NCBI GenBank assembly: GCA_018434355.1
Contig: JAHDPL010000004.1
Span: 1 to 64,000, forward strand
DNA: 64,000 bases
Origin: Sporomusaceae bacterium
Lineage (GTDB): Bacteria > Bacillota > Negativicutes > UBA1444
Direction: 5' to 3'
The notes under the pieces were generated by a model, which saw nothing but the letters and a program-made list of their open reading frames with translations, ran no database searches and had not been told where the DNA came from. Made by a program: the position numbers and the translations under genes. This document shows positions 1-64,000 of this stretch, piece after piece. Every line of letters starts with the position of its first letter. The first letter of the stretch is position 1.

Positions 1-138
1 GAAAAAGTGGACCGGCCGGATTCAAAACTGGGGGCTGATATTAGCCCAGTTTTCAATCTATTTTGAAGATCGTTTGGCTGGATATATTCGATAGCCTGTG
101 TCCGGGAGTAGGAATGTTTACACAAAATTATTGACAGA
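1..138 (+). mobile_element. IS256-family insertion sequence, right end only
   Basis: This is the end of an IS256/Mutator-type insertion sequence that runs off the left edge of the window. A transposase C-terminus reads forward to 94. Bases 117-138 match, in reverse complement, the outer end of the IS256 element at 58,471-58,492 at about 20 of 22 positions (shared core GTTTACACAAA and TTGACAG). The element sits against the 3' side of a truncated redoxin gene, which dates the insertion after that gene. The other end is outside the window, so a target duplication cannot be checked. Confidence 0.75.
2..94 (+). CDS. IS256-family transposase, C-terminal end (partial)
   Basis: The last 30 codons of a Mutator/IS256 transposase are visible, entering from the left edge and ending at TAG 92-94. 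The stretch KKWTGRIQNWG followed by the FEDRLAGYIR end is typical of the final part of this family, a tryptophan-containing segment just before a basic C-terminus. The catalytic DDE residues lie outside the window. The stop is 22 bases from the terminal inverted repeat, about the same spacing as in the second IS256 copy near 58.5 kb. Confidence 0.7.
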   Translation, partial: KKWTGRIQNWGLILAQFSIYFEDRLAGYIR

Positions 139-389
139 CCCATAGACCTGGGTTCGGCAAAAGCCGCCGCCACCTTTATTCCCAACTTGAAAAGCACATC
201 CGTCCGCAACTCATAATCTAATAGCTGCTGACGATCCTGTCGGCACCAGTCACCCCGACAAAATAAGATTACTGACCAATAGCCATTAAAATCCGTCGGC
301 AGACACAATCGCCCGCCTCCGGCGGTATCGACCTCAAGGTTGGGGAATTGGGCGCCAGTATCCAGTATCGGCACGTTTTCTCTAGCCAT
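139..389 (-). pseudogene. AhpC/TSA-family redoxin, 3' part removed by the IS
   Basis: An ATG at 387-389 with an AAAGGGGGG ribosome site upstream opens a frame starting MARENVPILDTGAQFPNLEV. It resembles cytoplasmic peroxiredoxin-like AhpC/TSA proteins, which reduce peroxides through a Cys in an RGxWCPxC motif. Here the motif reads RGDWCRQD, so the first Cys is kept but the second Cys and the Pro are gone. Similarity stops after about 80 residues, at the IS256 terminal repeat; the frame continues into the IS only by chance. Both the motif loss and the truncation point to a dead gene. Confidence 0.6.
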
Positions 390-510
390 TTGGTTTAATC
401 CCCCCTTTCACCTTTTGTACTTCTGCAACACAAAGTAAATCCCTGCCTGTTTTCCATCCATTCATCAATACACAGCTTTCCCTTGCCACTCTACAAGAGC
501 GCCTTCCGGT

Positions 511-1062
511 TTAATTCAGGAATATGCTTTTTTTATCAGTCTGCAATGAGCGGGACGACAGGTGGATGATAAGTTCTTCAATCGCCGCTAAACTGGCAAC
601 CACACAAACGACATAGGCAAACAAAGTTGCATGCCCGTTCGGCAGCAAGAACGGCAATGCAAACAACAAGAGCCCCGTTGCTTTATTCCCGTAGGTGTGG
701 AGTATCTCAAAGGTTTTATATTTTGCTCGAACAACCAACAGCGACAATAGCCTGATAATACTGATGACAATGATCCAAACAACCATTTCTTTCTGCAGCA
801 CCGATCCCAGATAGGGGTAGAGAAGAAAGCCAACCACCAAAGCCAGCAAAAAATCAGCCACTGAATCGAGCTTCCCCCCCAATCTGCTTACAGTACAGCT
901 TTTTCTCGCGATGTATCCATCCAGAACGTCGCTGATTCCACAAGCAAGATAGATGCCATAAAAAACGTTGCTCAATGGTTCCGCAAACAACAACGCCAAT
1001 ACCATCAAAATTCTGGAAAACGTAATTGTGTTGGCTAAAGAAAGCATACGGTCGGATATCAT
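511..1062 (-). CDS. CDP-alcohol phosphatidyltransferase family protein
   Basis: A 183-residue integral membrane enzyme of the family that makes phospholipids by joining a CDP-linked lipid to an alcohol. The signature DG-x2-AR-x8-G-x3-D-x3-D is complete at about residues 47-69 (DGYIARKSCTVSRLG then KLDSVAD) and provides the metal and CDP ligands. Several hydrophobic segments follow. Its ATG overlaps the stop of the upstream pirin gene (ATGA), so the two are probably translated together. The alcohol substrate cannot be told from sequence; a PgsA-like role is one option. Confidence 0.85.
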   Translation of the reverse strand: MISDRMLSLANTITFSRILMVLALLFAEPLSNVFYGIYLACGISDVLDGYIARKSCTVSRLGGKLDSVADFLLALVVGFLLYPYLGSVLQKEMVVWIIVISIIRLLSLLVVRAKYKTFEILHTYGNKATGLLLFALPFLLPNGHATLFAYVVCVVASLAAIEELIIHLSSRSLQTDKKSIFLN

Positions 1063-1901
1063 CCGTAAGAAATCCCGTTCTGTATAAAAGTTCCCTGTTT
1101 TAAATCATCGAATGCTTTATTCAATTCTTCCTTTGTATTCATTACTATGGGTCCACCCCAGGCAATCGGTTCAGCCAGCATTTGGGAGCTCACAAATAAT
1201 ACCTGGGCAGGTATATCTGTCGCCATAATTTTCACCTGGTCGCCGGCGGTAAGTTTTACCGCAGTCTTTTCTTTTACAAACTCGTCGCCAATATAGGCAT
1301 CTCCCAACAGAGTGAATAACATGACCGAGTTCTCTGCAGCAGTATCGATAATAGTTGAAGCGCCGGGATTCAGATGTATATCATAATAATCCAATGACAA
1401 GTACTTGCCCATGTGCCCTTTTCTACCGGCATATTCACCGGCAAGCAGCCTCAGTTTGCCATTTTCCAGTGCAAATTCTTCGATTTCCGCATTTTTAATG
1501 CTGTGATAAGCCGGAGGCGCCATTTTGTCCTTTGCCGGCATATTTAGCCATAACTGTACACCCAGCATCCGTTTGGCAGCCGGCAGTTTTTCTTCATGCA
1601 AAATGCCGGACCCCGCTGTCATCCACTGCACTTCGCCGTCGCCGATTGTATCCTCATTGCCCAAACTATCCTTGTGGGTCATAAATCCGCGATACACATA
1701 ACTGATTGTCTCAATTCCCCTATGGGGATGCATGGGAAACCCCGCTGTGTAATCGTCGGGATTGGTGCTGTCAAATGAATCCAGCAGTAAAATCGGATCG
1801 TATTCTTTTACAGTTCTATTTCCCAATACTCGGACCAAACTTACACCCGCGCCATCCTGAGTTCGATAACCGCTAACTTGATGACTGATTCTTCTTTCCA
1901 T
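1059..1901 (-). CDS. Pirin family protein
   Basis: A bicupin pirin of 280 residues. The N-terminal cupin carries the usual metal-binding segment FPMHPHRGIETISYV and a later GSGILHEE. Pirins bind Fe or other metals; members act as transcription cofactors or quercetinases, and the role here is not known. The open frame extends 39 codons further upstream, but the ATG at 1,899-1,901 (MERRISHQVSG) has an AAGGAGG ribosome site 9 bases before it and matches where pirins usually begin. It overlaps the next gene by four bases. Confidence 0.85.
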   Translation of the reverse strand: MERRISHQVSGYRTQDGAGVSLVRVLGNRTVKEYDPILLLDSFDSTNPDDYTAGFPMHPHRGIETISYVYRGFMTHKDSLGNEDTIGDGEVQWMTAGSGILHEEKLPAAKRMLGVQLWLNMPAKDKMAPPAYHSIKNAEIEEFALENGKLRLLAGEYAGRKGHMGKYLSLDYYDIHLNPGASTIIDTAAENSVMLFTLLGDAYIGDEFVKEKTAVKLTAGDQVKIMATDIPAQVLFVSSQMLAEPIAWGGPIVMNTKEELNKAFDDLKQGTFIQNGISYG

Positions 1902-2044
1902 ATCGAAAGCCTCCTTGTATACGATCTTCTCGCCGTTTATACACCACTTTTGTTTTCTTTTTATTGTTTTAACTTGCCGATATTTTCGACTGTCAGTCGC
2001 CGCCTGTGATAGAAGCAAATGGGATTTTCTGTCCAGCGCTCAAA

Positions 2045-3187
2045 TCACTCCCTGTTGAATATATCAATATAAGCTTTGTAAACAAATACCTTCCTTCGTT
2101 TCCGATTGTCCAGGTTGCTTAGAATTCTTTCATCGCAAAGCCGTTCGAGCAAGCGGCCGCTTGTAGCCGGACTGATATCGAGTTTTTCGATCGCTTCTTC
2201 AATACTGATCGTCGGTTTATCAAACAAGCCTTCGTATATCTTCATCGCATTTTCACTGGTTCTGCCAAGTGCATTGATCTTGCGCAAATCATTCTCGCGC
2301 AAAACGGCAATATCCCTCGCAATCTCCATAGCCTCTTTAGCGGTTTCTATCACACCAGTCAAAAAGAACTTGATCCAGCTTTCATAATCACCCTTGATAT
2401 GAATATTCGAAAGACATTCGTAATATGCCTGTTGGTTGCGTTTAATAAACTTGGAGATATACAGTGTTGGTTTGTGCAAAATATGATTTGCCGCCAAATA
2501 GAAAGCAATCAACAGCCTTCCCACTCTGCCGTTGCCGTCTAAAAACGGATGGATCATCTCAAACTGACTGTGAATGAGAGCTGCTTTGACCAGCGGTGAC
2601 ATGCGGTCGTTTTCATGCATGAACTTCTCGAAATTGTCCAGACACCCATTTAAATGGTCAACGGAAGGTGGCACATAGCTGGCACTGTTGATGGAATAAC
2701 CGCCAATCCAGTTTTGTGATCGCCGAAACTCCCCTGGTGTTTTATTTTCGCCGCGTAAGCCCGCCATCAGGATCGCATGGATTTCCCGGATCAATCGCAA
2801 GGAAAGCGGCAGTGTTTCCAACCGCTCGAATCCGTAGCGGGTAGCCTTAATATAATTTTCGATTTCCTGGACGTCGTTAGGGACTTCATCAGCCATCCCG
2901 GCCTCTGCTTTGATCAAGTCGGAAAAAGTCGCTCTGGTCCCTTCGATTTGCGAAGACAAAGCTGCTTCTTTTCTGGCATACATATACACAAAGAAACCGG
3001 GCGAAATCAAATTGTCCGTAACTTCATCCAACCTGCCGATATAGCGATTTGCTTCAGACAACAAGTAAATCATTTCATCGTCATATTGAATTGCCGGGTT
3101 TTGTGGTGGCAGATTGGCAGGAATAAAAGCAAAGAACCCCGCCTCGCCACTTCCTTGTTTTACTTTTTGTCCTGCACGGGCATCCAT
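2045..3187 (-). CDS. Fic family protein (AMP transferase) with its own inhibitory motif
   Basis: A 380-residue Fic-domain protein that probably transfers AMP, or another nucleotide part, onto target proteins. The catalytic motif HPFLDGNGRVGR starts at His213. An N-terminal SSQIEG at residues 78-83 fits the (S/T)xxxE(G/N) inhibitory helix motif of class II Fic proteins, whose Glu blocks productive ATP binding. The last 80 or so residues look like a winged helix-turn-helix, common in this subgroup. No separate antitoxin gene is next to it, in keeping with self-inhibition. GGGGTGAG precedes the ATG. Targets are unknown. Confidence 0.88.
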   Translation of the reverse strand: MDARAGQKVKQGSGEAGFFAFIPANLPPQNPAIQYDDEMIYLLSEANRYIGRLDEVTDNLISPGFFVYMYARKEAALSSQIEGTRATFSDLIKAEAGMADEVPNDVQEIENYIKATRYGFERLETLPLSLRLIREIHAILMAGLRGENKTPGEFRRSQNWIGGYSINSASYVPPSVDHLNGCLDNFEKFMHENDRMSPLVKAALIHSQFEMIHPFLDGNGRVGRLLIAFYLAANHILHKPTLYISKFIKRNQQAYYECLSNIHIKGDYESWIKFFLTGVIETAKEAMEIARDIAVLRENDLRKINALGRTSENAMKIYEGLFDKPTISIEEAIEKLDISPATSGRLLERLCDERILSNLDNRKRRKVFVYKAYIDIFNRE

Positions 3188-3311
3188 AAGCTCACCCCTT
3201 CATTTTCCCTTTCAAAGTGATTATACTTCGGTTTAATTTTCATTTCAATTTATTATTTGCAAACATCAATTTATCCCTTTCATTTCTACAACGTTTTTGA
3301 AAAAAGTCATT

Positions 3312-3341
3312 AAAAAATCGCCTGAACCAAAGTCCAGGCGA
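3312..3341 (-). terminator. Rho-independent terminator
   Basis: On the minus strand the stem TCGCCTG/CAGGCGA closes a 10-base loop and is followed by a T-rich run. It lies about 200 bases past the M23 gene and before the Fic gene, so it probably ends the M23 transcript. Confidence 0.6.
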
Positions 3342-3396
3342 ACATAAAATACGCATCTGCATTTTTCTTCAATCGCGCAAAGCCTATTAAATCAGC

Positions 3397-3438
3397 TTAC
3401 CGCTTCTCTATCCTCGCCACGCACTCGACGTGCCATTT
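3397..3438 (-). pseudogene. Possible C-terminal remnant of an RNA m5U methyltransferase
   Basis: Fourteen codons on the minus strand read KWHVECVARIEKR and a stop, which resembles the extreme C-terminus of TrmA/RlmD-type uracil-5 methyltransferases. No upstream part of such a gene is present. The match is short and could be chance. The neighbouring bases 3,452-3,510 hold two small hairpins (CGCAAAA/TTTTGCG and ACCCCC/GGGGGT). Confidence 0.3.
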
Positions 3439-3537
3439 GATAGAAAGGTGATACTAATACGCAAAATCAGACGTTTTGCGGAAAGGTTTACCCCCTTATG
3501 GCGAGGGGGGTATGTGAACCCGTTTGATAAATTGCTA

Positions 3538-4713
3538 CTAAATATATTCACGCGGGTCAACAGGGGAGCCATTAACTCGAACTTCAAAATGCAAATTGGG
3601 GCCAGTAGTGTATCCAGTTTCCCCAACACGGGCAATCAGTTGTCCTTTTTTTACAACTTGACCCTCACTTACTAACAACTCAGAAGAATGAGCATACAAC
3701 GTGGAATAAGTTGCATTGTGCTCAATTATGATCGTTTTCCCATAACCACTAATCGTTCCGGAACTAATTACCACACCTCCATCAGCAGCAACTATATCTT
3801 CCCCATGATCTGCGCCAATATCCATGCCTGCATGAAGACGTTGATTGCCAAATACCGGATGGGTTCGCCAACCGAAATTTGACGTCACTGTCCCATTAGT
3901 TGGCACAATATAACTTCCCGTAACGATACTTCCGGGCGAAGATGGTCCGCCTTTTCGGGCCCGAATCATATTCTCGATACGGCTTGAGGATTGTTGAAGA
4001 TTATTATAAGCCCGCTCAGCCTCATCCTGCCTGGATTCGATTCTGTCTAAAACGGAACGCTTCGCTTGATGCCGCGAAGCCACTACTGCACGTTTTGCAA
4101 TGGCTATTTTTTTAAGTTCCTCTAAAACTGCAAGATCACGTTCTATCTCAAGTCTTTTTTGCGTTACCAATTGTCGTTCAGATTTGATCGCAGCAATCAG
4201 TTCAACATCCGATCGAAGGATGCGCCGAAGTAATTCATAACGATTTACAAAATCGTTCACATCAGCGACTCCCATAAAAACGTCTAAATAGCTCACTTGT
4301 CCAAACATATAAATACTTCGGATTCTTTTCTTTAGGGTTTCATTTCGACTGGCTAAACTCTTTTCCGTATTCTCCAGAAGTGTTTTATTTTCATCCACTT
4401 GTCTTTTAGTCGCTATGAGCTTATTTTCCACGGTTCGAACTTCCGTCTGACTCTGGTCCAGTTCGATTTCAATTTCTTCAACGTCTGTAGTTGCCGCCTT
4501 GACTTCAGTTTTTATTTTTTTTACTTTTTCCAACTGTTGCTGAATCTGCTGCGTTATAGAATCCAATTCTGTTTGCATTTCCTCAAGTTCTTCCGCAAGT
4601 ACTGGGAGCGTTTGACCCAAGATGATAATGAAAAATAGAACGATCCCCAAGATAGCGCTGCACTTAGATTTTATGTAAAGTCCTTTCACCAATCGCCTGT
4701 CCCACCCAATCAA
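3538..4713 (-). CDS. EnvC-like murein hydrolase activator, M23 domain
   Basis: A secreted protein of about 391 residues: a signal peptide (hydrophobic segment ending near PVLAEE), then long coiled coils with many Glu, Gln and Lys, then a C-terminal M23/LytM domain. The LytM part has HAGMDIGA and LHFEVRVNG, the usual zinc-site positions, so it may be an active endopeptidase rather than a pure activator. Such proteins act on cell-wall peptidoglycan at division. The start is uncertain: TTG at 4,711-4,713 gives the longest frame, and GTG at 4,687-4,689 would give a more usual signal peptide. A close paralogue lies at 18,850-20,007. Confidence 0.85.
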   Translation of the reverse strand: MIGWDRRLVKGLYIKSKCSAILGIVLFFIIILGQTLPVLAEELEEMQTELDSITQQIQQQLEKVKKIKTEVKAATTDVEEIEIELDQSQTEVRTVENKLIATKRQVDENKTLLENTEKSLASRNETLKKRIRSIYMFGQVSYLDVFMGVADVNDFVNRYELLRRILRSDVELIAAIKSERQLVTQKRLEIERDLAVLEELKKIAIAKRAVVASRHQAKRSVLDRIESRQDEAERAYNNLQQSSSRIENMIRARKGGPSSPGSIVTGSYIVPTNGTVTSNFGWRTHPVFGNQRLHAGMDIGADHGEDIVAADGGVVISSGTISGYGKTIIIEHNATYSTLYAHSSELLVSEGQVVKKGQLIARVGETGYTTGPNLHFEVRVNGSPVDPREYI

Positions 4714-4828
4714 GTCTTTTTGATCTTAATCCTATTAAAAATCAGTTTACGGAAGGGGCCTCTTTGAATAAAGGAGCACTGTCGACTTACATGCCTTTGT
4801 ACGCATCAAGTTTTCTGAACAAAAATCA

Positions 4829-5059
4829 TTATAACAAATCTTGCTTCATCCGTTCAAATTCTTCCTGGCTGATTTCACCCTTGGCGTACCGTTGTTTCAG
4901 TATTTCAAGCGCAGTATTCACCGGCATCTCGTGATCATTTTGACTCCGTCGGGTAAATACGCGAAACAAAGCAACGCCGCTTGCAATCACGAAAGCCCAA
5001 AAAACAATCATCATAAACATTCCACCTCCGAACCATGGACCACCAAACCATGAACACAT
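4829..5059 (-). CDS. Small SHOCT-domain membrane protein
   Basis: A 76-residue protein with one membrane helix (about residues 8-32) and a C-terminal SHOCT motif, LKQRYAKGEISQEEFERMKQ, a short helical module of unknown role often found at the ends of membrane proteins. The N-terminus is rich in Trp, Gly and Met. It follows the sensor kinase by 27 bases and is likely in the same operon, suggesting a role in the same envelope or metal response. Confidence 0.8.
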   Translation of the reverse strand: MCSWFGGPWFGGGMFMMIVFWAFVIASGVALFRVFTRRSQNDHEMPVNTALEILKQRYAKGEISQEEFERMKQDLL

Positions 5060-5086
5060 AACATTTCACCTCAAACTTTCTTCTTT

Positions 5087-6922
5087 CTATCTAACTGGAA
5101 ACCGAATAGTAAATGTCGTGCCTTCACCAACGGTACTTATCACGTCCACCGTTGCCCCATGCAGTTCGATAATCTGTCTGGCAATGGCCAAGCCCAAGCC
5201 AGTGCCACCGCTGGCGCGCGATTTATCCGCCTTGTAGAATCGTTCCCATATGTGGGGCAAATCTTCCGGTGCAATCCCCGCACCGGTGTCTTGGATTGTC
5301 AACACTTCGCTGCCATTTTTCAAATGCAGGCCAACTGTGATTCTCCCGCCGGGCGGTGTGAATTTCAGGGCATTATCCATGAGTATCAAGACCATTTGGG
5401 TTAGCCGATCCCCGTCCGCCCGAACAGGTAAAATGCCTGGTTCCGCAACGACTGCAATCTGCACGCCCTTGTTCTCGCTTTTTTGTTTCAGCAGGGTAGC
5501 AACATTCTCCATAATTTCAACCAAGGAAACCTCATCCACCTCGAGGGTGATCCCATTGGCCTGAAGTTGGCTTAATTCCAGTAAATCGGCAATCAGTTTC
5601 TCCAGTCGCAATATTTCATCGCTCATAACCTTGCGATATTTTTTTACTTTATCCGGGTCGGTGATCGTACCATCCTGCAACGCTTGGTTGTAACCCCGCA
5701 TGATGGTAAGCGGCGTCCTGAGTTCATGAGAGACGTTTGCCACAAAGTCCCTGCGCATGTTATCCATCTGCTCCAGGCGATGAACATACGCGTCCAACTC
5801 TTCAGTCAATGAATTCAACGATTGCCCCAATTCACCCACTTCGTCGCGCGTGGAAATGGCAACCCGCTTGGAATAGTCGCCGCGCGCCATAGCCGCAGCC
5901 GTTTCCTGCATCGCCTTTAGCGGCCTCACGATGCCGCCGGCCAAGTACACTGCCAACAGGATCGCGACCAGGATCGCGACCAGCGCAGCCATTCCCACAT
6001 AATAATAAATATGCCGCAAAAAGCCGTCAATTCCCTCAACTGGCGAATTGATCATCACGGTTCCGCCGATGCTTTTATCGGTGAGTTGAAGCGGCACAGC
6101 CACAATGAGCATATTTTCTTCATAATACGGATGGTAATAGGTTGTGGACCACGGTTTTCCCCAGTTGGTTCTGACTTCCCGAATGATTTCTCTGGTTCCC
6201 TTGATATCTGCCAAGCTGATAGCCACAGCAGCTGAATCACCTTGTTGCGCCCCTTTACCGATATCGAGAACGATCGGAGCGGAAGTTGCCGGCTTATTTT
6301 CCGCCACTGGAGAAGGCTTTGGGGCGGGCGGCTGTGGTTGCGGGACTGCGGATGGCCCAGCGCGTCCTCCCATGCCCATCATTCCCTGCCCACCGGATCG
6401 CCACCCCCCCATGCCGCTGCTCTGATTCTCCGACCAGTCACAGCTCCACGCATTGGAGTTGCCTTTCTTCGCAGGAGGGAGAGTGCCTGGATTTCTGTCT
6501 TTGGATGGTTGCTGCATCATCATGCCTCCCGGATTGCCAGGCGTGTCACAATCCCAGTCGACCGGACGCATAGGGCTGGGCTTAACTGCCGAAACAGGTC
6601 GCCGGTTCCCTTGGCCTTCGTCAGGCCTTTCTTCGGATACGGTAATCAAGTTTTGATTTTTATCAACAATCCAAACCCTGGCGTCTAGAAAACTGTCCAC
6701 GCTGTTGACGAAATTGTGAAGCTGCCCGAGGGTGATATGCCCGTCGTAATAAGCGTTGACCATGCGAGCGATTTCGTAAGCCTTGTCGGTCAGTTCATGG
6801 CGCTTGCTGTCGACGAGGTAGCCCCGGACAAGCGAAGACGCACCGGCAGCAACTCCCACCAGTACCAGAAGGACCAAAACAAAAAAAGCCGCCAGAATTT
6901 TTTTCTGAAGCGAGATTTTCAC
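5087..6922 (-). CDS. Sensor histidine kinase with Met/Cys/Trp-rich outer domain
   Basis: A 611-residue membrane histidine kinase. Two membrane helices flank a long outer domain; a HAMP segment follows, then the dimerization domain with phospho-acceptor His399 in VSHELRTP, and an ATPase domain with N, G1 and G2 motifs (DNALKFTP, DTGAGIAP, GGTGLGLA). The outer domain has a disordered insert rich in Met, Gly, Trp, Cys and Pro (DWDCDTPGNPGGMMM, then a GMMGMGG run), unlike common ligand-binding folds and suited to binding soft metals. The ATG overlaps the response regulator stop. The ligand is inferred, not known. Confidence 0.9.
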   Translation of the reverse strand: MKISLQKKILAAFFVLVLLVLVGVAAGASSLVRGYLVDSKRHELTDKAYEIARMVNAYYDGHITLGQLHNFVNSVDSFLDARVWIVDKNQNLITVSEERPDEGQGNRRPVSAVKPSPMRPVDWDCDTPGNPGGMMMQQPSKDRNPGTLPPAKKGNSNAWSCDWSENQSSGMGGWRSGGQGMMGMGGRAGPSAVPQPQPPAPKPSPVAENKPATSAPIVLDIGKGAQQGDSAAVAISLADIKGTREIIREVRTNWGKPWSTTYYHPYYEENMLIVAVPLQLTDKSIGGTVMINSPVEGIDGFLRHIYYYVGMAALVAILVAILLAVYLAGGIVRPLKAMQETAAAMARGDYSKRVAISTRDEVGELGQSLNSLTEELDAYVHRLEQMDNMRRDFVANVSHELRTPLTIMRGYNQALQDGTITDPDKVKKYRKVMSDEILRLEKLIADLLELSQLQANGITLEVDEVSLVEIMENVATLLKQKSENKGVQIAVVAEPGILPVRADGDRLTQMVLILMDNALKFTPPGGRITVGLHLKNGSEVLTIQDTGAGIAPEDLPHIWERFYKADKSRASGGTGLGLAIARQIIELHGATVDVISTVGEGTTFTIRFPVR

Positions 6923-7614
6923 TTTCTCACCTCAAACTTGTAACCGATACCCCAGATCGTTTTGATGTCCCAAGGTGTATCCGGCCCGGAGCCCAGTTTT
7001 TTCCGCAATCGTTTGACATGAGTATCGACAGTCCTTGTATCGCCGCAATAGCTATAATCCCAAACCGCCTCCAACAGTTGTTCGCGGGACATCACCATCC
7101 CCGGATGTGACGCTAATTCCCACAGCACTTCCATTTCCTTATTGGCAAGCGCGACCGGTTTAGCAAAAGCAATCACGCTCCGCTCCGCCATGTTGATCTG
7201 TAGTCCGGTGAACGAAACAACATCGCCCTTGCCATATTCTGGCGGGGCAGCAGTACGCCGAAGCACGGCTTTTACGCGCGCCACCACTTCCCCGGGGTCA
7301 AAGGGCTTGGAAACATAGTCGTCGGCCCCCAGTTCCAGGCCCATGATCCGATCTTCTCTCTGTGAGCGGGAAGTAAGCATAATGATCGGTACGGTGGAGA
7401 ATTTGCGGATTTGTTGACAGACTTCCAATCCATCAATGACCGGCATCATGATGTCAAGCAGAACGATGTCAGGTTTTACCTGTTGCAATCTTACCAACGC
7501 TTCTGCACCATCAGCAGCCTCTGCAACGGTAAACCCTTCCTGGACAAAATACATGGACAACAGTTCGCGTATTTGCGCTTCGTCGTCAACTACGAGCACG
7601 GTGTTTCCACTCAT
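6919..7614 (-). CDS. OmpR/PhoB-family response regulator
   Basis: A 231-residue regulator: a receiver domain with acidic pocket DDE at 10-12, phospho-acceptor Asp54 (VLLDIMMP), switch Thr and Lys in KPFDPGEV, then a winged-helix DNA-binding domain ending IWGIGYKFEVRK. It is the partner of the Met-rich sensor kinase, whose ATG overlaps its TGA by four bases. It may control the secreted Met-rich gene just upstream. Confidence 0.93.
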   Translation of the reverse strand: MSGNTVLVVDDEAQIRELLSMYFVQEGFTVAEAADGAEALVRLQQVKPDIVLLDIMMPVIDGLEVCQQIRKFSTVPIIMLTSRSQREDRIMGLELGADDYVSKPFDPGEVVARVKAVLRRTAAPPEYGKGDVVSFTGLQINMAERSVIAFAKPVALANKEMEVLWELASHPGMVMSREQLLEAVWDYSYCGDTRTVDTHVKRLRKKLGSGPDTPWDIKTIWGIGYKFEVRK

Positions 7615-7671
7615 TTTCTCACCTCCCGAAAGTCTCCATATCTATCTTAATCTTAATAATATCTCATCTAA

Positions 7672-7715
7672 TTTAAAAAGAAAGAGCCATGCCGCATGTT
7701 TTCAGCAGCAGGCCC
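7672..7715 (-). terminator. Rho-independent terminator
   Basis: On the minus strand a GC-rich stem (GGGCC-TGCTGC against GCGGCATGGCTC, one bulge) closes a short AT loop and is followed by TTTCTTTTT. It lies just past the Met-rich secreted gene and separates it from the response regulator. Confidence 0.6.
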
Positions 7716-7744
7716 TTCTGTTCTGTTTGTCAACCGAAGCCTGC

Positions 7745-8146
7745 CTACCAGCAGCACCCCGCGCCCCTTCCGCTGTTCATCATTCCGCCATGCATACCAG
7801 CGCCGTTCATCATTCCGCCACCCATGCCGCAACCATAAGCTGCACCATTGACCATATGCTGGCTCATGGCAGCGATATATTGGTCAGCCTGCGCCTGCGT
7901 TATCCAGCCCATGCCCACTTGTTTCTGCATCAGCTGCTTTTTGGATTCGAGCACTTGGTTCTGATAGGCAATCAAGTCTTGTTTCTGCGCTTCAGTCAAG
8001 CTCGCCTGTTGCTGTCCCCAGTACGGGCAATTCCAGCCGGCTTGGTTCGGATTTTGACTCGGCGTTGCTGGCGCTGCGGCTGCCACCGATCCTGCCAAAC
8101 CGAGAACGAGCAGACCCACCACTAATAGCATGCTAACTCTTTTCAC
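7745..8146 (-). CDS. Secreted Met/His/Cys-rich protein, DUF2680-like
   Basis: About 133 residues: a signal peptide, a helical central part with LTEAQKQDLIAYQNQVLESK and WITQAQADQYIAAM, and a tail of repeated GGMMN-type units with His and Cys, ending GAGCCW. The central part resembles the YckD/DUF2680 helical family; the tail looks able to bind soft metals such as Cu(I). GTG at 8,144-8,146 is chosen because AAGGAG lies 8 bases upstream; the longer frame would start inside that ribosome site. It stands beside a two-component system whose sensor carries a similar Met-rich segment, so the two may share a function. Confidence 0.75.
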   Translation of the reverse strand: MKRVSMLLVVGLLVLGLAGSVAAAAPATPSQNPNQAGWNCPYWGQQQASLTEAQKQDLIAYQNQVLESKKQLMQKQVGMGWITQAQADQYIAAMSQHMVNGAAYGCGMGGGMMNGAGMHGGMMNSGRGAGCCW

Positions 8147-8246
8147 AATAATCACTCCTTAACCTGTTTGATATCAGTATAAGGAAAATGTTTGTCCAAA
8201 GTATGGTCAAATTAGGAACAAATCAGGAACTTTTTCACCTTGTCTC

Positions 8247-8275
8247 TTGTTGGCTGTGTCCAATATGGATACAAT
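8247..8275 (+). promoter_or_regulatory. Candidate sigma-A promoter for the DUF881 gene
   Basis: TTGTTG at 8,247-8,252 and TACAAT at 8,270-8,275 are spaced 17 bases apart, some 85 bases before the DUF881 start. On the other strand, TTGGAC and TGATAT spaced 17 bases could serve the Met-rich gene. Neither is tested. Confidence 0.4.
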
Positions 8276-8358
8276 CGAAGTAATCAACGGAATGCAAGGC
8301 GAGTCAAAGCTTTCGCTTGTTCAAAGTATTATCATTTTCATTAAAGGAGTACAAGTGA

Positions 8359-9054
8359 ATGCAAAAAAAAGGACAGTTCACAATCGCCTTGGTTTGTGTT
8401 ATTTTAGGAATCATGTTGGCCGTGCAGTTTCGCACAACCCGGGATAGCCGCTCACCGTTGCAATACCAGCGAGCTGAAGATCTGACGCAACAGCTGAAGA
8501 AATCCGAACAAGAACGCAATGCATTAGAGAAGTTGGTTCGCGATCTGCGTCAAGTCGCAGGCCAAGCCGCAACAGCCAACGAGACAGAAGCAATTAAGAT
8601 AGGAGCTGGACTCCTTGCATTGCAAGGCAAAGGCGTCATCGTGACAGTGGATGACACAAAGTCCGTCCCGCAGACAGGGATCAAAAATCCGAATTTGTAT
8701 CTGACCAAAGATGAAGATCTGTTAAAAGTCATTAATGAGTTACGCGCTGCTGGTTCCGAAGCCATTTCCATCAACAACCAGCGTCTCATCGCTACATCGG
8801 AAATACGCGCTGCCGGGGCCTTCATTTCTGTCAACAACGCAAACCTTTCCACTCCTTTTGAAATAAAAGCCATTGGCGATCCGTCAACAATGGAAAATTC
8901 GCTAAAGATGCGAGGTGGAGTAATAGAAACGCTGCAATTTTGGGGCATCAGGGTTACAGTGCAAAAACAGGACAATCTTTTGATCCCAGCTTTTAAGGGT
9001 TCACTCCGTTTTACTCACGCCAAACCCGTTCCGGACGAAAGCAAAACGCAATGA
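8359..9054 (+). CDS. DUF881 family protein (YlxW-like), copy 1
   Basis: A 231-residue protein with an N-terminal membrane helix (VCVILGIMLAVQF), a coiled coil, and a DUF881 domain containing LLKVINELRAAGSEAISIN and a conserved NSLKMRGGVIETLQFWGI. DUF881 proteins sit near division genes in Firmicutes; their biochemical role is unknown. AAAGGAG lies before the ATG. It stands alone here, while its paralogue at 27,725-28,414 is followed by the usual partner gene sbp. Confidence 0.85.
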   Translation: MQKKGQFTIALVCVILGIMLAVQFRTTRDSRSPLQYQRAEDLTQQLKKSEQERNALEKLVRDLRQVAGQAATANETEAIKIGAGLLALQGKGVIVTVDDTKSVPQTGIKNPNLYLTKDEDLLKVINELRAAGSEAISINNQRLIATSEIRAAGAFISVNNANLSTPFEIKAIGDPSTMENSLKMRGGVIETLQFWGIRVTVQKQDNLLIPAFKGSLRFTHAKPVPDESKTQ

Positions 9055-9153
9055 CGTGGCTATTCCCTATTTCGATTCGCTCTTCCGGCATTCCCTGTCG
9101 CAGTCGAGAATCTTCAGTAGTGTTATGCACGCAATATGTTGATAGATTGCGTT

Positions 9154-9603
9154 TTAGGCGCTTATTTCCCGCATGATAATTTTCGCCGTCTCTTCCGCAA
9201 CCTCGCCGGTGAAGGAGATACATTGCTCCATATGCACCGGCGTTCCCAATTCCATACCGTGGGTCAACACTCGGCAGCATAGGCATGAATGTCTTCGTTG
9301 AAAACCGTCATGCAACTCTTTTGCCAGTTGCATTGCTTTTGTCACTTTTGAATCTTTGGGTTCCTGCCTGCCAAAAACCATACCGATAGCCATAATTCCT
9401 CCGGCAACGGCTCCGCAGGTGCAGCCTGATCCGCCCATACCTACCGGAAAACCGCAAGCGAGGGAGATTACACTGTCTGGAAACTCCAGCCTCAACTCAT
9501 CTTTAATGGACTTAACAATCGCTTCCGAACAATAATAATCTCCTTCGCGATAGTATGTTTCTGCGTCTTTTCTTATTTTTTCCACATCAATGCGTATCAG
9601 CAC
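9154..9603 (-). CDS. C-GCAxxG-C-C family protein
   Basis: A 149-residue protein of the family named for its spaced cysteines. Visible are YYCSEAIV, LACGFPVGMG, the signature GCTCGAVAGGIMA, and HSCLCCRVLT near the end. Such proteins are thought to bind a metal or Fe-S cofactor and often lie near redox or metal transport genes. It follows CadA by 39 bases and is probably the last gene of the cadmium/zinc operon, which suggests a link with metal handling. Confidence 0.85.
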   Translation of the reverse strand: MLIRIDVEKIRKDAETYYREGDYYCSEAIVKSIKDELRLEFPDSVISLACGFPVGMGGSGCTCGAVAGGIMAIGMVFGRQEPKDSKVTKAMQLAKELHDGFQRRHSCLCCRVLTHGMELGTPVHMEQCISFTGEVAEETAKIIMREISA

Positions 9604-9642
9604 TTTTATTCCTCATATAACCTGCAATCTTAAATAGATAAT

Positions 9643-12237
9643 TTATTCTTCCGATTTTATCCGCAGCAACCTCAGGCTGTTTAGCGTCACAAGAACCGTT
9701 GCTCCCATATCCGCCAGGATTGCCAACCACAATGTCAGCCACCCAGGAAACACAGCCAGCACGGCTATCAGTTTGATCGCCAGCGAAAAGGTAATGTTTT
9801 GCCGGATGATTACAAATGCCCTGCGGCTAAGTCGAATAGTGAATGGCAACATACGGAGATCATCCGCCATCAGTGCAATACCCGCTGTTTCAAGAGCCGT
9901 ATCCGTTCCTGCGCCGCCCATGGCAACGCCTACAGTGGCAAGTGCCAACGCAGGAGCATCGTTTACTCCATCGCCAACCATGGCCACCTTGCCGTACTTG
10001 CCTACCAGTTCCTGGATTGCAGTTACCTTGTTCTGAGGCAGAAGTTCAGCACGAAATTCATCGATGCCAACCTTCGCCGCTATAGCCGCAGCCGTGGCGG
10101 CGTTGTCGCCAGTCAGCATGATGGTGTGAACAATCCCGGCCTGTTTTAGGGCTGCGATCGTTTTCGCGCTGGTCTCCCGCACTTCATCGGCAACGGCTAT
10201 GATCCCTAGGAATTTCCCCTTTGTGCCAACGAGCATCACTGTTTTTCCTTCACTTTGCAGACGGTCAACGTACTCGGCAACGGAGTCCATCGAGACAGCA
10301 AGTTCTGCGAAGAGGCGAGGATTGCCGATATATACCGTTTCCCCGTTTACAATTCCCTGCGCTCCGCGTCCCGCAATCGCGTTGAAATCTTCGGCGGGAA
10401 CAATCTCTATCTTCCGGCCCTTCGCAGTTTTTACAATGGCCGTAGCGATTGGATGCTCGGAGCGAACTTCCAAGCTTGCAGCTACTTTTAGCAGAGCTTC
10501 TTCGGAAATTTCATTTAGCGAAACGATGTCAGTAACGGCCGCTTCCCCTTTTGTAAGGGTCCCTGTTTTATCAAACGCAATCGCGCTGAGCGTTCCCGCT
10601 GCTTCGAGATAGATGCCGCCTTTGATGAGTACACCGTTTTTTGCGGCGACACTGATGGCACTGACGATAGCCACCGGGGTAGACACAACCAAGGCGCACG
10701 GGCATGCCACCACCATAAGGGCTAGTCCGCGATAAATCCACGGCGCCCACTCCAGTCCAAAGAAAAGTGGGGGAATAAACACAATACCAGCTGCCAAAAC
10801 CATAATGATAGGGGTATAGATTGCCGCAAATTTTTCCACAAACGCCTGGGAAGGCGCACGATTGCCGGAGGCCGCCTCCACCATGTGGATGATTTTGGAG
10901 ATGGTCGCATCCCGTACCCGTTTTGTCACTTCGACCTCCAGCGCGCCATGGGTATTTAGCGTTCCGGCAAACACATCGGCTCCCGGTCCCTTTTCCACTG
11001 GCATGGATTCACCGGTGATAGCAGCTTGGTTAATGGCCGACTCTCCTTTTACGATAATGCCGTCCATGGCGATCTTCTCGCCAGGAAGAATAATCATGAT
11101 GTCGCCAACAATGATCTCTTCCACTGGTATGTCAATTTCATCGCCGCCGCGACGGACTCTTGCGACTTTGGGCGCGATATCCATCAGGTCGCGGATGGAG
11201 CGCCGCGCTTTTTCCATCGTCCAGCCTTCCAGCATTTCAGATATCGCAAAAAGAAACGCAACGGATGCGCCTTCCTCATATTGTCCTATGACCATTGCTC
11301 CAACCACAGCGACGCTCATCAAGACGCTCATGTTAAAGTTACCGCGCGGCAAAGCTCTGGCCGCTTTGCGGAAGTTGCTCCACCCCCCCAGCACAACGGC
11401 CGCGACGTAAATTGGGATATAGACCGCAGCGGAGACGCCGAATTTTTCCAGACCGTAACCGACAACCAACGCCAGACCTGATAGGATCGCTCGTCGGAGA
11501 TCCCAGTCCGTCCGTTCGACCGATTGCGGTCCGGTCTGCGCAACCCGCTCCGCTTCAGGCCGGATCGTATAATTCTCTTCCAGACCCAGCTGCCGGATGC
11601 CTGCGAGGTCAACCCGGCCTTCCACCGTCAGTTTGCCGGTCATGGTGTTCAGAGATGCTTTTATAACGCCCGGCATTTCGCCGACGGCTTTCTCAAACTT
11701 TTGCGCGCAGTCCAGACAGGTGATCCCGTCAACCTGAAAACCGGCAACTTCGCTGCTGCCAGCCCGAGCAGCTACCGTTACCGTATAGTCTTCGTCTTTC
11801 CCCAGTTCTTGAATCGCTTTGAGATTCGCATCGCCTTCCACTGTCAGCTTGCCGGTCATGGTGTTCAAAGATGCCTCAACAATTCCCGGCAATTCACCGA
11901 CGGCTTTCTCAAACTTCTGGGCGCAGTCCATACAAGTGATTCCGTCAACCTGAAAGACCATTACTTTGCTTGCTCTACTTTGTTTGTCCGGTTCCACCGA
12001 ATAGCCTTCTTCTTGACCCAGCCGCCGAATCGCGGCTAAATCGGCCACCCCTTCCACGGTGAGGTTGCCCGTCATGGTATTCAGGGATGCCTTCGCCACG
12101 CCAGGCAAGTTCTTGACTGATTGTTCGAATTTTCGGGCACAGTCCAGACAGTTAATTCCTGTCACTTGAAATGTGTTCACTGTTTCCGCGCCTGTTGCTT
12201 TTCCATTTTCCATGATGTCGCTTTTTTCTTTGGTCAT
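9643..12237 (-). CDS. cadA: Heavy-metal P1B-type ATPase (Cd/Zn/Pb export)
   Basis: An 864-residue efflux ATPase. Three N-terminal HMA domains each carry a CxxC (GINCLDCA, GITCMDCA, GITCLDCA, roughly 75 residues apart), followed by eight membrane helices. The membrane metal site is CPC in VVACPCALV; the phosphorylated Asp is in DKTGTLTKG; TGES and GDGVNDAP complete the machinery. The operon has an ArsR/CadC regulator, so Cd(II), Zn(II) or Pb(II) are the likely substrates. Three metal-binding domains are more than the one or two usual in CadA. GGAGG precedes the ATG. Confidence 0.93.
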   Translation of the reverse strand: MTKEKSDIMENGKATGAETVNTFQVTGINCLDCARKFEQSVKNLPGVAKASLNTMTGNLTVEGVADLAAIRRLGQEEGYSVEPDKQSRASKVMVFQVDGITCMDCAQKFEKAVGELPGIVEASLNTMTGKLTVEGDANLKAIQELGKDEDYTVTVAARAGSSEVAGFQVDGITCLDCAQKFEKAVGEMPGVIKASLNTMTGKLTVEGRVDLAGIRQLGLEENYTIRPEAERVAQTGPQSVERTDWDLRRAILSGLALVVGYGLEKFGVSAAVYIPIYVAAVVLGGWSNFRKAARALPRGNFNMSVLMSVAVVGAMVIGQYEEGASVAFLFAISEMLEGWTMEKARRSIRDLMDIAPKVARVRRGGDEIDIPVEEIIVGDIMIILPGEKIAMDGIIVKGESAINQAAITGESMPVEKGPGADVFAGTLNTHGALEVEVTKRVRDATISKIIHMVEAASGNRAPSQAFVEKFAAIYTPIIMVLAAGIVFIPPLFFGLEWAPWIYRGLALMVVACPCALVVSTPVAIVSAISVAAKNGVLIKGGIYLEAAGTLSAIAFDKTGTLTKGEAAVTDIVSLNEISEEALLKVAASLEVRSEHPIATAIVKTAKGRKIEIVPAEDFNAIAGRGAQGIVNGETVYIGNPRLFAELAVSMDSVAEYVDRLQSEGKTVMLVGTKGKFLGIIAVADEVRETSAKTIAALKQAGIVHTIMLTGDNAATAAAIAAKVGIDEFRAELLPQNKVTAIQELVGKYGKVAMVGDGVNDAPALALATVGVAMGGAGTDTALETAGIALMADDLRMLPFTIRLSRRAFVIIRQNITFSLAIKLIAVLAVFPGWLTLWLAILADMGATVLVTLNSLRLLRIKSEE

Positions 12238-12267
12238 GTTCTATATCCTCCATTTTGCATGCATTAC

Positions 12268-12283
12268 ATGAACTCAAATTCAT
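12268..12283 (-). promoter_or_regulatory. Second CadC-like operator candidate before cadA
   Basis: ATGAA-N6-TTCAT lies in the 155-base gap between the CC-motif gene and cadA and resembles the operator in front of the regulator gene. It overlaps a second imperfect repeat, CTCAAAT-N4-ATTCGAG. It may allow separate control of cadA. No convincing promoter was placed with it. Confidence 0.4.
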
Positions 12284-12392
12284 ATTCGAGCCGCTTATTT
12301 TCCCTACATTCTTCGCCAGCCGGATTCCCCAGCGATGTTCCTATCGCCGGTGTACCGGTTAATTGCCACGCAACCTGAAGCTCAGAGTTGAA

Positions 12393-12773
12393 TCAATGTT
12401 TGCCCATTTCAACGCCATACATCACAAGTTTCTTGCCGAACATCGTTTTTTCCAATTCAATGAACGCCTTCGTCAAATTCAACACTTCATGTATAGATCT
12501 ATGCATGTATAGTTCAATTTTATCCACATTCATCTTGCAATATTGCTGCATTTCACTATCCGGCGGTCGTCCCGTCTGCACCAACGGACAAGCGAGTTCA
12601 CCCGACCCGCAACAACTAAACTGTGACAGTTCTTTTTTTGTACTTACAATGATATTTCCACCTTTACTTACAATGTATTCATACGCACGAGGTGTGAATG
12701 CCACAGCCAAGTCAATTCCTCCTATGGATGTCCCGATCCTTGTGTCAATCGTTTTTCTAATCATGTTCCACAT
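12393..12773 (-). CDS. Small CC-motif protein in the cadmium operon
   Basis: A 126-residue protein of uncertain function. The N-terminal half holds a compact fold ending in a double Cys (LSQFSCCGSGELACPLV), a pattern like the small CC/Se-motif (seleno)protein family; a helical tail follows. It overlaps the end of the cadC-like gene by 17 bases and precedes cadA, so it is co-transcribed with metal resistance genes and may bind or sense thiophilic metals. The family call is tentative. Confidence 0.6.
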   Translation of the reverse strand: MWNMIRKTIDTRIGTSIGGIDLAVAFTPRAYEYIVSKGGNIIVSTKKELSQFSCCGSGELACPLVQTGRPPDSEMQQYCKMNVDKIELYMHRSIHEVLNLTKAFIELEKTMFGKKLVMYGVEMGKH

Positions 12774-13119
12774 GCTCTATTCCTTGGGTTAATAAACCTT
12801 CAATATGTTCGTCATCCAGCGAATACCAGGCCATTTTTCCCTCTCTGCGATACTTAACCAGCCGGGTATTTCTGAGTGTTCGTAGTTGGTGAGATGTTGC
12901 CGACTGCCCCATGCCAATCACAGCGGCAATATCACATACACAAAGCTCTCGTTTAGATAATGCCTGTATTATCTTCACCCGCGTAGTATCTCCCAGAATT
13001 TTAAATAGGTCGGCGACTCGCTGCGCCTTATCCTCTGGAATAAGATCAGTCTTTGCCAGGCAGATCGCCTGCGGATGCTCACACAATTCTTCGCATGTGT
13101 CACAATCTATTTTTTTCAA
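12757..13119 (-). CDS. cadC: ArsR/SmtB-family metal-sensing repressor, CadC-like
   Basis: A winged-helix repressor of about 120 residues. The N-terminal arm holds several Cys (KKIDCDTCEELCEHPQAIC) and the recognition region includes ELCVCDIAAVIGMGQSATSHQL; Cys in the arm plus CVC is the CadC-type site for Cd, Pb or Bi. TTG at 13,117-13,119 is preferred, since GGGGGT lies just upstream and the longer frame would run back through the operator. It heads the cadmium operon and should repress its own promoter until metal binds. Confidence 0.88.
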   Translation of the reverse strand: MKKIDCDTCEELCEHPQAICLAKTDLIPEDKAQRVADLFKILGDTTRVKIIQALSKRELCVCDIAAVIGMGQSATSHQLRTLRNTRLVKYRREGKMAWYSLDDEHIEGLLTQGIEHVEHD

Positions 13120-13135
13120 TGCAATACCCCCTATG

Positions 13136-13153
13136 TATGAATACATGTTCATA
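13136..13153 (-). promoter_or_regulatory. CadC/SmtB-type operator
   Basis: TATGAA-N6-TTCATA, an AT-rich inverted repeat of the type bound by SmtB/CadC repressors, placed immediately downstream of the -10 box of the cadmium operon promoter. Confidence 0.75.
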
Positions 13154-13156
13154 TAA

Positions 13157-13185
13157 AATATATCTCATTGATATTATACTGTCAA
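13157..13185 (-). promoter_or_regulatory. Promoter of the cadmium-resistance operon
   Basis: On the minus strand TTGACA and TATATT are separated by exactly 17 bases, a near-consensus sigma-A promoter. It is followed at once by the inverted-repeat operator and then the cadC start. Confidence 0.75.
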
Positions 13186-13217
13186 GAGTCCTTCTGGTTA
13201 TAAATAAACAACATGAA

Positions 13218-13254
13218 CAAAAAAGCGGCCTCCCGACTTAATCAGAAGGCCGCT
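13218..13254 (-). terminator. Rho-independent terminator after htpX
   Basis: AGCGGCCT/AGGCCGCT forms an 8-bp perfect stem followed on the minus strand by TTTTTTG. It lies just past the htpX stop and ends the five-gene operon. Confidence 0.85.
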
Positions 13255-13270
13255 GGCAGAATTGACTCTA

Positions 13271-14137
13271 TCAACGCATGGATGCTGACAGTTCCTGAAG
13301 CTTTTGCACCCGGACATTTGTTGGCGGGTGCGTGCTGAACAGGCTCGTCAGCCAGGCCCCGGAACCCGCAAACGGGTTCACAATGAACATGTGCGAGGTA
13401 GCAGGAGTTGCTTCCGGCATCGTGCGATGCATCGCGTAATATTCGATTTTCCGCAGCGCGGATGCAAGTGCCATCGGGTTGCCGCTCAAGCGCCCACCTG
13501 ATTCGTCCGCCAGAAATTCGCGTGACCGTGAAATTCCCATCTGGATCAGCATCGCGGCTATCGGCGCAAGGATGATCATAAACAGTGAACCGACAAGGCT
13601 AGTTCCTCCCTCTTCTTCGTCGTTGCCTCGGCCCATGCCGAAAATCGCAGCCCACTGGGCCATATTCGCCAGCATCGTGATAGCCCCGGCGATGGAAGCT
13701 ACCAAAGTACTGATCAATATGTCGCGATTTTTGACATGGCTGAGTTCGTGCGCCATGACCCCTTCCAGTTCCTCTGGAGACAGAGCTTGCATGAGAGAGC
13801 CCGTCACAGCTACGGCGGAATGTTCCGGGTCACGTCCGGTGGCAAAAGCATTAGGCGAATCGGTATCGATGATATAGACGCGCGGCATCGGTAGCTCCGC
13901 CCGCCGGGCTAGGCTCGCCACCATCCCGACCAGCTGGGGCGCAGAGTTCATGTCCACTTCAGTGGCTCCGTACATACGGAGCACGATTTTGTCACTGAAC
14001 CAATAGCTGAAGAAGTTAATCCCCATCGACACGATGAACATGAGGACCATTCCGCGAGCCCCACCAAAGAAACTGCCTGCAGTGATCAGCAGGCCTGTCA
14101 GCAACGCAAGCAATACAGCCGTTTTAAGCATATTCAT
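13271..14137 (-). CDS. htpX: Membrane zinc protease HtpX (M48)
   Basis: A membrane-embedded M48 metalloprotease of 288 residues that degrades damaged membrane proteins. Two N-terminal membrane helices precede the zinc motif HELSH ([13 protein letters not shown]); a further helix pair and the third ligand Glu in FLADE follow. ATG 14,135-14,137 ([15 protein letters not shown]) matches the usual start; a TTG at 14,177-14,179 would add 14 residues. It is the last gene of the operon with the Ca2+ ATPase and kinase. A fragment of another htpX lies near 31.3 kb. Confidence 0.9.
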
Positions 14138-14195
14138 GGATAAATTTGCACCTCCGCCAAATTCTGCTAGCCATTTCAACGTTCCTTAATCTGTT

Positions 14196-14510
14196 TTACG
14201 GCAACTCTTCCTGTGACACTTCCAAAAAGCCGATCAGCTTCCATAGCCAGACCTCATACTGCTGTTTATACTTATACTTTTGAAGGCCGACAATATTATA
14301 CTCATTGGGAATTTTTCCGTGCATATGAAAATCCTGACCCTGTTGGTCAAACTCTTTACCGGTTCCGCCACTCGTCTGTAAAACAACACCAACTTTGTAA
14401 TAGGTAAATTCTGAAGCCGCTGTCCCTGCCGCAGGCTCTGCCATGACAGGACCAACCAGAAACATCCATGTCGAGACTACCGCCAACACACACATTTTCC
14501 ACTTTTTCAT
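14196..14510 (-). CDS. Small secreted protein of unknown function
   Basis: A 104-residue protein with a clear signal peptide (MKKWKMCVLAVVSTWMFLVG, cut near VMAEPA). The mature part has aromatic, basic segments (LQKYKYKQQYEVWLWKLIG) and no Cys. No family recognised. ATG 14,508-14,510 is chosen for its AGGAGG; an earlier ATG overlaps the kinase stop. It sits between a Ser/Thr kinase and htpX, so a role in sensing or protecting the envelope is possible but unproven. Confidence 0.65.
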   Translation of the reverse strand: MKKWKMCVLAVVSTWMFLVGPVMAEPAAGTAASEFTYYKVGVVLQTSGGTGKEFDQQGQDFHMHGKIPNEYNIVGLQKYKYKQQYEVWLWKLIGFLEVSQEELP

Positions 14511-14524
14511 TGTACCCTCCTTTT

Positions 14525-15289
14525 TCATTCGTGGATTGCACGCAAATGTTCAAGTGCGTCCAGACACGAGCTGAATTCGCCTTCCACTCCCAGCAGCCGC
14601 CGGATTAGCGTTTTAAAAGGCTTTGAAACCGAAATTCGCTGTTCCCAGTGCAGGGATTCATCGGAATCCGCTGCGTTGGTGAACAAGTCGACAGTCACAA
14701 CCCCTGCACCAAACAAATCACACTGCACTGAATAATCATTTCGCATGGAAAGGTAAGACGGTGAAACGTCAGTGCCGGTCTTTGCCGGAGGACGTTTCAT
14801 CAAAAAAGATTCACCGGCGATATGGTGCAGTGGGTATGCCAAGCCAAAATCGATGATAAATAATCGTTGCTTATCAAGCATTATATTGGAAAGACGCAAA
14901 TCCCTGTGTACAAGGGCCGGTTTTTTGTCCTTGGGCTGATGGAGAAAGTTTACGAGGGTTAGCAACTTGCAAAGCAAGTTTTTCACCTCTTTTTCCTGGC
15001 AACAATAGCCTAGATTCATCAACGTGGCCAGTGTATCGCCATGTATGTAATCCTGCACCAGGCAATACATGGCTTCATAGCTGAAAGAATCGACGTAGCC
15101 CGGAATCTCCGGATGCCGGATGCTCTGCATGATCCATGTTTCCCGTTGAAACAAATCAATCGCCAAACAAGACTGGTGCCCTTTTTGCTGCAGGTATGTG
15201 TCGGAATATACCTTCATGGCATAATATCGCCCGGCTTTATGAACCTTTGCCACAACCCCATAACTTCCGCCCCCCAACAGACCTTCCAC
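14525..15289 (-). CDS. Hanks-type Ser/Thr protein kinase
   Basis: A 254-residue cytoplasmic kinase. It has the glycine loop LGGGSYGVVAKV, the ATP Lys in YYAMKVY, the catalytic loop HRDLRLSN (Arg in place of the usual Lys) and DFG in IIDFGLAYP. No membrane helix or PASTA domains follow. GTG at 15,287-15,289 is the only good start near the glycine loop; the kinase frame stays open a little further upstream, so a start within the zinc-ribbon gene end is possible. The zinc-ribbon gene just before it and the secreted protein and htpX after it form one tight operon. Confidence 0.85.
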   Translation of the reverse strand: MEGLLGGGSYGVVAKVHKAGRYYAMKVYSDTYLQQKGHQSCLAIDLFQRETWIMQSIRHPEIPGYVDSFSYEAMYCLVQDYIHGDTLATLMNLGYCCQEKEVKNLLCKLLTLVNFLHQPKDKKPALVHRDLRLSNIMLDKQRLFIIDFGLAYPLHHIAGESFLMKRPPAKTGTDVSPSYLSMRNDYSVQCDLFGAGVVTVDLFTNAADSDESLHWEQRISVSKPFKTLIRRLLGVEGEFSSCLDALEHLRAIHE

Positions 15290-15318
15290 ATGATATCCGT
15301 TGATAGGCGACAGGGACC

Positions 15319-15630
15319 TTAAGAAGAGAAAAAACTTCCCAGCACCCCCTGCTTGCGTTTGCGATGCTGCCCCGAGGAATCGGAATGATAATTCGGGTTA
15401 TAGTGATGTTGGTAATTTTGATTACCATAAGAAAGGTTTGGGTTTTGTATATTTTGCGCGGGTTGAACGTACGCCGGACTCTTGGCCGCCAGACCACAAT
15501 AAGGACAAGTGACCCACTCCGGCATCATGTTTTTTCCGCAACCGGGGCAAGCCGTGTTGAGTTTAAGACCACAGTGTGGACAAAAGCTAAATTCCCCCTG
15601 AATACTTTTAGCGCAGGCTGTACATTGCAT
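15319..15630 (-). CDS. Double zinc-ribbon protein
   Basis: A 103-residue protein with two or more CxxC pairs in the first half (MQCTACAKS, FSFCPHCGLKL, ACPGCGKN, VTCPYCGLA), the zinc-ribbon pattern, followed by a low-complexity Asn/Tyr/His-rich linker and a basic end. Zinc ribbons of this type often serve as binding modules fused or adjacent to Ser/Thr kinases. The ATG at 15,628-15,630 has AAAGGAGGG upstream; the longer frame lacks one. Confidence 0.8.
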   Translation of the reverse strand: MQCTACAKSIQGEFSFCPHCGLKLNTACPGCGKNMMPEWVTCPYCGLAAKSPAYVQPAQNIQNPNLSYGNQNYQHHYNPNYHSDSSGQHRKRKQGVLGSFFSS

Positions 15631-15685
15631 AGAAAATCCCTCCTTTGTTTTTTGGAACCGGATTAACAACCGGATGCGAGAACAC

Positions 15686-18235
15686 CTACCGTTGTTTGTC
15701 CTCCTTTGCAGCGATGACCATTTTGACAAATTTCACAATTTCATACCAAAACACAGCTGCGAAAGCGATGCCTGCTGCCAGCAGCATTTGGTCCAAGGTT
15801 AAAGGCGCCAGTTTCAAAAACCGATTGAGCGGTGAGTAAAGCATAATTAATAATCCGGCGATAGTAGCGACGTTAACGACCACCATCACTTTATCCTTGA
15901 TAAGCCGGTAAAATGATCTAAAAGCAAATTCGGAATTTGAGCTGTTTACCTGAACCAACAAGATATTAGCCAGAAATATGACCGCAAGGCCCATGGACCT
16001 TGCCAGCGGCGCATTATCCGGCTGCTGGCTTAAAAACTGGACATATGCGCCAAAGGATGCACCGAATATCACCAGGCCCTGCATTACGCTTTTGAACAGC
16101 GTCGTCATGGTCAGCAACTTGGTTTTGGGGTCACGTGGCGGCCGCTCCATGATATTTTTTTCGGCAGGTTGGCGTTCCAGTACAATCGAACAGGTAGGAT
16201 CAATTACCAGTTCCAGCAATACCACATGCAAGGGCAAAAGCAAAAGACTTGCCGGACTGATACCCAAAATAGGCGCGCACAGCGCTGCTCCGGCAATTGG
16301 GATATGAATGGCAAATATATATCCCACTGCTTTTTTGATATTGTCATAAATTCTACGGCCATCCTTTATGGTATCAATAATGGTTGAAAAGTTGTCGTCA
16401 AGCAGAATGATGTCCGCAGCCTCCCGTGAAACTTCCGAGCCTCGTTTTCCCATGGCAATGCCAATATCGGCATATTTTAAAGCAGGGGCATCATTAACGC
16501 CGTCGCCTGTCATGGCCACAATTTCGCCATTCCCCTTGAAAGCCTGAATAATTCTCATTTTGTGCGCGGGGATAACACGTGAGAAAACACTGACATCTTT
16601 CACTTTTTTCTGGAGCTCTTCATCACTCATTGTATTCAGTTCATCGCCGGTGATAATCTTGTCGCTATTAGGCATGTTGATCTTCTTGGCTATTGCGCTG
16701 GCAGTAATGCCGTTATCCCCGGTGATCATAACCACGCGAATTCCGGCTTTAGTGCAAGTCTCTATATCTTGTTTAACAGACTCTCTGGGGGGATCGGCAA
16801 GGCCAATCATTCCGCAAAGCTGAAGGCGGCACTCTGCAAGTGTCTCTGGGATAGCGTTTGCATCAGCTATCGTCATTTCACCAACCGCAATCACTCTGAG
16901 CCCCCGGTTGGACATTTCCGAGATTTTTCCCTCCGCCAGCTTTTTCTCCTCTAGCTTCAAATTGCACAGGGTTAAAATATTTTCCGGTGATCCTTTTGCG
17001 GCCACGATAATCTTATTGGCATTTATCCAAACATGCCCCATCATTTTGGTTTCGTCCGTAAAAGCATAATCTTTGATCAGCTGTCCGCCAAAAAGAACGT
17101 CTCGAAATATCCCCTGGTCTTCGCAGTGAGCGATCATCGCCTTTTCCATCGGATCATACGCATCAGGCTCACAGCCCATCCCCATGATCCGAATTAGGCC
17201 ATTAACATCTCCTGCCAAGCTCCAGGACTCTTGCACTTTCATCTGATTCATAGTGATTGTGCCAGTCTTATCAACGCAAAGAACAGAAACAGAACCCAAT
17301 GTTTCTACTGAGGACAGTTGTCTTACCAGGGATTGCTTTTTGGCCAATCGCCAAGCCCCCATCGACAAAAATACCGTTAGCACAACGGGGAATTCTTCCG
17401 GAATCATCGCCATAGCGAGAGTGATTCCCGCTAAAATGCTCTCGATCATTCTGTCGGCAAAAGCATGATCCGGGAGATTAAGATAGGTCACAGTCCCCAC
17501 CAGGGCAAACAGTACTGCTGCAATTCCCGCAGATAGCTTGACCAGTCTTCCTGTTTGCTGTTGAAGCGGTGTCTGAGATTCAGGAGCAGACATCACATCT
17601 TTTCCTATTTTCCCGTATTCAGTAGCCAAGCCAATTTTATCGACCAAAATGCTGCCCGTGCCTTGGGTAACGAGCGTGCCGGCATAACAATAATCTCTGC
17701 GCCAATATTCAGTGCTTTTTTTGTCGGCGTTCCCGGAGGTAACTTTCCATACTCCTTCAGATTCACCAGTGAGCGACGACTCATCCACGCGAAGAGTGCT
17801 AGCTTTGAAAACCATGCCATCTGCCGGTACTTTTACGCCCTCGGCAATCAGCATCACATCCCCAGGCACCAAATCCGAACTATTGATTTCTTTTTCGACT
17901 CCGTCCCGAAGCACTGTAATTCGCGGAGCTGATAACTCTTTCAAGGCCTTAAGCGTTTGATCCGTCTTCCATTCCTGAATGACTTCAATGCTGATAATGA
18001 CCACGACGAACAGCAGCATGATCGCACCGTCGCCAGGCTCACCCAGGATGAAGTAGATGACCGCTGCGCCAATGAGCAGCAAAAACATGGGTTCGCTAAT
18101 AACTTTCAATATTTTGTGAAAAAAGTTCTCTTTCTTCTCATTCACAAGTTCATTTTTGCCAAACTGTTCCTGGATCTGAGCAGCCTGCTCGCTTGTAAGC
18201 CCATGTTGTTCTTTTTCGACTTCCTGTTCTGTCAT
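15686..18235 (-). CDS. P2-type cation ATPase, probably Ca2+-transporting
   Basis: An 849-residue P-type ATPase with cation_ATPase_N, actuator TGES, phosphorylated Asp in DKTGTITMNQ, hinge GDGVNDAP and a C-terminal six-helix domain. Helix 4 reads MIPEEFPVVLTVFLSMGAWR and helix 6 has LELVIDPTCSIVLE, as in bacterial and fungal calcium pumps. It exports Ca2+, or possibly Mn2+, from the cytoplasm. ATG 18,233-18,235 follows GGAGG. It leads the operon with the zinc ribbon, kinase, secreted protein and HtpX, behind a long leader. Confidence 0.85.
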   Translation of the reverse strand: MTEQEVEKEQHGLTSEQAAQIQEQFGKNELVNEKKENFFHKILKVISEPMFLLLIGAAVIYFILGEPGDGAIMLLFVVVIISIEVIQEWKTDQTLKALKELSAPRITVLRDGVEKEINSSDLVPGDVMLIAEGVKVPADGMVFKASTLRVDESSLTGESEGVWKVTSGNADKKSTEYWRRDYCYAGTLVTQGTGSILVDKIGLATEYGKIGKDVMSAPESQTPLQQQTGRLVKLSAGIAAVLFALVGTVTYLNLPDHAFADRMIESILAGITLAMAMIPEEFPVVLTVFLSMGAWRLAKKQSLVRQLSSVETLGSVSVLCVDKTGTITMNQMKVQESWSLAGDVNGLIRIMGMGCEPDAYDPMEKAMIAHCEDQGIFRDVLFGGQLIKDYAFTDETKMMGHVWINANKIIVAAKGSPENILTLCNLKLEEKKLAEGKISEMSNRGLRVIAVGEMTIADANAIPETLAECRLQLCGMIGLADPPRESVKQDIETCTKAGIRVVMITGDNGITASAIAKKINMPNSDKIITGDELNTMSDEELQKKVKDVSVFSRVIPAHKMRIIQAFKGNGEIVAMTGDGVNDAPALKYADIGIAMGKRGSEVSREAADIILLDDNFSTIIDTIKDGRRIYDNIKKAVGYIFAIHIPIAGAALCAPILGISPASLLLLPLHVVLLELVIDPTCSIVLERQPAEKNIMERPPRDPKTKLLTMTTLFKSVMQGLVIFGASFGAYVQFLSQQPDNAPLARSMGLAVIFLANILLVQVNSSNSEFAFRSFYRLIKDKVMVVVNVATIAGLLIMLYSPLNRFLKLAPLTLDQMLLAAGIAFAAVFWYEIVKFVKMVIAAKEDKQR

Positions 18236-18280
18236 ATGTAGTTGCCTCCATTTTAGAAATCTCCCATGCGTAAATGGGTA

Positions 18281-18319
18281 TAAAAATAACCTGTGGAACA
18301 TTTTACCGTCCCACAGGTT
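18281..18319 (-). terminator. Terminator-like hairpin in the leader of the Ca2+ ATPase operon
   Basis: AACCTGTGG/CCACAGGTT forms a 9-bp perfect stem followed on the minus strand by ATTTTTAT, about 45 bases before the ATPase start and well after the predicted promoter. It could be an attenuator. An upstream stem (ATTAACTT/AAGTTAAT, near 18,352-18,373) is also present. No known riboswitch consensus was found here. Confidence 0.5.
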
Positions 18320-18424
18320 TATAATTCCTGCTGCCTTTATAGGCCCAGCCCCATTAACTTAATCTAAGTTAATCGCCTGCTCAGTTTGTACTGTAGATTT
18401 ATATGCAGTGCAAAGAGATGATTT

Positions 18425-18455
18425 ATTATAACATATTCCATGTCCCAAAAGTCAA
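18425..18455 (-). promoter_or_regulatory. Candidate promoter of the Ca2+ ATPase-kinase-HtpX operon
   Basis: TTGACT and an extended -10 box TGTTATAAT lie on the minus strand; spacing is 19 bases, long but eased by the TG extension. It would give a leader of roughly 180 bases. Confidence 0.5.
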
Positions 18456-18502
18456 GTAGTGGCCGCCGAATTATCCGAAATATTCCAGGTTCGTCGTTGC
18501 AA

Positions 18503-18690
18503 TTATTCCGGATATCTGGCGATAAACCAGTTCTTCACCACTTGGGTCAATACTACATAACACACCAGCATGATTGCAAGCAACAACCAGAACATTGCCG
18601 GCAGCGGGACGAACCCAAGCATATCGGCCAGCGGAAACCGTCAGCCACGCGCCCACTGTGACGATAACCAGAAAGCCGATGATCGTGGGA
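18503..18690 (-). pseudogene. MgtA-type Mg2+ ATPase, C-terminal remnant
   Basis: Two frames together read like the end of an MgtA/MgtB magnesium ATPase: TIIGFLVIVTVGAWLTVS, then after a frameshift near 18,634 LADMLGFVPLPAMFW and a hydrophobic end with VVKNWFIARYPE. Nothing of the upstream 700 residues remains. Immediately upstream lies the 3' end of a serine recombinase gene, so the loss probably came from insertion of, or recombination at, a mobile element. Confidence 0.6.
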
Positions 18691-18716
18691 TGAACCCCAA
18701 CCGGCTTTTCTTGTCT

Positions 18717-18830
18717 CTATTCAATTCCACATTCGACTTCTGTTCCATCAAAAAAGGAATCGTTAATCGCTTTCCAGAATGAACGGTCACTTTTTCGACC
18801 ATAGAAAAATATAGGTCGATGTCAAATTCA
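18717..18830 (-). pseudogene. Large serine recombinase, 3' end remnant (scar 1)
   Basis: Thirty-seven codons ending at TAG 18,717-18,719 read EFDIDLYFSMVEKVTVHSG and FFDGTEVECGIE, closely like the C-terminus of the recombinase at 41,894-42,916. No catalytic domain is nearby. Its sequence context past the stop (a conserved AAAGCCGGTT run) also occurs after the scar at 31,005. Confidence 0.75.
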
Positions 18831-18849
18831 GTTTAGAAAACAGCCTTCG

Positions 18850-20007
18850 TTACGTTTGCGTCAAATACTCTTGAGGATCGGTTGGAGAGCCATTAACGCG
18901 AACTTCAAAATGCAAATTAGGCCCCGTGGTGTAACCAGTTTCGCCAACGCGTGCGATCAGTTGACCTTTTTTCACAACTTGACCTTCACTTACCAAAAGT
19001 TCGGATGAATGAGCATATAGCGTGGAATAAGTGGCATTGTGTTCGATGATGACGGTTTCCCCATAACCGCTTATCTCCCCTGCGGTAACTACTACACCCC
19101 CATCTGCAGCGACGACGTTCTCGCCATAATCAGCACCAATGTCCATTCCAGCATGAAGGATTTGCTTGCCAAATATTGGATGAGTTCGCCAGCCGAAGCT
19201 AGAGGTAACGACACCATTAGTAGGCCAGATATAGGTGCCGGAAACGATATTGCCGGATGGCACGTTACTGCCTCCTTTACGGGCGCGAATCATCTGTTCG
19301 ATGCGTTTGGATGCGCGTTGCAGGTCGTTATAGGCTCGTTCGGTCTCATCTTTTTGCGATTCCAAGCTATCCAGAATAGAGAGTTTGGCCTGGTAGCGGG
19401 AAGTTACCTGCTCTTTTTTTTCAACCGCAACCTGCCGCAGTCCTTGCATCGCCGCGATATCGCGCTCCAACTCTTTTTTCTTTTGGGCGATAAATTCCCT
19501 TTCAGCTTTCGCTTTGGCGATAAGCTCGGCATCCAACTGCAGTATGCGCCGGAGCAGATCGTAACGCGTAACGAAATCGGTGAAGTCTGATGCGCCAAAA
19601 AGCACGTCCAGATAACTCAACTGTCCGTTCATATAGATGTGCCTGATTCTCTTATTCAGCATTTGAGAGCGGCCGGCAAGGCTCTTTTCTGTCTTTTCAA
19701 GGAGTTTTGTGTTTTCTTCAATTTGACGCTGAGTAGCCAACAAACGATGTTCAACAGACCTCAACTCGCTCCGGCGTTGGTCTAGTTCTTTCTCGACCTC
19801 GTCCAGCTGTTCAGTGACCGTATTCACTTCTTGCCTGATCTTCTTGACCCTTCCGAACTGTTCCTGCATGCGTCGGACGATGGAGTTTAGTTCTGTTTCC
19901 ATCGATCCAGCCTCTTCAGCCTGAGCCACTAACGTAGTGCCAATGGCAATACTAATAGAAAAAGTCAAGGCAAAAACAAGGGATACAAACTTTCTTTTTT
20001 TTCCCAT
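18850..20007 (-). CDS. EnvC-like murein hydrolase activator, M23 domain, paralogue 2
   Basis: A 385-residue paralogue of the M23 protein at 3,538-4,713: signal peptide ending LVAQAEE, long coiled coils, then a LytM domain with HAGMDIGADYGEN and LHFEVRVNG. About 50 residues of the LytM domain are the same in both copies while the DNA differs at many synonymous sites, so the protein is under strong selection and the copies are old. ATG 20,005-20,007 (MGKKRKFVSLV) has GGAGG five bases upstream. It is monocistronic, divergent from the sigma factor gene. Confidence 0.87.
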   Translation of the reverse strand: MGKKRKFVSLVFALTFSISIAIGTTLVAQAEEAGSMETELNSIVRRMQEQFGRVKKIRQEVNTVTEQLDEVEKELDQRRSELRSVEHRLLATQRQIEENTKLLEKTEKSLAGRSQMLNKRIRHIYMNGQLSYLDVLFGASDFTDFVTRYDLLRRILQLDAELIAKAKAEREFIAQKKKELERDIAAMQGLRQVAVEKKEQVTSRYQAKLSILDSLESQKDETERAYNDLQRASKRIEQMIRARKGGSNVPSGNIVSGTYIWPTNGVVTSSFGWRTHPIFGKQILHAGMDIGADYGENVVAADGGVVVTAGEISGYGETVIIEHNATYSTLYAHSSELLVSEGQVVKKGQLIARVGETGYTTGPNLHFEVRVNGSPTDPQEYLTQT

Positions 20008-20293
20008 CCATACCTCCACTTGACTTCGCACATTAAAACGGTTTGATTTTATATTATTTTATTACTTTTATCAAGCAACCCTCAAACGAATAAATACCAA
20101 TCATCGCGAAAAATCGAAGTCTCTTCGCCGAACTCTTTCAGACTTTATCCGTCTTTTATTATATGTAATAATAGGTTAAATAATAGAACTCCATCCCAAA
20201 ACTCCCCATAGACATCGTTAGTGCCCCATATGGAAAAATCACTTGGCACTGTCGTTATCGCAGTGTTAAATCATTAAGGTGGTGGCGCTTTTT

Positions 20294-20842
20294 TTGACCG
20301 AAGAATTATCGACAACAATCCAGAATGCCATGACCGGCGATAAAAACTCCTTCACTCGCCTAGTCTGGCGATATCGAGATCACATCGTAAACATCGCTTT
20401 CGGGGTTATAGGAAATTCGCAAGACGCAGAAGATATTGCCCAAGAGACTTTTTTAAAAGCCTATCTGTCCATTGGCCGCCTTTCCAGTGTCAATGCGTTT
20501 TATCAATGGCTCGTCAGAATTGCGGTCAATTTAAGCATTGACAAGAAAAAAGCGAATATCTTACGACGCGCCAAGCCTTTAGAAGATTTTTTCTCCGCTC
20601 CCTCCAATTCTGCCCCCTCGCCTGAATGCGTAATCGAACACCGCGAGCAGCAACGGCGATTGCTGGATGCTTTGGATTGTCTTTCGCTGGATCAACGCAC
20701 AGTACTTATATTATGTGAGTTTCAGGAGCTCTCTTACAAGGAAATCGCACTCATCCTCGATATCCCCATAGGGACGGTGAGGTCTCGCATCAGTGCGGCC
20801 AAATATAGGCTGCGTGAAATTCTTGCACCAGAAAGGAGTTGA
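20294..20842 (+). CDS. ECF RNA polymerase sigma factor
   Basis: A sigma-70 family factor of about 182 residues with region 2 (RYRDHIVNIAFGVIGNSQDAEDIAQETFLKAY, split across positions about 25-60) and region 4 (LSYKEIALILDIPIGTVRSRI), joined by a short linker: the ECF layout. TTG 20,294 is favoured by AAGGTGG 11 bases upstream; GTG 20,279 gives five more residues. The next gene, overlapping its end, encodes the anti-sigma factor. Likely targets are the trio itself and envelope genes nearby. Confidence 0.85.
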   Translation: MTEELSTTIQNAMTGDKNSFTRLVWRYRDHIVNIAFGVIGNSQDAEDIAQETFLKAYLSIGRLSSVNAFYQWLVRIAVNLSIDKKKANILRRAKPLEDFFSAPSNSAPSPECVIEHREQQRRLLDALDCLSLDQRTVLILCEFQELSYKEIALILDIPIGTVRSRISAAKYRLREILAPERS

Positions 20843-20847
20843 CAAAC

Positions 20848-21336
20848 ATGGATTGCAAAACATGTATGGGTTCGTTGTGGGAATACAATGATCCCGATTT
20901 GGACCGTGATGTGGTTCGCCAAATGAATGAACATTTAGCAGCTTGCCCGGCTTGCTCCCGCGAACTTAGAGCACTGACCGACACTTCAATTTTTCTCAAA
21001 GAATACATGCCGGTTCTGACTGTAGACTGCGCCTTTGTTCAGGCAACGATGGATAAAATTTCATTATCCGAATCGGCGGCTTCCTTTTTAAAGCCAATCG
21101 TCGGCGTCGGCTTTGCCTTGTCCTTTTTGAATCTCGTCGTAATGGTTATCATATGCCCAACTTGTATCAATCTACTTTTCTCCATCGGTGCTATGCTCTT
21201 TGCGTTCGTCAAACTGGGGGCTCTGATCATTCAAACGGCCCCGGTGCTGCAAATAGTCTTCGGCATCGCAATCTCCGCATTGCTCTTCGTCGTACTGGCA
21301 TTCGCCCGGCAGCTGTCTATGCGCCGCATAGCTTAA
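20848..21336 (+). CDS. Zinc-finger anti-sigma factor, membrane bound
   Basis: A 162-residue protein with the HxxxCxxC zinc motif (HLAACPACS) of ZAS anti-sigma factors at its N-terminus, preceded by two Cys (CKTC), then two to three membrane helices. It should hold the ECF sigma factor at the membrane until a signal arrives. AAAGGAG before ATG 20,848 sets the start. The gene follows the sigma gene without a gap. Confidence 0.85.
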   Translation: MDCKTCMGSLWEYNDPDLDRDVVRQMNEHLAACPACSRELRALTDTSIFLKEYMPVLTVDCAFVQATMDKISLSESAASFLKPIVGVGFALSFLNLVVMVIICPTCINLLFSIGAMLFAFVKLGALIIQTAPVLQIVFGIAISALLFVVLAFARQLSMRRIA

Positions 21337-21355
21337 ATAACGGGAGGTCCTCCGG

Positions 21356-22222
21356 ATGAAAAAAAATCTTTTTCTCTCTTTTAGTGTTGTACTCTTGATA
21401 CTAGCGGCCATTTCCTTGACTCCGCAATCTGCACTCGCGCTTGACCGACAGTCAGCCCCTCAACCTTCTGATGTGATTGGTTTCAATCCGGTGTTCATCC
21501 CCCAAAACGCTGTGGTCGACCATGTGGTAGTCATTGGCAGCAGTGCAACGATTGCCGGCACAGTCACGAATGATGTATTGGTCATTAATGGGACTTTGAC
21601 ATTGTTGCCGTCGGCGCAACTTGAAAAACGCGCTTTTGTTCTTGGCGGACGTTTCATCAGCGCAGACGGCGCTATCGTGAAAAAAGGGATTGTGCACCTG
21701 GAAACTGGTTCCCAAGGTGTAACCAGTCTATTTCTGACAGCGTTGCTCCTGCTTTTCTGGGGATTTGTCAAGTTGGCTATAGCTCTTATTCTTGTCATTA
21801 TACTCCCAACCTTGTCCTGGAGCTTTGCCGCCCCATGCAAACGCCTTGAAGCAATATGCCGATCACATTGCGGAAAAGCGGCAGCCATGGGATTACTCTT
21901 GGGTTTGGCCTTTCTACTGCTGGAAATGTTGTTGGTCATCAGTGTTGTTGGCATTCCGCTGGCACTCTTGACCGGCATTGTATTTATGATGGCCGCAACT
22001 TTCGGTGTCAGCGGCGTATGTCAAGCTCTTGGCGGAAAACTGGCCGCAAAAGTGGGGGATAGTGGCAAACCTGTTTGGATTCAGGCTTTATATGGCGCAC
22101 TGGCTATTGTATTGATCGCCAACATTCCTTTTTTGGGACCCGTGTTCCTAGTTTTCATTTTATTACTTGGCGCAGGATTACTGGCGTTAACAATCACGCA
22201 AAAATCCGATCCTACGCATTGA
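21356..22222 (+). CDS. Membrane protein with bactofilin-like outer domain
   Basis: A 288-residue protein: signal peptide ending SALALDR; a region of repeated short beta units (VVVIGSSATIAGTVTNDVLV, LEKRAFVLGGRFI) like the polymer-forming/bactofilin beta-helix; then four or more membrane helices. Third gene of the sigma/anti-sigma operon (SD GGGAGG). It may be the effector or signal input of that system. No precise family name can be given. Confidence 0.7.
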   Translation: MKKNLFLSFSVVLLILAAISLTPQSALALDRQSAPQPSDVIGFNPVFIPQNAVVDHVVVIGSSATIAGTVTNDVLVINGTLTLLPSAQLEKRAFVLGGRFISADGAIVKKGIVHLETGSQGVTSLFLTALLLLFWGFVKLAIALILVIILPTLSWSFAAPCKRLEAICRSHCGKAAAMGLLLGLAFLLLEMLLVISVVGIPLALLTGIVFMMAATFGVSGVCQALGGKLAAKVGDSGKPVWIQALYGALAIVLIANIPFLGPVFLVFILLLGAGLLALTITQKSDPTH

Positions 22223-22294
22223 GTACTATAATATTTCACCTCCAATAATAAAACTTTTTCGGGAATCCGAACTGAATGAACAGGAGTGAATTTA

Positions 22295-23581
22295 GTGCTG
22301 TACTTAGCCAAAAGAGTCGTTCTGATGAGCCTTCTTGCGTTTCAATTGATTGGCACAACCGCCTACGGTGCAAACCCGGACCCCATAGACCTCTTCGCCG
22401 CAGTCCGAGCTGGTGATGCAGCGACAGTTAGTGCCGCAATCACTGCGGGAATCGATATCAACGTCCGCGATAATTGGGGCCGAACCCCCCTCATCATATC
22501 CCTCCAGCAGAGTAAAATGCCGGTATTCGAAGCGCTCTTGAACGGTGGCGCACAGGTTAACCTGACCGATAACTGGGGGCGGACGCCTTTACTTGTTGCT
22601 GCCCAGTACAAAAACACATTCGCCGTCCGCCGATTATTGCAAGAAAGTGCGGATACCAACGCAGCCAACAAGAATGACATCACGCCGCTTATCGCGACAG
22701 TCCAGACTGGCAATAGGGAATCAGTTGAATTACTGCTGGCTGCGGGCGCTACTCTCGATCGACAGGACGCTCTAGGTTGGACGGCCTTAATGTGGGCTGT
22801 AGACCGAAATGATGCGGCCATGGTGAAACTGCTGCTCGCAAGGGGGGCTGATGTTTCCAAAACCGCCCTCGACCGTTCTACCGCGCTGGATGTGGCCAAG
22901 CGCTGCGAAGCCGATGCGGCTCTGCTGTCCCTGCTCGAGGCGAAAACAATGGCCGCAGGAACGACCGACGCCGATAATTCAGTGGACTGCAAGACGCCTT
23001 CGCCAAAAGTTTCAGAAAAGCTAGTTGCCAAGGTGAATCCCACACTTGATCCGGCACGAACTTCCAAAGGCGTTGTCGACGCACCGATTACCATCGTAAA
23101 ATACACTGATTTCCAATGCCCTTACTGCAGCTACGGCGCCAAGACCATCGAAGAAGTGATGGCGCGCTATGAGGGCCAGGTGCGTCTGGTAATCAAACAC
23201 TTCCCTCTCAAAATCCATCCGATGGCGATGCCAGCTGCACTTTATTTTGAGGCGATTTCTCTTCAGAGTTCAGAACAGGCTTGGAAGTTTTATGATAAAT
23301 TATTCGCTGATCCGCATCAACTCTCTAGAGGAGAAGCGTATTTGAAAACAGTGTCCTCAGAACTGGGCGTCGATATGGAACGCCTCGACCAAGATGCGCG
23401 ATCCGCAGTGGTCCTCTCCCGTATCGAAGCGGATCTCAAGGAAGTTGAAGAGTTCCGCTTCGATGGAGTGCCGGTGTTTGTCATTAATGGGACCGTTCTC
23501 ATGGGGGCCCAGCCGCCGCAGAGTTTTTTCGACATTATAGACGCAGCCTTGCGGACCACCCCCCAGAAAAACGAACGATGA
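22295..23581 (+). CDS. Exported ankyrin-repeat protein fused to a DsbA-like thioredoxin domain
   Basis: A 428-residue protein with an N-terminal signal peptide, about six ankyrin repeats (NWGRTPLIISLQQSK, NWGRTPLLVAAQYKN, ALGWTALMWAVDRND and others, residues about 30-200), a linker, and a C-terminal thioredoxin-4/DsbA domain with active site CPYC and cis-Pro loop GVPVFVING. Such domains make or shuffle disulfides outside the cytoplasm. Joining ankyrin repeats to it is unusual; the repeats may select client proteins. GTG 22,295 has AGGAG upstream. Confidence 0.85.
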   Translation: MLYLAKRVVLMSLLAFQLIGTTAYGANPDPIDLFAAVRAGDAATVSAAITAGIDINVRDNWGRTPLIISLQQSKMPVFEALLNGGAQVNLTDNWGRTPLLVAAQYKNTFAVRRLLQESADTNAANKNDITPLIATVQTGNRESVELLLAAGATLDRQDALGWTALMWAVDRNDAAMVKLLLARGADVSKTALDRSTALDVAKRCEADAALLSLLEAKTMAAGTTDADNSVDCKTPSPKVSEKLVAKVNPTLDPARTSKGVVDAPITIVKYTDFQCPYCSYGAKTIEEVMARYEGQVRLVIKHFPLKIHPMAMPAALYFEAISLQSSEQAWKFYDKLFADPHQLSRGEAYLKTVSSELGVDMERLDQDARSAVVLSRIEADLKEVEEFRFDGVPVFVINGTVLMGAQPPQSFFDIIDAALRTTPQKNER

Positions 23582-23674
23582 AAGATAGGTTCTTGTTGAC
23601 TTATGAACCCGCCCCATGAAGCGGCTGTCAACGTGCCGATACCTTCATCGGCATCCTTTAAGGAGCAGTCTGTT

Positions 23675-24370
23675 ATGCCAAATTCATGTTCCCGAATCTG
23701 GGAAATCGATTTTTTCAGAGGGATTGCCCTTCTTTTAATGGTCGTTTTCCATCTGATATTTGATCTGACTGAATTTTGGGGTTACAAACTGAACTACATG
23801 AGTGGTTTTTGGTATTACGAAGGCAAATTGTCGGCAATCATGTTTATGGTAATCGCCGGTGTGAGCTCTACCTACGGCGCTTCTTCTTTCCGCAGAGGCC
23901 TGACCGTTTTCTCTTGGGGTATGTTGATTACGGCGACAACCTATTTCTATAATCCGCAGACGTTCATCCGTTTTGGCATCCTGCATATGTTGGGAAGCTG
24001 CATGATGCTCTTTTCTTTTACAAAACATCTACGACCCGGTTGGCTAATGGTGGCTGGAACGGCAGCGATCGTCTGCGGACAATTGGCGGCGCTGCTTAAC
24101 TTCCCCTCATCTCTGCTGCTACCCTTTGGAATAACCCCATTTGATTTCTCGTCTCTGGATTACTACCCATTGCTGCCTTGGTCAGGTTTTTTTCTGTACG
24201 GAAATGCGATTGGAAATGTTTTGTACGGAGAACACTACTCTTCTTTTACGCAACCACGCTGGGTACAGCCATTTACTGTCTTGGGCAAATATTCACTGCC
24301 TATTTACCTAATTCATCAGCCCGCGCTTCTGTCGTTCCTGTACATTTTGCATTGTTTCACTAATGGGTAG
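23675..24370 (+). CDS. DUF1624/HGSNAT-like membrane acyltransferase
   Basis: A 231-residue membrane protein opening with WEIDFFRGIALLLMVVFHLIFDL, the signature of the DUF1624 heparan-alpha-glucosaminide acetyltransferase-like family; the early His and Asp may be catalytic. About seven membrane helices, ending with a YSLPIYLIHQP motif as in YeiB/acyltransferase proteins. It probably moves an acyl group onto an envelope glycan. ATG 23,675 is chosen for its AAGGAG; the frame is open from 23,603. Confidence 0.82.
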   Translation: MPNSCSRIWEIDFFRGIALLLMVVFHLIFDLTEFWGYKLNYMSGFWYYEGKLSAIMFMVIAGVSSTYGASSFRRGLTVFSWGMLITATTYFYNPQTFIRFGILHMLGSCMMLFSFTKHLRPGWLMVAGTAAIVCGQLAALLNFPSSLLLPFGITPFDFSSLDYYPLLPWSGFFLYGNAIGNVLYGEHYSSFTQPRWVQPFTVLGKYSLPIYLIHQPALLSFLYILHCFTNG

Positions 24371-24405
24371 AAGCCGGTTGCGGCATTGACATCCGCTTGA
24401 TGGGT

Positions 24406-24449
24406 TAACTGGAATTGCTATATTGGTTTCCCTCTTCCAGTTATTTTTT
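24406..24449 (+). terminator. Rho-independent terminator
   Basis: TAACTGGAA/TTCCAGTTA stem followed by TTTTTT, 36 bases after the acyltransferase stop. Confidence 0.8.
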
Positions 24450-24612
24450 AGAGGTAGCGAACTTTTTGCTCCTTTACCGGTCTTTTATTTTGTAGAAAAT
24501 TGATTGTACGAATCCCTCTGCCGCTTTTTTGTAAGATTCGTCACTTTGCCATATGCAATAACTAACGGTTTTCTTTCGCAAAGAAGACACGCAAGCATTA
24601 GAGGAGAATAAT

Positions 24613-24864
24613 ATGGAACATCTCATCCTGGAAGCCTATGACAATGCAAACTCCAATGAGTTTTTCGCCATAACCCTCGCTTTGGAATCGCTGATTAACA
24701 AACGCTATCCTAGAGGCGATTACCGACGCGAAATTACGACAGGAAGGGTGCGTCGTGTCCTTGAAGCCAAGAGCATGGACTATATCCTCGTTCAACCTTC
24801 AGGCGTCTACACCGTGCTTCCATCTTATCTGAGTCAGAAAAGGCAGGCGAGACCAATATTGTAA
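24613..24864 (+). CDS. Small hypothetical protein
   Basis: An 83-residue basic protein (MEHLILEAYDNANSNEFF start, with RYPRGDYRREITTGRVRRVL in the middle). AGAGGAGAAT lies upstream of the ATG. No family recognised, no membrane segment. Flanked by terminators on both sides, so it is transcribed alone. Confidence 0.6.
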   Translation: MEHLILEAYDNANSNEFFAITLALESLINKRYPRGDYRREITTGRVRRVLEAKSMDYILVQPSGVYTVLPSYLSQKRQARPIL

Positions 24865-24895
24865 ACTCGTAAGAACCCATGTCAGTTACCGGCCA

Positions 24896-24927
24896 AACTG
24901 ACCGTTGCTCACAAAAAACGGTCAGTT
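24896..24927. repeat. Perfect hairpin
   Basis: AACTGACCGTT/AACGGTCAGTT, an 11-bp perfect stem with a 10-base loop, about 30 bases after the small gene. It may fold with the next terminator as a tandem. Confidence 0.55.
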
Positions 24928-24942
24928 AGCTGTTTATATACA

Positions 24943-24986
24943 GAGATTGACTGGTGTCAGCGCAATACCAGTCAATCTCACTTTTT
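24943..24986 (+). terminator. Strong Rho-independent terminator
   Basis: GAGATTGACTGGT/ACCAGTCAATCTC is a 13-bp perfect stem followed by ACTTTTTACC. Ends the transcript of the small gene. Confidence 0.8.
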
Positions 24987-25065
24987 ACCACATTTTCTTC
25001 AACATAAGGCGAGGATTCTTTGGGGCATCTATTGTTCAAACGCCCTTCCGAAACGAGAGTGGAAA

Positions 25066-25629
25066 ATGACAAACAGAGTTGCATTTCTGTACAAATTTAT
25101 CCGAAATCCAGGTGGAATTGGCAGTATCACGCCCAGTTCGGCATTTTTAACCAACAAAATGCTCTCCGGCTTGCCTTGGAAACAAATGGATACCATTGTG
25201 GAATTAGGCGCGGGAACCGGTGTCTTCACCCAATACGTCGCCGAACATAAAACGGCATCTTGCCAAGTACTTGTTGTCGAGAGAGACTTCCCTATGCGCA
25301 AATGGTTACGCAAAACTCACCCCTCGTTCCATTACGGCTGCAAAGCCGAAAAACTGGAATGGTATCTTCATCGGCATACACTTCCGCCCGTGGATTGTAT
25401 TATATCTGGATTGCCTTTTGCCGCTTTTCCCGAGTTGTTGCGCCATGAGATTATCTCGGCATCGCATCGCGCCCTCAAACCCGGAGGTATATTCATTGCG
25501 TTTCAATATTCACTGCAAATGCGTAAAACGCTGAAAACCTATTTCCCTCAAGTGGGCATTGATTTTGTGCCCCTAAACATCCCGCCAGCCTTCGTCTATT
25601 TCTGCCAAAAAACTGCCCACAGGGCATGA
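25066..25629 (+). CDS. SAM-dependent methyltransferase, phospholipid N-methyltransferase-like
   Basis: A 187-residue class I methyltransferase with the SAM loop VELGAGTGVFTQYV, acidic end of strand 2 (VVERD) and a motif IV region (VDCIISGLPFAAFP). GLPF in that position and the N-terminal GSITPSSAFLTNKM resemble PmtA-type phospholipid N-methyltransferases and rRNA dimethylase-like proteins of this subgroup. Substrate uncertain; a membrane lipid is likely. Confidence 0.75.
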   Translation: MTNRVAFLYKFIRNPGGIGSITPSSAFLTNKMLSGLPWKQMDTIVELGAGTGVFTQYVAEHKTASCQVLVVERDFPMRKWLRKTHPSFHYGCKAEKLEWYLHRHTLPPVDCIISGLPFAAFPELLRHEIISASHRALKPGGIFIAFQYSLQMRKTLKTYFPQVGIDFVPLNIPPAFVYFCQKTAHRA

Positions 25630-25709
25630 GTGGGATCATCAAAAACGGAGCATAGTCCTTCCCTCTTTTGAGGTATTAACACAAAAAGCAGGAGGATTGT
25701 CAACAATTA

Positions 25710-25832
25710 TACGCGCCGAATCCTGACTAAACAGGTACGGAGGACCCATTTTACGGGGTGAAGCGACATGTTCGCGGGGCCGCAGCCTTGGCCCTAACCC
25801 GACAGCTAACTTCGGAGGCGCCGAAAGGCGGA
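25710..25832 (+). ncRNA. c-di-AMP riboswitch (ydaO-yuaA class)
   Basis: The leader shows the class landmarks in order: CGCCGAATCCTG, CAGGTACGGAGGACCCA, GGGGTGAAGCG, a GC-rich variable stem, then CCGACAGCTAACTTCGGAGG and a closing GGCGC. This class binds cyclic di-AMP and in Firmicutes switches off cell-wall hydrolase and K+ transport genes. The 3' edge runs into the ribosome site (GGCGGAG) of the NlpC/P60 gene 6-10 bases downstream, so ligand binding could also mask translation; no separate terminator lies between. Confidence 0.92.
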
Positions 25833-25837
25833 GCTAA

Positions 25838-26527
25838 TTGAAAAAAACAAATCATGTTGTTATTGGAACGGTAGTCACGTTGTTAGGTTTTTTTGTGTTA
25901 TGCGTCAATCCCTCGTCCACACTCGCAGCCGCTCGTTTTGGTGATCGCGGCGACGATATTATCGCTATCCAGAAGCGGTTATCGAGCCTTGGCTATGAAG
26001 CAGGAGAACCTGACGGAGTGTTCGGCATTCAAACGCAGCTTGCGATAGAATTTCTGCAGTCAGATCATGGATTATCCGCAGACGGTGTTGTTGGTGAAGA
26101 AACATTGCGCGTGCTCAAAACTGCCGAGCCGCAAGTGAGCCGACAAAGGAAAGGCACGGCCATGGCCGCACGTATTGTATTAACCTCCCAGCGATATATT
26201 GGCGTACCTTATGTTTGGGGTGGAACTAGTCCACGTGGGTTTGACTGTTCAGGTTTTACGCAATATGTCTTTGCCTTAAACGGTATATCACTCCCGCGCA
26301 CGGCGGACATACAGTTTGAAGTAGGCGTTCCAGTCCGTAGTGAACAGCTTCAACCCGGCGATTTAGTGTATTTTTCAACGTATGAACCGGGTCCGTCTCA
26401 TAACGGCATCTATCTTGGCGGGGGAAAGTTTATCAATGCGAGTTCCAGCCGCGGCGTCGTTATCGATCGCATGGACAATGACTACTGGAGTTCGCGATAT
26501 CTGGGTGCCCGTAGGGTCATTCGATAA
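25838..26527 (+). CDS. NlpC/P60 cell-wall endopeptidase with peptidoglycan-binding domain
   Basis: A 229-residue secreted enzyme: signal peptide, a PG_binding_1 domain (IIAIQKRLSSLGYEAGEPDG, VVGEETLRVL) and a C-terminal NlpC/P60 domain with Cys in FDCSGFTQYVF, His in SHNGIYLG and a third polar residue after GGGKFINAS. It cuts gamma-D-Glu-diamino acid bonds in stem peptides. The start is TTG 25,838. Control by the c-di-AMP riboswitch ties wall cutting to the second messenger. Confidence 0.92.
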   Translation: MKKTNHVVIGTVVTLLGFFVLCVNPSSTLAAARFGDRGDDIIAIQKRLSSLGYEAGEPDGVFGIQTQLAIEFLQSDHGLSADGVVGEETLRVLKTAEPQVSRQRKGTAMAARIVLTSQRYIGVPYVWGGTSPRGFDCSGFTQYVFALNGISLPRTADIQFEVGVPVRSEQLQPGDLVYFSTYEPGPSHNGIYLGGGKFINASSSRGVVIDRMDNDYWSSRYLGARRVIR

Positions 26528-26690
26528 CCGTCGGTAATGCTCATGCTGTATAGTCGAATGTCTTCAACCGATTTTTGAGCTAAGCATCTGTAGCAGGGAT
26601 ACAATAGTTGGAGTCGGCTCAATAAGTAACACCTTCTGGCAATATTGCTGCGACGGAACAAGAAAATGAAGATGGAGGTGTTTAAAATTG

Positions 26691-26816
26691 ATGAATATAT
26701 TGGCAGCTTTCGCCTGGGGAGCAGTCGTGTTACTGTTTGCCGCTTGGTGGTGGGGAAGGCAATCATCGCTTAGGGAAGTGGACGTCAAATCTTGTGTAGT
26801 CGAAAAGGAACTGTGA
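26691..26816 (+). CDS. Small 41-residue membrane protein
   Basis: ATG 26,691 opens a 41-codon frame MNILAAFAWGAVVLLFAAWW then a charged tail (VVEKEL). GGAGG lies 12 bases upstream, and a TTG immediately before the ATG would give better spacing. One membrane helix. The flanks 26,528-26,690 and 26,817-27,078 hold no other gene. Confidence 0.5.
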   Translation: MNILAAFAWGAVVLLFAAWWWGRQSSLREVDVKSCVVEKEL

Positions 26817-26967
26817 ATGTTAACCAACCCATGATCCGGATATCGATTTCTGAGTTTGAAGTAGGAAGTCCTTTTAAAGAACGTTATTTGTCAATTCATT
26901 ATATGAAAATCAGTTTAAGGTTCTTCGATCAGACAAACAACCCCGCCAATAATTAGTTTAGGATAAG

Positions 26968-27002
26968 AATAACAGGGTAGCCCCTTTGCCTACCCTGTTA
27001 TT
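26968..27002. repeat. Perfect 13-bp hairpin, possible terminator
   Basis: AATAACAGGGTAG/CTACCCTGTTATT with a 9-base loop. No T-run follows on either strand, so it may be a processing or boundary structure rather than a simple terminator. Confidence 0.5.
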
Positions 27003-27078
27003 CAAGATCACATATAAGAGATGCTTTTAAAAATGAGTGCGCCAAAATTAGAATGCTTTTTAAAAAGGTGAAAAGGTT

Positions 27079-27549
27079 TTGCAGATATTAGTGTTGGCGA
27101 TTATCATTGCGCTTGTTGATCAGGGAATAAAATATTACATTCAGTCGCACATGATACTGGGAATGTCAATCCCCATCATCAGTAACGCATTGCACATTAC
27201 TTACATTTTGAACCCTGGAGCTGCTTTTGGGTTGTTTGCACACCAGACTCTGCTGCTTATAGCGGTGGCTGTCAGTATATTGGCTACGATTCTGTATTTT
27301 TACCGCTACATTGTCACCAGCCATTGGCTGCTCCGCTTGGGAACCGGCGTATTTACCGGTGGTGCTGTCGGCAATCTTATTGACCGGGTAAAAACCGGCT
27401 ATGTGGTAGACTTTGTTGACTTTCGCATTTTTCCTGTCTTTAACTCGGCGGATATCGCCATCTTTTTCGGTGTTGGCTGCCTGATGCATGTCTTGTTGTT
27501 TGTACGGGACCCCTTAAAAAATACGCCAGAGCCGAAAACGCGAGCATGA
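27079..27549 (+). CDS. lspA: Signal peptidase II (lipoprotein)
   Basis: A 156-residue membrane aspartyl protease that removes signal peptides from lipoproteins. Four membrane helices, with catalytic Asp in GNLIDRVKTGYVVDFVDF and in FNSADIAIF, and the conserved LNPGAAFG. The start is TTG 27,079 after AAAAGG. It stands apart from the usual ileS or rluD neighbours. Confidence 0.92.
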   Translation: MQILVLAIIIALVDQGIKYYIQSHMILGMSIPIISNALHITYILNPGAAFGLFAHQTLLLIAVAVSILATILYFYRYIVTSHWLLRLGTGVFTGGAVGNLIDRVKTGYVVDFVDFRIFPVFNSADIAIFFGVGCLMHVLLFVRDPLKNTPEPKTRA

Positions 27550-27724
27550 GTTGCGCACACTGCTTAAAAAAAGAGACTCGATGCAGCCAAAGTAACCATA
27601 CTTGTTGTCCGAAATAAATGGGAAATCGCCTGTTTTGTCCAAACGAAACTGGCCCATGACACCAGCGGCTGCCTAATCGCCCTGGTGACGCCCACCATAT
27701 AAATCATAACAGGAGTTTACACGA

Positions 27725-28414
27725 ATACAAAAAAAAGGGCAGCTTTCTATCGCCTTGGCTTGCGTTATCTTAGGAATTATGTTGGCTGTGCAGTTTCGTG
27801 CGACTCAGGATAATCAGTCATCCCGGGGGTACCAACGCGCAGAAGACCTCACCAAACGTCTAATAGCTGTGGAAAAGGAACGTGATGCCATCCAAAGCCA
27901 AGTGCGTAATCTACGCCAAAGTTCCGCAAGCGACACAATCGTTATAGAGATGGAAACTGTTAAAATGGATGCCGGGGTAGTCTCTGTACAGGGTTCCGGA
28001 ATCATTATTGATGTCGATGATACCAGGCCCGCCATTCCTCTAGGCAACAAAAATCCGAATCTCTATCGCATAAAAGATGAGGATATTTTAAAAATCCTCA
28101 ACGAACTGCGCGCTGCCGGCGCCGAAGCAATAGCCATCAATAACCAGCGCCTCATCGCTTCATCAGAATTCCGCGCGGTCGGATCGTTTTTCTCCGTCAA
28201 TAATAAGAACATAGATACTCCTTTGGAAATCAAAGCCATCGGCGATCCGGCCGCTCTGGAGAATTCGCTACTAATGAAAGGTGGAGTCATAGAAACGTTG
28301 CAGTTTTGGGGTATCCGTGTCAATGTGAAACAGCAGGACAGCATAAAGATTCCTGGTTTCAAAGGCACTTTCCACTTTAATTACGCCCAACCTTTTACGG
28401 AAGTGGGTAAATAG
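27725..28414 (+). CDS. DUF881 family protein (YlxW-like), copy 2, with an ATA start
   Basis: A paralogue of the protein at 8,359-9,054 with the same membrane helix, coiled coil and DUF881 core (ILKILNELRAAGAEAIAIN, KGGVIETLQFWGI). AGGAG lies at the right distance from ATA 27,725, aligned with the ATG of copy 1, and the codons after it match copy 1 (QKK-GQ). The first standard start, TTG 27,755, would cut off the basic N-terminus before the membrane helix. AUA initiation is possible but rare. The stop is directly followed by the sbp start. Confidence 0.75.
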   Translation: MQKKGQLSIALACVILGIMLAVQFRATQDNQSSRGYQRAEDLTKRLIAVEKERDAIQSQVRNLRQSSASDTIVIEMETVKMDAGVVSVQGSGIIIDVDDTRPAIPLGNKNPNLYRIKDEDILKILNELRAAGAEAIAINNQRLIASSEFRAVGSFFSVNNKNIDTPLEIKAIGDPAALENSLLMKGGVIETLQFWGIRVNVKQQDSIKIPGFKGTFHFNYAQPFTEVGK

Positions 28415-28744
28415 ATGGTATTGCCGATTGTTGGAATTATTGTAGGTCTTCTCATTGGTACGTATCTGCCTGCCATTGTGCCAATAGAGTATGCCAAATA
28501 TTTATCCGTGGCTTTGCTTGCCTCACTCGACTCAGTCCTGGGTGGCCTGCGTGCGGGACTTGAGGGCAATTTTGACAATGTAGTCTTTATATCCGGTTTT
28601 TTCACCAATGCCTTGCTGGCCGCAGGACTTACCTACCTCGGGGAACGGATCGGCATTGATTTATACTATGTAGCACTTTTGGCCTTTGGTCTCAGAATTT
28701 TTCAAAATTTGGCCGTCATTCGCCATCACTTTTTGAAGCGTTAG
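28415..28744 (+). CDS. sbp: DUF1290 small basic membrane protein (Sbp)
   Basis: A 109-residue protein with three membrane helices (LPIVGIIVGLLIGTYLP at the start) of the Sbp/YlxX family, found in Firmicutes next to DUF881 genes and ftsZ or the division cluster. The ATG directly follows the stop of the DUF881 gene, showing coupled expression. Function unknown; linked to division or envelope by context. Confidence 0.87.
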   Translation: MVLPIVGIIVGLLIGTYLPAIVPIEYAKYLSVALLASLDSVLGGLRAGLEGNFDNVVFISGFFTNALLAAGLTYLGERIGIDLYYVALLAFGLRIFQNLAVIRHHFLKR

Positions 28745-28880
28745 TTTCATACCCTCGCAGCAGCCCTATCTTGGGTATCGGTCACCTTGCCAATTTGAAA
28801 TGGTTGTTTGACGATGGTGGTTTAATGTGTCCGTTTTCTCTTGACCACATCATCTGGGGATAGAATGAATATCGATACGC

Positions 28881-29432
28881 ATGAAAGCGGGGGCGAAATT
28901 CGTGAGATGGATCCTGACAGGAGTATTCCTGCTGGGAATATTGGTCAACATCCCGTTCTGCCAGGCGATGAGTCCTGAGCAATATATCGAAAGCATCGCA
29001 CCCTATGCACAACGGGTCAAGGAGCACGGGCTTTTCCCTTCTGTCGCCATCGCGCAGAGCTGCCGCGAGACCGGTTTCGGCCAATCTCTGGACGCCGCTG
29101 ACATCCACGGCAATTCGATCCGCCAATATAATAACGTGTTGGGCAAAAAATGGCGCACCGGCCGCCACTTCGAGAAAGTGACGCCGGAGGGATACGGTTC
29201 GGGCCGTTACTGGACGGTCGGCAAGTTCCAGGCGTATGATTCGCTGCAAGACTGTTTCGAAGACTATGCGGTCAATATCAACCGAAACCCCGCTTATAAG
29301 ACCAAAGACACTTCCAACGTCTATAATTTCATCCATTCCATCGCTCCGCGATATGCGACCGACAACCCCCAGGCGTACGCCGACGGCGTCCTTCGCATCA
29401 TCGAAAAATACAACCTGACGAAATATGACTGA
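28881..29432 (+). CDS. GH73 glucosaminidase-like cell-wall hydrolase
   Basis: A 183-residue secreted protein: signal peptide, then a glucosaminidase (Glyco_hydro_73) domain with catalytic Glu in AQSCRETGFGQS, and the conserved AYDSLQDCFEDYA and YATDNPQAYADGV. It should cut the N-acetylglucosaminyl linkage in peptidoglycan. Monocistronic, with a terminator after it. Confidence 0.87.
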   Translation: MKAGAKFVRWILTGVFLLGILVNIPFCQAMSPEQYIESIAPYAQRVKEHGLFPSVAIAQSCRETGFGQSLDAADIHGNSIRQYNNVLGKKWRTGRHFEKVTPEGYGSGRYWTVGKFQAYDSLQDCFEDYAVNINRNPAYKTKDTSNVYNFIHSIAPRYATDNPQAYADGVLRIIEKYNLTKYD

Positions 29433-29453
29433 GAATCTGCAAATGATGTTCAG

Positions 29454-29482
29454 CGTTGGCGGTTCCAGCGCCTGTTTTTTTT
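29454..29482 (+). terminator. Rho-independent terminator
   Basis: GCGTTGG/CCAGCGC (one G-T pair) followed shortly by a run of eight T, 20 bases after the GH73 stop. Confidence 0.7.
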
Positions 29483-29942
29483 ACTCTCCCCACTGGCAGA
29501 AGTTCTATTTCACAGGAGGTTTTTCGCTAAAACATTCAGGTTGAAATACTTGTTCGTTTCCGGGAGAATCATCCATTTGGACGGCAAGAAACACCATATT
29601 TAAGTTTGCGTTTGATTATCCGTATAAAGAATATATACCAACGATGTGCACTGCACTGTAGAAAGAACTAAAATCGTTTATAGATTTACGATTGTTTGGC
29701 GAGTGGGTTATTCGGTTGACCAATTTTATCGGCAGCAACGACGAAATATGATGCCAATCGTTTGAATTTACAAGTCTTGTTGGAAACGAGGTGAGCATAA
29801 TTGTAGAATGTCGCTGTAAACAGCCAGATTCTTTCTGAAATAACTCAGTTTTACGCAAAAAATCTTCTCACGTGGAAACCGGGATATAGTATATGCGCCA
29901 ATCCTGCATCTGTTTTGCAAAAAGGAAAAAGGAGAATGAGTA
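29483..29942. other. Non-coding stretch
   Basis: About 460 AT-rich bases with no gene I can support. The open frame on the minus strand at 29,616-29,858 lacks a ribosome site and looks like chance. AAAAGGAGAATGAGTA at the end is the ribosome site of the next gene. Confidence 0.5.
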
Positions 29943-30221
29943 ATGTCCGAACGACTTAGTTTGCTTGACGTGCTTCGTGACTATGGAACACCTTTGATCA
30001 CTTTTGGGGTTAAAGCGTCTGAGGAAGAATGTCTGAAGTTAAGGGAAAAACTTCTGACAATCCGTAATGCAAGTGCGGGAAAAGAACAAGGCTATCTGGA
30101 AGTCGCCTGCACTTTCTATGTGGATGTGCACGATATTGACCGTTACTTATCAGGTGAACTGCCAAATCTGGCGGAAATTTATGCGTTTCCTGACGACGTT
30201 AAAACCCATCAGGAGGGATGA
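29943..30221 (+). CDS. Small hypothetical protein
   Basis: A 92-residue acidic, soluble protein (LLDVLRDYGTPLITFGVKAS start; YVDVHDIDRYLSGELP in the second half). AAGGAG precedes the ATG. It is followed one base later by the secreted Pro-rich gene, so they share an operon. No family recognised. Confidence 0.65.
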   Translation: MSERLSLLDVLRDYGTPLITFGVKASEEECLKLREKLLTIRNASAGKEQGYLEVACTFYVDVHDIDRYLSGELPNLAEIYAFPDDVKTHQEG

Positions 30222-30222
30222 C

Positions 30223-30696
30223 ATGAAAAAATTATTGGTATTCGCTTTTCTGTTTATGTTCGCTTTTCAATCCATGAGTTTGGCGGCTGTCAGCGGATCA
30301 AAAGGTGCGACATCAGCCCCCAGGGCTCCCCGCGTTTCGCAGCCGACTCCTTCCCCGACTGCCCCTTCCCAGGCGGCTCCGGGATACAAGCCTTCCGCAC
30401 CGGCGAACAGTTACAATGACAAAGCACCGGCGCCAACAGCTAGACCGCAGCCGCCGCAGGCGCCGCAATCGACCGGAAACAGTTTCCTGCGCACCGCCGC
30501 GATGATCGGGGGCGGCATGTTGTTGGGCAGCATGCTTGGCAATATGTTTGGATTCGGCTCCAATGCAATGATGTCCCAGATTGCAGGCATCATCCTGAAC
30601 ATCTTGATTCTCGGCCTGGTCTTTATGGTTGGACGTTATTTATGGATGCGGTTTCGTGCCGGCAGAGAACAACCGAATGTCAGTCGTCTGAACTAA
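30223..30696 (+). CDS. Exported Pro-rich membrane protein
   Basis: A 157-residue protein: signal peptide, a Pro/Ala/Ser-rich linker of about 65 residues, then a glycine-rich helix (MIGGGMLLGSMLGNMFGFG) and a second membrane helix ending RYLWMRFRAG. The layout resembles the N-terminal part of Tim44-like bacterial proteins without the Tim44 domain. ATG 30,223 follows AGGAGG; the longer frame upstream overlaps the previous gene. Confidence 0.65.
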   Translation: MKKLLVFAFLFMFAFQSMSLAAVSGSKGATSAPRAPRVSQPTPSPTAPSQAAPGYKPSAPANSYNDKAPAPTARPQPPQAPQSTGNSFLRTAAMIGGGMLLGSMLGNMFGFGSNAMMSQIAGIILNILILGLVFMVGRYLWMRFRAGREQPNVSRLN

Positions 30697-30714
30697 GGCT
30701 GAATTGTTAGAAAA

Positions 30715-30782
30715 TCGAGGAGGGGACGGCAATTCCCCGACCTCTCACACCATCGAACAAGCGGGTCTGCATCCGGCGGTTC
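30715..30782 (-). pseudogene. Group II intron 3' end (domain V/VI-like) remnant
   Basis: Read on the minus strand: GAACCGCCGG, a GACCC loop region, GATGGTGTGAGAGG, then a stem CGGGG/CCCC and CCTCC. This is the recognisable end of bacterial group II introns that encode a reverse transcriptase. One pair of the lower domain V stem is mismatched and no reverse transcriptase or upstream intron is present, so it is dead. Confidence 0.5.
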
Positions 30783-31004
30783 CCAAAGGTTGGAGTAGTT
30801 TTCTATAGTGTTCAAAGCAAACTCAACAGCCCTTGACGTTCCCAATAGGAAATGTTGAGGGCGTTGTTTGTGTTACGGGCCATGACCTAGGGTTGACGTT
30901 TTCTTTGGCGATGTATCAAATACCGAAATGCTTTTGCTTTGCTTCGTTTAACCATTTTAAACGGTCAAGGTGAATCAAATCACCCTAACCGGCTTTTCTC
31001 GTCT

Positions 31005-31265
31005 CTATTCAATGTCACACCCGACTTCCGTTCCATCAAACAAGTGAATCGTTAATCGATTTTCTGAATGAACGGTCACTTTTTCAACCAACGCAAAATA
31101 CAAATCTAAGTCAAACTCATTGAGTCTCTCTCCCTCCGCCAGAATTCCTATTACTTGCTTCGCCTTGTACCTCACCAACACATTTCCGCTCGCCAGCTGG
31201 GCGCGGCATTTTTTCATGAAAAAGTCCTGATTTTCCACCAGCGTATGTGGAATATATTTTACCAC
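31005..31265 (-). pseudogene. Large serine recombinase, C-terminal remnant (scar 2)
   Basis: About 80 codons matching the C-terminal zinc-ribbon-distal part of large serine recombinases: VRYKAKQVIGIL, EFDLDLYFALVEKVTVHS, LFDGTEVGCDIE. The catalytic N-terminus and the recombinase domain are missing. Upstream it is joined to an htpX fragment, a junction that cannot be native. Confidence 0.75.
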
Positions 31266-31430
31266 CTACAGGTCGGCGGATGCGTGCTAAATAGTTTGAG
31301 CAGCCAGGTGCCCGACCCCGCGAACGGGTTGACGCAAAACATGTGCGAAGTGTCCGGAGGCGTTAGCGGCATATTGTGGTTACCGTGGCCGCTATTCATC
31401 ATCTGATCCATGTTTTCGCCATGGCATTTC
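31266..31430 (-). pseudogene. HtpX protease, C-terminal remnant
   Basis: The frame reads MNSGHGNHNMPL then [14 protein letters not shown] and LFSTHPPT, the C-terminal signature of HtpX, as in [14 protein letters not shown] and LFSTHPPT of the intact gene at 13,271-14,137. It is a different sequence, not a copy of that gene. Zinc site and membrane helices are absent. Confidence 0.7.
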
Positions 31431-31901
31431 GAAATCTGCCAAAGAAAAACAGACCCCGCTAAATAGCGTTGTCCGTCCAATCTGTGCCGGACTTATTCTT
31501 TTCATTGCCTGATTAGGCGAAGGTGCAATCTGAAAAAGCAGTTGCGATCCTGTCCATGTCTTGCTGTCCGTATCTGCCGTCGCAATGGCGCCGCCATCGG
31601 GAATGGGAAGTGTCTTGCGCAGTGAGACAAGTACATAATCCGCTTTGCTGTGGATGGCCCATTGACTCCAGGGATCGTGCGAATGATCTTCAATCACGGG
31701 AATCCCGAGTTCGCGGGCTTTTTCATAATCGCCTGCCGCTTTTAGCCCGAAAAAATTAACGATAAATAAAACATCGCCTTTTCTGACGCTGGTCGGCAAA
31801 ACCACCTTGTCACAAGGACTGTTGGAATAGGACACTACCTCCATTCCGGAACTCAATATGGTATTAATCACATCCGGACAATTATAGGTGGACACCCACA
31901 A
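31431..31901 (-). pseudogene. DegT/DnrJ-type aminotransferase fragment
   Basis: An open stretch with FFGLKAAGDYEKARELGIPV, IEDHSHDPWSQWAIHSKADY and LRKTLPIPDGGAIAT, typical of the PLP-binding middle of DegT/DnrJ/EryC1 sugar aminotransferases; the DH and SLRK segments surround the cofactor site. Both ends of the usual 370-residue enzyme are missing. Its 3' side runs into the htpX remnant. Confidence 0.6.
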
Positions 31902-31941
31902 CCTCTGCCACCCCTGCTGGCCCGCCTTGGCGTTCTATCCG

Positions 31942-32640
31942 TCACGACCGCCCCTTGCGGCGTTGAACCCACCAAATCATGCCATATACAAGCAAAACCA
32001 AAATCACGACCAGCGCTAGACGCACCATATTTTCTTCATAATTCACCAAATCGTGACCAATCACGACTTCCAGCGCTGTCGAAGGAAATTTGCCAATCAG
32101 GGTCGCCAGAACGTACTCGCGGAAACTGATGCTGCTGACCGCACCGACGGCAGAAATAATCCCCGACGGGAAGTATGGCAACGCCCGGGCGAACAACATC
32201 ATTTTAAAGCCATTGTGACTGCTGAACTCGTCGACTTTTTTCAGATAGGCGCTTTTGCTGATCAGCCGCTCCGCCGCGTGCCGCAGAATACTGCGCATCA
32301 GCAAAAAAGCGATAATCACCCCGGTGCATTCGGCCAGCCAGGAAATAAAGATACCGGGACCGATGCCAAACAATACACCATTAGCGGTCGAAATAAAAAT
32401 CGACGGCAAAAAGCCCAGGGCATTAATTAGCACATTGATGACAAAACTGATCAGCATCGCCCAGAGGCCATAGGGCTGCAAAAACTCGATAATTTCATCC
32501 ACATCGCCGCTAAGCGTCAATTTCCACAGGGTGGGAAGCAACTCGGGTGCAGACCAATGGACCGCCACCAGTGTCGCTACCAGGAGGCCGGCAAAAACAA
32601 TTTCGATTATCAGTTCCAGTCTATGTTTACGATCGCTCAC
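31942..32640 (-). CDS. TVP38/TMEM64-family (VTT domain) membrane protein
   Basis: A 232-residue protein with about six hydrophobic segments and the VTT signature, including a central FLPSIFISTANGVLFGIGPG and FARALPYFPSGIISAVGAVS. Family members are linked to lipid movement or membrane homeostasis (DedA relatives). GTG 32,638-32,640 is chosen because AGGGAG lies six bases upstream. Bases are more GC-rich from here to 36.5 kb than before, a hint of different origin. Confidence 0.85.
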   Translation of the reverse strand: MSDRKHRLELIIEIVFAGLLVATLVAVHWSAPELLPTLWKLTLSGDVDEIIEFLQPYGLWAMLISFVINVLINALGFLPSIFISTANGVLFGIGPGIFISWLAECTGVIIAFLLMRSILRHAAERLISKSAYLKKVDEFSSHNGFKMMLFARALPYFPSGIISAVGAVSSISFREYVLATLIGKFPSTALEVVIGHDLVNYEENMVRLALVVILVLLVYGMIWWVQRRKGRS

Positions 32641-32713
32641 GCAGTTCTCCCTGCGCCGCACATGGATTGCGCGGCGAACTCTTTAATCCTTGGAGGGGCC
32701 GGATAAATATACT

Positions 32714-32768
32714 AATAGGCAAAACCCGCTTTCAAACCACAGTGGCAAAAAAGCAAGTTTTGCCTATT
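32714..32768. repeat. 12-bp perfect inverted repeat
   Basis: AATAGGCAAAAC and GTTTTGCCTATT, 31 bases apart, in the gap between the membrane-anchor gene and the VTT gene. It may be a terminator or the ends of a tiny non-coding element; no gene lies inside. Confidence 0.5.
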
Positions 32769-32841
32769 TATCTCATCGGCAGCTAGCTTTGCATTATAGC
32801 ATACCGCTGGCCGAAACCACGGCTCCGCAGGCCGGACAACT

Positions 32842-33465
32842 TTATTTCAACCGGACAAACTTTTCGTAAAAGCCACTCGCTTTAATTTTGACAGTTACCG
32901 GGTTGTCGCTGCGATTGCGCCAGAACCAGCCATGCGTGCCATCATAGGGGGCAATAAAAATCCCCTGGTCGCTGGTCAATTGCATGCCTTTCCAATAGCT
33001 GACGGAGTTGTCACCATCATTGGTTTTTTCGCCGTGCATATCGACATTGACCGGGCCGCCTTCGCTCTGCCAATTGTAAACCAATTGTTCGCCTTTGCTC
33101 ATGCTGACCTTGATTTCCGTGCCTTCGCCCGGTTTCAATGTGATCGACATTTCATCGCTGCGATACGGGATCTTGCTTTTGATGACCAGGCCCCCTGGCG
33201 GCTGCGTGACAGGCCCCGGCGATTCCATTCCCTTGGCCGGCTTGGCTGGAGCCGACGGCTGACCGGCCGGCTGGCTGGCCGCCTGGGCGCTAGGACTACT
33301 GAGCGCAGTAAGCCCCAGCATTTTCCCCACACCGGTCGGATCGATGCCGAACTCGGCCGGCAACACCGTGGAAACCAAGACTACACCGGCAACAATGATC
33401 GCCAGCACAGTGGCTTTGATCAGTTTAAACAACGTGGGCGGCTGATGGGATTTTTGTGTATTCAT
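32842..33465 (-). CDS. Membrane-anchored partner of the HupE/UreJ protein
   Basis: A 207-residue protein with one N-terminal membrane helix (KATVLAIIVAGVVLVSTVLP), the segment PAEFGIDPTGVGKMLGLT, a Pro/Ala linker and a beta-rich outer domain with Trp (YNWQSEGGPVNVDMHGE, THGWFWRN). Proteins of this make-up are found beside HupE/UreJ genes in other bacteria and are called transmembrane anchor proteins. It follows the HupE gene by 22 bases. Ligand unknown; a metal is plausible. Confidence 0.75.
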   Translation of the reverse strand: MNTQKSHQPPTLFKLIKATVLAIIVAGVVLVSTVLPAEFGIDPTGVGKMLGLTALSSPSAQAASQPAGQPSAPAKPAKGMESPGPVTQPPGGLVIKSKIPYRSDEMSITLKPGEGTEIKVSMSKGEQLVYNWQSEGGPVNVDMHGEKTNDGDNSVSYWKGMQLTSDQGIFIAPYDGTHGWFWRNRSDNPVTVKIKASGFYEKFVRLK

Positions 33466-33487
33466 GCTAATCTCCTTACATTCGTAA

Positions 33488-34219
33488 TCATTTTATAAAG
33501 TAGCCGGTCAATTGATAGCCGATCAGGATAAAACCCGCAGACATCAGCACAACATTGGCGGCAAAAGCTTGCTGCCGGAATGCGGCGGTGCGCCGCCAAA
33601 AACCCATCACGATCAGGATGGCTCCCAGCGCGAGCAACTGGCCGATTTCGACCCCGACGTTGAAGGAAAGGATATTGGCTACCAGTCCCTCGGGGGAAAG
33701 GGCGAATTCCTGTAATTTGGTGGCAAGGCCGAATCCATGAAAGAAACCGAACACCAGCACCGCCAGTTTGGTATTGGGCTGAAACCCCAAGAAACGCTTG
33801 AGTCCATCCATGTTGTCGAGCGCTTTGTAAACCACCGACAGGCCGATGATCGCATCAATGATATAGGGGTTGACGTGAGTCCCGCTCAACACCCCGTAAA
33901 TCAAGGTGACGCTGTGACCGACGGCAAACAGGGTGACATATATTCCTACGTCCTTCATCCGGTACAAAAAGAAAATTACACCGAATAAGAACAGCAGATG
34001 GTCGTACCCCGTCACCATGTGCTTCGCGCCCAGGTAGAGGAACGGAATCGGCTGAAATCCACTGCTTTGGACCAGAAAAGATTTATCATCTTCCGAAACG
34101 CCATGGGCAAAACCGGTGGGTGCTGTTAGTAGCAAAAGGGCAAAGAGGAGCAGCGCAAACCCTATGGGGCGTTTGTTGGCGGCAAGCCAGTTTTGTCGCT
34201 GTCTGGATAAATTGTTCAT
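33488..34219 (-). CDS. HupE/UreJ-family membrane protein
   Basis: A 243-residue protein: signal-like N-terminus ending PTGFAHG, then six or more helices with the family motifs TGYDHLLFLFGVI, TLFAVGHSVTLI and FGFFHGFGLA. His and Asp in these motifs suggest Ni or another metal as substrate, as proposed for HupE/UreJ. First gene of a two- or three-gene unit divergent from a two-component system. Confidence 0.85.
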   Translation of the reverse strand: MNNLSRQRQNWLAANKRPIGFALLLFALLLLTAPTGFAHGVSEDDKSFLVQSSGFQPIPFLYLGAKHMVTGYDHLLFLFGVIFFLYRMKDVGIYVTLFAVGHSVTLIYGVLSGTHVNPYIIDAIIGLSVVYKALDNMDGLKRFLGFQPNTKLAVLVFGFFHGFGLATKLQEFALSPEGLVANILSFNVGVEIGQLLALGAILIVMGFWRRTAAFRQQAFAANVVLMSAGFILIGYQLTGYFIK

Positions 34220-34277
34220 AAACCTTCTCCTATTTTTTTGATCATGTAATGATGATACCCGTAAAACATTAGGCGGC

Positions 34278-34310
34278 GATTAAAACATGATTAGAATTGG
34301 ATTAGAAATA
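34278..34310. repeat. Three 11-bp direct repeats, probable response-regulator site
   Basis: GATTAAAACAT, GATTAGAATTG and GATTAGAAATA lie head to tail with exact 11-base spacing in the gap between hupE and the divergent response regulator. OmpR/PhoB-family proteins bind such spaced direct repeats. The last copy ends 7 bases before the -35 box of the regulator promoter. Confidence 0.65.
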
Positions 34311-34316
34311 GCCGGA

Positions 34317-34344
34317 TTGACGAATATGTTGGGACAAATATAGT
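34317..34344 (+). promoter_or_regulatory. Promoter of the second two-component system
   Basis: TTGACG and TATAGT separated by 16 bases, about 40 bases before the response regulator start (AAAGGGAGG ribosome site). Confidence 0.55.
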
Positions 34345-34383
34345 AAAATAAACAAAACAACAGTTTTTAAAGGGAGGCCGCCG

Positions 34384-35076
34384 ATGCCAACCGACAATGG
34401 AACCATCCTCATCGTGGAAGATGAGTGGAAGATCGCCCGCTTCATTCAGATGGAACTGGCGCACGAGGGTTATACCGCCGTCATCGAGACCAATGGCCGG
34501 CGCGCCCTGGACCGGATTATGCAGGAAAGCTTCAGCCTGATTCTGCTGGATGTCATGCTGCCGGACCTGGATGGACTGGAAGTTTGCCGCCGCGTGCGGG
34601 AACTTTCGGGCACGCCGATTATCATGCTGACTGCCAAAGATGATCTCGATACGAAAGTACAGGGACTGGACATCGGCGCGGACGATTACCTGACCAAACC
34701 GTTTGCCATCCAGGAGCTGCTGGCCCGCATCCGCGCCGCTCTCCGAAAACACAAAGCCGGCAGCCCTGACGGCGCCGGCCCGGAATTATCGCTGAAAAAT
34801 CTGGTATTGTTACCGGACCGATTCGAGGTGCTGGTAGACGGCAAACCGGTCGAATTAACCAAAAAAGAATATGATCTGCTGGAGTATCTAATCCGCAACA
34901 AACATGTAGTCCTGGCCCGCGAACAAATTCTCCGCACGGTTTGGGGCTACGACTATATCGGTGACAGCAACGTGGTGGACGTATATGTCCGTTATCTGCG
35001 CAGCAAACTGGATGAACCCTTCGGGCAAAAATACATCCATACCATTCGGGGAGTCGGCTATGTGGTCAAAGACTAA
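34384..35076 (+). CDS. OmpR/PhoB-family response regulator
   Basis: A 230-residue regulator with acidic pocket EDE at 12-14, phospho-acceptor Asp56 (ILLDVMLP), Lys in TKPFAIQE, and a winged-helix domain ending IRGVGYVVKD. It overlaps the next gene, its sensor kinase, by 17 bases. The three 11-bp repeats upstream are its likely target, which would control both itself and hupE. Confidence 0.93.
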   Translation: MPTDNGTILIVEDEWKIARFIQMELAHEGYTAVIETNGRRALDRIMQESFSLILLDVMLPDLDGLEVCRRVRELSGTPIIMLTAKDDLDTKVQGLDIGADDYLTKPFAIQELLARIRAALRKHKAGSPDGAGPELSLKNLVLLPDRFEVLVDGKPVELTKKEYDLLEYLIRNKHVVLAREQILRTVWGYDYIGDSNVVDVYVRYLRSKLDEPFGQKYIHTIRGVGYVVKD

Positions 35077-36469
35077 CAAGGTATCCATTTCGCTGAAACT
35101 GACGCTGTTGTATGCCGCCATGCTGCTGGGCATCCTGCTGCTGACCAGCTTGCTGACGGTGGCCGGACTGTATCACGTGCTGTATACGCAGGCGGCAACC
35201 GACATTACCTTAAGCGCCAACAGCCTGCAGCGCTATCTGGCGGCAGACAATCCGCCGGATCTTTCCCTGTTGAAAGAACAGGTGATTGTGCCTGGCGTTA
35301 TCTTGCGAATCTTTGATCATCACAATGCACTGATCCTGGACAGCGCGCCCTACCTGCCCGGCATTCCCGAACTGACAGACGATACGACTGTTGCGCAAAA
35401 TCCCTTGGAAAAATTCTTTCTTAAAAACAACCAGCTCAAAGTCATCCGTTTGACTGACACTTATTATTATCATGTCAACCAAACCGTATTGCAGAACGGT
35501 CAGCCGTACCAGCTGCAACTGATGAAGCCGCTGACGGAACAGACACACTTTCTGCAAACCTTGATCAAAATTCTGGCGGCATCCAACGCAATCGGCCTGC
35601 TTATCGCCTTGTTGTCCGGTATTTTTATCAGCCGCAGAATTTTGCACCCCCTTCGTAGCATCACCGCAACAGCCAAGTCAATTGAAATCACCGATCTGGG
35701 AAAACGAATTTCCGTCGATCGCAGCGGCGATGAACTGCACGAATTGGCGGAAACCTTCAACCATATGCTGGATCGGCTGCAGACCGGCTTTGAACAGCAA
35801 CGCCGGTTTGTTTCCGACGCTTCCCACGAATTGCGCACCCCCATCACCGTCATCAGCGGTTATGTCAACATGCTGGACCGCTGGGGCAAAGAAGACTCGG
35901 CAGCTCTCGAAGAAGGAGTTTCGGCCATCAAGTCGGAAGCGGCCAACATGAACAACCTGATTGAAAAACTGCTGTTTCTGGCCCGAGCCGACCAGGGAAA
36001 ACAAATCATTGCCAAAACGCAGCTGGCACTGGCGCCGCTGATTGAAACCATCGTTCAGGAAACCCGCATGATCGCCCCCAAACATCAGATCGTCCTGGCT
36101 GCGAACGACCCCGCCACGGTAGAGGCCGATGGCGCGGCAATCAAGCAACTGCTGCGGATTTTCATCGAGAACAGCATCAAATACACGCCTCCGGCTGGAA
36201 TCATCCGCATCGGGTCCCGCCAAACCAGTGCTTTCATTGAAATCACGATTGAAGATACGGGAATTGGCATCGCCAAGGAAGATCAGGACCAAGTGTTTGA
36301 CCGCTTTTATCGCGTGGACCAGTCCCGCGCCAAATGTACCGGCGGCACCGGACTGGGCCTATCCATCGCCCGCTGGATCGCGGACCAACATGGTTGCAGC
36401 ATTCAATTGACCAGCGCTCCCGGCGTGGGTACGACTGTAACCCTGCGGCTTCCCCTGAAAATCGATTGA
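35060..36469 (+). CDS. Sensor histidine kinase (ArlS/CusS-like layout)
   Basis: A 469-residue kinase: N-terminal helix, an outer domain of about 130 residues, a second helix, HAMP, phospho-acceptor His256 in SDASHELRTPITVI, and an ATPase domain with NSIKYTPP, DTGIGIAKED and GGTGLGLS. ATG 35,060 (MWSKTNKVSIS) inside the end of the regulator has GGGGAG upstream; the longer frame is an artefact of the overlap. Signal unknown; by context it may be the substrate of the HupE protein. Confidence 0.92.
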   Translation: MWSKTNKVSISLKLTLLYAAMLLGILLLTSLLTVAGLYHVLYTQAATDITLSANSLQRYLAADNPPDLSLLKEQVIVPGVILRIFDHHNALILDSAPYLPGIPELTDDTTVAQNPLEKFFLKNNQLKVIRLTDTYYYHVNQTVLQNGQPYQLQLMKPLTEQTHFLQTLIKILAASNAIGLLIALLSGIFISRRILHPLRSITATAKSIEITDLGKRISVDRSGDELHELAETFNHMLDRLQTGFEQQRRFVSDASHELRTPITVISGYVNMLDRWGKEDSAALEEGVSAIKSEAANMNNLIEKLLFLARADQGKQIIAKTQLALAPLIETIVQETRMIAPKHQIVLAANDPATVEADGAAIKQLLRIFIENSIKYTPPAGIIRIGSRQTSAFIEITIEDTGIGIAKEDQDQVFDRFYRVDQSRAKCTGGTGLGLSIARWIADQHGCSIQLTSAPGVGTTVTLRLPLKID

Positions 36470-36504
36470 ATCGGCAAACTAATCATACCGGCAAAGGATA
36501 GCTA

Positions 36505-37326
36505 TCATGATGCGCCTGTGACAAAGTATACGACCACAATGAGTCCCGCCATGACCAGGCGATATACCGCAAAAACAGCAAAATTATTACTTTGAAGGTA
36601 TTTTAGCATAAAGCGAATACAAAATAAGCCTACTAACGCCGAAGTAACGGCGCCGACCCAAAATAGGGGATTCGCAATATTATTAATCATGGTAGGCGTG
36701 TGCTTTAATGCCGCTGCGGCAATAATCGGCGTCGACAGCAAAAACGAAAATTTAGCCGCAGTTTCTCTATTAAAGCCCAGCAACCGTGCAGTTGTCATCG
36801 TAATTCCTGACCGTGAAACGCCGGGAATAAGCGCCGCTGCTTGCGACAGACCAATGATAGTGGCTTGTCTAAAGGTTATTTGGTGAAAACTGACAACTTG
36901 CGCCGATTTTTTGTCCACATAATATAGGACCACCCCCATGATTGCAAGACCAGCGGCTATAACAAGCAACTCTGAGCGCAGAACGCGATCGATGAATGAT
37001 CCCAATGCCAGTCCGGCAACACCGCCGGGAATAGTGGCCACCACCAGATACCAAAACATTTTTCCCTCTTTTGTTGTTATACCTTTCGTGATCCCATTGA
37101 CTGCAAGTTGCAACCAATCGTTAAAAAAATAAAAGAGAACAGCCAACAAAGTTCCCAAATGCAGAGCTACATCAAGGGCAATCTCAATATTCCCCCCTGC
37201 TTGGTTGATGATGGAATCCCAGCCAAAAAACCAGCGAGTAATAATGAGATGTGCTGAACTGGATATGGGCAAAAACTCACCGACACCTTGTACCACTCCC
37301 AAGACAAGTGCAATAAACAACAGCAT
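36505..37326 (-). CDS. uppP: Undecaprenyl-diphosphatase
   Basis: A 273-residue membrane enzyme of the BacA/UppP family that recycles the lipid carrier of wall synthesis. Signatures VVQGVGEFLPISSSAHLI and PGVSRSGITMTTARLLG carry the catalytic Glu, Ser and Arg. Eight membrane helices. GTAAGGAGA before the ATG. Convergent with the kinase gene; a gap of 35 bases shows no clear terminator. Confidence 0.94.
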   Translation of the reverse strand: MLLFIALVLGVVQGVGEFLPISSSAHLIITRWFFGWDSIINQAGGNIEIALDVALHLGTLLAVLFYFFNDWLQLAVNGITKGITTKEGKMFWYLVVATIPGGVAGLALGSFIDRVLRSELLVIAAGLAIMGVVLYYVDKKSAQVVSFHQITFRQATIIGLSQAAALIPGVSRSGITMTTARLLGFNRETAAKFSFLLSTPIIAAAALKHTPTMINNIANPLFWVGAVTSALVGLFCIRFMLKYLQSNNFAVFAVYRLVMAGLIVVVYFVTGAS

Positions 37327-37444
37327 TCACGATTCTCCTTACATAAATTATTCCAGTCAGTTCTGTTATCCTGAGGCGTCCTTCCTCGCACCGACCATTC
37401 ACTATAAAGAATCACATAGGAACAGTAAAACTATACGAAGCCTA

Positions 37445-38329
37445 TTATTTTACTCCGGCCTCTGATCTTATTTCCATTTGGATCGCTGAAAAATGAATAC
37501 TGTAGTCATCTTTTACAATAGAGGATGCCGTATCTAAAATTGTTTGGCTATTCCCACCCGACTCTATCAATAAATGACAGGTAAATGAATGAACACCTGA
37601 CGTAATTGTCCAGACATGCATATCATGAATATTGAGAACGCCATCAATCCCTTCGAGCGATTCCCTAATTCTTGCAAGGTCAACGTTTGCGGGAGTTCCT
37701 TCCATAAGGATATGAAATGACTGTTTGATTACGCGCCAGGCTCCCCGCAAAATTATGATTGCCACTATCACGCTGATAATGGGGTCGGCAACATACCAAT
37801 GATAAAAATACATCAGAAGGCCCGCAACAATTGCTCCCACCGACCCAAGAGCATCCCCGATAACATGAAGATAGGCGCTTCGCATATTCAGGTTATCTTT
37901 AATGTCACCTTGGCGCAGAAGAGCCATCGCACTAAGAGCATTGGCAACAAGACCGATCAACGCAATGGCCAGCATGGTCCCGCTCGCTACAGTTTGAGGT
38001 TCCAGGAGTCGCCGATATGCTTCGATCGTTATGAGAAGCGCGATGATAAATAGGGTAATGCCGTTGATGAATGCGGCAATGATTTCAAAGCGGTGATAAC
38101 CGAATGTTTTACGTGGCGATGGAGGTTTTGTTGACAGCCACAGCGCAAATAAACTAAACAACAGTGAAGTTACATCACTAAGCATATGTCCTGAATCTGA
38201 AAGCAGCGCCAAACTGTTTGTAATTAAGCCTCCAACGAATTCTACAATCAAAATGACTGATGTAATCGCCACAGCAATGATCAGACCTTTTTGATTGCCT
38301 TTTCTTTGTTCATTATGCTGTGAATGCAT
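37445..38329 (-). CDS. czcD: Cation diffusion facilitator, CzcD-like (Zn/Cd efflux)
   Basis: A 294-residue CDF transporter: His-containing N-terminus (MHSQHNEQRK), six membrane helices with metal sites in LLSDSGHMLSDVTSL and YLHVIGDALGSVGA (HxxxD plus SGHxxxD), and a C-terminal cytoplasmic domain with NIHDMHVWTITSG. It exports Zn2+ or Cd2+ in exchange for protons. ATG 38,327-38,329 has AGGGGTGAT upstream. Lower GC than the neighbouring ATPase genes. Confidence 0.9.
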   Translation of the reverse strand: MHSQHNEQRKGNQKGLIIAVAITSVILIVEFVGGLITNSLALLSDSGHMLSDVTSLLFSLFALWLSTKPPSPRKTFGYHRFEIIAAFINGITLFIIALLITIEAYRRLLEPQTVASGTMLAIALIGLVANALSAMALLRQGDIKDNLNMRSAYLHVIGDALGSVGAIVAGLLMYFYHWYVADPIISVIVAIIILRGAWRVIKQSFHILMEGTPANVDLARIRESLEGIDGVLNIHDMHVWTITSGVHSFTCHLLIESGGNSQTILDTASSIVKDDYSIHFSAIQMEIRSEAGVK

Positions 38330-38356
38330 GGATATCACCCCTTTATTTGACCCCAT

Positions 38357-39457
38357 TTACCGCAACTGACAAAATCGCCCGACCACCTGAAACAAAATGT
38401 GAAATGCCGCTGACAAATCAGCCAGTGCCACCCGCTCGTTGGCCTGATGGACGGTTAAGACGGCTTTCTCATCCAGTAGCGGAAAAAACCCGTAGGTGGG
38501 AATCCCCCTGGCGCGAAAAAAACGGTTGTCACTCCATCCCGGCGTAATATATGGCACGACATTTGCGACAGCCGGTTGCCGTGCGGCCCGCTCTGCAAGC
38601 AGCGCAAATAGATGAGTCTGCCAATCCGTCTCCGGCTGGTCGCCCGCCTGGAACAACGCCTTCAGGTCCACCCGCACCGGGGCGGACTCTTGCAAACGGG
38701 ATAACAACACCGGCCAAAGACGCGGAACGGCGGACAGTACCCGGTAAAAACTTTTTTGTCCGGCAAATACGCGCCTACTAAACTCATGGACTGAAGACGA
38801 TCTGTGCGATCTGTCGGTAGTGCGGCCGCCTCTTCCATCAGCCGGTCCGTTTTCCCCCGTTTGGCAGGTCAAATACCGTTGTTTGCCAAATACCACCGGA
38901 TACCCGCCGCCTTCCCCCAGTACAAAACCCACATCCTGCAGTAGTCGGGTATGTTCCAGCAAATACTGCGCACCGTGCCGGCCGCCCGTCTCTTCGTCGG
39001 ATACGGCGGCAAAAACAATGGGCCGCTGAGCACGCAGTTTCAGTCTGGACGCCAGCAGCAGCATTACCAGCCAGATCACCGCGAGTCCCTTGCAGTCAAT
39101 CGCTCCCCGGCCCCAGATAAAGCCGTTTTGGAAAACTCCACCCAACGGCGGATGCAGCCACTCCTGCTCCACCCAACCTGCCGTATCCGTATGGGCCAGA
39201 AGCAATAGGGAGGATTGCGGAACCTCGGATTCTTCCCCGTCCAGAAAAGCCACCACGGTGCCTTTGCCGGGCATCGGTTCCACCAATTCGTGGCGAATGC
39301 CGGCGGCGGCCAACTGGTCGGCAAGGTAGCGGGCGATCTGCGTTTCCTGTGCCACGGCCGTCCGCGAATCCAGGCGGATCAGCTGTTGCAGATGCTCCAG
39401 CAGCTCCCTCTCGATCCAGGCCTGCTGCTCTGCCAGCAATTGATCAAGGCTCTTCAT
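38357..39457 (-). CDS. M20-family peptidase, internally shortened
   Basis: A 366-residue metallopeptidase. The catalytic half is complete: LLAHTDTAGW, GRGAIDCKG, SDEETGG and LGEGGGYP supply the two-metal site. The lid domain should be about 110 residues longer in well-conserved M20 enzymes; here after TCQTGENG it turns into a basic stretch (RGGRTTDRSHRSSSVHEFSR) and lacks the usual Gly-His and VIP segments. The C-terminus (PGWSDNRFFRARGIPTYGF) is normal. Activity is doubtful. It overlaps the ATPase gene by 14 bases and has a weak ribosome site. Confidence 0.75.
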   Translation of the reverse strand: MKSLDQLLAEQQAWIERELLEHLQQLIRLDSRTAVAQETQIARYLADQLAAAGIRHELVEPMPGKGTVVAFLDGEESEVPQSSLLLLAHTDTAGWVEQEWLHPPLGGVFQNGFIWGRGAIDCKGLAVIWLVMLLLASRLKLRAQRPIVFAAVSDEETGGRHGAQYLLEHTRLLQDVGFVLGEGGGYPVVFGKQRYLTCQTGENGPADGRGGRTTDRSHRSSSVHEFSRRVFAGQKSFYRVLSAVPRLWPVLLSRLQESAPVRVDLKALFQAGDQPETDWQTHLFALLAERAARQPAVANVVPYITPGWSDNRFFRARGIPTYGFFPLLDEKAVLTVHQANERVALADLSAAFHILFQVVGRFCQLR

Positions 39458-41378
39458 GGTAATGATATGTCAACAGGCGCGAGGAATTGCCCACCACTAG
39501 CAAGGAAGACACATTATGCACGATCGCTCCGGCAATCGGCGACAGCCAGCCGGAACCCGCCAGTGCAATCCCGACCACATTCACGCCCACCGCAAATACC
39601 CAAATGTTCTGCTGAATCAAGTGCAGCGCCTTCCGGCTCAGGCCCAGCAAATCCGGGATCAATAGCAGATTCTCCGACATCAGGGCAATATCTGCCGACT
39701 CTATCGCCACATCCGTCCCCATAACCCCCATGGCAATGCCGACATCCGCCAATATCAGCGCCGGTGCATCATTGATCCCGTCGCCCACCATGGCCACCAC
39801 CTCGCCCTGCGCCTGCAGCTGCTTAATAATCGCAAGCTTGTCTTCCGGCAGCAGGCCGGCCCGGTAATCGACAATTCCCGCAGCGGCGGCTATGGCGGCC
39901 GCAGTTTGCACATTATCGCCCGTCAGCATGATCACTTTTTTAATCCCGGCCCGCTTCAAGCCCTCCACCATTGTTTTGGCGTCCTTTCGCAGAGTATCCG
40001 CAACAGCAAGACCTCCAAGAACCCGCCCGCCCAGGATGACCAGCAGCGCAGTGCGCCCCAATCTTTCCTGCTCGTCCACAAACCGCTCCGCATCCGGTCC
40101 ACCTGTCTTCACACCGTCCGTCAGTGCTTTGCTGTTGGATACTTCCAGCAGCAGCCCCTGATAGGTCACCTGAACACCCCGCCCGTGCAACATGATAAAC
40201 TCTTCGCTCTCGGCAATGGTATCCACAACGTTTGTCTGGGCATGCTTGACAATCGCCCGCCCAATTGGGTGCTGCGAATATTTCTCCGCCGTCGCGGCCA
40301 GCTGCATAATCTCTTGTTCGGTTTTGTCAGCAAACGACTCCACCATACTCACCTGCAGTTTCCCCTCGGTAAGCGTGCCGGTTTTGTCCAGGCACACGGC
40401 AGTGACCCGACCGGCGGCTTCCAATGTAACGCCGCCCTTGATGATACCACCGCGCCGGGCAGCATTGCCGACACTGGCCACCACCGCCGTGGGTGTCGCC
40501 AGCACCAACGCGCACGGACAGGCAATGACCAGCACCGACATCACCCGGTATAGGTCCTGGGTAAGCAGCCAGACCAAGGCGCAAATGGCCAGAATGGCGG
40601 GTGTGAAATAAACAGCAAAGCGGTCGGCGGTTCTTTGCACCGCGCCCTTATTCTCCTGCGCTTCCCGGATGATGGCGATAATCCGGCCCAGCGCCGTGGC
40701 GCCGCCCGTCTTTTCGGTCAGCACTTCCAGTACGCCGTTTTCATTGATCGTACCGACAAAAACCTTATCCCCCACCGTCTTATCCACAGGCAGGGACTCT
40801 CCGGTCAGGGATGCCTCGTTGATCGCGCTCTGGCCCTTTATAATTTTACCGTCCACCGGAATGCGCTCCCCCGGTATGACCACAACCAGATCGCCGGGCT
40901 GCACCTGTGCCACCGGAACACTCTCCAGGCTTTCCCCGACTTTCCGCCGGGCGGTGTCGGGGGCGAGCTTCATGATCTCCTTCACTGCCTGCCGTGTCCG
41001 CTCCAGCGTAACCTCTTCCAGAAACTCACCGGCGATCATCATGAACGCCACCACCGCACCGGCCAGATATTCCCCCACATACGTCGTGCCGACCAGTGCC
41101 AGCAACACCAATACCCCTGCTGTGATCTTGCCGGTTTCCAGCACTGCCTTGACTGTCGAGAATACCATATAGACTCCGCCCAGCACCAGCGGCAGCAAAG
41201 CTAAAGTAAAGCCCAGCCAGGCGTCAACGCCGGGTACGGCGCTTGCAACCAAAAGAATAAGCAGCAACCCCGGAAACAGAAACTTCCGGTTTCTTTGTCT
41301 CCAAACTCCCTGCTGCCCCGTCCCTTTTTCCAGGCGCTCGGCTAGTCCGTCCAGAATTCCGTGACTTCCTTCATGCAT
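39444..41378 (-). CDS. P1B-type metal ATPase without N-terminal HMA domain
   Basis: A 644-residue efflux ATPase with actuator TGES, membrane metal site CPC (VIACPCALVLATP), DKTGTLTEG, HP (YSQHPIG) and GDGINDAP. It has no CxxC domain in front and ends with a His-rich tail (YHYHEEP). Helix 8 reads SSLLVVGNSSRLL. Regulation by a CsoR-type repressor points to Cu(I), though the helix motifs would also allow another transition metal. It follows csoR by 29 bases. Confidence 0.87.
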   Translation of the reverse strand: MHEGSHGILDGLAERLEKGTGQQGVWRQRNRKFLFPGLLLILLVASAVPGVDAWLGFTLALLPLVLGGVYMVFSTVKAVLETGKITAGVLVLLALVGTTYVGEYLAGAVVAFMMIAGEFLEEVTLERTRQAVKEIMKLAPDTARRKVGESLESVPVAQVQPGDLVVVIPGERIPVDGKIIKGQSAINEASLTGESLPVDKTVGDKVFVGTINENGVLEVLTEKTGGATALGRIIAIIREAQENKGAVQRTADRFAVYFTPAILAICALVWLLTQDLYRVMSVLVIACPCALVLATPTAVVASVGNAARRGGIIKGGVTLEAAGRVTAVCLDKTGTLTEGKLQVSMVESFADKTEQEIMQLAATAEKYSQHPIGRAIVKHAQTNVVDTIAESEEFIMLHGRGVQVTYQGLLLEVSNSKALTDGVKTGGPDAERFVDEQERLGRTALLVILGGRVLGGLAVADTLRKDAKTMVEGLKRAGIKKVIMLTGDNVQTAAAIAAAAGIVDYRAGLLPEDKLAIIKQLQAQGEVVAMVGDGINDAPALILADVGIAMGVMGTDVAIESADIALMSENLLLIPDLLGLSRKALHLIQQNIWVFAVGVNVVGIALAGSGWLSPIAGAIVHNVSSLLVVGNSSRLLTYHYHEEP

Positions 41379-41407
41379 CGTCCATCCCGTCCTTCCTACC
41401 CATCACG

Positions 41408-41674
41408 CTACTGCATTTTTTTCAAAGCATCGCCCAGCTTGGCCAGTGCTTCTGCTTCATTGCCGTCTCGCACGGCGTCGATGATGCAATGTTCCAGGTG
41501 ATCCACCAATATAATCCGGGACACATTTTTCACCGCCGACTGCACGGCTGACAACTGCACCAGCACATCCTCGCACGCCTTGCCTTCTTCCATCATCTTC
41601 TTGATCCCCTGCACATGGCCCGCGATACGGGCCAGCCGATCGGCCACTTGTTTGGTATGCGCATGCCCGGACAT
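41408..41674 (-). CDS. csoR: CsoR-family metal-responsive repressor
   Basis: An 88-residue all-helical repressor (DUF156). Cu(I) ligands fit the C-H-C pattern: Cys34 (GKACEDVL), His59 and Cys63 (LVDHLEHCI), as in Mycobacterium CsoR. His20 sits in GHVQGI. Copper binding would release it from the palindrome just upstream of its own start, turning on the ATPase. Confidence 0.9.
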   Translation of the reverse strand: MSGHAHTKQVADRLARIAGHVQGIKKMMEEGKACEDVLVQLSAVQSAVKNVSRIILVDHLEHCIIDAVRDGNEAEALAKLGDALKKMQ

Positions 41675-41701
41675 TCTACACGCCTCTTTTCCGTTTTTTC
41701 A

Positions 41702-41720
41702 TATCCCCCCAGGGGGGATA
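41702..41720 (-). promoter_or_regulatory. CsoR operator
   Basis: TATCCCCCC-A-GGGGGGATA is a perfect 9-1-9 palindrome with the G/C-rich core typical of CsoR sites. It overlaps the predicted transcription start of csoR. Confidence 0.85.
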
Positions 41721-41727
41721 CAGAGGA

Positions 41728-41756
41728 ATTGTAGCATAAGATTTTGCGGAACGCAA
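41728..41756 (-). promoter_or_regulatory. Promoter of the csoR-ATPase operon
   Basis: TTGCGT and TACAAT with a 17-base spacer on the minus strand, ending 7 bases before the CsoR palindrome. Confidence 0.65.
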
Positions 41757-41893
41757 ATTGCAAGCTTCCCTTATAATTTTCTATGGGTATTGCACATACC
41801 CGATGATCAGATTACCTCATTGATCAATAAAAAAAATAAAGCCGGTCAAGGTCGCCCCATTGCAACCCCACCCGGCTCATCTTCGGTCTCTAT

Positions 41894-42916
41894 TTATTTC
41901 TCGCAGTCAATATCCGTTCCGTCAAGCAAACTGACTACCAGTCTGCCGCCATCATAAACCGTCAACTTCTCGACCAAGGCAAAATATAGATCGATGTCAA
42001 ATTCATCGATTGGCTTGTACTCCGTTATGATCCCAATAAGCTGCTTGACCTTATATCTTACCAATGCATTCTCGTTCTCCAACCGCTCACGCCACTTCCA
42101 AATAAAACCATCCTTGTTTTCAACGATCAAATTGAAAGCACCAACAAATGCCTGGAACAACGCCCCATCGTCAATATGTCGACTGTCGCATCCTTTCTTC
42201 CCTTTTTTAATATACTTGCCATTGCACCGCCAGATGACCCGCCTAAACCGATCATCAGTAGAATTCCATACCTTTCTGCCAAAGACCTGGCCACAAGAAC
42301 CGCATATTACTCTGCCGGCAAACGGATTGTCGGTAGTTGCATACTCCAGCTTCTGAATGCCATATTCTAACGCGTAATTCCGCCTGCGTTCCATCTCAAG
42401 CTGAACCGCTTCCCACATCTCTTGATCGATAATCGCCGGATGGCTGCCTTCCACATAATACTGCGGCACCTGGCCGTTGTTATCCGCTCGTTTTTTGTTT
42501 AGGAAATCAATGGTATAGGTCTTCTGCAATAACGCATCGCCCTTGTACTTTTCATTGGTCAGCATTTTCCGTATGCTGCCTTCATACCACTTTGCCTTGC
42601 CGTTCCAGTTTAATACGCCGTCCAATTCCAAGGCTCTAGCAATCCGACAGGCTCCTTTACCGTCAAGGAACTCCGTATATATCCGTCTGACGATTTTCGC
42701 CTGCTTTTCATTGATTACGAGGTTGCCGTCTTTATTTTTATCGTAGCCCAAAAATTTCGTGTGATTGATATGCAGTTTTCCTTGCTCAAAGCGCCGCCGG
42801 ATACCCCAAGTCGAGTTTTCCGAGATCGACCGCGATTCGTCTTGCGCCAACGAACTGAGAATCGAAAGCAGCACTTCGCCTTTGCTGTCTAGCGTGAAAA
42901 TATTTTCTTTCTCGAA
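41894..42916 (-). pseudogene. Large serine recombinase, C-terminal half (split gene, part B)
   Basis: From the core sequence at 42,909 onward the frame reads FEKENIFTLDSKGEVLLSIL, then the recombinase domain (FLDGKGACRIARALELDGV), zinc ribbon (ICGSCGQVFGRK, CDSRHIDD), and an end VSLLDGTDIDCEK. The missing N-terminal catalytic half is at 60,059-60,453 on the same strand. Joining the halves at TTCGAGAA gives VTFEKENIF with no frame break and a protein of about 465 residues. The piece upstream of 42,916 (RGFLQRCKTLRNPK) belongs to the inserted element. Confidence 0.9.
42909..42916. other. Left attachment core (attL)
   Basis: TTCTCGAA occurs here and at 60,059-60,066. Recombination between the two restores the serine recombinase reading frame exactly. 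This defines the ends of the integrated element. Confidence 0.8.
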
Positions 42917-43033
42917 CAGCTGTTTAGGGTTTCGCAGCGTTTTGCATCGTTGCAGGAATCCCCGTTTCATGCGGTTTTTCGCGGTCGACCACTGTGTATC
43001 GTTTCACTTCGTAGTGCCTTTTGCCGAAGGTTA

Positions 43034-43054
43034 AAACACCAAATAAACACCAAA
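43034..43054 (+). repeat. Left integrase arm-site candidates
   Basis: AAACACCAAA occurs twice with 11-base spacing, 118 bases inside the left core. The same double repeat is found near the right end in the same orientation. A TCGTTTCACTTCG motif 30 bases before it also recurs at the right end. Confidence 0.6.
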
Positions 43055-43089
43055 AAAGCTGTAACTCTGTGTGAGATACAGCCTTTTTT
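43053..43089 (-). terminator. Terminator after the integrase gene
   Basis: GCTGTA/TACAGC stem with T-runs on both sides, directly past the integrase stop. Confidence 0.55.
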
Positions 43090-43090
43090 A

Positions 43091-44497
43091 TCACTTCTGT
43101 GCGTCTGCGCCCGATTCTGTGTTTTTAGCCTCAATTTCTGTGTTTAGGCTTAGCACCCGGCTGATTGCGCTTGCCGCCTTCGCTCTGGTTTCGCTGAAAA
43201 CGTGGGCGTAGATATTTTCCGTGGTCAGCGTGTTCGAGTGACCGAGGTGCTCGGAGATGACCTTGACGGGTACTCCCGCATTGATCAGCAGGGACGCATT
43301 GGCATGGCGCAGATCGTGAATGTGCAAATCCGGCAAGTCGTACCGCTTCAAGAGTTTCTTAAATGTCGCATTCACGAAACCGAGGTTCACGTATTCGCCG
43401 TACTCGCCGGTAAAGACCGCCCCTCGCTCAATCCAGCGCTCACCGACGTCATGTCGACGCTGGTCCTGCCAGCATTTTTGCTCTTCCAGTAGTTTCGACA
43501 ATTCCGGCGGCATCGTAATCACACGCTCGCTGGACCTTGTTTTCGGCGTGGACAATTTGTACTTGCCCTTGGCCCGGTAGAGCGTATGCCGGACGCTGAT
43601 CGTGCCGCCTTCAAAATCAATCGCGTCCCAGTGCAGGGCGAGCATTTCGCCCACCCGCATCCCGGTGTAGAGTAGGGCGGCAATCGTCCTCTGCATTTGC
43701 TGATTCGGTACTTCCTTCAATAAGAAAAGAAGCTGCTTGCATTGACCTGCGTCAAGAAACAGCTTCTTTTTTTGCTGCATTTTAGGCGAGGTTGCATGAG
43801 CCACCGGGTTTTTGGCGATAATGTCCTTCTTCAGCGCCGTTGAGAATATTGCGGACAGCGCAGTGCGAATTCTGGCAATCGAAGCGGGGTCAATCCCTTC
43901 ATTTTCGAGTGGCTCCGCATGGAACACTTCCAAGAGTTTCTTACCCATTGCCGCCGCTATTTTCACTGCTGTCCTATCGGAGATTCGTTTCCCGCGCAAA
44001 GCGGTTCTGAGGGTAGGGTAGCCCACCTTCGCTTTTCGCGCGGTCGGACGCCATGTTCCGTCAGGCAGGGACGTCACATCGTTCATGATGTAATAGTGGC
44101 GCACTCTGCCGTTTTGGTGGAGATGGTTGAACAGTGCGTCAACCCTCGCCGTAGTGATGTCCTTCAGTTTCAGATGCCCGATGTTGGGTAAAACGTACAT
44201 ATCGATCAAATACTTTGTGCTGTTGAAAGTAGCCTCCTTCAACCGGTGCGGCGCGATCTGGTCGAAGTACCACTTGGCCAGTTCGGAAAACCGCAGGTTC
44301 TCGTTCATGTTCACCATGCCCAGACACTTCTTTTCAAAGCTGTGGGCAAAAGTCACGGCCAGCTTCTCGGCCTTGCCGGGAGTCACACCCTCCGGTGATT
44401 TGAACGTCGTGGTCTTGCGAATCTGGCGTCCTTTCATGTCATAGCCGAGCGATACCATAATCCGGAAGGTATCGCCGCGCTTCTTGATGCTCGGCAT
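43091..44497 (-). CDS. int: Tyrosine integrase with an inserted helix-turn-helix
   Basis: A 468-residue integrase. N-terminal arm-binding-like domain, core-binding domain, and a catalytic domain with Arg in TGMRVGEML, HDLRH, LGHS and the nucleophile Tyr in TENIYAHVF. The core-binding domain is interrupted at about residues 130-200 by a stretch (VGYPTLRTALRGKRISDRTAVKIAAAMGK, split here at about 158-186) that reads like a Cro/C1 helix-turn-helix. ATG 44,495-44,497 follows the repressor stop. It should act at the TTCTCGAA cores. Confidence 0.92.
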   Translation of the reverse strand: MPSIKKRGDTFRIMVSLGYDMKGRQIRKTTTFKSPEGVTPGKAEKLAVTFAHSFEKKCLGMVNMNENLRFSELAKWYFDQIAPHRLKEATFNSTKYLIDMYVLPNIGHLKLKDITTARVDALFNHLHQNGRVRHYYIMNDVTSLPDGTWRPTARKAKVGYPTLRTALRGKRISDRTAVKIAAAMGKKLLEVFHAEPLENEGIDPASIARIRTALSAIFSTALKKDIIAKNPVAHATSPKMQQKKKLFLDAGQCKQLLFLLKEVPNQQMQRTIAALLYTGMRVGEMLALHWDAIDFEGGTISVRHTLYRAKGKYKLSTPKTRSSERVITMPPELSKLLEEQKCWQDQRRHDVGERWIERGAVFTGEYGEYVNLGFVNATFKKLLKRYDLPDLHIHDLRHANASLLINAGVPVKVISEHLGHSNTLTTENIYAHVFSETRAKAASAISRVLSLNTEIEAKNTESGADAQK

Positions 44498-44498
44498 C

Positions 44499-44927
44499 CT
44501 ATTCCACTTCCTCTTTTCGGAGCCGGATACGCAAGGCAAAATCCTGCTCCGGCAGCAGCGAATTCTGCTCTCTGCATCGCAGCATTTCTGCTTTGATCAG
44601 GCCCTCGACCGCAGCTTTGCCAAACTCGTCCAGCCGGAGGTAGGCAAGCATCGCTTCATGAAACTGCGCCTCCGACTCCCACCTTCCAAGCTGCTCAACA
44701 TCTTCCTCGGTCATTTTGGGCGAAGAAGCGTCCTTGGAATAACCGAGAATATAATCCATGCGTTTGTCAAAAATCTCCGACAGGTTGTTCAACGTTTCAA
44801 AATTCGGTTCCCGCTTGCCGGTTTCCCACATGGCGATCGTGCCTTTGGACACACCCATCGCCTCGGCAAGTTGTACCTGAGTCATACCTTTTTCCGCGCG
44901 GATTTCCTTTAATCTTTCAGCAAACAT
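44499..44927 (-). CDS. Cro/C1-type phage repressor
   Basis: A 142-residue protein with an N-terminal XRE helix-turn-helix (MTQVQLAEAMGVSKGTIAMW) and an acidic C-terminal part. ATG 44,925-44,927 has GAGGTGAT upstream. It is co-transcribed with the integrase and divergent from the early genes, the usual lysogeny switch layout. Operators lie in the gap upstream. Confidence 0.87.
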   Translation of the reverse strand: MFAERLKEIRAEKGMTQVQLAEAMGVSKGTIAMWETGKREPNFETLNNLSEIFDKRMDYILGYSKDASSPKMTEEDVEQLGRWESEAQFHEAMLAYLRLDEFGKAAVEGLIKAEMLRCREQNSLLPEQDFALRIRLRKEEVE

Positions 44928-44961
44928 TTCTATCACCTCGCAGCTTTATGGTATCACTATG

Positions 44962-44997
44962 TGTTAACATCGTCAAGCGTTTTATAACATTTTGTTA
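44962..44997. promoter_or_regulatory. Repressor operators
   Basis: TGTTAACA at 44,962-44,969 and TAACA-TTT-TGTTA at 44,985-44,997 share the half-site TGTTA. They lie between the divergent repressor and early genes and are likely repressor sites. Confidence 0.55.
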
Positions 44998-45049
44998 GAA
45001 TCAGCAGTATCGTCCTTTGGACAAAGATAACCAAGCGTGAGATTAACCA

Positions 45050-45078
45050 TTGTATTTTCTCACTATATGTTGTATTAT
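45050..45078 (+). promoter_or_regulatory. Early rightward promoter of the element
   Basis: TTGTAT and TATTAT with a 17-base spacer, reading towards the small HTH and primase genes. Confidence 0.55.
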
Positions 45079-45111
45079 AAAGGAGAGAATCTCACAGAAG
45101 GAGGGAATTTC

Positions 45112-45306
45112 GTGGAGAATAAAAAACCGTCCATGCTGACCATCCGGGAAATCGCCAGAACCGGCCTGTTGTCCGAACACGCGCTCCGGCTGCTGCTCAA
45201 AGACGGAAAGCTGCCGGTCATCTACGTGGGGAAAAAAGCGCTCGTCAACTTCGACCGTCTGTGCGATCAGCTGGCGGCACTGGGCAAGGGCAACTTTGAG
45301 AACTAA
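45112..45306 (+). CDS. Small helix-turn-helix protein, excisionase-like
   Basis: A 64-residue protein (SMLTIREIARTGLLSEHALR, then LLKDGKLPVIYVGKKALVNF) with the winged-helix pattern of excisionases and MerR-like small DNA-binding proteins: helix-turn-helix, then a short beta wing with a basic tip. GTG 45,112 has AAGGAGGG upstream. First early gene, divergent from the repressor; it may direct excision. Confidence 0.75.
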   Translation: MENKKPSMLTIREIARTGLLSEHALRLLLKDGKLPVIYVGKKALVNFDRLCDQLAALGKGNFEN

Positions 45307-45344
45307 GGAGAACGTCCCGATTGCGCCGGGAAGGAGGGGAACCG

Positions 45345-47651
45345 ATGTACGAGAAACTGCCGCAGAAGCTAAAAGATACGGGCCTGTTCTGCGCCTACCG
45401 GAATGAACAGCGGGGCGGCAAAAAGACCAAGGTCCCCTACAATATGCGTACCCCAAGAAAGGCGCAGCCCAATAACAAGGAGTCCTTCTGCGACTTCGCC
45501 ACCGCCCTGCGGCACGTTTCAAAGTATGACGGCCTCGGCGTGGGCGTGTTCGACGGCCTGTGCGCCATTGACCTCGACCACTGCGTCAATCCGGACCAAA
45601 CCCTCACCGCCCTCGCTGCGGATGTGGCCGAGATCATGGACAGCTACACCGAGTACAGTCCCTCCGGCACTGGCCTCCGCATCTTCTTCACCGCCGACGG
45701 CTTTGAGTACGACAAAGCCCGCTTCTACATCAACAACCAGAAAGTGGGCCTTGAGATTTATGTCAACGGCGCGACGCACAAGTTCCTGACCGTTACCGGC
45801 AATGTTCTGCGCGATCGTGGCCTTGAGGACCGCAGCCAGCAGCTGCAAGCGGTGCTGGACAAGTACATGAATCGCCCGAACTCAAAAGTGGCACAAAAGC
45901 CGAATACCGGAAAGTCCTACCTCTCGGATGCTACGGTGCTGGAGAAAGCAGCCAAATCCAGTCAAGCCGAAAAATTCAACCGGTTATGGGCAGGGGATAT
46001 CACAGGCTACGCCAGCCCAAGCGATGCGGACATGGCGCTGGCAGTCATGCTGGCATTCTGGTGCGGCGGGGATATCCGGCAAATGGACACCCTGTTCCGT
46101 CAGTCCGGTCTGATGCGGGACAAGTGGGACCGACCGCAGTCCGGCTCCACCTATGGCGAGATCACGCTGGATAAGGCCGTGGGGATGACCTCGAAGTTTT
46201 ACAAACCCATCGCAGGTCGCTCAGCCTCCGAGGATTTCAACGACGTCGCACAGGAACTGAAAAATTTGCAGCCGGAAACGAGCGACCGCTACGCCTGGAC
46301 CGATATCGGCGCAAGCCGCCTGTTTGCCGACTGCTTCAAGGCCGTGGCCCGTTATGTGCCGGAGCGGAAAATGTGGTACAGCTATGATGGCGGTATCTGG
46401 AAACCGGACACTGGCAACCTCAAGGTGATGGAACTGTGCAAGGCCCTTGCCGACGCACTTCTCATCCACGCCGTGGAGATTCAAGACGAGCGCCAGCGGA
46501 GCGCCTTCATCGACTACTGCCGCCGGTGGCAGCAGCGCAAATACCGCGAGGTTGTCTTGAAAGACGCGCAAGGCGTGTACCCGATCGCCATGAGCGAGTT
46601 TGACCGCGATCCGTTCGTATTCAACTGTTCCAATGGGACGCTACACCTTGGCAGCATGGAATTTCGGGACCACTGCAGCGAGGACCGGCTGACGAAAATA
46701 TCCCCGGTCAAATTTGACCCCACTGCCTGCTGCGAGCGTTTTGAAGAGTTTGTGGGCGAGATCACCAGCGGCGATGCGGAGAAAGCAAAATTCCTGCAAA
46801 AAGCTTTCGGCTACGGCATCAGCGGCGATACCCGCCATGAGTGCCTGTTCGTCCTCTACGGCTCGACCACGCGAAACGGCAAGGGAACGCTGTGCGAGAG
46901 CGTACTCAGGGTACTCGGCAGCTACGGATGCACCGCAAGGCCGGAAAGCATCAGCCTAAAAAACAACATCAACAGTTCCAATCCCAGCGAGGATATTGCC
47001 CGACTTGCCGGAGTGCGCTTCGCCAATATTTCCGAACCGAGTAGGGGATTGGTACTGAACGCCGCGCAGGTAAAGAGCATGACCGGCAACGACTCCATCA
47101 ATGCCCGGTTCCTGCATGAGAATTCCTTCGACTTCGCTCCCCAGTTCAAGCTTTACATCAATGCCAACTACCTGCCGGTGATCAACGACATGACGCTGTT
47201 CTCCAGCGGTCGTGTAATCATCATCCCGTTTGATCGCCACTTCGACGAATCCGAGCAGGACAAGACGCTGAAGCGGGAATTCGCCAAAGCAAAAAACCAG
47301 AGCGCCATCTTCAACTGGCTTCTTGAGGGGTACCGGCTGCTCACCGAAGAAGGCTTTACGCAGCCGGAATCGGTCAGAGCCGCCACCGACTCCTACCGCC
47401 ATGACAGCGACAAAATCGCCCTGTTCATGGAGGATACGCTGCAGGTGGACCCAAACGGCGAGGAGCGCACTTCGGACGTGTATTATCGCTACCAAAGATG
47501 GTGCGCGGAAAACGGCCACTACACTGAGAACATCAAGAATTTCAAGCAGGGACTTCTGTCGCTTGCCACCGTCACACGGCGAAGGCCACGCGCTGGCGGT
47601 GGGGAGACAACGCTTCTCATCGGCTACAAATTGCTCAGCGAATTTTTGTAA
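45345..47651 (+). CDS. Phage/plasmid primase-helicase, D5/P4 family
   Basis: A 768-residue replication protein. N-terminal archaeo-eukaryotic primase-like/bifunctional domain (GVFDGLCAIDLDHCVNP, SPSGTGLRIFF), a D5_N domain in the middle, and a superfamily 3 helicase with Walker A (LYGSTTRNGKGTL, near residue 510), Walker B (FANISEPSRG region) and sensor motif YINANYLPVINDM. It should start replication at the element's own origin and unwind DNA, as P4 alpha does. ATG 45,345 has GGAGGGG. Confidence 0.92.
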   Translation: MYEKLPQKLKDTGLFCAYRNEQRGGKKTKVPYNMRTPRKAQPNNKESFCDFATALRHVSKYDGLGVGVFDGLCAIDLDHCVNPDQTLTALAADVAEIMDSYTEYSPSGTGLRIFFTADGFEYDKARFYINNQKVGLEIYVNGATHKFLTVTGNVLRDRGLEDRSQQLQAVLDKYMNRPNSKVAQKPNTGKSYLSDATVLEKAAKSSQAEKFNRLWAGDITGYASPSDADMALAVMLAFWCGGDIRQMDTLFRQSGLMRDKWDRPQSGSTYGEITLDKAVGMTSKFYKPIAGRSASEDFNDVAQELKNLQPETSDRYAWTDIGASRLFADCFKAVARYVPERKMWYSYDGGIWKPDTGNLKVMELCKALADALLIHAVEIQDERQRSAFIDYCRRWQQRKYREVVLKDAQGVYPIAMSEFDRDPFVFNCSNGTLHLGSMEFRDHCSEDRLTKISPVKFDPTACCERFEEFVGEITSGDAEKAKFLQKAFGYGISGDTRHECLFVLYGSTTRNGKGTLCESVLRVLGSYGCTARPESISLKNNINSSNPSEDIARLAGVRFANISEPSRGLVLNAAQVKSMTGNDSINARFLHENSFDFAPQFKLYINANYLPVINDMTLFSSGRVIIIPFDRHFDESEQDKTLKREFAKAKNQSAIFNWLLEGYRLLTEEGFTQPESVRAATDSYRHDSDKIALFMEDTLQVDPNGEERTSDVYYRYQRWCAENGHYTENIKNFKQGLLSLATVTRRRPRAGGGETTLLIGYKLLSEFL

Positions 47652-47660
47652 AACACACCC

Positions 47661-47750
47661 TTGTCGCAGGTTGTCGCAGCAAAAATAGGTCATTCCAAAT
47701 ATCGCTCTTTTATAGGGAGGACCTGTTTTACTTGCGACAACCTGCGACAA
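47661..47750. repeat. 18-bp inverted repeat of doubled iterons, candidate replication origin
   Basis: Arms 47,661-47,678 and 47,733-47,750 are perfect inverted copies of TTGTCGCAGGTTGTCGCA; each arm contains TTGTCGCA twice, giving four iterons. The 54-base centre is AT-rich and has a further pair, AAATAGGTC against GACCTGTTT. It lies directly after the primase stop. P4-type and satellite origins use repeated iterons bound by the primase, so this is the best origin candidate. Confidence 0.7.
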
Positions 47751-47845
47751 ATCCGAAAAAACCTTTCACCAAGCGGGTTTTCAAGGATGCGCCGGAATGC
47801 TGTTTACCGATACAAATCCCATGAAAAACAAGGAGGTGAGCAAAA

Positions 47846-48097
47846 ATGGAGCTCAGTAAGGCGTATCAACAGCAGCTGAAAAAAGGACTGGACCTTGTGA
47901 ATTTCGACGTCTTCCGCATCCTGCCGCAGAAGCCCAATGTGGCGGCGGTCATTCTGCGCAGCAAACAGCCGGACCGGGACTGCCTCTGGTGCGTCCAGCA
48001 TCTGGGCAACGGCCACTACTTCAACACCTATGCGCAAGCGCTCGACTACTGCAAAAACCGGCGCTGGAACCATCCTGCCACACAAAAAAATAGGTAA
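47846..48097 (+). CDS. Small hypothetical protein of the element
   Basis: An 83-residue protein (LNQ-rich start ELSKAYQQQLKKGLDLV; later WCVQHLGNGHYFNTY). AAGGAGGTGAG precedes the ATG. Placed between the origin-like repeat and the capsid gene. No family recognised; may be a scaffold or size factor by position only. Confidence 0.65.
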   Translation: MELSKAYQQQLKKGLDLVNFDVFRILPQKPNVAAVILRSKQPDRDCLWCVQHLGNGHYFNTYAQALDYCKNRRWNHPATQKNR

Positions 48098-48111
48098 GGG
48101 GGAAAACAACC

Positions 48112-49017
48112 ATGACAACAGCCATCTACGAACGCCAATTCTGGAACCTGATGCGCGGCAAACAAATCGACATCTCCGATGTATCCATCAAAGCAGCCGG
48201 TTCCGGCGCGTATCTGACGCCGGAGGAATTCAAGGGCAAGTTCGACAAGGCGCTGGCCAAGGAGTGCGTCTTCCGTAGACTCGCCACCGTAGTCGGCACC
48301 ACTTCACCGGACGGGAAAATCTCGGCGGTCGCATCCACAGGAGAAGCCGATTGGGTAGGCGAGGGCGCGGCCATCCCGGAGAGCGCCGACACCATCACGC
48401 AGTTTGCGATTGGCTCCCACAAGCTGGCCAGCCTGGTCCGGCTGAAGAATTCCTTTGTGGGCGATACCGCCTTCCCCTTGGAGAACTATCTCCTTGGCGC
48501 TTTCGCCAGACGCTTTGGCAGGGCGGAGGAGGCGGCTTTCCTTAATGGCTCGGGCGTAGACCGCCCCTCGGGGCTTCTCGGTGCAACCGGGGCCGGTGTG
48601 GGCGTCACAGCGACAAGCGCGACCGCCATCACCTATGATGAAGTGGTCAAACTCTACTTTTCGCTGAAAGCCGAACACCGGGCCAGCGCCATCTTCCTGA
48701 TGCACGACGATACCGCCATGGCGCTGCGCACGCTAAAAGACACAGCGGGAAATCTCCTCTGGAACGCCGAGCGCGACACCATCTTCGGTAAGCCGGTCGT
48801 TACTTCGCCCTCAATGCCTTGGGCTGCGGCGGAGAAAAAGGCGATTGTCTTCGGGGATCTCTCGCACTACTGGGTGAACGAGCGCCAGCCATTATCCGTC
48901 AAGCGCCTCAACGAACGGTACAGTGTGCAGAACGAGATTGGCTTCATGGCCTTTGAACGTCTGGACGGCAAACTGATTCTGCCGGATGCGGTCAAAGTCC
49001 TTCAGATGGCCGAGTAA
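48112..49017 (+). CDS. Phage major capsid protein, HK97 fold
   Basis: A 301-residue major capsid protein. The HK97-type pattern is seen from AAGSGAYLTPEEF through GEGAAIPESADTITQ, the E-loop/P-domain GRAEEAAFLNGSG and the C-terminal VFGDLSHYWVNERQ and FMAFERLDGKL. The N-terminal scaffold (delta) domain of about 100 residues found in full prophages is absent. No portal, protease, terminase or tail gene was found in the element. AAGGGGG precedes the ATG. Confidence 0.9.
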   Translation: MTTAIYERQFWNLMRGKQIDISDVSIKAAGSGAYLTPEEFKGKFDKALAKECVFRRLATVVGTTSPDGKISAVASTGEADWVGEGAAIPESADTITQFAIGSHKLASLVRLKNSFVGDTAFPLENYLLGAFARRFGRAEEAAFLNGSGVDRPSGLLGATGAGVGVTATSATAITYDEVVKLYFSLKAEHRASAIFLMHDDTAMALRTLKDTAGNLLWNAERDTIFGKPVVTSPSMPWAAAEKKAIVFGDLSHYWVNERQPLSVKRLNERYSVQNEIGFMAFERLDGKLILPDAVKVLQMAE

Positions 49018-49020
49018 TTG

Positions 49021-49063
49021 AAAACAGGCGGTAGCGCGAATTGGCACTGCCGCCTGTTTTTTT
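49021..49063 (+). terminator. Bidirectional terminator
   Basis: AAAACAGGCGG.../CCGCCTGTTTT gives a stem of about 14 bp with T or A runs on both sides, between the convergent capsid and virulence-related genes. Confidence 0.85.
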
Positions 49064-49068
49064 ATGCC

Positions 49069-49734
49069 TCAGTCTTTTGCGCCGTAGCGAAAAGCGGCGT
49101 CTCCGGCGAGATTACGCAGAAGGATTTTCCGCGCGGTTTTGTACTCGTCTCCGATGAAACCGAGCCGCAACAGAAAGCAGCGGAAGGTGTATTTTTCGTT
49201 GTCCGATTCCATAGCATGGGCGCTCACGCGCTTCTGCGTCCTTGCCATTTCGCACAGCTTGTCGACGAACTGGGTATAGGCGTGGACTTCGTCCGGCTCT
49301 GCTGCCTCTGGAAACCATGGAAAACTGACCTTGTCTTTGCCAATGATGGGCGCGGGAAGATTCTTACCAAGCGCCTTGCCCATCAGACCTCCCTTGCTCT
49401 TGGCCAACCGCAGGAGGTTTTGCAGCGCCGCTTCGCTCAAGTTTTTCTTCGGTACGGAAATCACAAGGCCAGATCCATTTATTCCGGCGGCTTCACTGCT
49501 TTGGGCCACGTAGCCTTGACCGGCCAGATAGGTCAATAGATTCTTGGCGGCTTCAGCATCAACATCGTCCCCGATATGGAGCGTACCCTCCCGGTCCAGT
49601 ACGCAGCCGCCAATTTCATACACGCAGGAGGGAACTCCCCTGTAGCGTGGTACGGTATTCATTGCCTCGCTGATCGCTTGCGCCAGTTCCCGGCGCTGTC
49701 TGCCTTTAAGGGCGTAGATAATGTCGACACCCAT
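49069..49734 (-). CDS. Virulence-related-protein family member, function unknown
   Basis: A 221-residue soluble protein beginning VDIIYALKGRQRRELAQAIS, with GVPSCVYEIGGCVLDREGTL next. Proteins of this make-up occur in many Clostridia mobile elements and are annotated virulence protein for no clear reason. GGAGG precedes the ATG. No known catalytic motif seen. Confidence 0.7.
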   Translation of the reverse strand: MGVDIIYALKGRQRRELAQAISEAMNTVPRYRGVPSCVYEIGGCVLDREGTLHIGDDVDAEAAKNLLTYLAGQGYVAQSSEAAGINGSGLVISVPKKNLSEAALQNLLRLAKSKGGLMGKALGKNLPAPIIGKDKVSFPWFPEAAEPDEVHAYTQFVDKLCEMARTQKRVSAHAMESDNEKYTFRCFLLRLGFIGDEYKTARKILLRNLAGDAAFRYGAKD

Positions 49735-49790
49735 GGATAATGCCTCCTTCGCTATTTCGTAAAGGGTGTACGGACTGCGGACACCCTTGG

Positions 49791-49997
49791 CTATCCCCGG
49801 ATTCCCTTGAAGTTGAAATTTCCGCGCTTTATCGCCCGATGCTCGGCTTCCACCGCTTCGCGGTAGCCCTCCTGCGTGGTTTCCTTTTCCTTGCAGACAA
49901 GGCAGAGGCAGTAGGTATTCAGCATTGACATAATCCTGCCGCCGGAGAGACTACCGCCACAGCGGTCACAAGTTGTTTGCGTAAAGAACCGGTCCAT
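49791..49997 (-). CDS. Small zinc-finger protein
   Basis: A 68-residue protein with CxxC twice (TTCDRCGG, and LCLVCKEK) in a zinc-ribbon arrangement and a helical C-terminus. Typical of small genes beside the virulence-related gene in Clostridia elements. Function unknown. Confidence 0.7.
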   Translation of the reverse strand: MDRFFTQTTCDRCGGSLSGGRIMSMLNTYCLCLVCKEKETTQEGYREAVEAEHRAIKRGNFNFKGIRG

Positions 49998-50028
49998 CGC
50001 TTTTCCTCCTGTCGTTTTGGCGTTTGGT

Positions 50029-50223
50029 TTATTTCTCTGCTACCCGCGCCCATTGGTTGGCGCTGACCATTTCTTCAATTTCTTCTGCCAAGTACATCAG
50101 GCATTCGTCGTTGTCCGGGCCGGTCGCTGCCAGTACCAGATTGCCGTTCCATTTTCCTACGACCTCGTAGGTTTGGTTGGAGTAGGTGGCGCTGAACCGG
50201 TTGCCTTTTTTAACGCTCATCAT
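50029..50223 (-). CDS. Small hypothetical protein
   Basis: A 64-residue protein (SVKKGNRFSATYSNQTYEVV start) with a compact beta-rich pattern. It is next to the zinc-finger gene and likely co-transcribed. GGGGGTAAC lies upstream of the ATG. No family recognised. Confidence 0.6.
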   Translation of the reverse strand: MMSVKKGNRFSATYSNQTYEVVGKWNGNLVLAATGPDNDECLMYLAEEIEEMVSANQWARVAEK

Positions 50224-50332
50224 GGTCGTTACCCCCTGTGTTTTTTGTTAGTCTATATATGCCTCTAAACACAGATAATAGCAAGGGTTTTCGGCCTTTT
50301 GGCACAGATTTTTTACCGATACTTTTTCGCAA

Positions 50333-50376
50333 AATAAAAACGCGCAACTCCCCTGTAAATTAGGAGTTTGCGCGTA
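50333..50376 (-). terminator. Rho-independent terminator
   Basis: ACGCGCAACTC/GAGTTTGCGCGT (one bulge) followed on the minus strand by TTTTTATTTT. It shields the small genes from the IS3 transposase transcript. Confidence 0.75.
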
Positions 50377-50487
50377 AATGGCCGGAATCCGGTTCCTATC
50401 CCCCCTGCGTAATTCCGCGAATTTTCGCGCGTGAGGGGGCGGCGGTCTTGGAAGGGAAGGGCTGTGGAGATAACATGGGCCCTAGGT

Positions 50488-51886
50488 CAAGGACAACTTT
50501 ACACCCTACGCCGTCAAAAGATGATACCGATACTGGACTGGTGTCATTCTCTGTAACGTCCACTGATAACGGTCATTGTTGTAGTAATCTATATAATCAT
50601 CTATCGCCTCAAGTAGTTCTTCGAACGACTCGCAGGCGCTGACGTCAACTTCATCTTTTAAATGACCAAAGAAGGATTCTTGCGGCGCATTGTCCCAACA
50701 ATTTCCGCGCCGCGACATTGATTGCAGCAATCCCATTCTTTTTGCTCTTACGCGAAAGCTCGGGTTGGTATAATGCCAGCCCTGATCCGAATGGATAATC
50801 GCCTTATCTCTTATAAATTCACATTGCCTTAATTCTTCTAGTGTGTCCAAAACAAAATCCATCTTTAAACTCGTGCTGACTTGGTGACATACTATTTCAT
50901 TGGTTCCCGCATCTAAAATTGTCGATATGTAGGCTGTTTGGTTTCCGGCATATTTTAAATAAGAGATATCGGTTAACAGAACCTTCCCTGGCTGGTCTTG
51001 TTTGAAGTTGCGCTTTAAAATATCAGGCATAATGCGATGCTCTTTGGTTACTTTATGCTTAAATTTTCTTCTCCGAACAGGGCATATGATTCCATATTTT
51101 CTCATGATGCGCATGATTTTTTTACGATTGTAACAAATGTCATGTTTGTCCTCTAACAGCATCTTAATGGTACGGGAGCCTTTTTTATAGCCTCTATAAG
51201 CGAAGGCTTTCAGTATGTGCTCCCTCGATTCTAAATCGGCAGCTTCGCGCTTCAATCGTTTATCCTCGCTGGCAATATAATTGTAATATCCGCTCCTCGA
51301 TACGCCGGCGCTTCTGCAAAGATAAGAAACCACATTTTTCAAGTGATTATCCGCTATGATCATTCGAATCAGTTCAAATATAGCTGAGCTACTTATCGTG
51401 TTTCCGAGATTTATCAGCATCCTTTCTCTCTCGTCGACTTTTTTTAACAAGGCTACCTCGGCTTCAAGCAATTTTATTTTTGCCTCTTGTCTTTTGATCT
51501 TTTCTTTATCGGTAATACCCTTCACATCGGTATATATCTGGTTGGGTTTTAAAGTTGCAGATACCCCTAATGTCCCTTTTTCATGTGCGGTAACCCAGCG
51601 TCTTGTAGCTTTTTCAATACGCTTTGCCCCAAGTATCTTCTTATCAAGGCCTGCACATTCAAAAATCAGTGTCGGCCCTTTTCCTGCCAGATATTGCTCA
51701 ACAAAGAAGCTTTTAAACTCATTTTTATAGATGATCTGTCGTTCATCAACACTGACTACATTCTCATTTTTCATCAAGACTTGAATTTCCGCTTCTGTAA
51801 GCAGCTTAGCCATAATTGGTACCTCTCCAATCATAAACATGTTGGCGCTATCATCGTAGCACCCCCTGTATTTGATTGTCCATTTT
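50488..51886 (-). mobile_element. IS3-family insertion sequence
   Basis: About 1.4 kb. The two ends carry related sequences when read inward (GGACAACTTTACA and GGACAATCAAATACA, both followed by a CTACG motif), and CTAGGT is present just outside each end (50,482-50,487 and 51,887-51,892) as a possible target duplication, slightly longer than the usual 3-5 bp. The exact base of each end is uncertain by a few positions. Confidence 0.65.
50506..51813 (-). CDS. IS3-family transposase, single frame
   Basis: A 435-residue DDE transposase. N-terminal helix-turn-helix (IEKATRRWVTAHEKG) and leucine-rich coiled coil, then the rve integrase core with Asp in LLTDISYLK, Asp in IHSDQGWHY and Glu in APQESFFGHLKDE. 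Most IS3 members make this protein by frameshift from two frames; here one frame holds both parts. ATG 51,811-51,813 follows GGAGAGG. Appears intact and perhaps active. Confidence 0.9.
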   Translation of the reverse strand: MAKLLTEAEIQVLMKNENVVSVDERQIIYKNEFKSFFVEQYLAGKGPTLIFECAGLDKKILGAKRIEKATRRWVTAHEKGTLGVSATLKPNQIYTDVKGITDKEKIKRQEAKIKLLEAEVALLKKVDERERMLINLGNTISSSAIFELIRMIIADNHLKNVVSYLCRSAGVSRSGYYNYIASEDKRLKREAADLESREHILKAFAYRGYKKGSRTIKMLLEDKHDICYNRKKIMRIMRKYGIICPVRRRKFKHKVTKEHRIMPDILKRNFKQDQPGKVLLTDISYLKYAGNQTAYISTILDAGTNEIVCHQVSTSLKMDFVLDTLEELRQCEFIRDKAIIHSDQGWHYTNPSFRVRAKRMGLLQSMSRRGNCWDNAPQESFFGHLKDEVDVSACESFEELLEAIDDYIDYYNNDRYQWTLQRMTPVQYRYHLLTA

Positions 51887-51956
51887 CTAGGTACCAGTTT
51901 AAGATTGATTGGCCCCTACCGGGTCAATACCCGTTCAAAAACGCAATGCCACGATC

Positions 51957-52630
51957 TTATTCTTGCGGGTTTTCTTGGATGAGTTTTATCAGATACGCAA
52001 CCGAAGTTACTGAAGTCAAACACATCGAAGCATCCCTTTTCGTTGCCATGCGATCATGAGTTAACTGATTTGCCATGTCAACAGCGGATTTTGTAAATTT
52101 ACGAGTTCTCTCATTCGATGCACCAGCAAGTTCACAGCCCAAAAAAGCATCCAGCATCCGCTTGGCATCGGTTTCACTTGGCTCAACGCCATCCTCTGTT
52201 TTGTGGAGTGTTCTATCGAATACCTGTTGGGCAACGGTTATTATCGTTTCTCTTCCAAGCATGCCTATCGCTTGAAATTGTTCTTCAGCATTTGCTACTT
52301 CCAAACGGTTTTTCATTTCGTCAATAGATCTGTCAACACGTTCCCCTCCGGTTGGCTGATACTGTTCCAAGTACAAAGCACTTGTTGCAAAGCGGCTAAA
52401 TCGTGTAAACATGAAACCTTATCATTTTTTATTGTGCTGTAAATTTCCTTAAAACACAGGATCAAATACCTTCTTTCGTTAATATGTTCACCCCAGGCAG
52501 CCCAAACGCTCACTTCTTTTTTGCTGTCAAAAAACTCCTTGATTATCCGAATATTTCCTTTGTGAGCTGCATCGTTGCAAATATCATAATGCCTAATGGC
52601 AAAAACCAGCCAAGGTGCTTCCGTACTCAC
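51957..52630 (-). pseudogene. Hypothetical gene broken by a frameshift
   Basis: Two overlapping frames (52,313-52,630 and 51,957-52,412) look like one protein of about 220 residues: the first ends CLHDLAALQQVLCTWNS, and the second begins sensibly only near YQPTGGERVDRSIDEMKNRL. The acidic, all-helical make-up (FLGCELAGASNERTRKF) fits no family I can name. The GTG start at 52,630 lacks a clear ribosome site. Confidence 0.5.
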
Positions 52631-52686
52631 CTTGGCCGGTTTTTGTATTCGTATTCAATTTCACATTCGACCTCTGTACCGTCAAG
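52627..52686 (-). pseudogene. Large serine recombinase, 3' end remnant (scar 3)
   Basis: Twenty codons ending at TGA 52,627-52,629 read LDGTEVECEIEYEYKNRP, the end of a large serine recombinase. Nothing of the rest is present. Third such scar in the window. Confidence 0.6.
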
Positions 52687-52780
52687 CTGACTTCATCATG
52701 TTGCCAGTATACAGCTGTTCTTTTTCGTAGCGATGCGGCAAGTTTGGTCCAAATTTGCACTACATCGGAACAACAACCGG

Positions 52781-53299
52781 TTAGTCATCCTTCTTCACTC
52801 TGTTTGTAGTTTCGTTTTTCTTGTCCGCGTACCCTCCCGACGGACTTGTCGATCCCTGCTTATCCAGGGCCTGAACCATATGCTCCAGCGATTCCATTTT
52901 TTTGGTCATGGCGTCAAAGTCACGCGTCAATTTCTCAACTTGTGCAAGCACAGGCAGGAACGCCTGCAAAGAACGCCCAATCGCCTCCATCGTTTCCTGG
53001 ATTAGCTGCAAATGTGGCGGAGTTTTTGACGAGACTTTGATCTTTGTATTCGTCTTCAATTGTTCTTCAACCGAGTCCTTAAGGCAGCTAACGGTGAAAT
53101 CAATTCCTACGCCCTGCTGTTCCAAGCGGTTCATGATTTTTACCAATTCAATCAATACAATGGAATATTGCTTGCCGCGCATTAAGGGGATATTGTCCAT
53201 CTCCCTTACAACTGCATCAACATAGCGTCGCACCGACAGTTCCGGCACACCAGTTTGGGCAATCATGGCTTCCATATCGACCCACTCTTCGCGTTGCAA
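52781..53299 (-). CDS. MerR-like DNA-binding protein with coiled coil
   Basis: A 172-residue protein: N-terminal MerR-type helix-turn-helix (MIAQTGVPELSVRRYVDAV and RGKQYSIVLIELVKIM), then a coiled coil (FDAMTKKMESLEHMVQALDK) and a charged tail. It resembles small MerR/RacA-like proteins of Firmicutes. TTG 53,297-53,299. Last gene of the chemotaxis operon; possible regulator or DNA-linked factor. Confidence 0.65.
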   Translation of the reverse strand: MQREEWVDMEAMIAQTGVPELSVRRYVDAVVREMDNIPLMRGKQYSIVLIELVKIMNRLEQQGVGIDFTVSCLKDSVEEQLKTNTKIKVSSKTPPHLQLIQETMEAIGRSLQAFLPVLAQVEKLTRDFDAMTKKMESLEHMVQALDKQGSTSPSGGYADKKNETTNRVKKDD

Positions 53300-53314
53300 A
53301 ACTCTATCCCCTTT

Positions 53315-53770
53315 CTATACCGCAGCTGGCATCGGCAGTTTGTCCAAAACCGAAAAGTCCAAGACTTGCTCCAATTCCAGCAACACCAGCAAGTTCCCAT
53401 TCTGTCTGCCAATCCCCCGGAGATAAGGTGAGGAAACCAAGTCGCCACCCCAGTCTGCGTTTTCCTGAACAGCAGGATCGAGCTTGGCAACTTCGGTTAC
53501 TTCGTCCACAACCAGCCCTGCCATTTTCCCATTAACATCCACAATCAACGCTTTGCGGTTCTTCGCATCATGGCTGGGAAAGCCACAGCGTCCTGCAAGG
53601 TCGACCACCGGCAGCACCTGGCCCCTCAAGCTGATTATCCCTTCCAGATATTCCGGCATATTGGGCAGTTTTACCGCCTCCTCATAAAGAATAATTTCTT
53701 TGACCTGGTGGATCGGTACAGCATACATATGACCATACACTTCAAAAACGACAACCTGAGTTTCCGTCAT
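53315..53770 (-). CDS. cheW: Chemotaxis coupling protein CheW
   Basis: A 151-residue CheW with the two-barrel pattern (VVVFEVYGHMYAVPI, YLEGIISLRGQVLPVVDL, GLVVDEVTEVAKL). It links the receptor next door to a CheA kinase, which is not in this window. AAAGGAG precedes the ATG. 15 bases from the receptor stop. Confidence 0.92.
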   Translation of the reverse strand: MTETQVVVFEVYGHMYAVPIHQVKEIILYEEAVKLPNMPEYLEGIISLRGQVLPVVDLAGRCGFPSHDAKNRKALIVDVNGKMAGLVVDEVTEVAKLDPAVQENADWGGDLVSSPYLRGIGRQNGNLLVLLELEQVLDFSVLDKLPMPAAV

Positions 53771-53785
53771 CTCGATTTCTCCTTT

Positions 53786-55759
53786 CTATAGACGAAATCT
53801 GGCAATGGCGACCTGCAGTTCTTGCGCCATTTTGGCCAGACTTTGACTGGAGGAGGAAATTTCGGTCATCGAAGCCGTCATCTCTTCCGCGGCGGCGGAC
53901 ACGCTCTGCGAGTGTCCGGCCGAATCCTTGCTCACCGTCTCGATATCCCGGATCGACACTACGATTCGTTCACTGCCTTTGGCGATTTCGCCGATAGCCG
54001 AAGAAATCCCCTCCATTTGAGTGGACACTTCCTCTGTCAGTTGCGAGATTTCCCGGAAGGTGACCCCTGCGGCGTTGACCACGTCGATTCCGACCTTCAC
54101 TGAACTCGAAGACACTTCCATGGCTTGAACAGCTTTTTGTATATCCATGTGATTTTGGGCTATCAGCGTGGTGATTTCCTTCGTTGCCGATTCCGACTGC
54201 TCCGCCAGTTTACGCACTTCCTCCGCCACCACGGCGAAGCCCCGTCCCTGTTCGCCGGCCCTCGCCGCTTCGATCGCCGCATTCAGCGCCAGCAGATTGG
54301 TTTGACCGGCGATGCCGGAAATCACGTTGACGATTTCACCGATATGGCGGGACGAATCAGCCAGTTTTTCCACGGCGTCATTGACCGCCTTGCTTCCTTC
54401 GCCGATGTTCCCCATTTGCTGCACCGCGCGATCGATGGCGGAACTGCCGTTGAGAGTGGCGGCGGTCGATCGGTGACTCAGGCCGGTGATGGTTTCGGCC
54501 GTAGCCGCCACTTCTTCGGCGCCTGCCGAGACTTCTTCCACTATCGCCGACGCGTCATTGACCGCCGAGATCTGCTTCGAGGTTCCTGCCGCCACTTCCG
54601 TGATCGCCTGCGCCACCTGATGGCTCACTTCCGACGATTGTTCGGCGCTGGCCGCCAGTTCTTCCGAGGAGGCTACGAGAGTCTGCGACAACTCCTGGAC
54701 ATGCCGCACCAGAGTACGCAATTCAACAACCATGGTATTGAAATGTTGGGACATTACGCCCACTTCATCCTTTGTATTCACGTCCAATGTGCGAGTCAGA
54801 TCGCCGGAGGCGAGGGCTTCGCCCATTTGGCGCAGCGGATCCGTGATTCGTTTGGCCATGAACAAGGTGGCGACGAACGCCAGAATCAGCGCCAATAAAG
54901 TTGCGACCCCCACCGCCATTCCCATCTTGTTGCGGGCGGCATGGGCATCTACGAGGGACCTGCCGGCAAACAGCACGCCAATTGGTTTTCCTTCCGGCCC
55001 GACAATCGGTTCATAGGAGGTCAGATACGGCATCCCTAATATCGTAGCCTCCCCATCAAATCGTTTGCCCTGTTTCAGCACGATATCCGCAATTTTCGGA
55101 TCCAGCTTGGTTCCGACCTGCCTCTTTCCATCTATCATGATTGTGGTGGACTCCCGCACATCCCCCAAAAACAAGGTGGTATCCACGTTAAACAGTTTTT
55201 TTGCGTTGTCGACGGTTTCATTTTTGCTCAGCGTCACTCCAGGAGAAACGACTCCGATTACCTGCCCTTGGGCATTACGCACCGGCGCGCCGGCTTTGGC
55301 GGACAATTTGACGGTCGTTCCGGGCTCGATGGCTGCCGTAGCATTTCCTTTTATGGCTTCACTTACTCCGTTTTGTGTAATGACACTGTCGCCTTTTTGG
55401 GTTGGCGCATGTGTTCGGGCTATAACTACACCGGCGTTGTCTGTAATCATTACTGAGTCAATCGGGGCCTCCTTGAGAATTTTCGCCATGACAGCCAGCA
55501 CTTGTGACGTATCTTTGGTTTCGACAGCCCGGACTATATCTGGATTGGCCGCAATCATGGTCGCTTTTGCCTTCATTTCCAGTTTTGCATCTTCCAGCAG
55601 GTTGTGCAGCCCCTCCACACCGGAGCGGGCCTGTTCTTTGGCGGAAGAATCCGCGTAATCCGTAAAAAAGTATAACACCGCACCCAAGGTTGCCCCTGCA
55701 ACCACCACCAGCAACGCAATAACAAAGACTACCAGCTTGGACCGAATGGAATTAAACAT
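53786..55759 (-). CDS. Methyl-accepting chemotaxis protein with Cache-type sensor
   Basis: A 657-residue receptor: N-terminal helix, a Cache-like outer domain of about 250 residues (LFLGDVRESTTIMIDGKRQV, TSYEPIVGPEGKPIGVLFAG), second helix, HAMP, and a long cytoplasmic hairpin with the highly conserved tip (RAGEQGRGFAVVAEEVRKLA). Cache_3-Cache_2 receptors bind small organic acids or similar ligands. AAAGGAGG before the ATG. In an operon with cheW and a GGDEF/HD-GYP protein. Confidence 0.9.
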   Translation of the reverse strand: MFNSIRSKLVVFVIALLVVVAGATLGAVLYFFTDYADSSAKEQARSGVEGLHNLLEDAKLEMKAKATMIAANPDIVRAVETKDTSQVLAVMAKILKEAPIDSVMITDNAGVVIARTHAPTQKGDSVITQNGVSEAIKGNATAAIEPGTTVKLSAKAGAPVRNAQGQVIGVVSPGVTLSKNETVDNAKKLFNVDTTLFLGDVRESTTIMIDGKRQVGTKLDPKIADIVLKQGKRFDGEATILGMPYLTSYEPIVGPEGKPIGVLFAGRSLVDAHAARNKMGMAVGVATLLALILAFVATLFMAKRITDPLRQMGEALASGDLTRTLDVNTKDEVGVMSQHFNTMVVELRTLVRHVQELSQTLVASSEELAASAEQSSEVSHQVAQAITEVAAGTSKQISAVNDASAIVEEVSAGAEEVAATAETITGLSHRSTAATLNGSSAIDRAVQQMGNIGEGSKAVNDAVEKLADSSRHIGEIVNVISGIAGQTNLLALNAAIEAARAGEQGRGFAVVAEEVRKLAEQSESATKEITTLIAQNHMDIQKAVQAMEVSSSSVKVGIDVVNAAGVTFREISQLTEEVSTQMEGISSAIGEIAKGSERIVVSIRDIETVSKDSAGHSQSVSAAAEEMTASMTEISSSSQSLAKMAQELQVAIARFRL

Positions 55760-55889
55760 GAAGCTTTCCTCCTTTATCTGTTGTCAATCTTCCATGATTG
55801 ACCTTCCAACCTATATCGCTTAAATCCGCTTTTTACATTAATTCATTCATCAGGCCACAGTTCCGTCACCTGACACATTTTTTCGGAAT

Positions 55890-58169
55890 TCAATAATTTT
55901 CTTCTTCGCACTCCATTTCTATCGCTACCCGCAGAAATAAGTCGACCAGTTCAGGATCAAACTGTATACCGGCAAATCGCTTCAGTTCCGCAACAGCATC
56001 GTTCTGCGATATCGCCTGGCGGTACGGGCGATCGGACATCATGGCGTCGAAGGCATCGACGATGGCCAGTATCCGGCATTCCAACGGAATTTCTTCTCCC
56101 TTCAGCCCCAAGGGATACCCTTCCCCGTTCCACCATTCATGATGCATCAATATCCAGTCGCTGATTTCACTGAGAACCATTGCGGAATTAGCGATTCTGT
56201 AGCCGATTTCCGGATGCCTTCTCATGGCGGATTGTTCCTCTGTCGTTAATTTTCCCGGTTTACGCAAAATGTCATCGGGAATTCCGATCTTGCCGATATC
56301 ATGAAATTCCGCCAACAGTTTCAGTCCGGCCAGGCTGTTTTCATTCAGACTTAATTCTTTCGCCACTCTCATGACCATGTCGATCACTCTTTCGGAATGA
56401 CTGTCCGTCTGGCGATCCCTTTCCGACAATGTCTTTCGGAGTGTGCTGACAATCGCATTTCTCGCGCTGTGCCGGTGAAGCAGTTTTTGGCGATACATGT
56501 CATCGTCGGCTTTTTTGATCATCATCTCCAGATTGTCACCCGGGCCATCGTTCCCAGTAGCATAGCCGATCGATATGCTGATTTCCAAATTGCTGTCCTG
56601 ATTGTGTTTATCAATCGTTTGTTGGATTGTCCCGATGGTTTTGAGGATTTTTTCTTCCCCGCCGCCCAAAACCAATACGGCAAATTCGTCGCCCCCGGTT
56701 CGAGCTACGATGTCAGTCGTTGCGACTGACCCTTGCAGGATGCCGGCTATGGTAGACAACAGATAATCTCCTTTATGATGGCCAAAGCTATCGTTGATCG
56801 TTTTCAACCCATCCATGTCAATAATAATCACGCCCATTCCCGCAACAGGATTTTGTTGCAGCTCGTGAACACGTTTCTGGAAAAAAGTCCGATTGTGGAT
56901 TCCCGTGAGAGCATCATGAAAAGACGAATGAAGTAATGATTGTTCCGCTTTTTTTATATCCGTCAGGTCGATAAAGCTTTCAATCAGATAATTCTCGCCT
57001 TCGATGATGATCGGGACCACCGATTTGAGAATGGGGACTGCCAACCCCATCCTATTGAGCAATACTTTTTCAGATGAATCTACGGGTTGTCCGAGATCCG
57101 TCACCGGACATTTTCCCTCCATGGCCGGGCAAATATAACTGTGGCATTGTTTTCCCACAAGTTCCATTTCTGAACGGCCAAATAATTGCTCGGCTTTTTT
57201 ATTGCATTTTCTGATGATGTGCGTTTTAGGATCGACCAGAATAACGCCTGCCATAATCGAATCCAGCATGGATGTGAGTGTTCTCTGATAGGCATGGATG
57301 GTTTTCTCCGCTTTTTTCCGTTCTTCTATTTCCAAAAGCAGTTCCGTATTGCGTTTTTGTAATTCAGTCGTTTTTTGCGCAACCATTGCCGTCAGCTTGC
57401 GGGAATAGTCCCGCTCACTTTCTGCAGCTTTTTTTTTTGCAGAAATGTCGTTGGCAACTGCCAGCACTATTTTTTTGTTTTCCCGGGTAATCACACAGGT
57501 TGATATTTCAATCGGAGTTACAATACCATCAGGACGTTGCAGATCAAATTCATCCGGACCGGTGCCTTTCCCCATTGCATTTATTGCCAAAAGAGACAAG
57601 GCTTTGGGAAATTGCGAGACAGGCAGTAATTTTAATGAAAAAAAATTGCGCCCGACCAGATTTCCTTTGTTTTCACCTACCATCTTGACCGCCATGGCGT
57701 TACCCTCAATGATGGTTCCAGTAAGATCGTATAAAAAATAAGGGCTGGGGGCAATATAAAATAGCGTATGAAACCATTCATCCGATTCCGCATCGATTCG
57801 TCTCATCGCTTTTTCGGCGGTGATATCCTTGGCTATGCTGATTACGTTTTTTTCATCGCCAAAAGGAAAGAGATGGAAGCGTATGTTCACAACGCGTCCA
57901 TTCGACAGCTTCATTTCACAAGAGCTCTCTCTTTGCTGAGCCAGACTCCCCTGTATACTGGACGCATCAGTCGATGATAAGGTAAACAGATTCAGTTTCC
58001 CGAGGGTGCCCCTGTCGAATCCGAACCAGTTGCACGCCACTTGATTGCAGCAAATAATCTGACCCTGCCAATCATGGATGAACACCGCGTCAGAAAGAGC
58101 ATCCGCCCAAAGAGGCAACTCTGGAGTCATTCCTTCTTCAGTTCCGCCCATTATTTGATCGTATGGCAC
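55890..58169 (-). CDS. PAS-PAS-PAS-GGDEF-HD-GYP c-di-GMP enzyme
   Basis: A 759-residue cytoplasmic protein: three PAS domains (start about 20, 140, 290), a coiled coil, GGDEF with an intact RTGGDEFAV and ISIGYATGN, and HD-GYP with HDIGKIGIPD and HHEWWNGEGYP. It may both make and break cyclic di-GMP; which activity wins cannot be told. GTG 58,167-58,169 follows GGAG. First gene of the cluster, a sensory partner of the receptor. Confidence 0.9.
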   Translation of the reverse strand: MPYDQIMGGTEEGMTPELPLWADALSDAVFIHDWQGQIICCNQVACNWFGFDRGTLGKLNLFTLSSTDASSIQGSLAQQRESSCEMKLSNGRVVNIRFHLFPFGDEKNVISIAKDITAEKAMRRIDAESDEWFHTLFYIAPSPYFLYDLTGTIIEGNAMAVKMVGENKGNLVGRNFFSLKLLPVSQFPKALSLLAINAMGKGTGPDEFDLQRPDGIVTPIEISTCVITRENKKIVLAVANDISAKKKAAESERDYSRKLTAMVAQKTTELQKRNTELLLEIEERKKAEKTIHAYQRTLTSMLDSIMAGVILVDPKTHIIRKCNKKAEQLFGRSEMELVGKQCHSYICPAMEGKCPVTDLGQPVDSSEKVLLNRMGLAVPILKSVVPIIIEGENYLIESFIDLTDIKKAEQSLLHSSFHDALTGIHNRTFFQKRVHELQQNPVAGMGVIIIDMDGLKTINDSFGHHKGDYLLSTIAGILQGSVATTDIVARTGGDEFAVLVLGGGEEKILKTIGTIQQTIDKHNQDSNLEISISIGYATGNDGPGDNLEMMIKKADDDMYRQKLLHRHSARNAIVSTLRKTLSERDRQTDSHSERVIDMVMRVAKELSLNENSLAGLKLLAEFHDIGKIGIPDDILRKPGKLTTEEQSAMRRHPEIGYRIANSAMVLSEISDWILMHHEWWNGEGYPLGLKGEEIPLECRILAIVDAFDAMMSDRPYRQAISQNDAVAELKRFAGIQFDPELVDLFLRVAIEMECEEENY

Positions 58170-58275
58170 GATGTCTCCGTATCCCCTTTCCGTCCTGCAT
58201 CATCACGATGTCAACACCTGATCAATCGTTTTTGACTCACGAAGAATGCAGGTTGCATTGTGCCGATCTAAGAAC

Positions 58276-58470
58276 TCATGATTTCCCTTTGATTTTTTTT
58301 GTTTCGTGACACAGGGCCGCGTTATAGAAAGACCAGCCGATTCCTCCGTTGTTCTTTACTTCATACATAGCGGAGTCGGAGTTATGGATTAGAGTCTCCA
58401 AATCGCCGCCATCCAACGGATATAAGCTAACCCCAATGCTGGCTTCAATAGAATAGACCTGATTGGGGAT
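58276..58470 (-). pseudogene. GGDEF domain, C-terminal remnant
   Basis: About 64 codons ending at TGA 58,276-58,278 read SIEASIGVSLYPLDGGD, LETLIHNSDSAMYEVKNNG, the last part of a diguanylate cyclase domain. Its upstream part is replaced by the IS256 element whose end lies at 58,471. It is upstream of, and likely was related to, the c-di-GMP gene. Confidence 0.75.
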
Positions 58471-59779
58471 CTGTCAAGAAATTTGTGTAAACTAAAACCG
58501 GAGATATCGGGACACTCTCTCGCCAAAAAGAACACCCAGTTGATTTAAGACCGGTCCCCTATTTTGAGTCGGTCTGTCCCAAGTTCGCTGGAGTTCATCA
58601 ATTCGTAGGTAGATTAGCTTTAACAACGCCATTTCGTTGGGGAACGCATCTTTACGATTGGTAACTTTTCGGAGCTGATTATGATAACTTTCAATCGTGT
58701 TGGTGGTGTAAATGATTTTGCGGATCGCTGCGGGCAATTCAAACAACCTGGAAACAGTATTCCAATTCTTTGTCCAGACATTGACGGCAGATTGGTAGGT
58801 TGCCCATTTGGTTTGAAAAGATTCAAAGAGCGTCACCGCTTCGTCAAGGCTGACAGCTTTATAAACTGATTTGATGTCCTTGGCGAATTCAGCCCAGCGT
58901 TTACGGGGAATATACCGGATGGAATTACGCATCAGATGAACGATGCAGCGCTGCGTGGTCGTTTTTGGATAGACCGTTTTGATTACATCTTCCAGTCCCG
59001 TCAATCCATCGATGGAAATAAACAGGATGTCTTCCACGCCGCGTCGTTTGATTTCTTCCAGAATCTGAAGCCATTGCCGGCTGCTCTCCTCTTCGGCAAG
59101 CCAGAAACCCAGAATATCCTTGCATCCGTCGACATCGATGCCGATCATGTTATACAAGGCTTTCTGCCCGGCTTCAGTTTTGACCGGTGTGTACCGACAA
59201 AAACAAACGGATACAACTTCTTCAGCGCTCGGTTTCTAAATTCCTGGACTAGAGGGACAATGCGTTCGGTAATTTTAAAAACGGTTTCGGGACTGATATT
59301 GAAGCCGTAAATGTCCTGGATGGTAGCGTTAATATCTCTTTGGGATTGGCCTTTCGCATACATCGCCAGCACGCGGTCTTCAATCGGCAAAACATCCTTC
59401 TTATGTTTGGAGATGAGTTGGGGTTCAAAGGAAGCCTCGCGGTCGCGCGGGATGTCGATTTCGAGTTCTCCAAGTTGACTGCAACTGTATTGGAACTGGC
59501 TCCGTTTCGGCGGTTGGTCGTTTGCGTAGCATGCTCATGCCGGTCATAACCCAGGTGGGCATCCAGTTCACCGGCCAGCATTTGTTCCATGGCTCCGCCG
59601 AACATGTCTTTGAGCGCTTCTTGGATATCCAGGACCGACTTGATTTCATAGTTTTCGAAAATATGAGCGAGTACGGCTGCATTTGCAGGGTTGCGTTTCT
59701 TTTTTGCCATTCTGTAAGCCTCCATTTTTGTATAAAGTGATTTTACCAATTTTTCGACTTTACACAAAACATCTTACAG
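58471..59779 (-). mobile_element. IS256-family insertion sequence, damaged
   Basis: About 1.3 kb, ends with imperfect inverted repeats (CTGTCAAGAAATTTGTGTAAAC left; CTGTAAGATGTTTTGTGTAAAG at right when read inward). The 9 bases outside the two ends are not alike, so there is no target duplication. Left flank is a broken GGDEF gene, right flank unrelated. This fits a deletion or recombination between two IS copies. Confidence 0.8.
58492..59710 (-). pseudogene. IS256 transposase with two frameshifts
   Basis: Three frames in sequence together give one Mutator transposase: start MAKKKRNPANAAVLAHIF and GELDAHLGYDRHEHATQ, then after a shift near 59,450 the piece LPIEDRVLAMYAKGQSQRDI, then after a second shift near 59,180 MIGIDVDGCKDILGFWL and RRKRWAEFAKD-like downstream parts to LFGERVSRYLRF. 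Both shifts prevent a full-length enzyme. Confidence 0.8.
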
Positions 59780-59951
59780 GCCCGTTCCTGAGAAAATCCC
59801 CAACAAGTTCATTACTTCGATTTATCATACATTCGACGCATACAATATGTCAACATACAATAAGTCGCATTAGCGAATCGACTGCCCCAGAGATCCGCAG
59901 AGAAACCGGTCATATTACTCATAGCAGGTCAAGCAGCAAATAGCGCAGTTT

Positions 59952-59996
59952 CGTTTCATTTCGTTTCATAAAATTAAACACCAACCAAACACCAAG
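59952..59996 (+). repeat. Right integrase arm-site candidates
   Basis: AAACACCAA occurs twice with 11-base spacing (59,976 and 59,987), preceded by CGTTTCATTTCGTTTCAT. Both motifs recur in the same order and orientation near the left end. Confidence 0.6.
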
Positions 59997-60058
59997 GGCC
60001 AATTCAAGTGCCGCTAAATGCCCGTATCATCGCCTTTCTTCAATTATCGGTGTTTATG

Positions 60059-60066
60059 TTCTCGAA
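60059..60066. other. Right attachment core (attR)
   Basis: TTCTCGAA, identical to the left core at 42,909-42,916. To its right the serine recombinase N-terminal half continues; to its left is element DNA. Confidence 0.8.
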
Positions 60067-60453
60067 TGTCACCCCAATTTCCAGATCTTTGAGTTGCCGA
60101 ACAAAATTGAGGCAATCAAGCGTGTTGCGCGCAAACCGTGAGATTGACTTCGTTATGATCATGTCGATTTTTCCGGCTTTGCAATCGTCGATCATTCTAT
60201 TGAATTGCTCGCGCTTTTTGGTATTGGTGCCACTGATGCCTTCATCGGCGTAAATGCCGGCGCATTCGTAATCCGGATGATTTTCGATATAGGCAGTGTA
60301 GTAGTTAACCTGGGCTTCGTAGCTTGATAACTGCTCTTCCTGATCGGTCGATACCCGGCAGTACGCAGCCACGCGTTTTTTCTTCGGCTCCAGATTTTCC
60401 GCAAGGCTGCTCCGGTTTGACCTTGCCGGTATAACGGTAATGTTTTTCGCCAT
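60059..60453 (-). pseudogene. Large serine recombinase, N-terminal half (split gene, part A)
   Basis: About 130 codons: [20 protein letters not shown], the catalytic resolvase domain with nucleophile Ser in [19 protein letters not shown] and the SISRFARN segment, up to LEIGVTFE where the attachment core interrupts it. Past the core the frame ends within a few codons in element DNA. Joined to 41,894-42,916 it forms a complete recombinase. It lies directly downstream of a second, intact recombinase. Confidence 0.9.
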
Positions 60454-61606
60454 GTTTGAAAACCTCCTCGACCATGGTTTCGCTTTGTATATTCATCCTG
60501 CTGACCACGGCATCGTCAACTGTCGTGCCTTGGCAAGCGTGTTTTCCAATTTCAATGTAGTTGCTACACTGCCACACAATCTTTTTGCAGGAATGGTTGC
60601 TGTTCCACGTCCGCCGCCGCAGGGGAGCTCCGCACTTCGCGCAAAATAGCATCCCTGTCAAGGGATAGCGGTTCTGATATTTGTTTTTTGTTTCTTCGTC
60701 GTTGCCTTTGGACTTGGCCCTGAGCGTTATCTGGCGTTGCGCTTCCTCCCAGACTTCGTGGGCGACGATGGGCTGATGGCTATTCTCAAGGTAAAAGCTG
60801 TCGACTTCGCCACGATTGATGCACTTCTTTTTGCTGAGATGGTCCTTGCTGAAGGTTTTTTGCAGTTTGGCATCGCCTTTGTATTTCTCGTTCCTCAAGA
60901 TGCCGAGAACAGTGCTGGAATTCCATCTGCCGCCGGCAACGGTGCGGACCCTTTCGGCGCTCAACTCCTTGGCGATAACAAAGCTTCCCTTGCCGCCGAG
61001 ATAGTCGTCAAAAATCCGTTTAACCACTTTTGCCTGCCCGGGATTGATGACAAGTTCCCCGTTCTTGTTCTTGTCATAGCCGAGGAACCTTGTGGTGTTG
61101 ATGGCAATTTCTCCTTGCTCGAATTTGCGCCGGTAACTCCACTTGATATTTTCACTCACACTTTTGCTTTCTTCCTGGGCAAAAGCAGAAAGGACGGTCA
61201 GCATCAGCTCACCGTCCCCACTACTACTGGATATCTGCTCTTTTTCGAAGAATACCTCGACATTCAGTTCTTTCATCTCCCGCACGGCCTCCAGCACAAT
61301 GGTGGTGTTTCTGGCAAAACGGGAGATGGACTTTGTCAGGATCAAATCGAGTTTGCCTGTGCGTGCCGCTTCCAGCATCCTCTGAAACTCCGGCCGCTCG
61401 TCTTTGGTGCCGGTGATTCCCTGGTCAGCAAAAATGCCGACATACTCATGGTCTGGATTGGCTTCGATCAAGTTCTGGTAATGGGTGGTTTGGTTTTCCA
61501 GCGACTCTCCTTGCGCATCGCTGGTGGAAGATACCCTTGCATAGGCGCATACCCGCTTGCGTTTGAATGTTGGCGCTGGTAATGGTTCGATTATTCTAAC
61601 CTTCAT
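60305..61606 (-). CDS. Large serine recombinase, intact
   Basis: A 433-residue resolvase-type recombinase: catalytic Ser in [22 protein letters not shown] later, recombinase domain ([21 protein letters not shown]), zinc ribbon ([22 protein letters not shown]). Its 3' end overlaps the next recombinase's start by about 150 bases in another frame, a layout common in tandem pairs. ATG 61,604-61,606 follows AAAGGAC. The pair probably moved an older element now bounded near 41.8 kb. Confidence 0.88.
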
Positions 61607-61677
61607 AGGCTCTGTCCTTTCTATCAATATTCTGATGTACCATTCATCACTCTGAAGCCAAATAAAGTCAAGGTAAT

Positions 61678-61703
61678 AGAAAAACCGCCATTGCTGGCGG
61701 TTC
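61678..61703 (-). terminator. Rho-independent terminator
   Basis: AACCGCCA/TGGCGGTT, 8-bp perfect stem, followed on the minus strand by TTTTC. It ends the nuclease transcript upstream of the recombinase. Confidence 0.7.
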
Positions 61704-61736
61704 ACAAAAACTTGATCCCTTTAACATATCTCAACT

Positions 61737-62750
61737 TCAAAGCAGGTAGGCATTTAGTTCCTTAACAATTTTGCCCGCTTCATCTGCGGTTAAATATGGA
61801 ACCTTAATGGTCCTTGCCCAAAAAAATGTTTTTCGAGTAATTTCTGACACCTTACTGAACGGCATTGCCTTTTTTATGCCTTCTTTTCTTGTTGGTATCG
61901 GCGTTAGAAATCGAACATCATGATATTTTTCTTCCGGCCCATCATTTTTTACCGGGCCTATTACTTCAGCAGCAGCTACAATTCCATCGTATCGGTGAGA
62001 ATAAATTATTATATCTTTGGGATGAACATAATCTGCAAAATATGATACTTTTCCATAAGCCGAAACCCGTTTCTTCTCAAACATTTCCCATATGGAATTC
62101 TCGTCGTAACTCCTGTTTGTATCAAATAGCACTCCTTTTCTTTCCCCTGCATTTCGGTGTATATCATATGGTTTTGAAAAAAATTCAAAATACATGCATC
62201 CTGAGATCTCAAATACTCTGTACGGTATAAAATCAATTGGTAATCCTTTACTTTTCCAATAATCAATGGCGTTTATCATATCAGTGTTTGCAGCATTACC
62301 TACGACCCATAAATGTTGATTCGTATTAAACTGACTTGTATGCAATTCATGTTCAAGTTGAAATGCTTCCTTATGGGCCAAAACCAGCGATTTATTCTCA
62401 TTATCTGTTCCTTTTGAGTATTTTTCGAATCGCGTTTCCAACTGCGCAAAAGTCCATTGCCCAGCGTCTTGTGTATATCTCAAAATTTGGAGTACTGCAT
62501 CACTGCCAGCCTGCCCCCGTTTTAGTTCGAATATAACCAGGTCCCCGGCTTCATTTAGAGCGTATAAATCCGCTTCATTTTGATAGCTCCGTTCTTGAAA
62601 AATAGGCATTAGGGGTGCTCCTTCAAAAAAGACACTCAACAAGTTGTCTGCAAGAAGGTTCTCCAAATCTTTTTCCATTTTTTTCAACGCCGAAAAACTC
62701 AAATACGGAATGGATTCTAGCCTTGTATTTTCGCACATCTTATAAAGCAT
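61737..62750 (-). CDS. PD-(D/E)xK nuclease-like protein with possible PUA/EVE-like end
   Basis: A 337-residue protein. The N-terminal half has the nuclease pattern ADLYALNEAGDLVIFELKRGQ (Asp then ExK) followed by AVLQILRYTQDAGQW, as in NucS/DUF91-type enzymes. The C-terminal half includes DIIIYSHRYDGIVAAAEVIG and then RFLTPI, a pattern like PUA/EVE folds, which read modified bases. This pairing suggests cutting of modified or foreign DNA; it is an inference. AAAAGGG precedes the ATG. Confidence 0.7.
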   Translation of the reverse strand: MLYKMCENTRLESIPYLSFSALKKMEKDLENLLADNLLSVFFEGAPLMPIFQERSYQNEADLYALNEAGDLVIFELKRGQAGSDAVLQILRYTQDAGQWTFAQLETRFEKYSKGTDNENKSLVLAHKEAFQLEHELHTSQFNTNQHLWVVGNAANTDMINAIDYWKSKGLPIDFIPYRVFEISGCMYFEFFSKPYDIHRNAGERKGVLFDTNRSYDENSIWEMFEKKRVSAYGKVSYFADYVHPKDIIIYSHRYDGIVAAAEVIGPVKNDGPEEKYHDVRFLTPIPTRKEGIKKAMPFSKVSEITRKTFFWARTIKVPYLTADEAGKIVKELNAYLL

Positions 62751-62785
62751 GTTCTATCCACCCTTTTATATTAAATACCTTACCC

Positions 62786-63451
62786 CTAGTTCAATTCAAA
62801 TACGCTTTTAACTCTGTCCGCATGAGGGTAATTCGCTTCAGTCGTAGCTACAAGGTCAAGGCTAAGACTCACAGTTTGTCCATTTGGCAAGCATAATCCA
62901 TCTGGAAAAGCTTCCATCATCGCAAGGGCATTCTTTTTTACGCCAAACGCCACTTTAACTTCATCTGCCCATTTCAATCTTGAATCGAACAGTTTTTTAT
63001 GGAAATAACTGTTTGCACACATCCCAACCAGTTCCTTATACGCTTTTTTACCGCGCCGGTTGTTCGCACTATAGTTTAATGCAAAAGGCATTGTATCTAC
63101 CAACAAAAAATGCCTTTTCGCCAATTCAGCTAATTTTTCTTCGATATTGCTTGGCACTTGATACCATGGAATTATCCCTTCAACAATGGCCTTGCACCAG
63201 TTTCCATGACAATTATTGTAAAAATAGCTTACTTCGTCACTTAGCGTTTCCGGTGCCGCCTCGCCAATCATAAGGTATTTGATATTACTCTTGTTCTTTT
63301 CTAAGCGCAACACATTTTCTTCCCACTTTGTCTCTGTCACAGCATAAATCCTATTCAAATATTCTGGCAGCGCTCCTGTATAAGTAACCCCACATATTTT
63401 CGCAAAAGTTTTTGATTCCGTGGGATAATCATTTTCAAGTATTGCCGCCAT
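62786..63451 (-). CDS. Hypothetical protein beside the nuclease
   Basis: A 221-residue soluble protein. NIKYLMIGEAAPETL and FLLVDTMPFALNYSANNRR resemble the alternating strand-loop arrangement of uracil-DNA-glycosylase folds (a Gly-Glu-Ala loop after strand 1, Asp later), but this is only suggestive. GGGGGC precedes the ATG. It is 35 bases upstream of the nuclease gene and likely co-transcribed, so a joint defence role is possible. Confidence 0.6.
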   Translation of the reverse strand: MAAILENDYPTESKTFAKICGVTYTGALPEYLNRIYAVTETKWEENVLRLEKNKSNIKYLMIGEAAPETLSDEVSYFYNNCHGNWCKAIVEGIIPWYQVPSNIEEKLAELAKRHFLLVDTMPFALNYSANNRRGKKAYKELVGMCANSYFHKKLFDSRLKWADEVKVAFGVKKNALAMMEAFPDGLCLPNGQTVSLSLDLVATTEANYPHADRVKSVFELN

Positions 63452-63592
63452 ATTTATGCCCCCTACATTAAGAATTAATGCTTATTTTCTCCAAAAAATT
63501 AACAACCCCTTTTTTTAACACAATTGTAAAAACTTTCTCACACACTTAATACCTTGATTTTGGGTATTCCATTTAATAATACTTGTTGCTAT

Positions 63593-63994
63593 CTATTTCC
63601 GCACCGCTAAAAAACCAGCAACCACTGCGAGTATCCCACGTTGCCACTCAAGGCTTTTTATTTTCCGATTGGTCTCGTTGACGGACTTCTTGTAGGATTC
63701 GCTCGCCAGCTGCAATTCGCTGTTGATTTTCGCCAAGCCGGACTGCGCCTGATTCGATTCGGCTTTGAGCATCGCCAATTGTTCTTTCAACTTCGTCAAC
63801 TCGTCCTGCAATTGCTTCAACTGTTTTCGTGCTTCGATCAATTCCCTGGCTGATTGATTCGATTCGAGCAGCAAGGTCTCGTTGACCGTCTTCAATTCGG
63901 CGAAGATGCTCTCCAGTTGTGTCAGTTCCACTTCCGTGATTGAATATGCCGAAGCCGAAGATACCGATGGCGACAGCCACAATACAAACAGCAA
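63593..63994 (-). CDS. Spanin-like secreted coiled-coil protein, right-edge partial
   Basis: A frame of 133 codons entering from the right edge: hydrophobic N-terminus (LLFVLWLSPSVSSASAYS, signal-peptide-like), long coiled coil (LELIARKQLKQLQDEL-type run), and a C-terminal hydrophobic end (GILAVVAGFLAV). A second coding-like frame lies inside it at 63,648-63,980. Overlapping membrane/coiled-coil pairs are typical of phage spanins that fuse the outer and inner membranes at lysis. The start lies outside or is TTG 63,992. Confidence 0.6.
   Translation of the reverse strand: MLFVLWLSPSVSSASAYSITEVELTQLESIFAELKTVNETLLLESNQSARELIEARKQLKQLQDELTKLKEQLAMLKAESNQAQSGLAKINSELQLASESYKKSVNETNRKIKSLEWQRGILAVVAGFLAVRK
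63648..63980 (-). CDS. Inner-membrane spanin-like protein, overlapping frame, right-edge partial
   Basis: A 110-codon frame overlapping the gene above in a different register: N-terminal membrane helix (VAVAIGIFGFGIF, extended upstream by LIAVCIVA), then a coiled coil (EDGQRDLAARIESISQGIDR) to the end. No stop in over 330 bases while its partner frame is also open. N-terminal anchor plus coiled coil is the i-spanin shape; the partner has a signal peptide. No lipobox was seen in either. Confidence 0.55.
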   Translation of the reverse strand: MAVAIGIFGFGIFNHGSGTDTTGEHLRRIEDGQRDLAARIESISQGIDRSTKTVEAIAGRVDEVERTIGDAQSRIESGAVRLGENQQRIAAGERILQEVRQRDQSENKKP

Positions 63995-64000
63995 TAAGAA

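Follow-up and report, generated by a model that had tools for sequence, protein, structure and literature searches.

A four-iteron inverted repeat behind a D5-type primase-helicase gene as a probable replication origin, with iterons that co-vary with two residues of the primase

Introduction

What is the role of the inverted repeat that directly follows a primase-helicase gene in the window (the whole stretch of DNA analysed, 64,000 nucleotides), and which protein would read it? Judged from the sequences of the window and of its relatives, it very probably serves as the origin of replication of a small mobile element that resembles a phage. The anatomy of the repeat and of the element is described below, followed by its conservation, the co-variation of the iterons with the primase, and the explanations that compete for these observations.

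Anatomy of the repeat

The repeat has two perfect 18-bp arms (47661-47678 and 47733-47750), each composed of TTGTCGCA-GG-TTGTCGCA, and starts 9 bp after the stop codon of the primase gene (47649-47651). Its parts are as follows.

47661..47668, plus strand: left outer iteron TTGTCGCA
47671..47678, plus strand: left inner iteron TTGTCGCA, at a spacing of 10 bp to the outer copy (the commonest spacing in relatives)
47679..47732, no strand: AT-rich core of 54 bp with a nested imperfect repeat, presumed melting region
47705..47719, no strand: central mini-palindrome CTCTTTTATAGGGAG, within the core
47733..47740, minus strand: right inner iteron TTGTCGCA
47743..47750, minus strand: right outer iteron TTGTCGCA

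These coordinates agree with the preliminary description, which had listed perfect 18-bp arms with the iteron twice in each and an AT-rich core with a second, nested repeat; the core is 63% A+T (counted by eye), and the nested repeat (AAAAATAGGTC / GACCTGTTTT) is imperfect. The repeat is well beyond chance: with up to 3 mismatches allowed, its 18-mer is expected 0.03 times in 64 kb, and the arm pair occurs only once in the 3.9-Mb genome. The repeat of the window may have a structural role, in that the whole 90 bp is able to form a long hairpin (-53 kcal/mol for the folded strand, z = -10).

The element and its genes

The repeat lies within a set of genes arranged as follows.

43091..44539, minus strand: tyrosine integrase of the element
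44499..44936, minus strand: Cro/C1-type repressor, divergent from the primase
45037..45306, plus strand: small ORF upstream of the primase, HTH/Xis-like by eye and by position, no family match
45345..47651, plus strand: primase-helicase (P0001, 768 aa) with an NrS-1-like primase part, D5_N, DUF5906 and Pox_D5
47469..47633, plus strand: predicted winged helix at the C-terminus of the primase (residues 709-763; AlphaFold2, mean pLDDT 87), presumed iteron reader
47601..47606, plus strand: codons of G753-E754, two residues of the predicted wing that co-vary with the fourth iteron base
47846..48097, plus strand: small ORF between the putative origin and the capsid gene, no family match
48112..49017, plus strand: lone HK97-type capsid protein gene

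Among protein families, P0001 fits best a phage DNA primase family. The gene order is that of phage-inducible chromosomal islands (PICIs), with integrase and repressor leftward and xis, pri-rep and ori rightward; the ORF at 45037-45306 would take the xis role. Beside the intact tyrosine integrase, an ORF of a serine recombinase without the resolvase N-terminal domain is present at 41894-42970. In respect to the ends of the element, no direct repeat of at least 13 bp is shared between 41.2-43.1 kb and 48.9-60 kb, which leaves room for shorter or imperfect attachment sites, and a search for a tRNA target of integration found none.

No other recognised head or tail genes are found near the capsid gene (48112-49017), which is also the case in a compact element present at other loci (L004, 3509-9555; L005-L028; L410, 7010-12474). 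That element comprises a primase, an origin, a lone HK97 capsid gene, TnpW and a large serine recombinase, with restriction-modification genes upstream in several cases. It is ~94-98% identical over ~6 kb in many Bacillota genera, is present also on a Bacillus badius plasmid, and no description of it was found in the literature searched. A small circular Thermaerobacter plasmid (L411, NZ_CP037897.1, 8456 bp) with an integrase, an HTH protein and a P4-type primase may represent a related element in its episomal form.

Conservation in relatives

Relatives were collected by searching with the primase protein (25 loci in genomes) and by scanning viral contigs with an alignment (59 loci). Alignments were needed for the viral scan, as a single protein found only two loci there; genome searches at class and family level gave almost no additional loci. 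Scans with the DNA pattern also matched contigs without a detected D5-type primase, and those were set aside.

About 50 distinct relatives share the layout of two iterons per arm, usually with a spacing of 9-10 bp, and in nearly all close relatives inspected the 2+2 inverted iterons are located at or shortly past the end of the primase gene. In 49 loci the core is mostly 51-57 bp long (60 bp in one) with a mean A+T content of 72.5%. A clear repeat adjoining the gene is absent in a few relatives (e.g. L078, L089 and L059). The iteron sequence follows TG[T/G]NGC(A), with all four copies varying together: TGTAGCA, TGTGGCA/TGGGGCA and TGTCGCA are the types observed, with TGTTGC in a few relatives, and the fourth base is identical across the four iterons in 48 of the 49 loci. 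The arm spacers and the inner core are often non-complementary; inner complementarity is mostly 0.35-0.65, compared with 0.29 expected from composition. Since this pairing exceeds composition only somewhat, the conserved part is the iterons and not the hairpin. The motif TATAG is present in 34 of the 49 cores, with ~32 as its most frequent offset, and is a possible melting or priming site.

The origin had been proposed in the preliminary description from the neighbouring D5/P4 primase, with iteron conservation among related elements named beforehand as a check, and loss of the repeat in replicating relatives as a refutation. This proposal gains support, as relatives keep both the iterons and their geometry, the four iterons change together, and their sequence co-varies with the primase.

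Some of the phage primases (L092-L101) have a DnaG/CHC2-like N-terminus (assigned by eye in the L003/L092 group) joined to the same helicase C-terminus. In phages with the N-terminus swapped in this way the iterons are unchanged, which ties the repeats to the C-terminal half of the primase. Distant primases (those of phages A2, PSA, phi105 and phiSP15-1, and a second primase of the same genome) are accompanied by AT-rich stretches with inverted iterons on both sides, the iteron sequence being a different one. The second primase of the genome (L053, contig C26) has GTAACG iterons in inverted sets at the gene end, and is taken as a second origin of the same layout and other specificity. Arrays of TGTAGCA/TGTCGCA iterons are found also in seven contigs lacking a detected D5-type primase (L316, L391, L377, L328, L366, L369 and L239), where other initiators may use similar repeats.

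Co-variation of the iterons with the primase wing

When the C-termini of the primases are aligned, the fourth iteron base is tracked best at positions 754 and 753 of P0001, and no tracking of the iteron type is observed for the adjacent columns 745-752 and 755-764. Residues 753 and 754 lie between strands 742-746 and 755-763 (model pLDDT 87), and in the model they are predicted to belong to the wing of a winged helix that includes helices 709-722 and 730-740. The co-variation of iteron and wing residues is, like the anatomy and its conservation, directly observed. It was described on 56 non-redundant primase-iteron pairs (<97% identity; iteron type read by eye for eight loci). C-type iterons go with SE, SQ or GE (11/11) and G-type iterons with EK, DK, HK, EQ or AQK (22/22), while with A-type iterons the residues end in M, A, L or P (18/19), the exception being L098, with N-E and A. 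The four loci with T-type iterons show small residues, which the rule did not foresee and which overlap those of the A-type; the rule is confined to the types A, C and G. In total the residues account for 51 of the 56 pairs, versus 33 of 56 for assignment by nearest neighbour on the helicase core. The pairing of K with G, of E with C and of hydrophobic residues with A:T agrees with general preferences between side chains and bases. The rule does not apply to the distant relatives, whose iterons differ.

The prediction rule was written before further loci were fetched. Twenty loci were listed as new, some found by the iteron pattern and others by protein. Three of them were left out, since the training set contained their type (L004). 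Of the remaining 17, one of which (L118) shares ~95% identity with a locus used for training, the 13 with A, C or G were all predicted correctly, and for the four of T-type the rule gave a wrong prediction or none. Residue 754 differs in 95% of 20 disjoint pairs discordant in iteron type, versus 23% of concordant pairs, and columns 754 and 753 rank first and second of 467. The iteron base changed ~20 times on the helicase-core tree, and the iteron-residue association is stronger than in all 4000 simulated neutral histories.

It is likely, on these data, that D5-type primase-helicases of Bacillota phages and satellites follow a near one-to-one wing code, in which two wing residues set one base of the four iterons, and that a couple of replaced residues, together with a concerted change of one base in each of the four iterons, repeatedly switch the specificity of the origin and keep related replicons separate. 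The code appears to be new; its novelty is provisional, as no description was found in the literature searched, outside which the main SaPI origin papers lie.

Proposed mechanism and competing explanations

We consider it highly probable that an integrated element resembling a phage satellite has its replication origin in this repeat, with the iterons bound by the C-terminal winged helix of its own primase and position 4 read by G753-E754. The winged helix of the primase-helicase would bind the four TTGTCGCA iterons, two per arm and one helical turn apart, with G753-E754 in the wing reading the C at position 4 of TGTCGCA. As the arms face each other, two helicase assemblies would sit head to head with the AT-rich core between them. 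The core would melt, the N-terminal part of the primase would then prime, and replication would start. Binding, melting, the number of helicase rings and replication itself are inferred from the co-variation together with work on SaPI and SCC (PMC6092414, PMC7581432).

A transcription terminator or an RNA hairpin ending the primase transcript, with the iterons incidental, would account for a start 9 bp past the stop codon and for the very stable fold, and the earlier description had named a repeat acting only as terminator as what would speak against an origin. This was not borne out: no T-run follows the repeat and no terminator-like site (stem and T-run) is called. In addition, pairing in the arm spacers and inner core is often missing in relatives, whereas the iterons are kept and change together, and the link to residues 753-754 would be left unexplained. 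Both the terminator and the pure hairpin were rejected, and such a role for the repeat is hardly credible. A site of auto-regulation (operator), or of partition or incompatibility, bound by the primase or a repressor, is also very improbable, although binding of the primase alone would explain the co-variation equally well, and plasmid iterons often serve copy control too. The repeat is, however, downstream of the gene and not at a promoter, with no promoter-like site called nearby; moreover, the equivalent PICI regions are functional origins (PMC6092414), and that of phage A2 is annotated as an origin.

The co-variation at a true origin could also have arisen by joint recombination of the 3' end of the gene and the repeat, with no recognition by the wing, as the codons of residues 753-754 are ~55 bp from the first iteron and could travel with it. 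This is unlikely: the flanking columns do not follow the iteron type, distant lineages of the tree show the same combinations of residue class and base, and the K-G and E-C pairings fit known preferences.

Read as an origin, the previously unrecognised repeat falls into a known origin class, and the layout of this class is extended from satellites to ordinary phages. The co-variation offers a testable recognition code for these origins. The code would predict for co-resident elements which of them are able to replicate from one another's origin, and the selection of the cognate origin by the initiators of satellites and phages becomes reducible to point-mutation tests.

Comparison with known systems

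The solved relatives of P0001 are the NrS-1 primase and the SaPI5 primase-helicase (PDB 7ola). The latter shares the two-part build of P0001, by sequence (E 5e-37) and by fold (TMt 0.72 over the matched part), but is distant (~15% identity over the structural alignment). The record of Lactobacillus phage A2 has a rep_origin annotation where the gene of a homologous primase (31% identity) ends; as in the window, inverted iterons surround an AT-rich core, but the iterons are ACGGGAGGAT, their copies are more numerous, and the annotated stretch is 510 bp long. The alpha protein of phage P4, with its ori/crr, is a primase-helicase that recognises iterons. P4 alpha and its cognate ori are mentioned in PMC6092414.

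The preliminary description had not recognised the type of origin. By analogy of layout, the site belongs with the known SaPI/PICI origins (PMC6092414, PMC7581432), with a different iteron family. In PICIs the origin lies on the 3' side of rep and has an AT-rich region between two sets of iterons, and cloned pri-rep-ori segments replicate; the gene order of Gram-positive PICIs matches that of the window element (PMC6092414), which has in addition a lone capsid gene. As in SaPIs and PICIs, the repeat is located immediately 3' of the pri-rep gene (9 bp), and so it is in close relatives. In SaPIs, the C-terminal domain of Rep reads the iterons directly downstream (PMC7581432); for P0001 the co-variation supports such a reading strongly, though indirectly. 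Similarly, in SCCmec the C-terminal domain of the D5-type helicase Cch2 binds direct repeats just downstream of its gene (PMC7581432), in line with the reading proposed here; the putative origin differs in having three AAGTG iterons, inverted repeats that are not needed for binding, and a separate priming polymerase. Compared with the origins of SaPIbov1, SaPI1, EfCIV583 and EcCICFT073, the site described here is distinguished by its compact and fixed 2+2 layout of TG[T/G]NGC(A) iterons, by the NrS-1/D5-type primase, and by the co-variation of one base with two residues, which was not found described in the literature searched.
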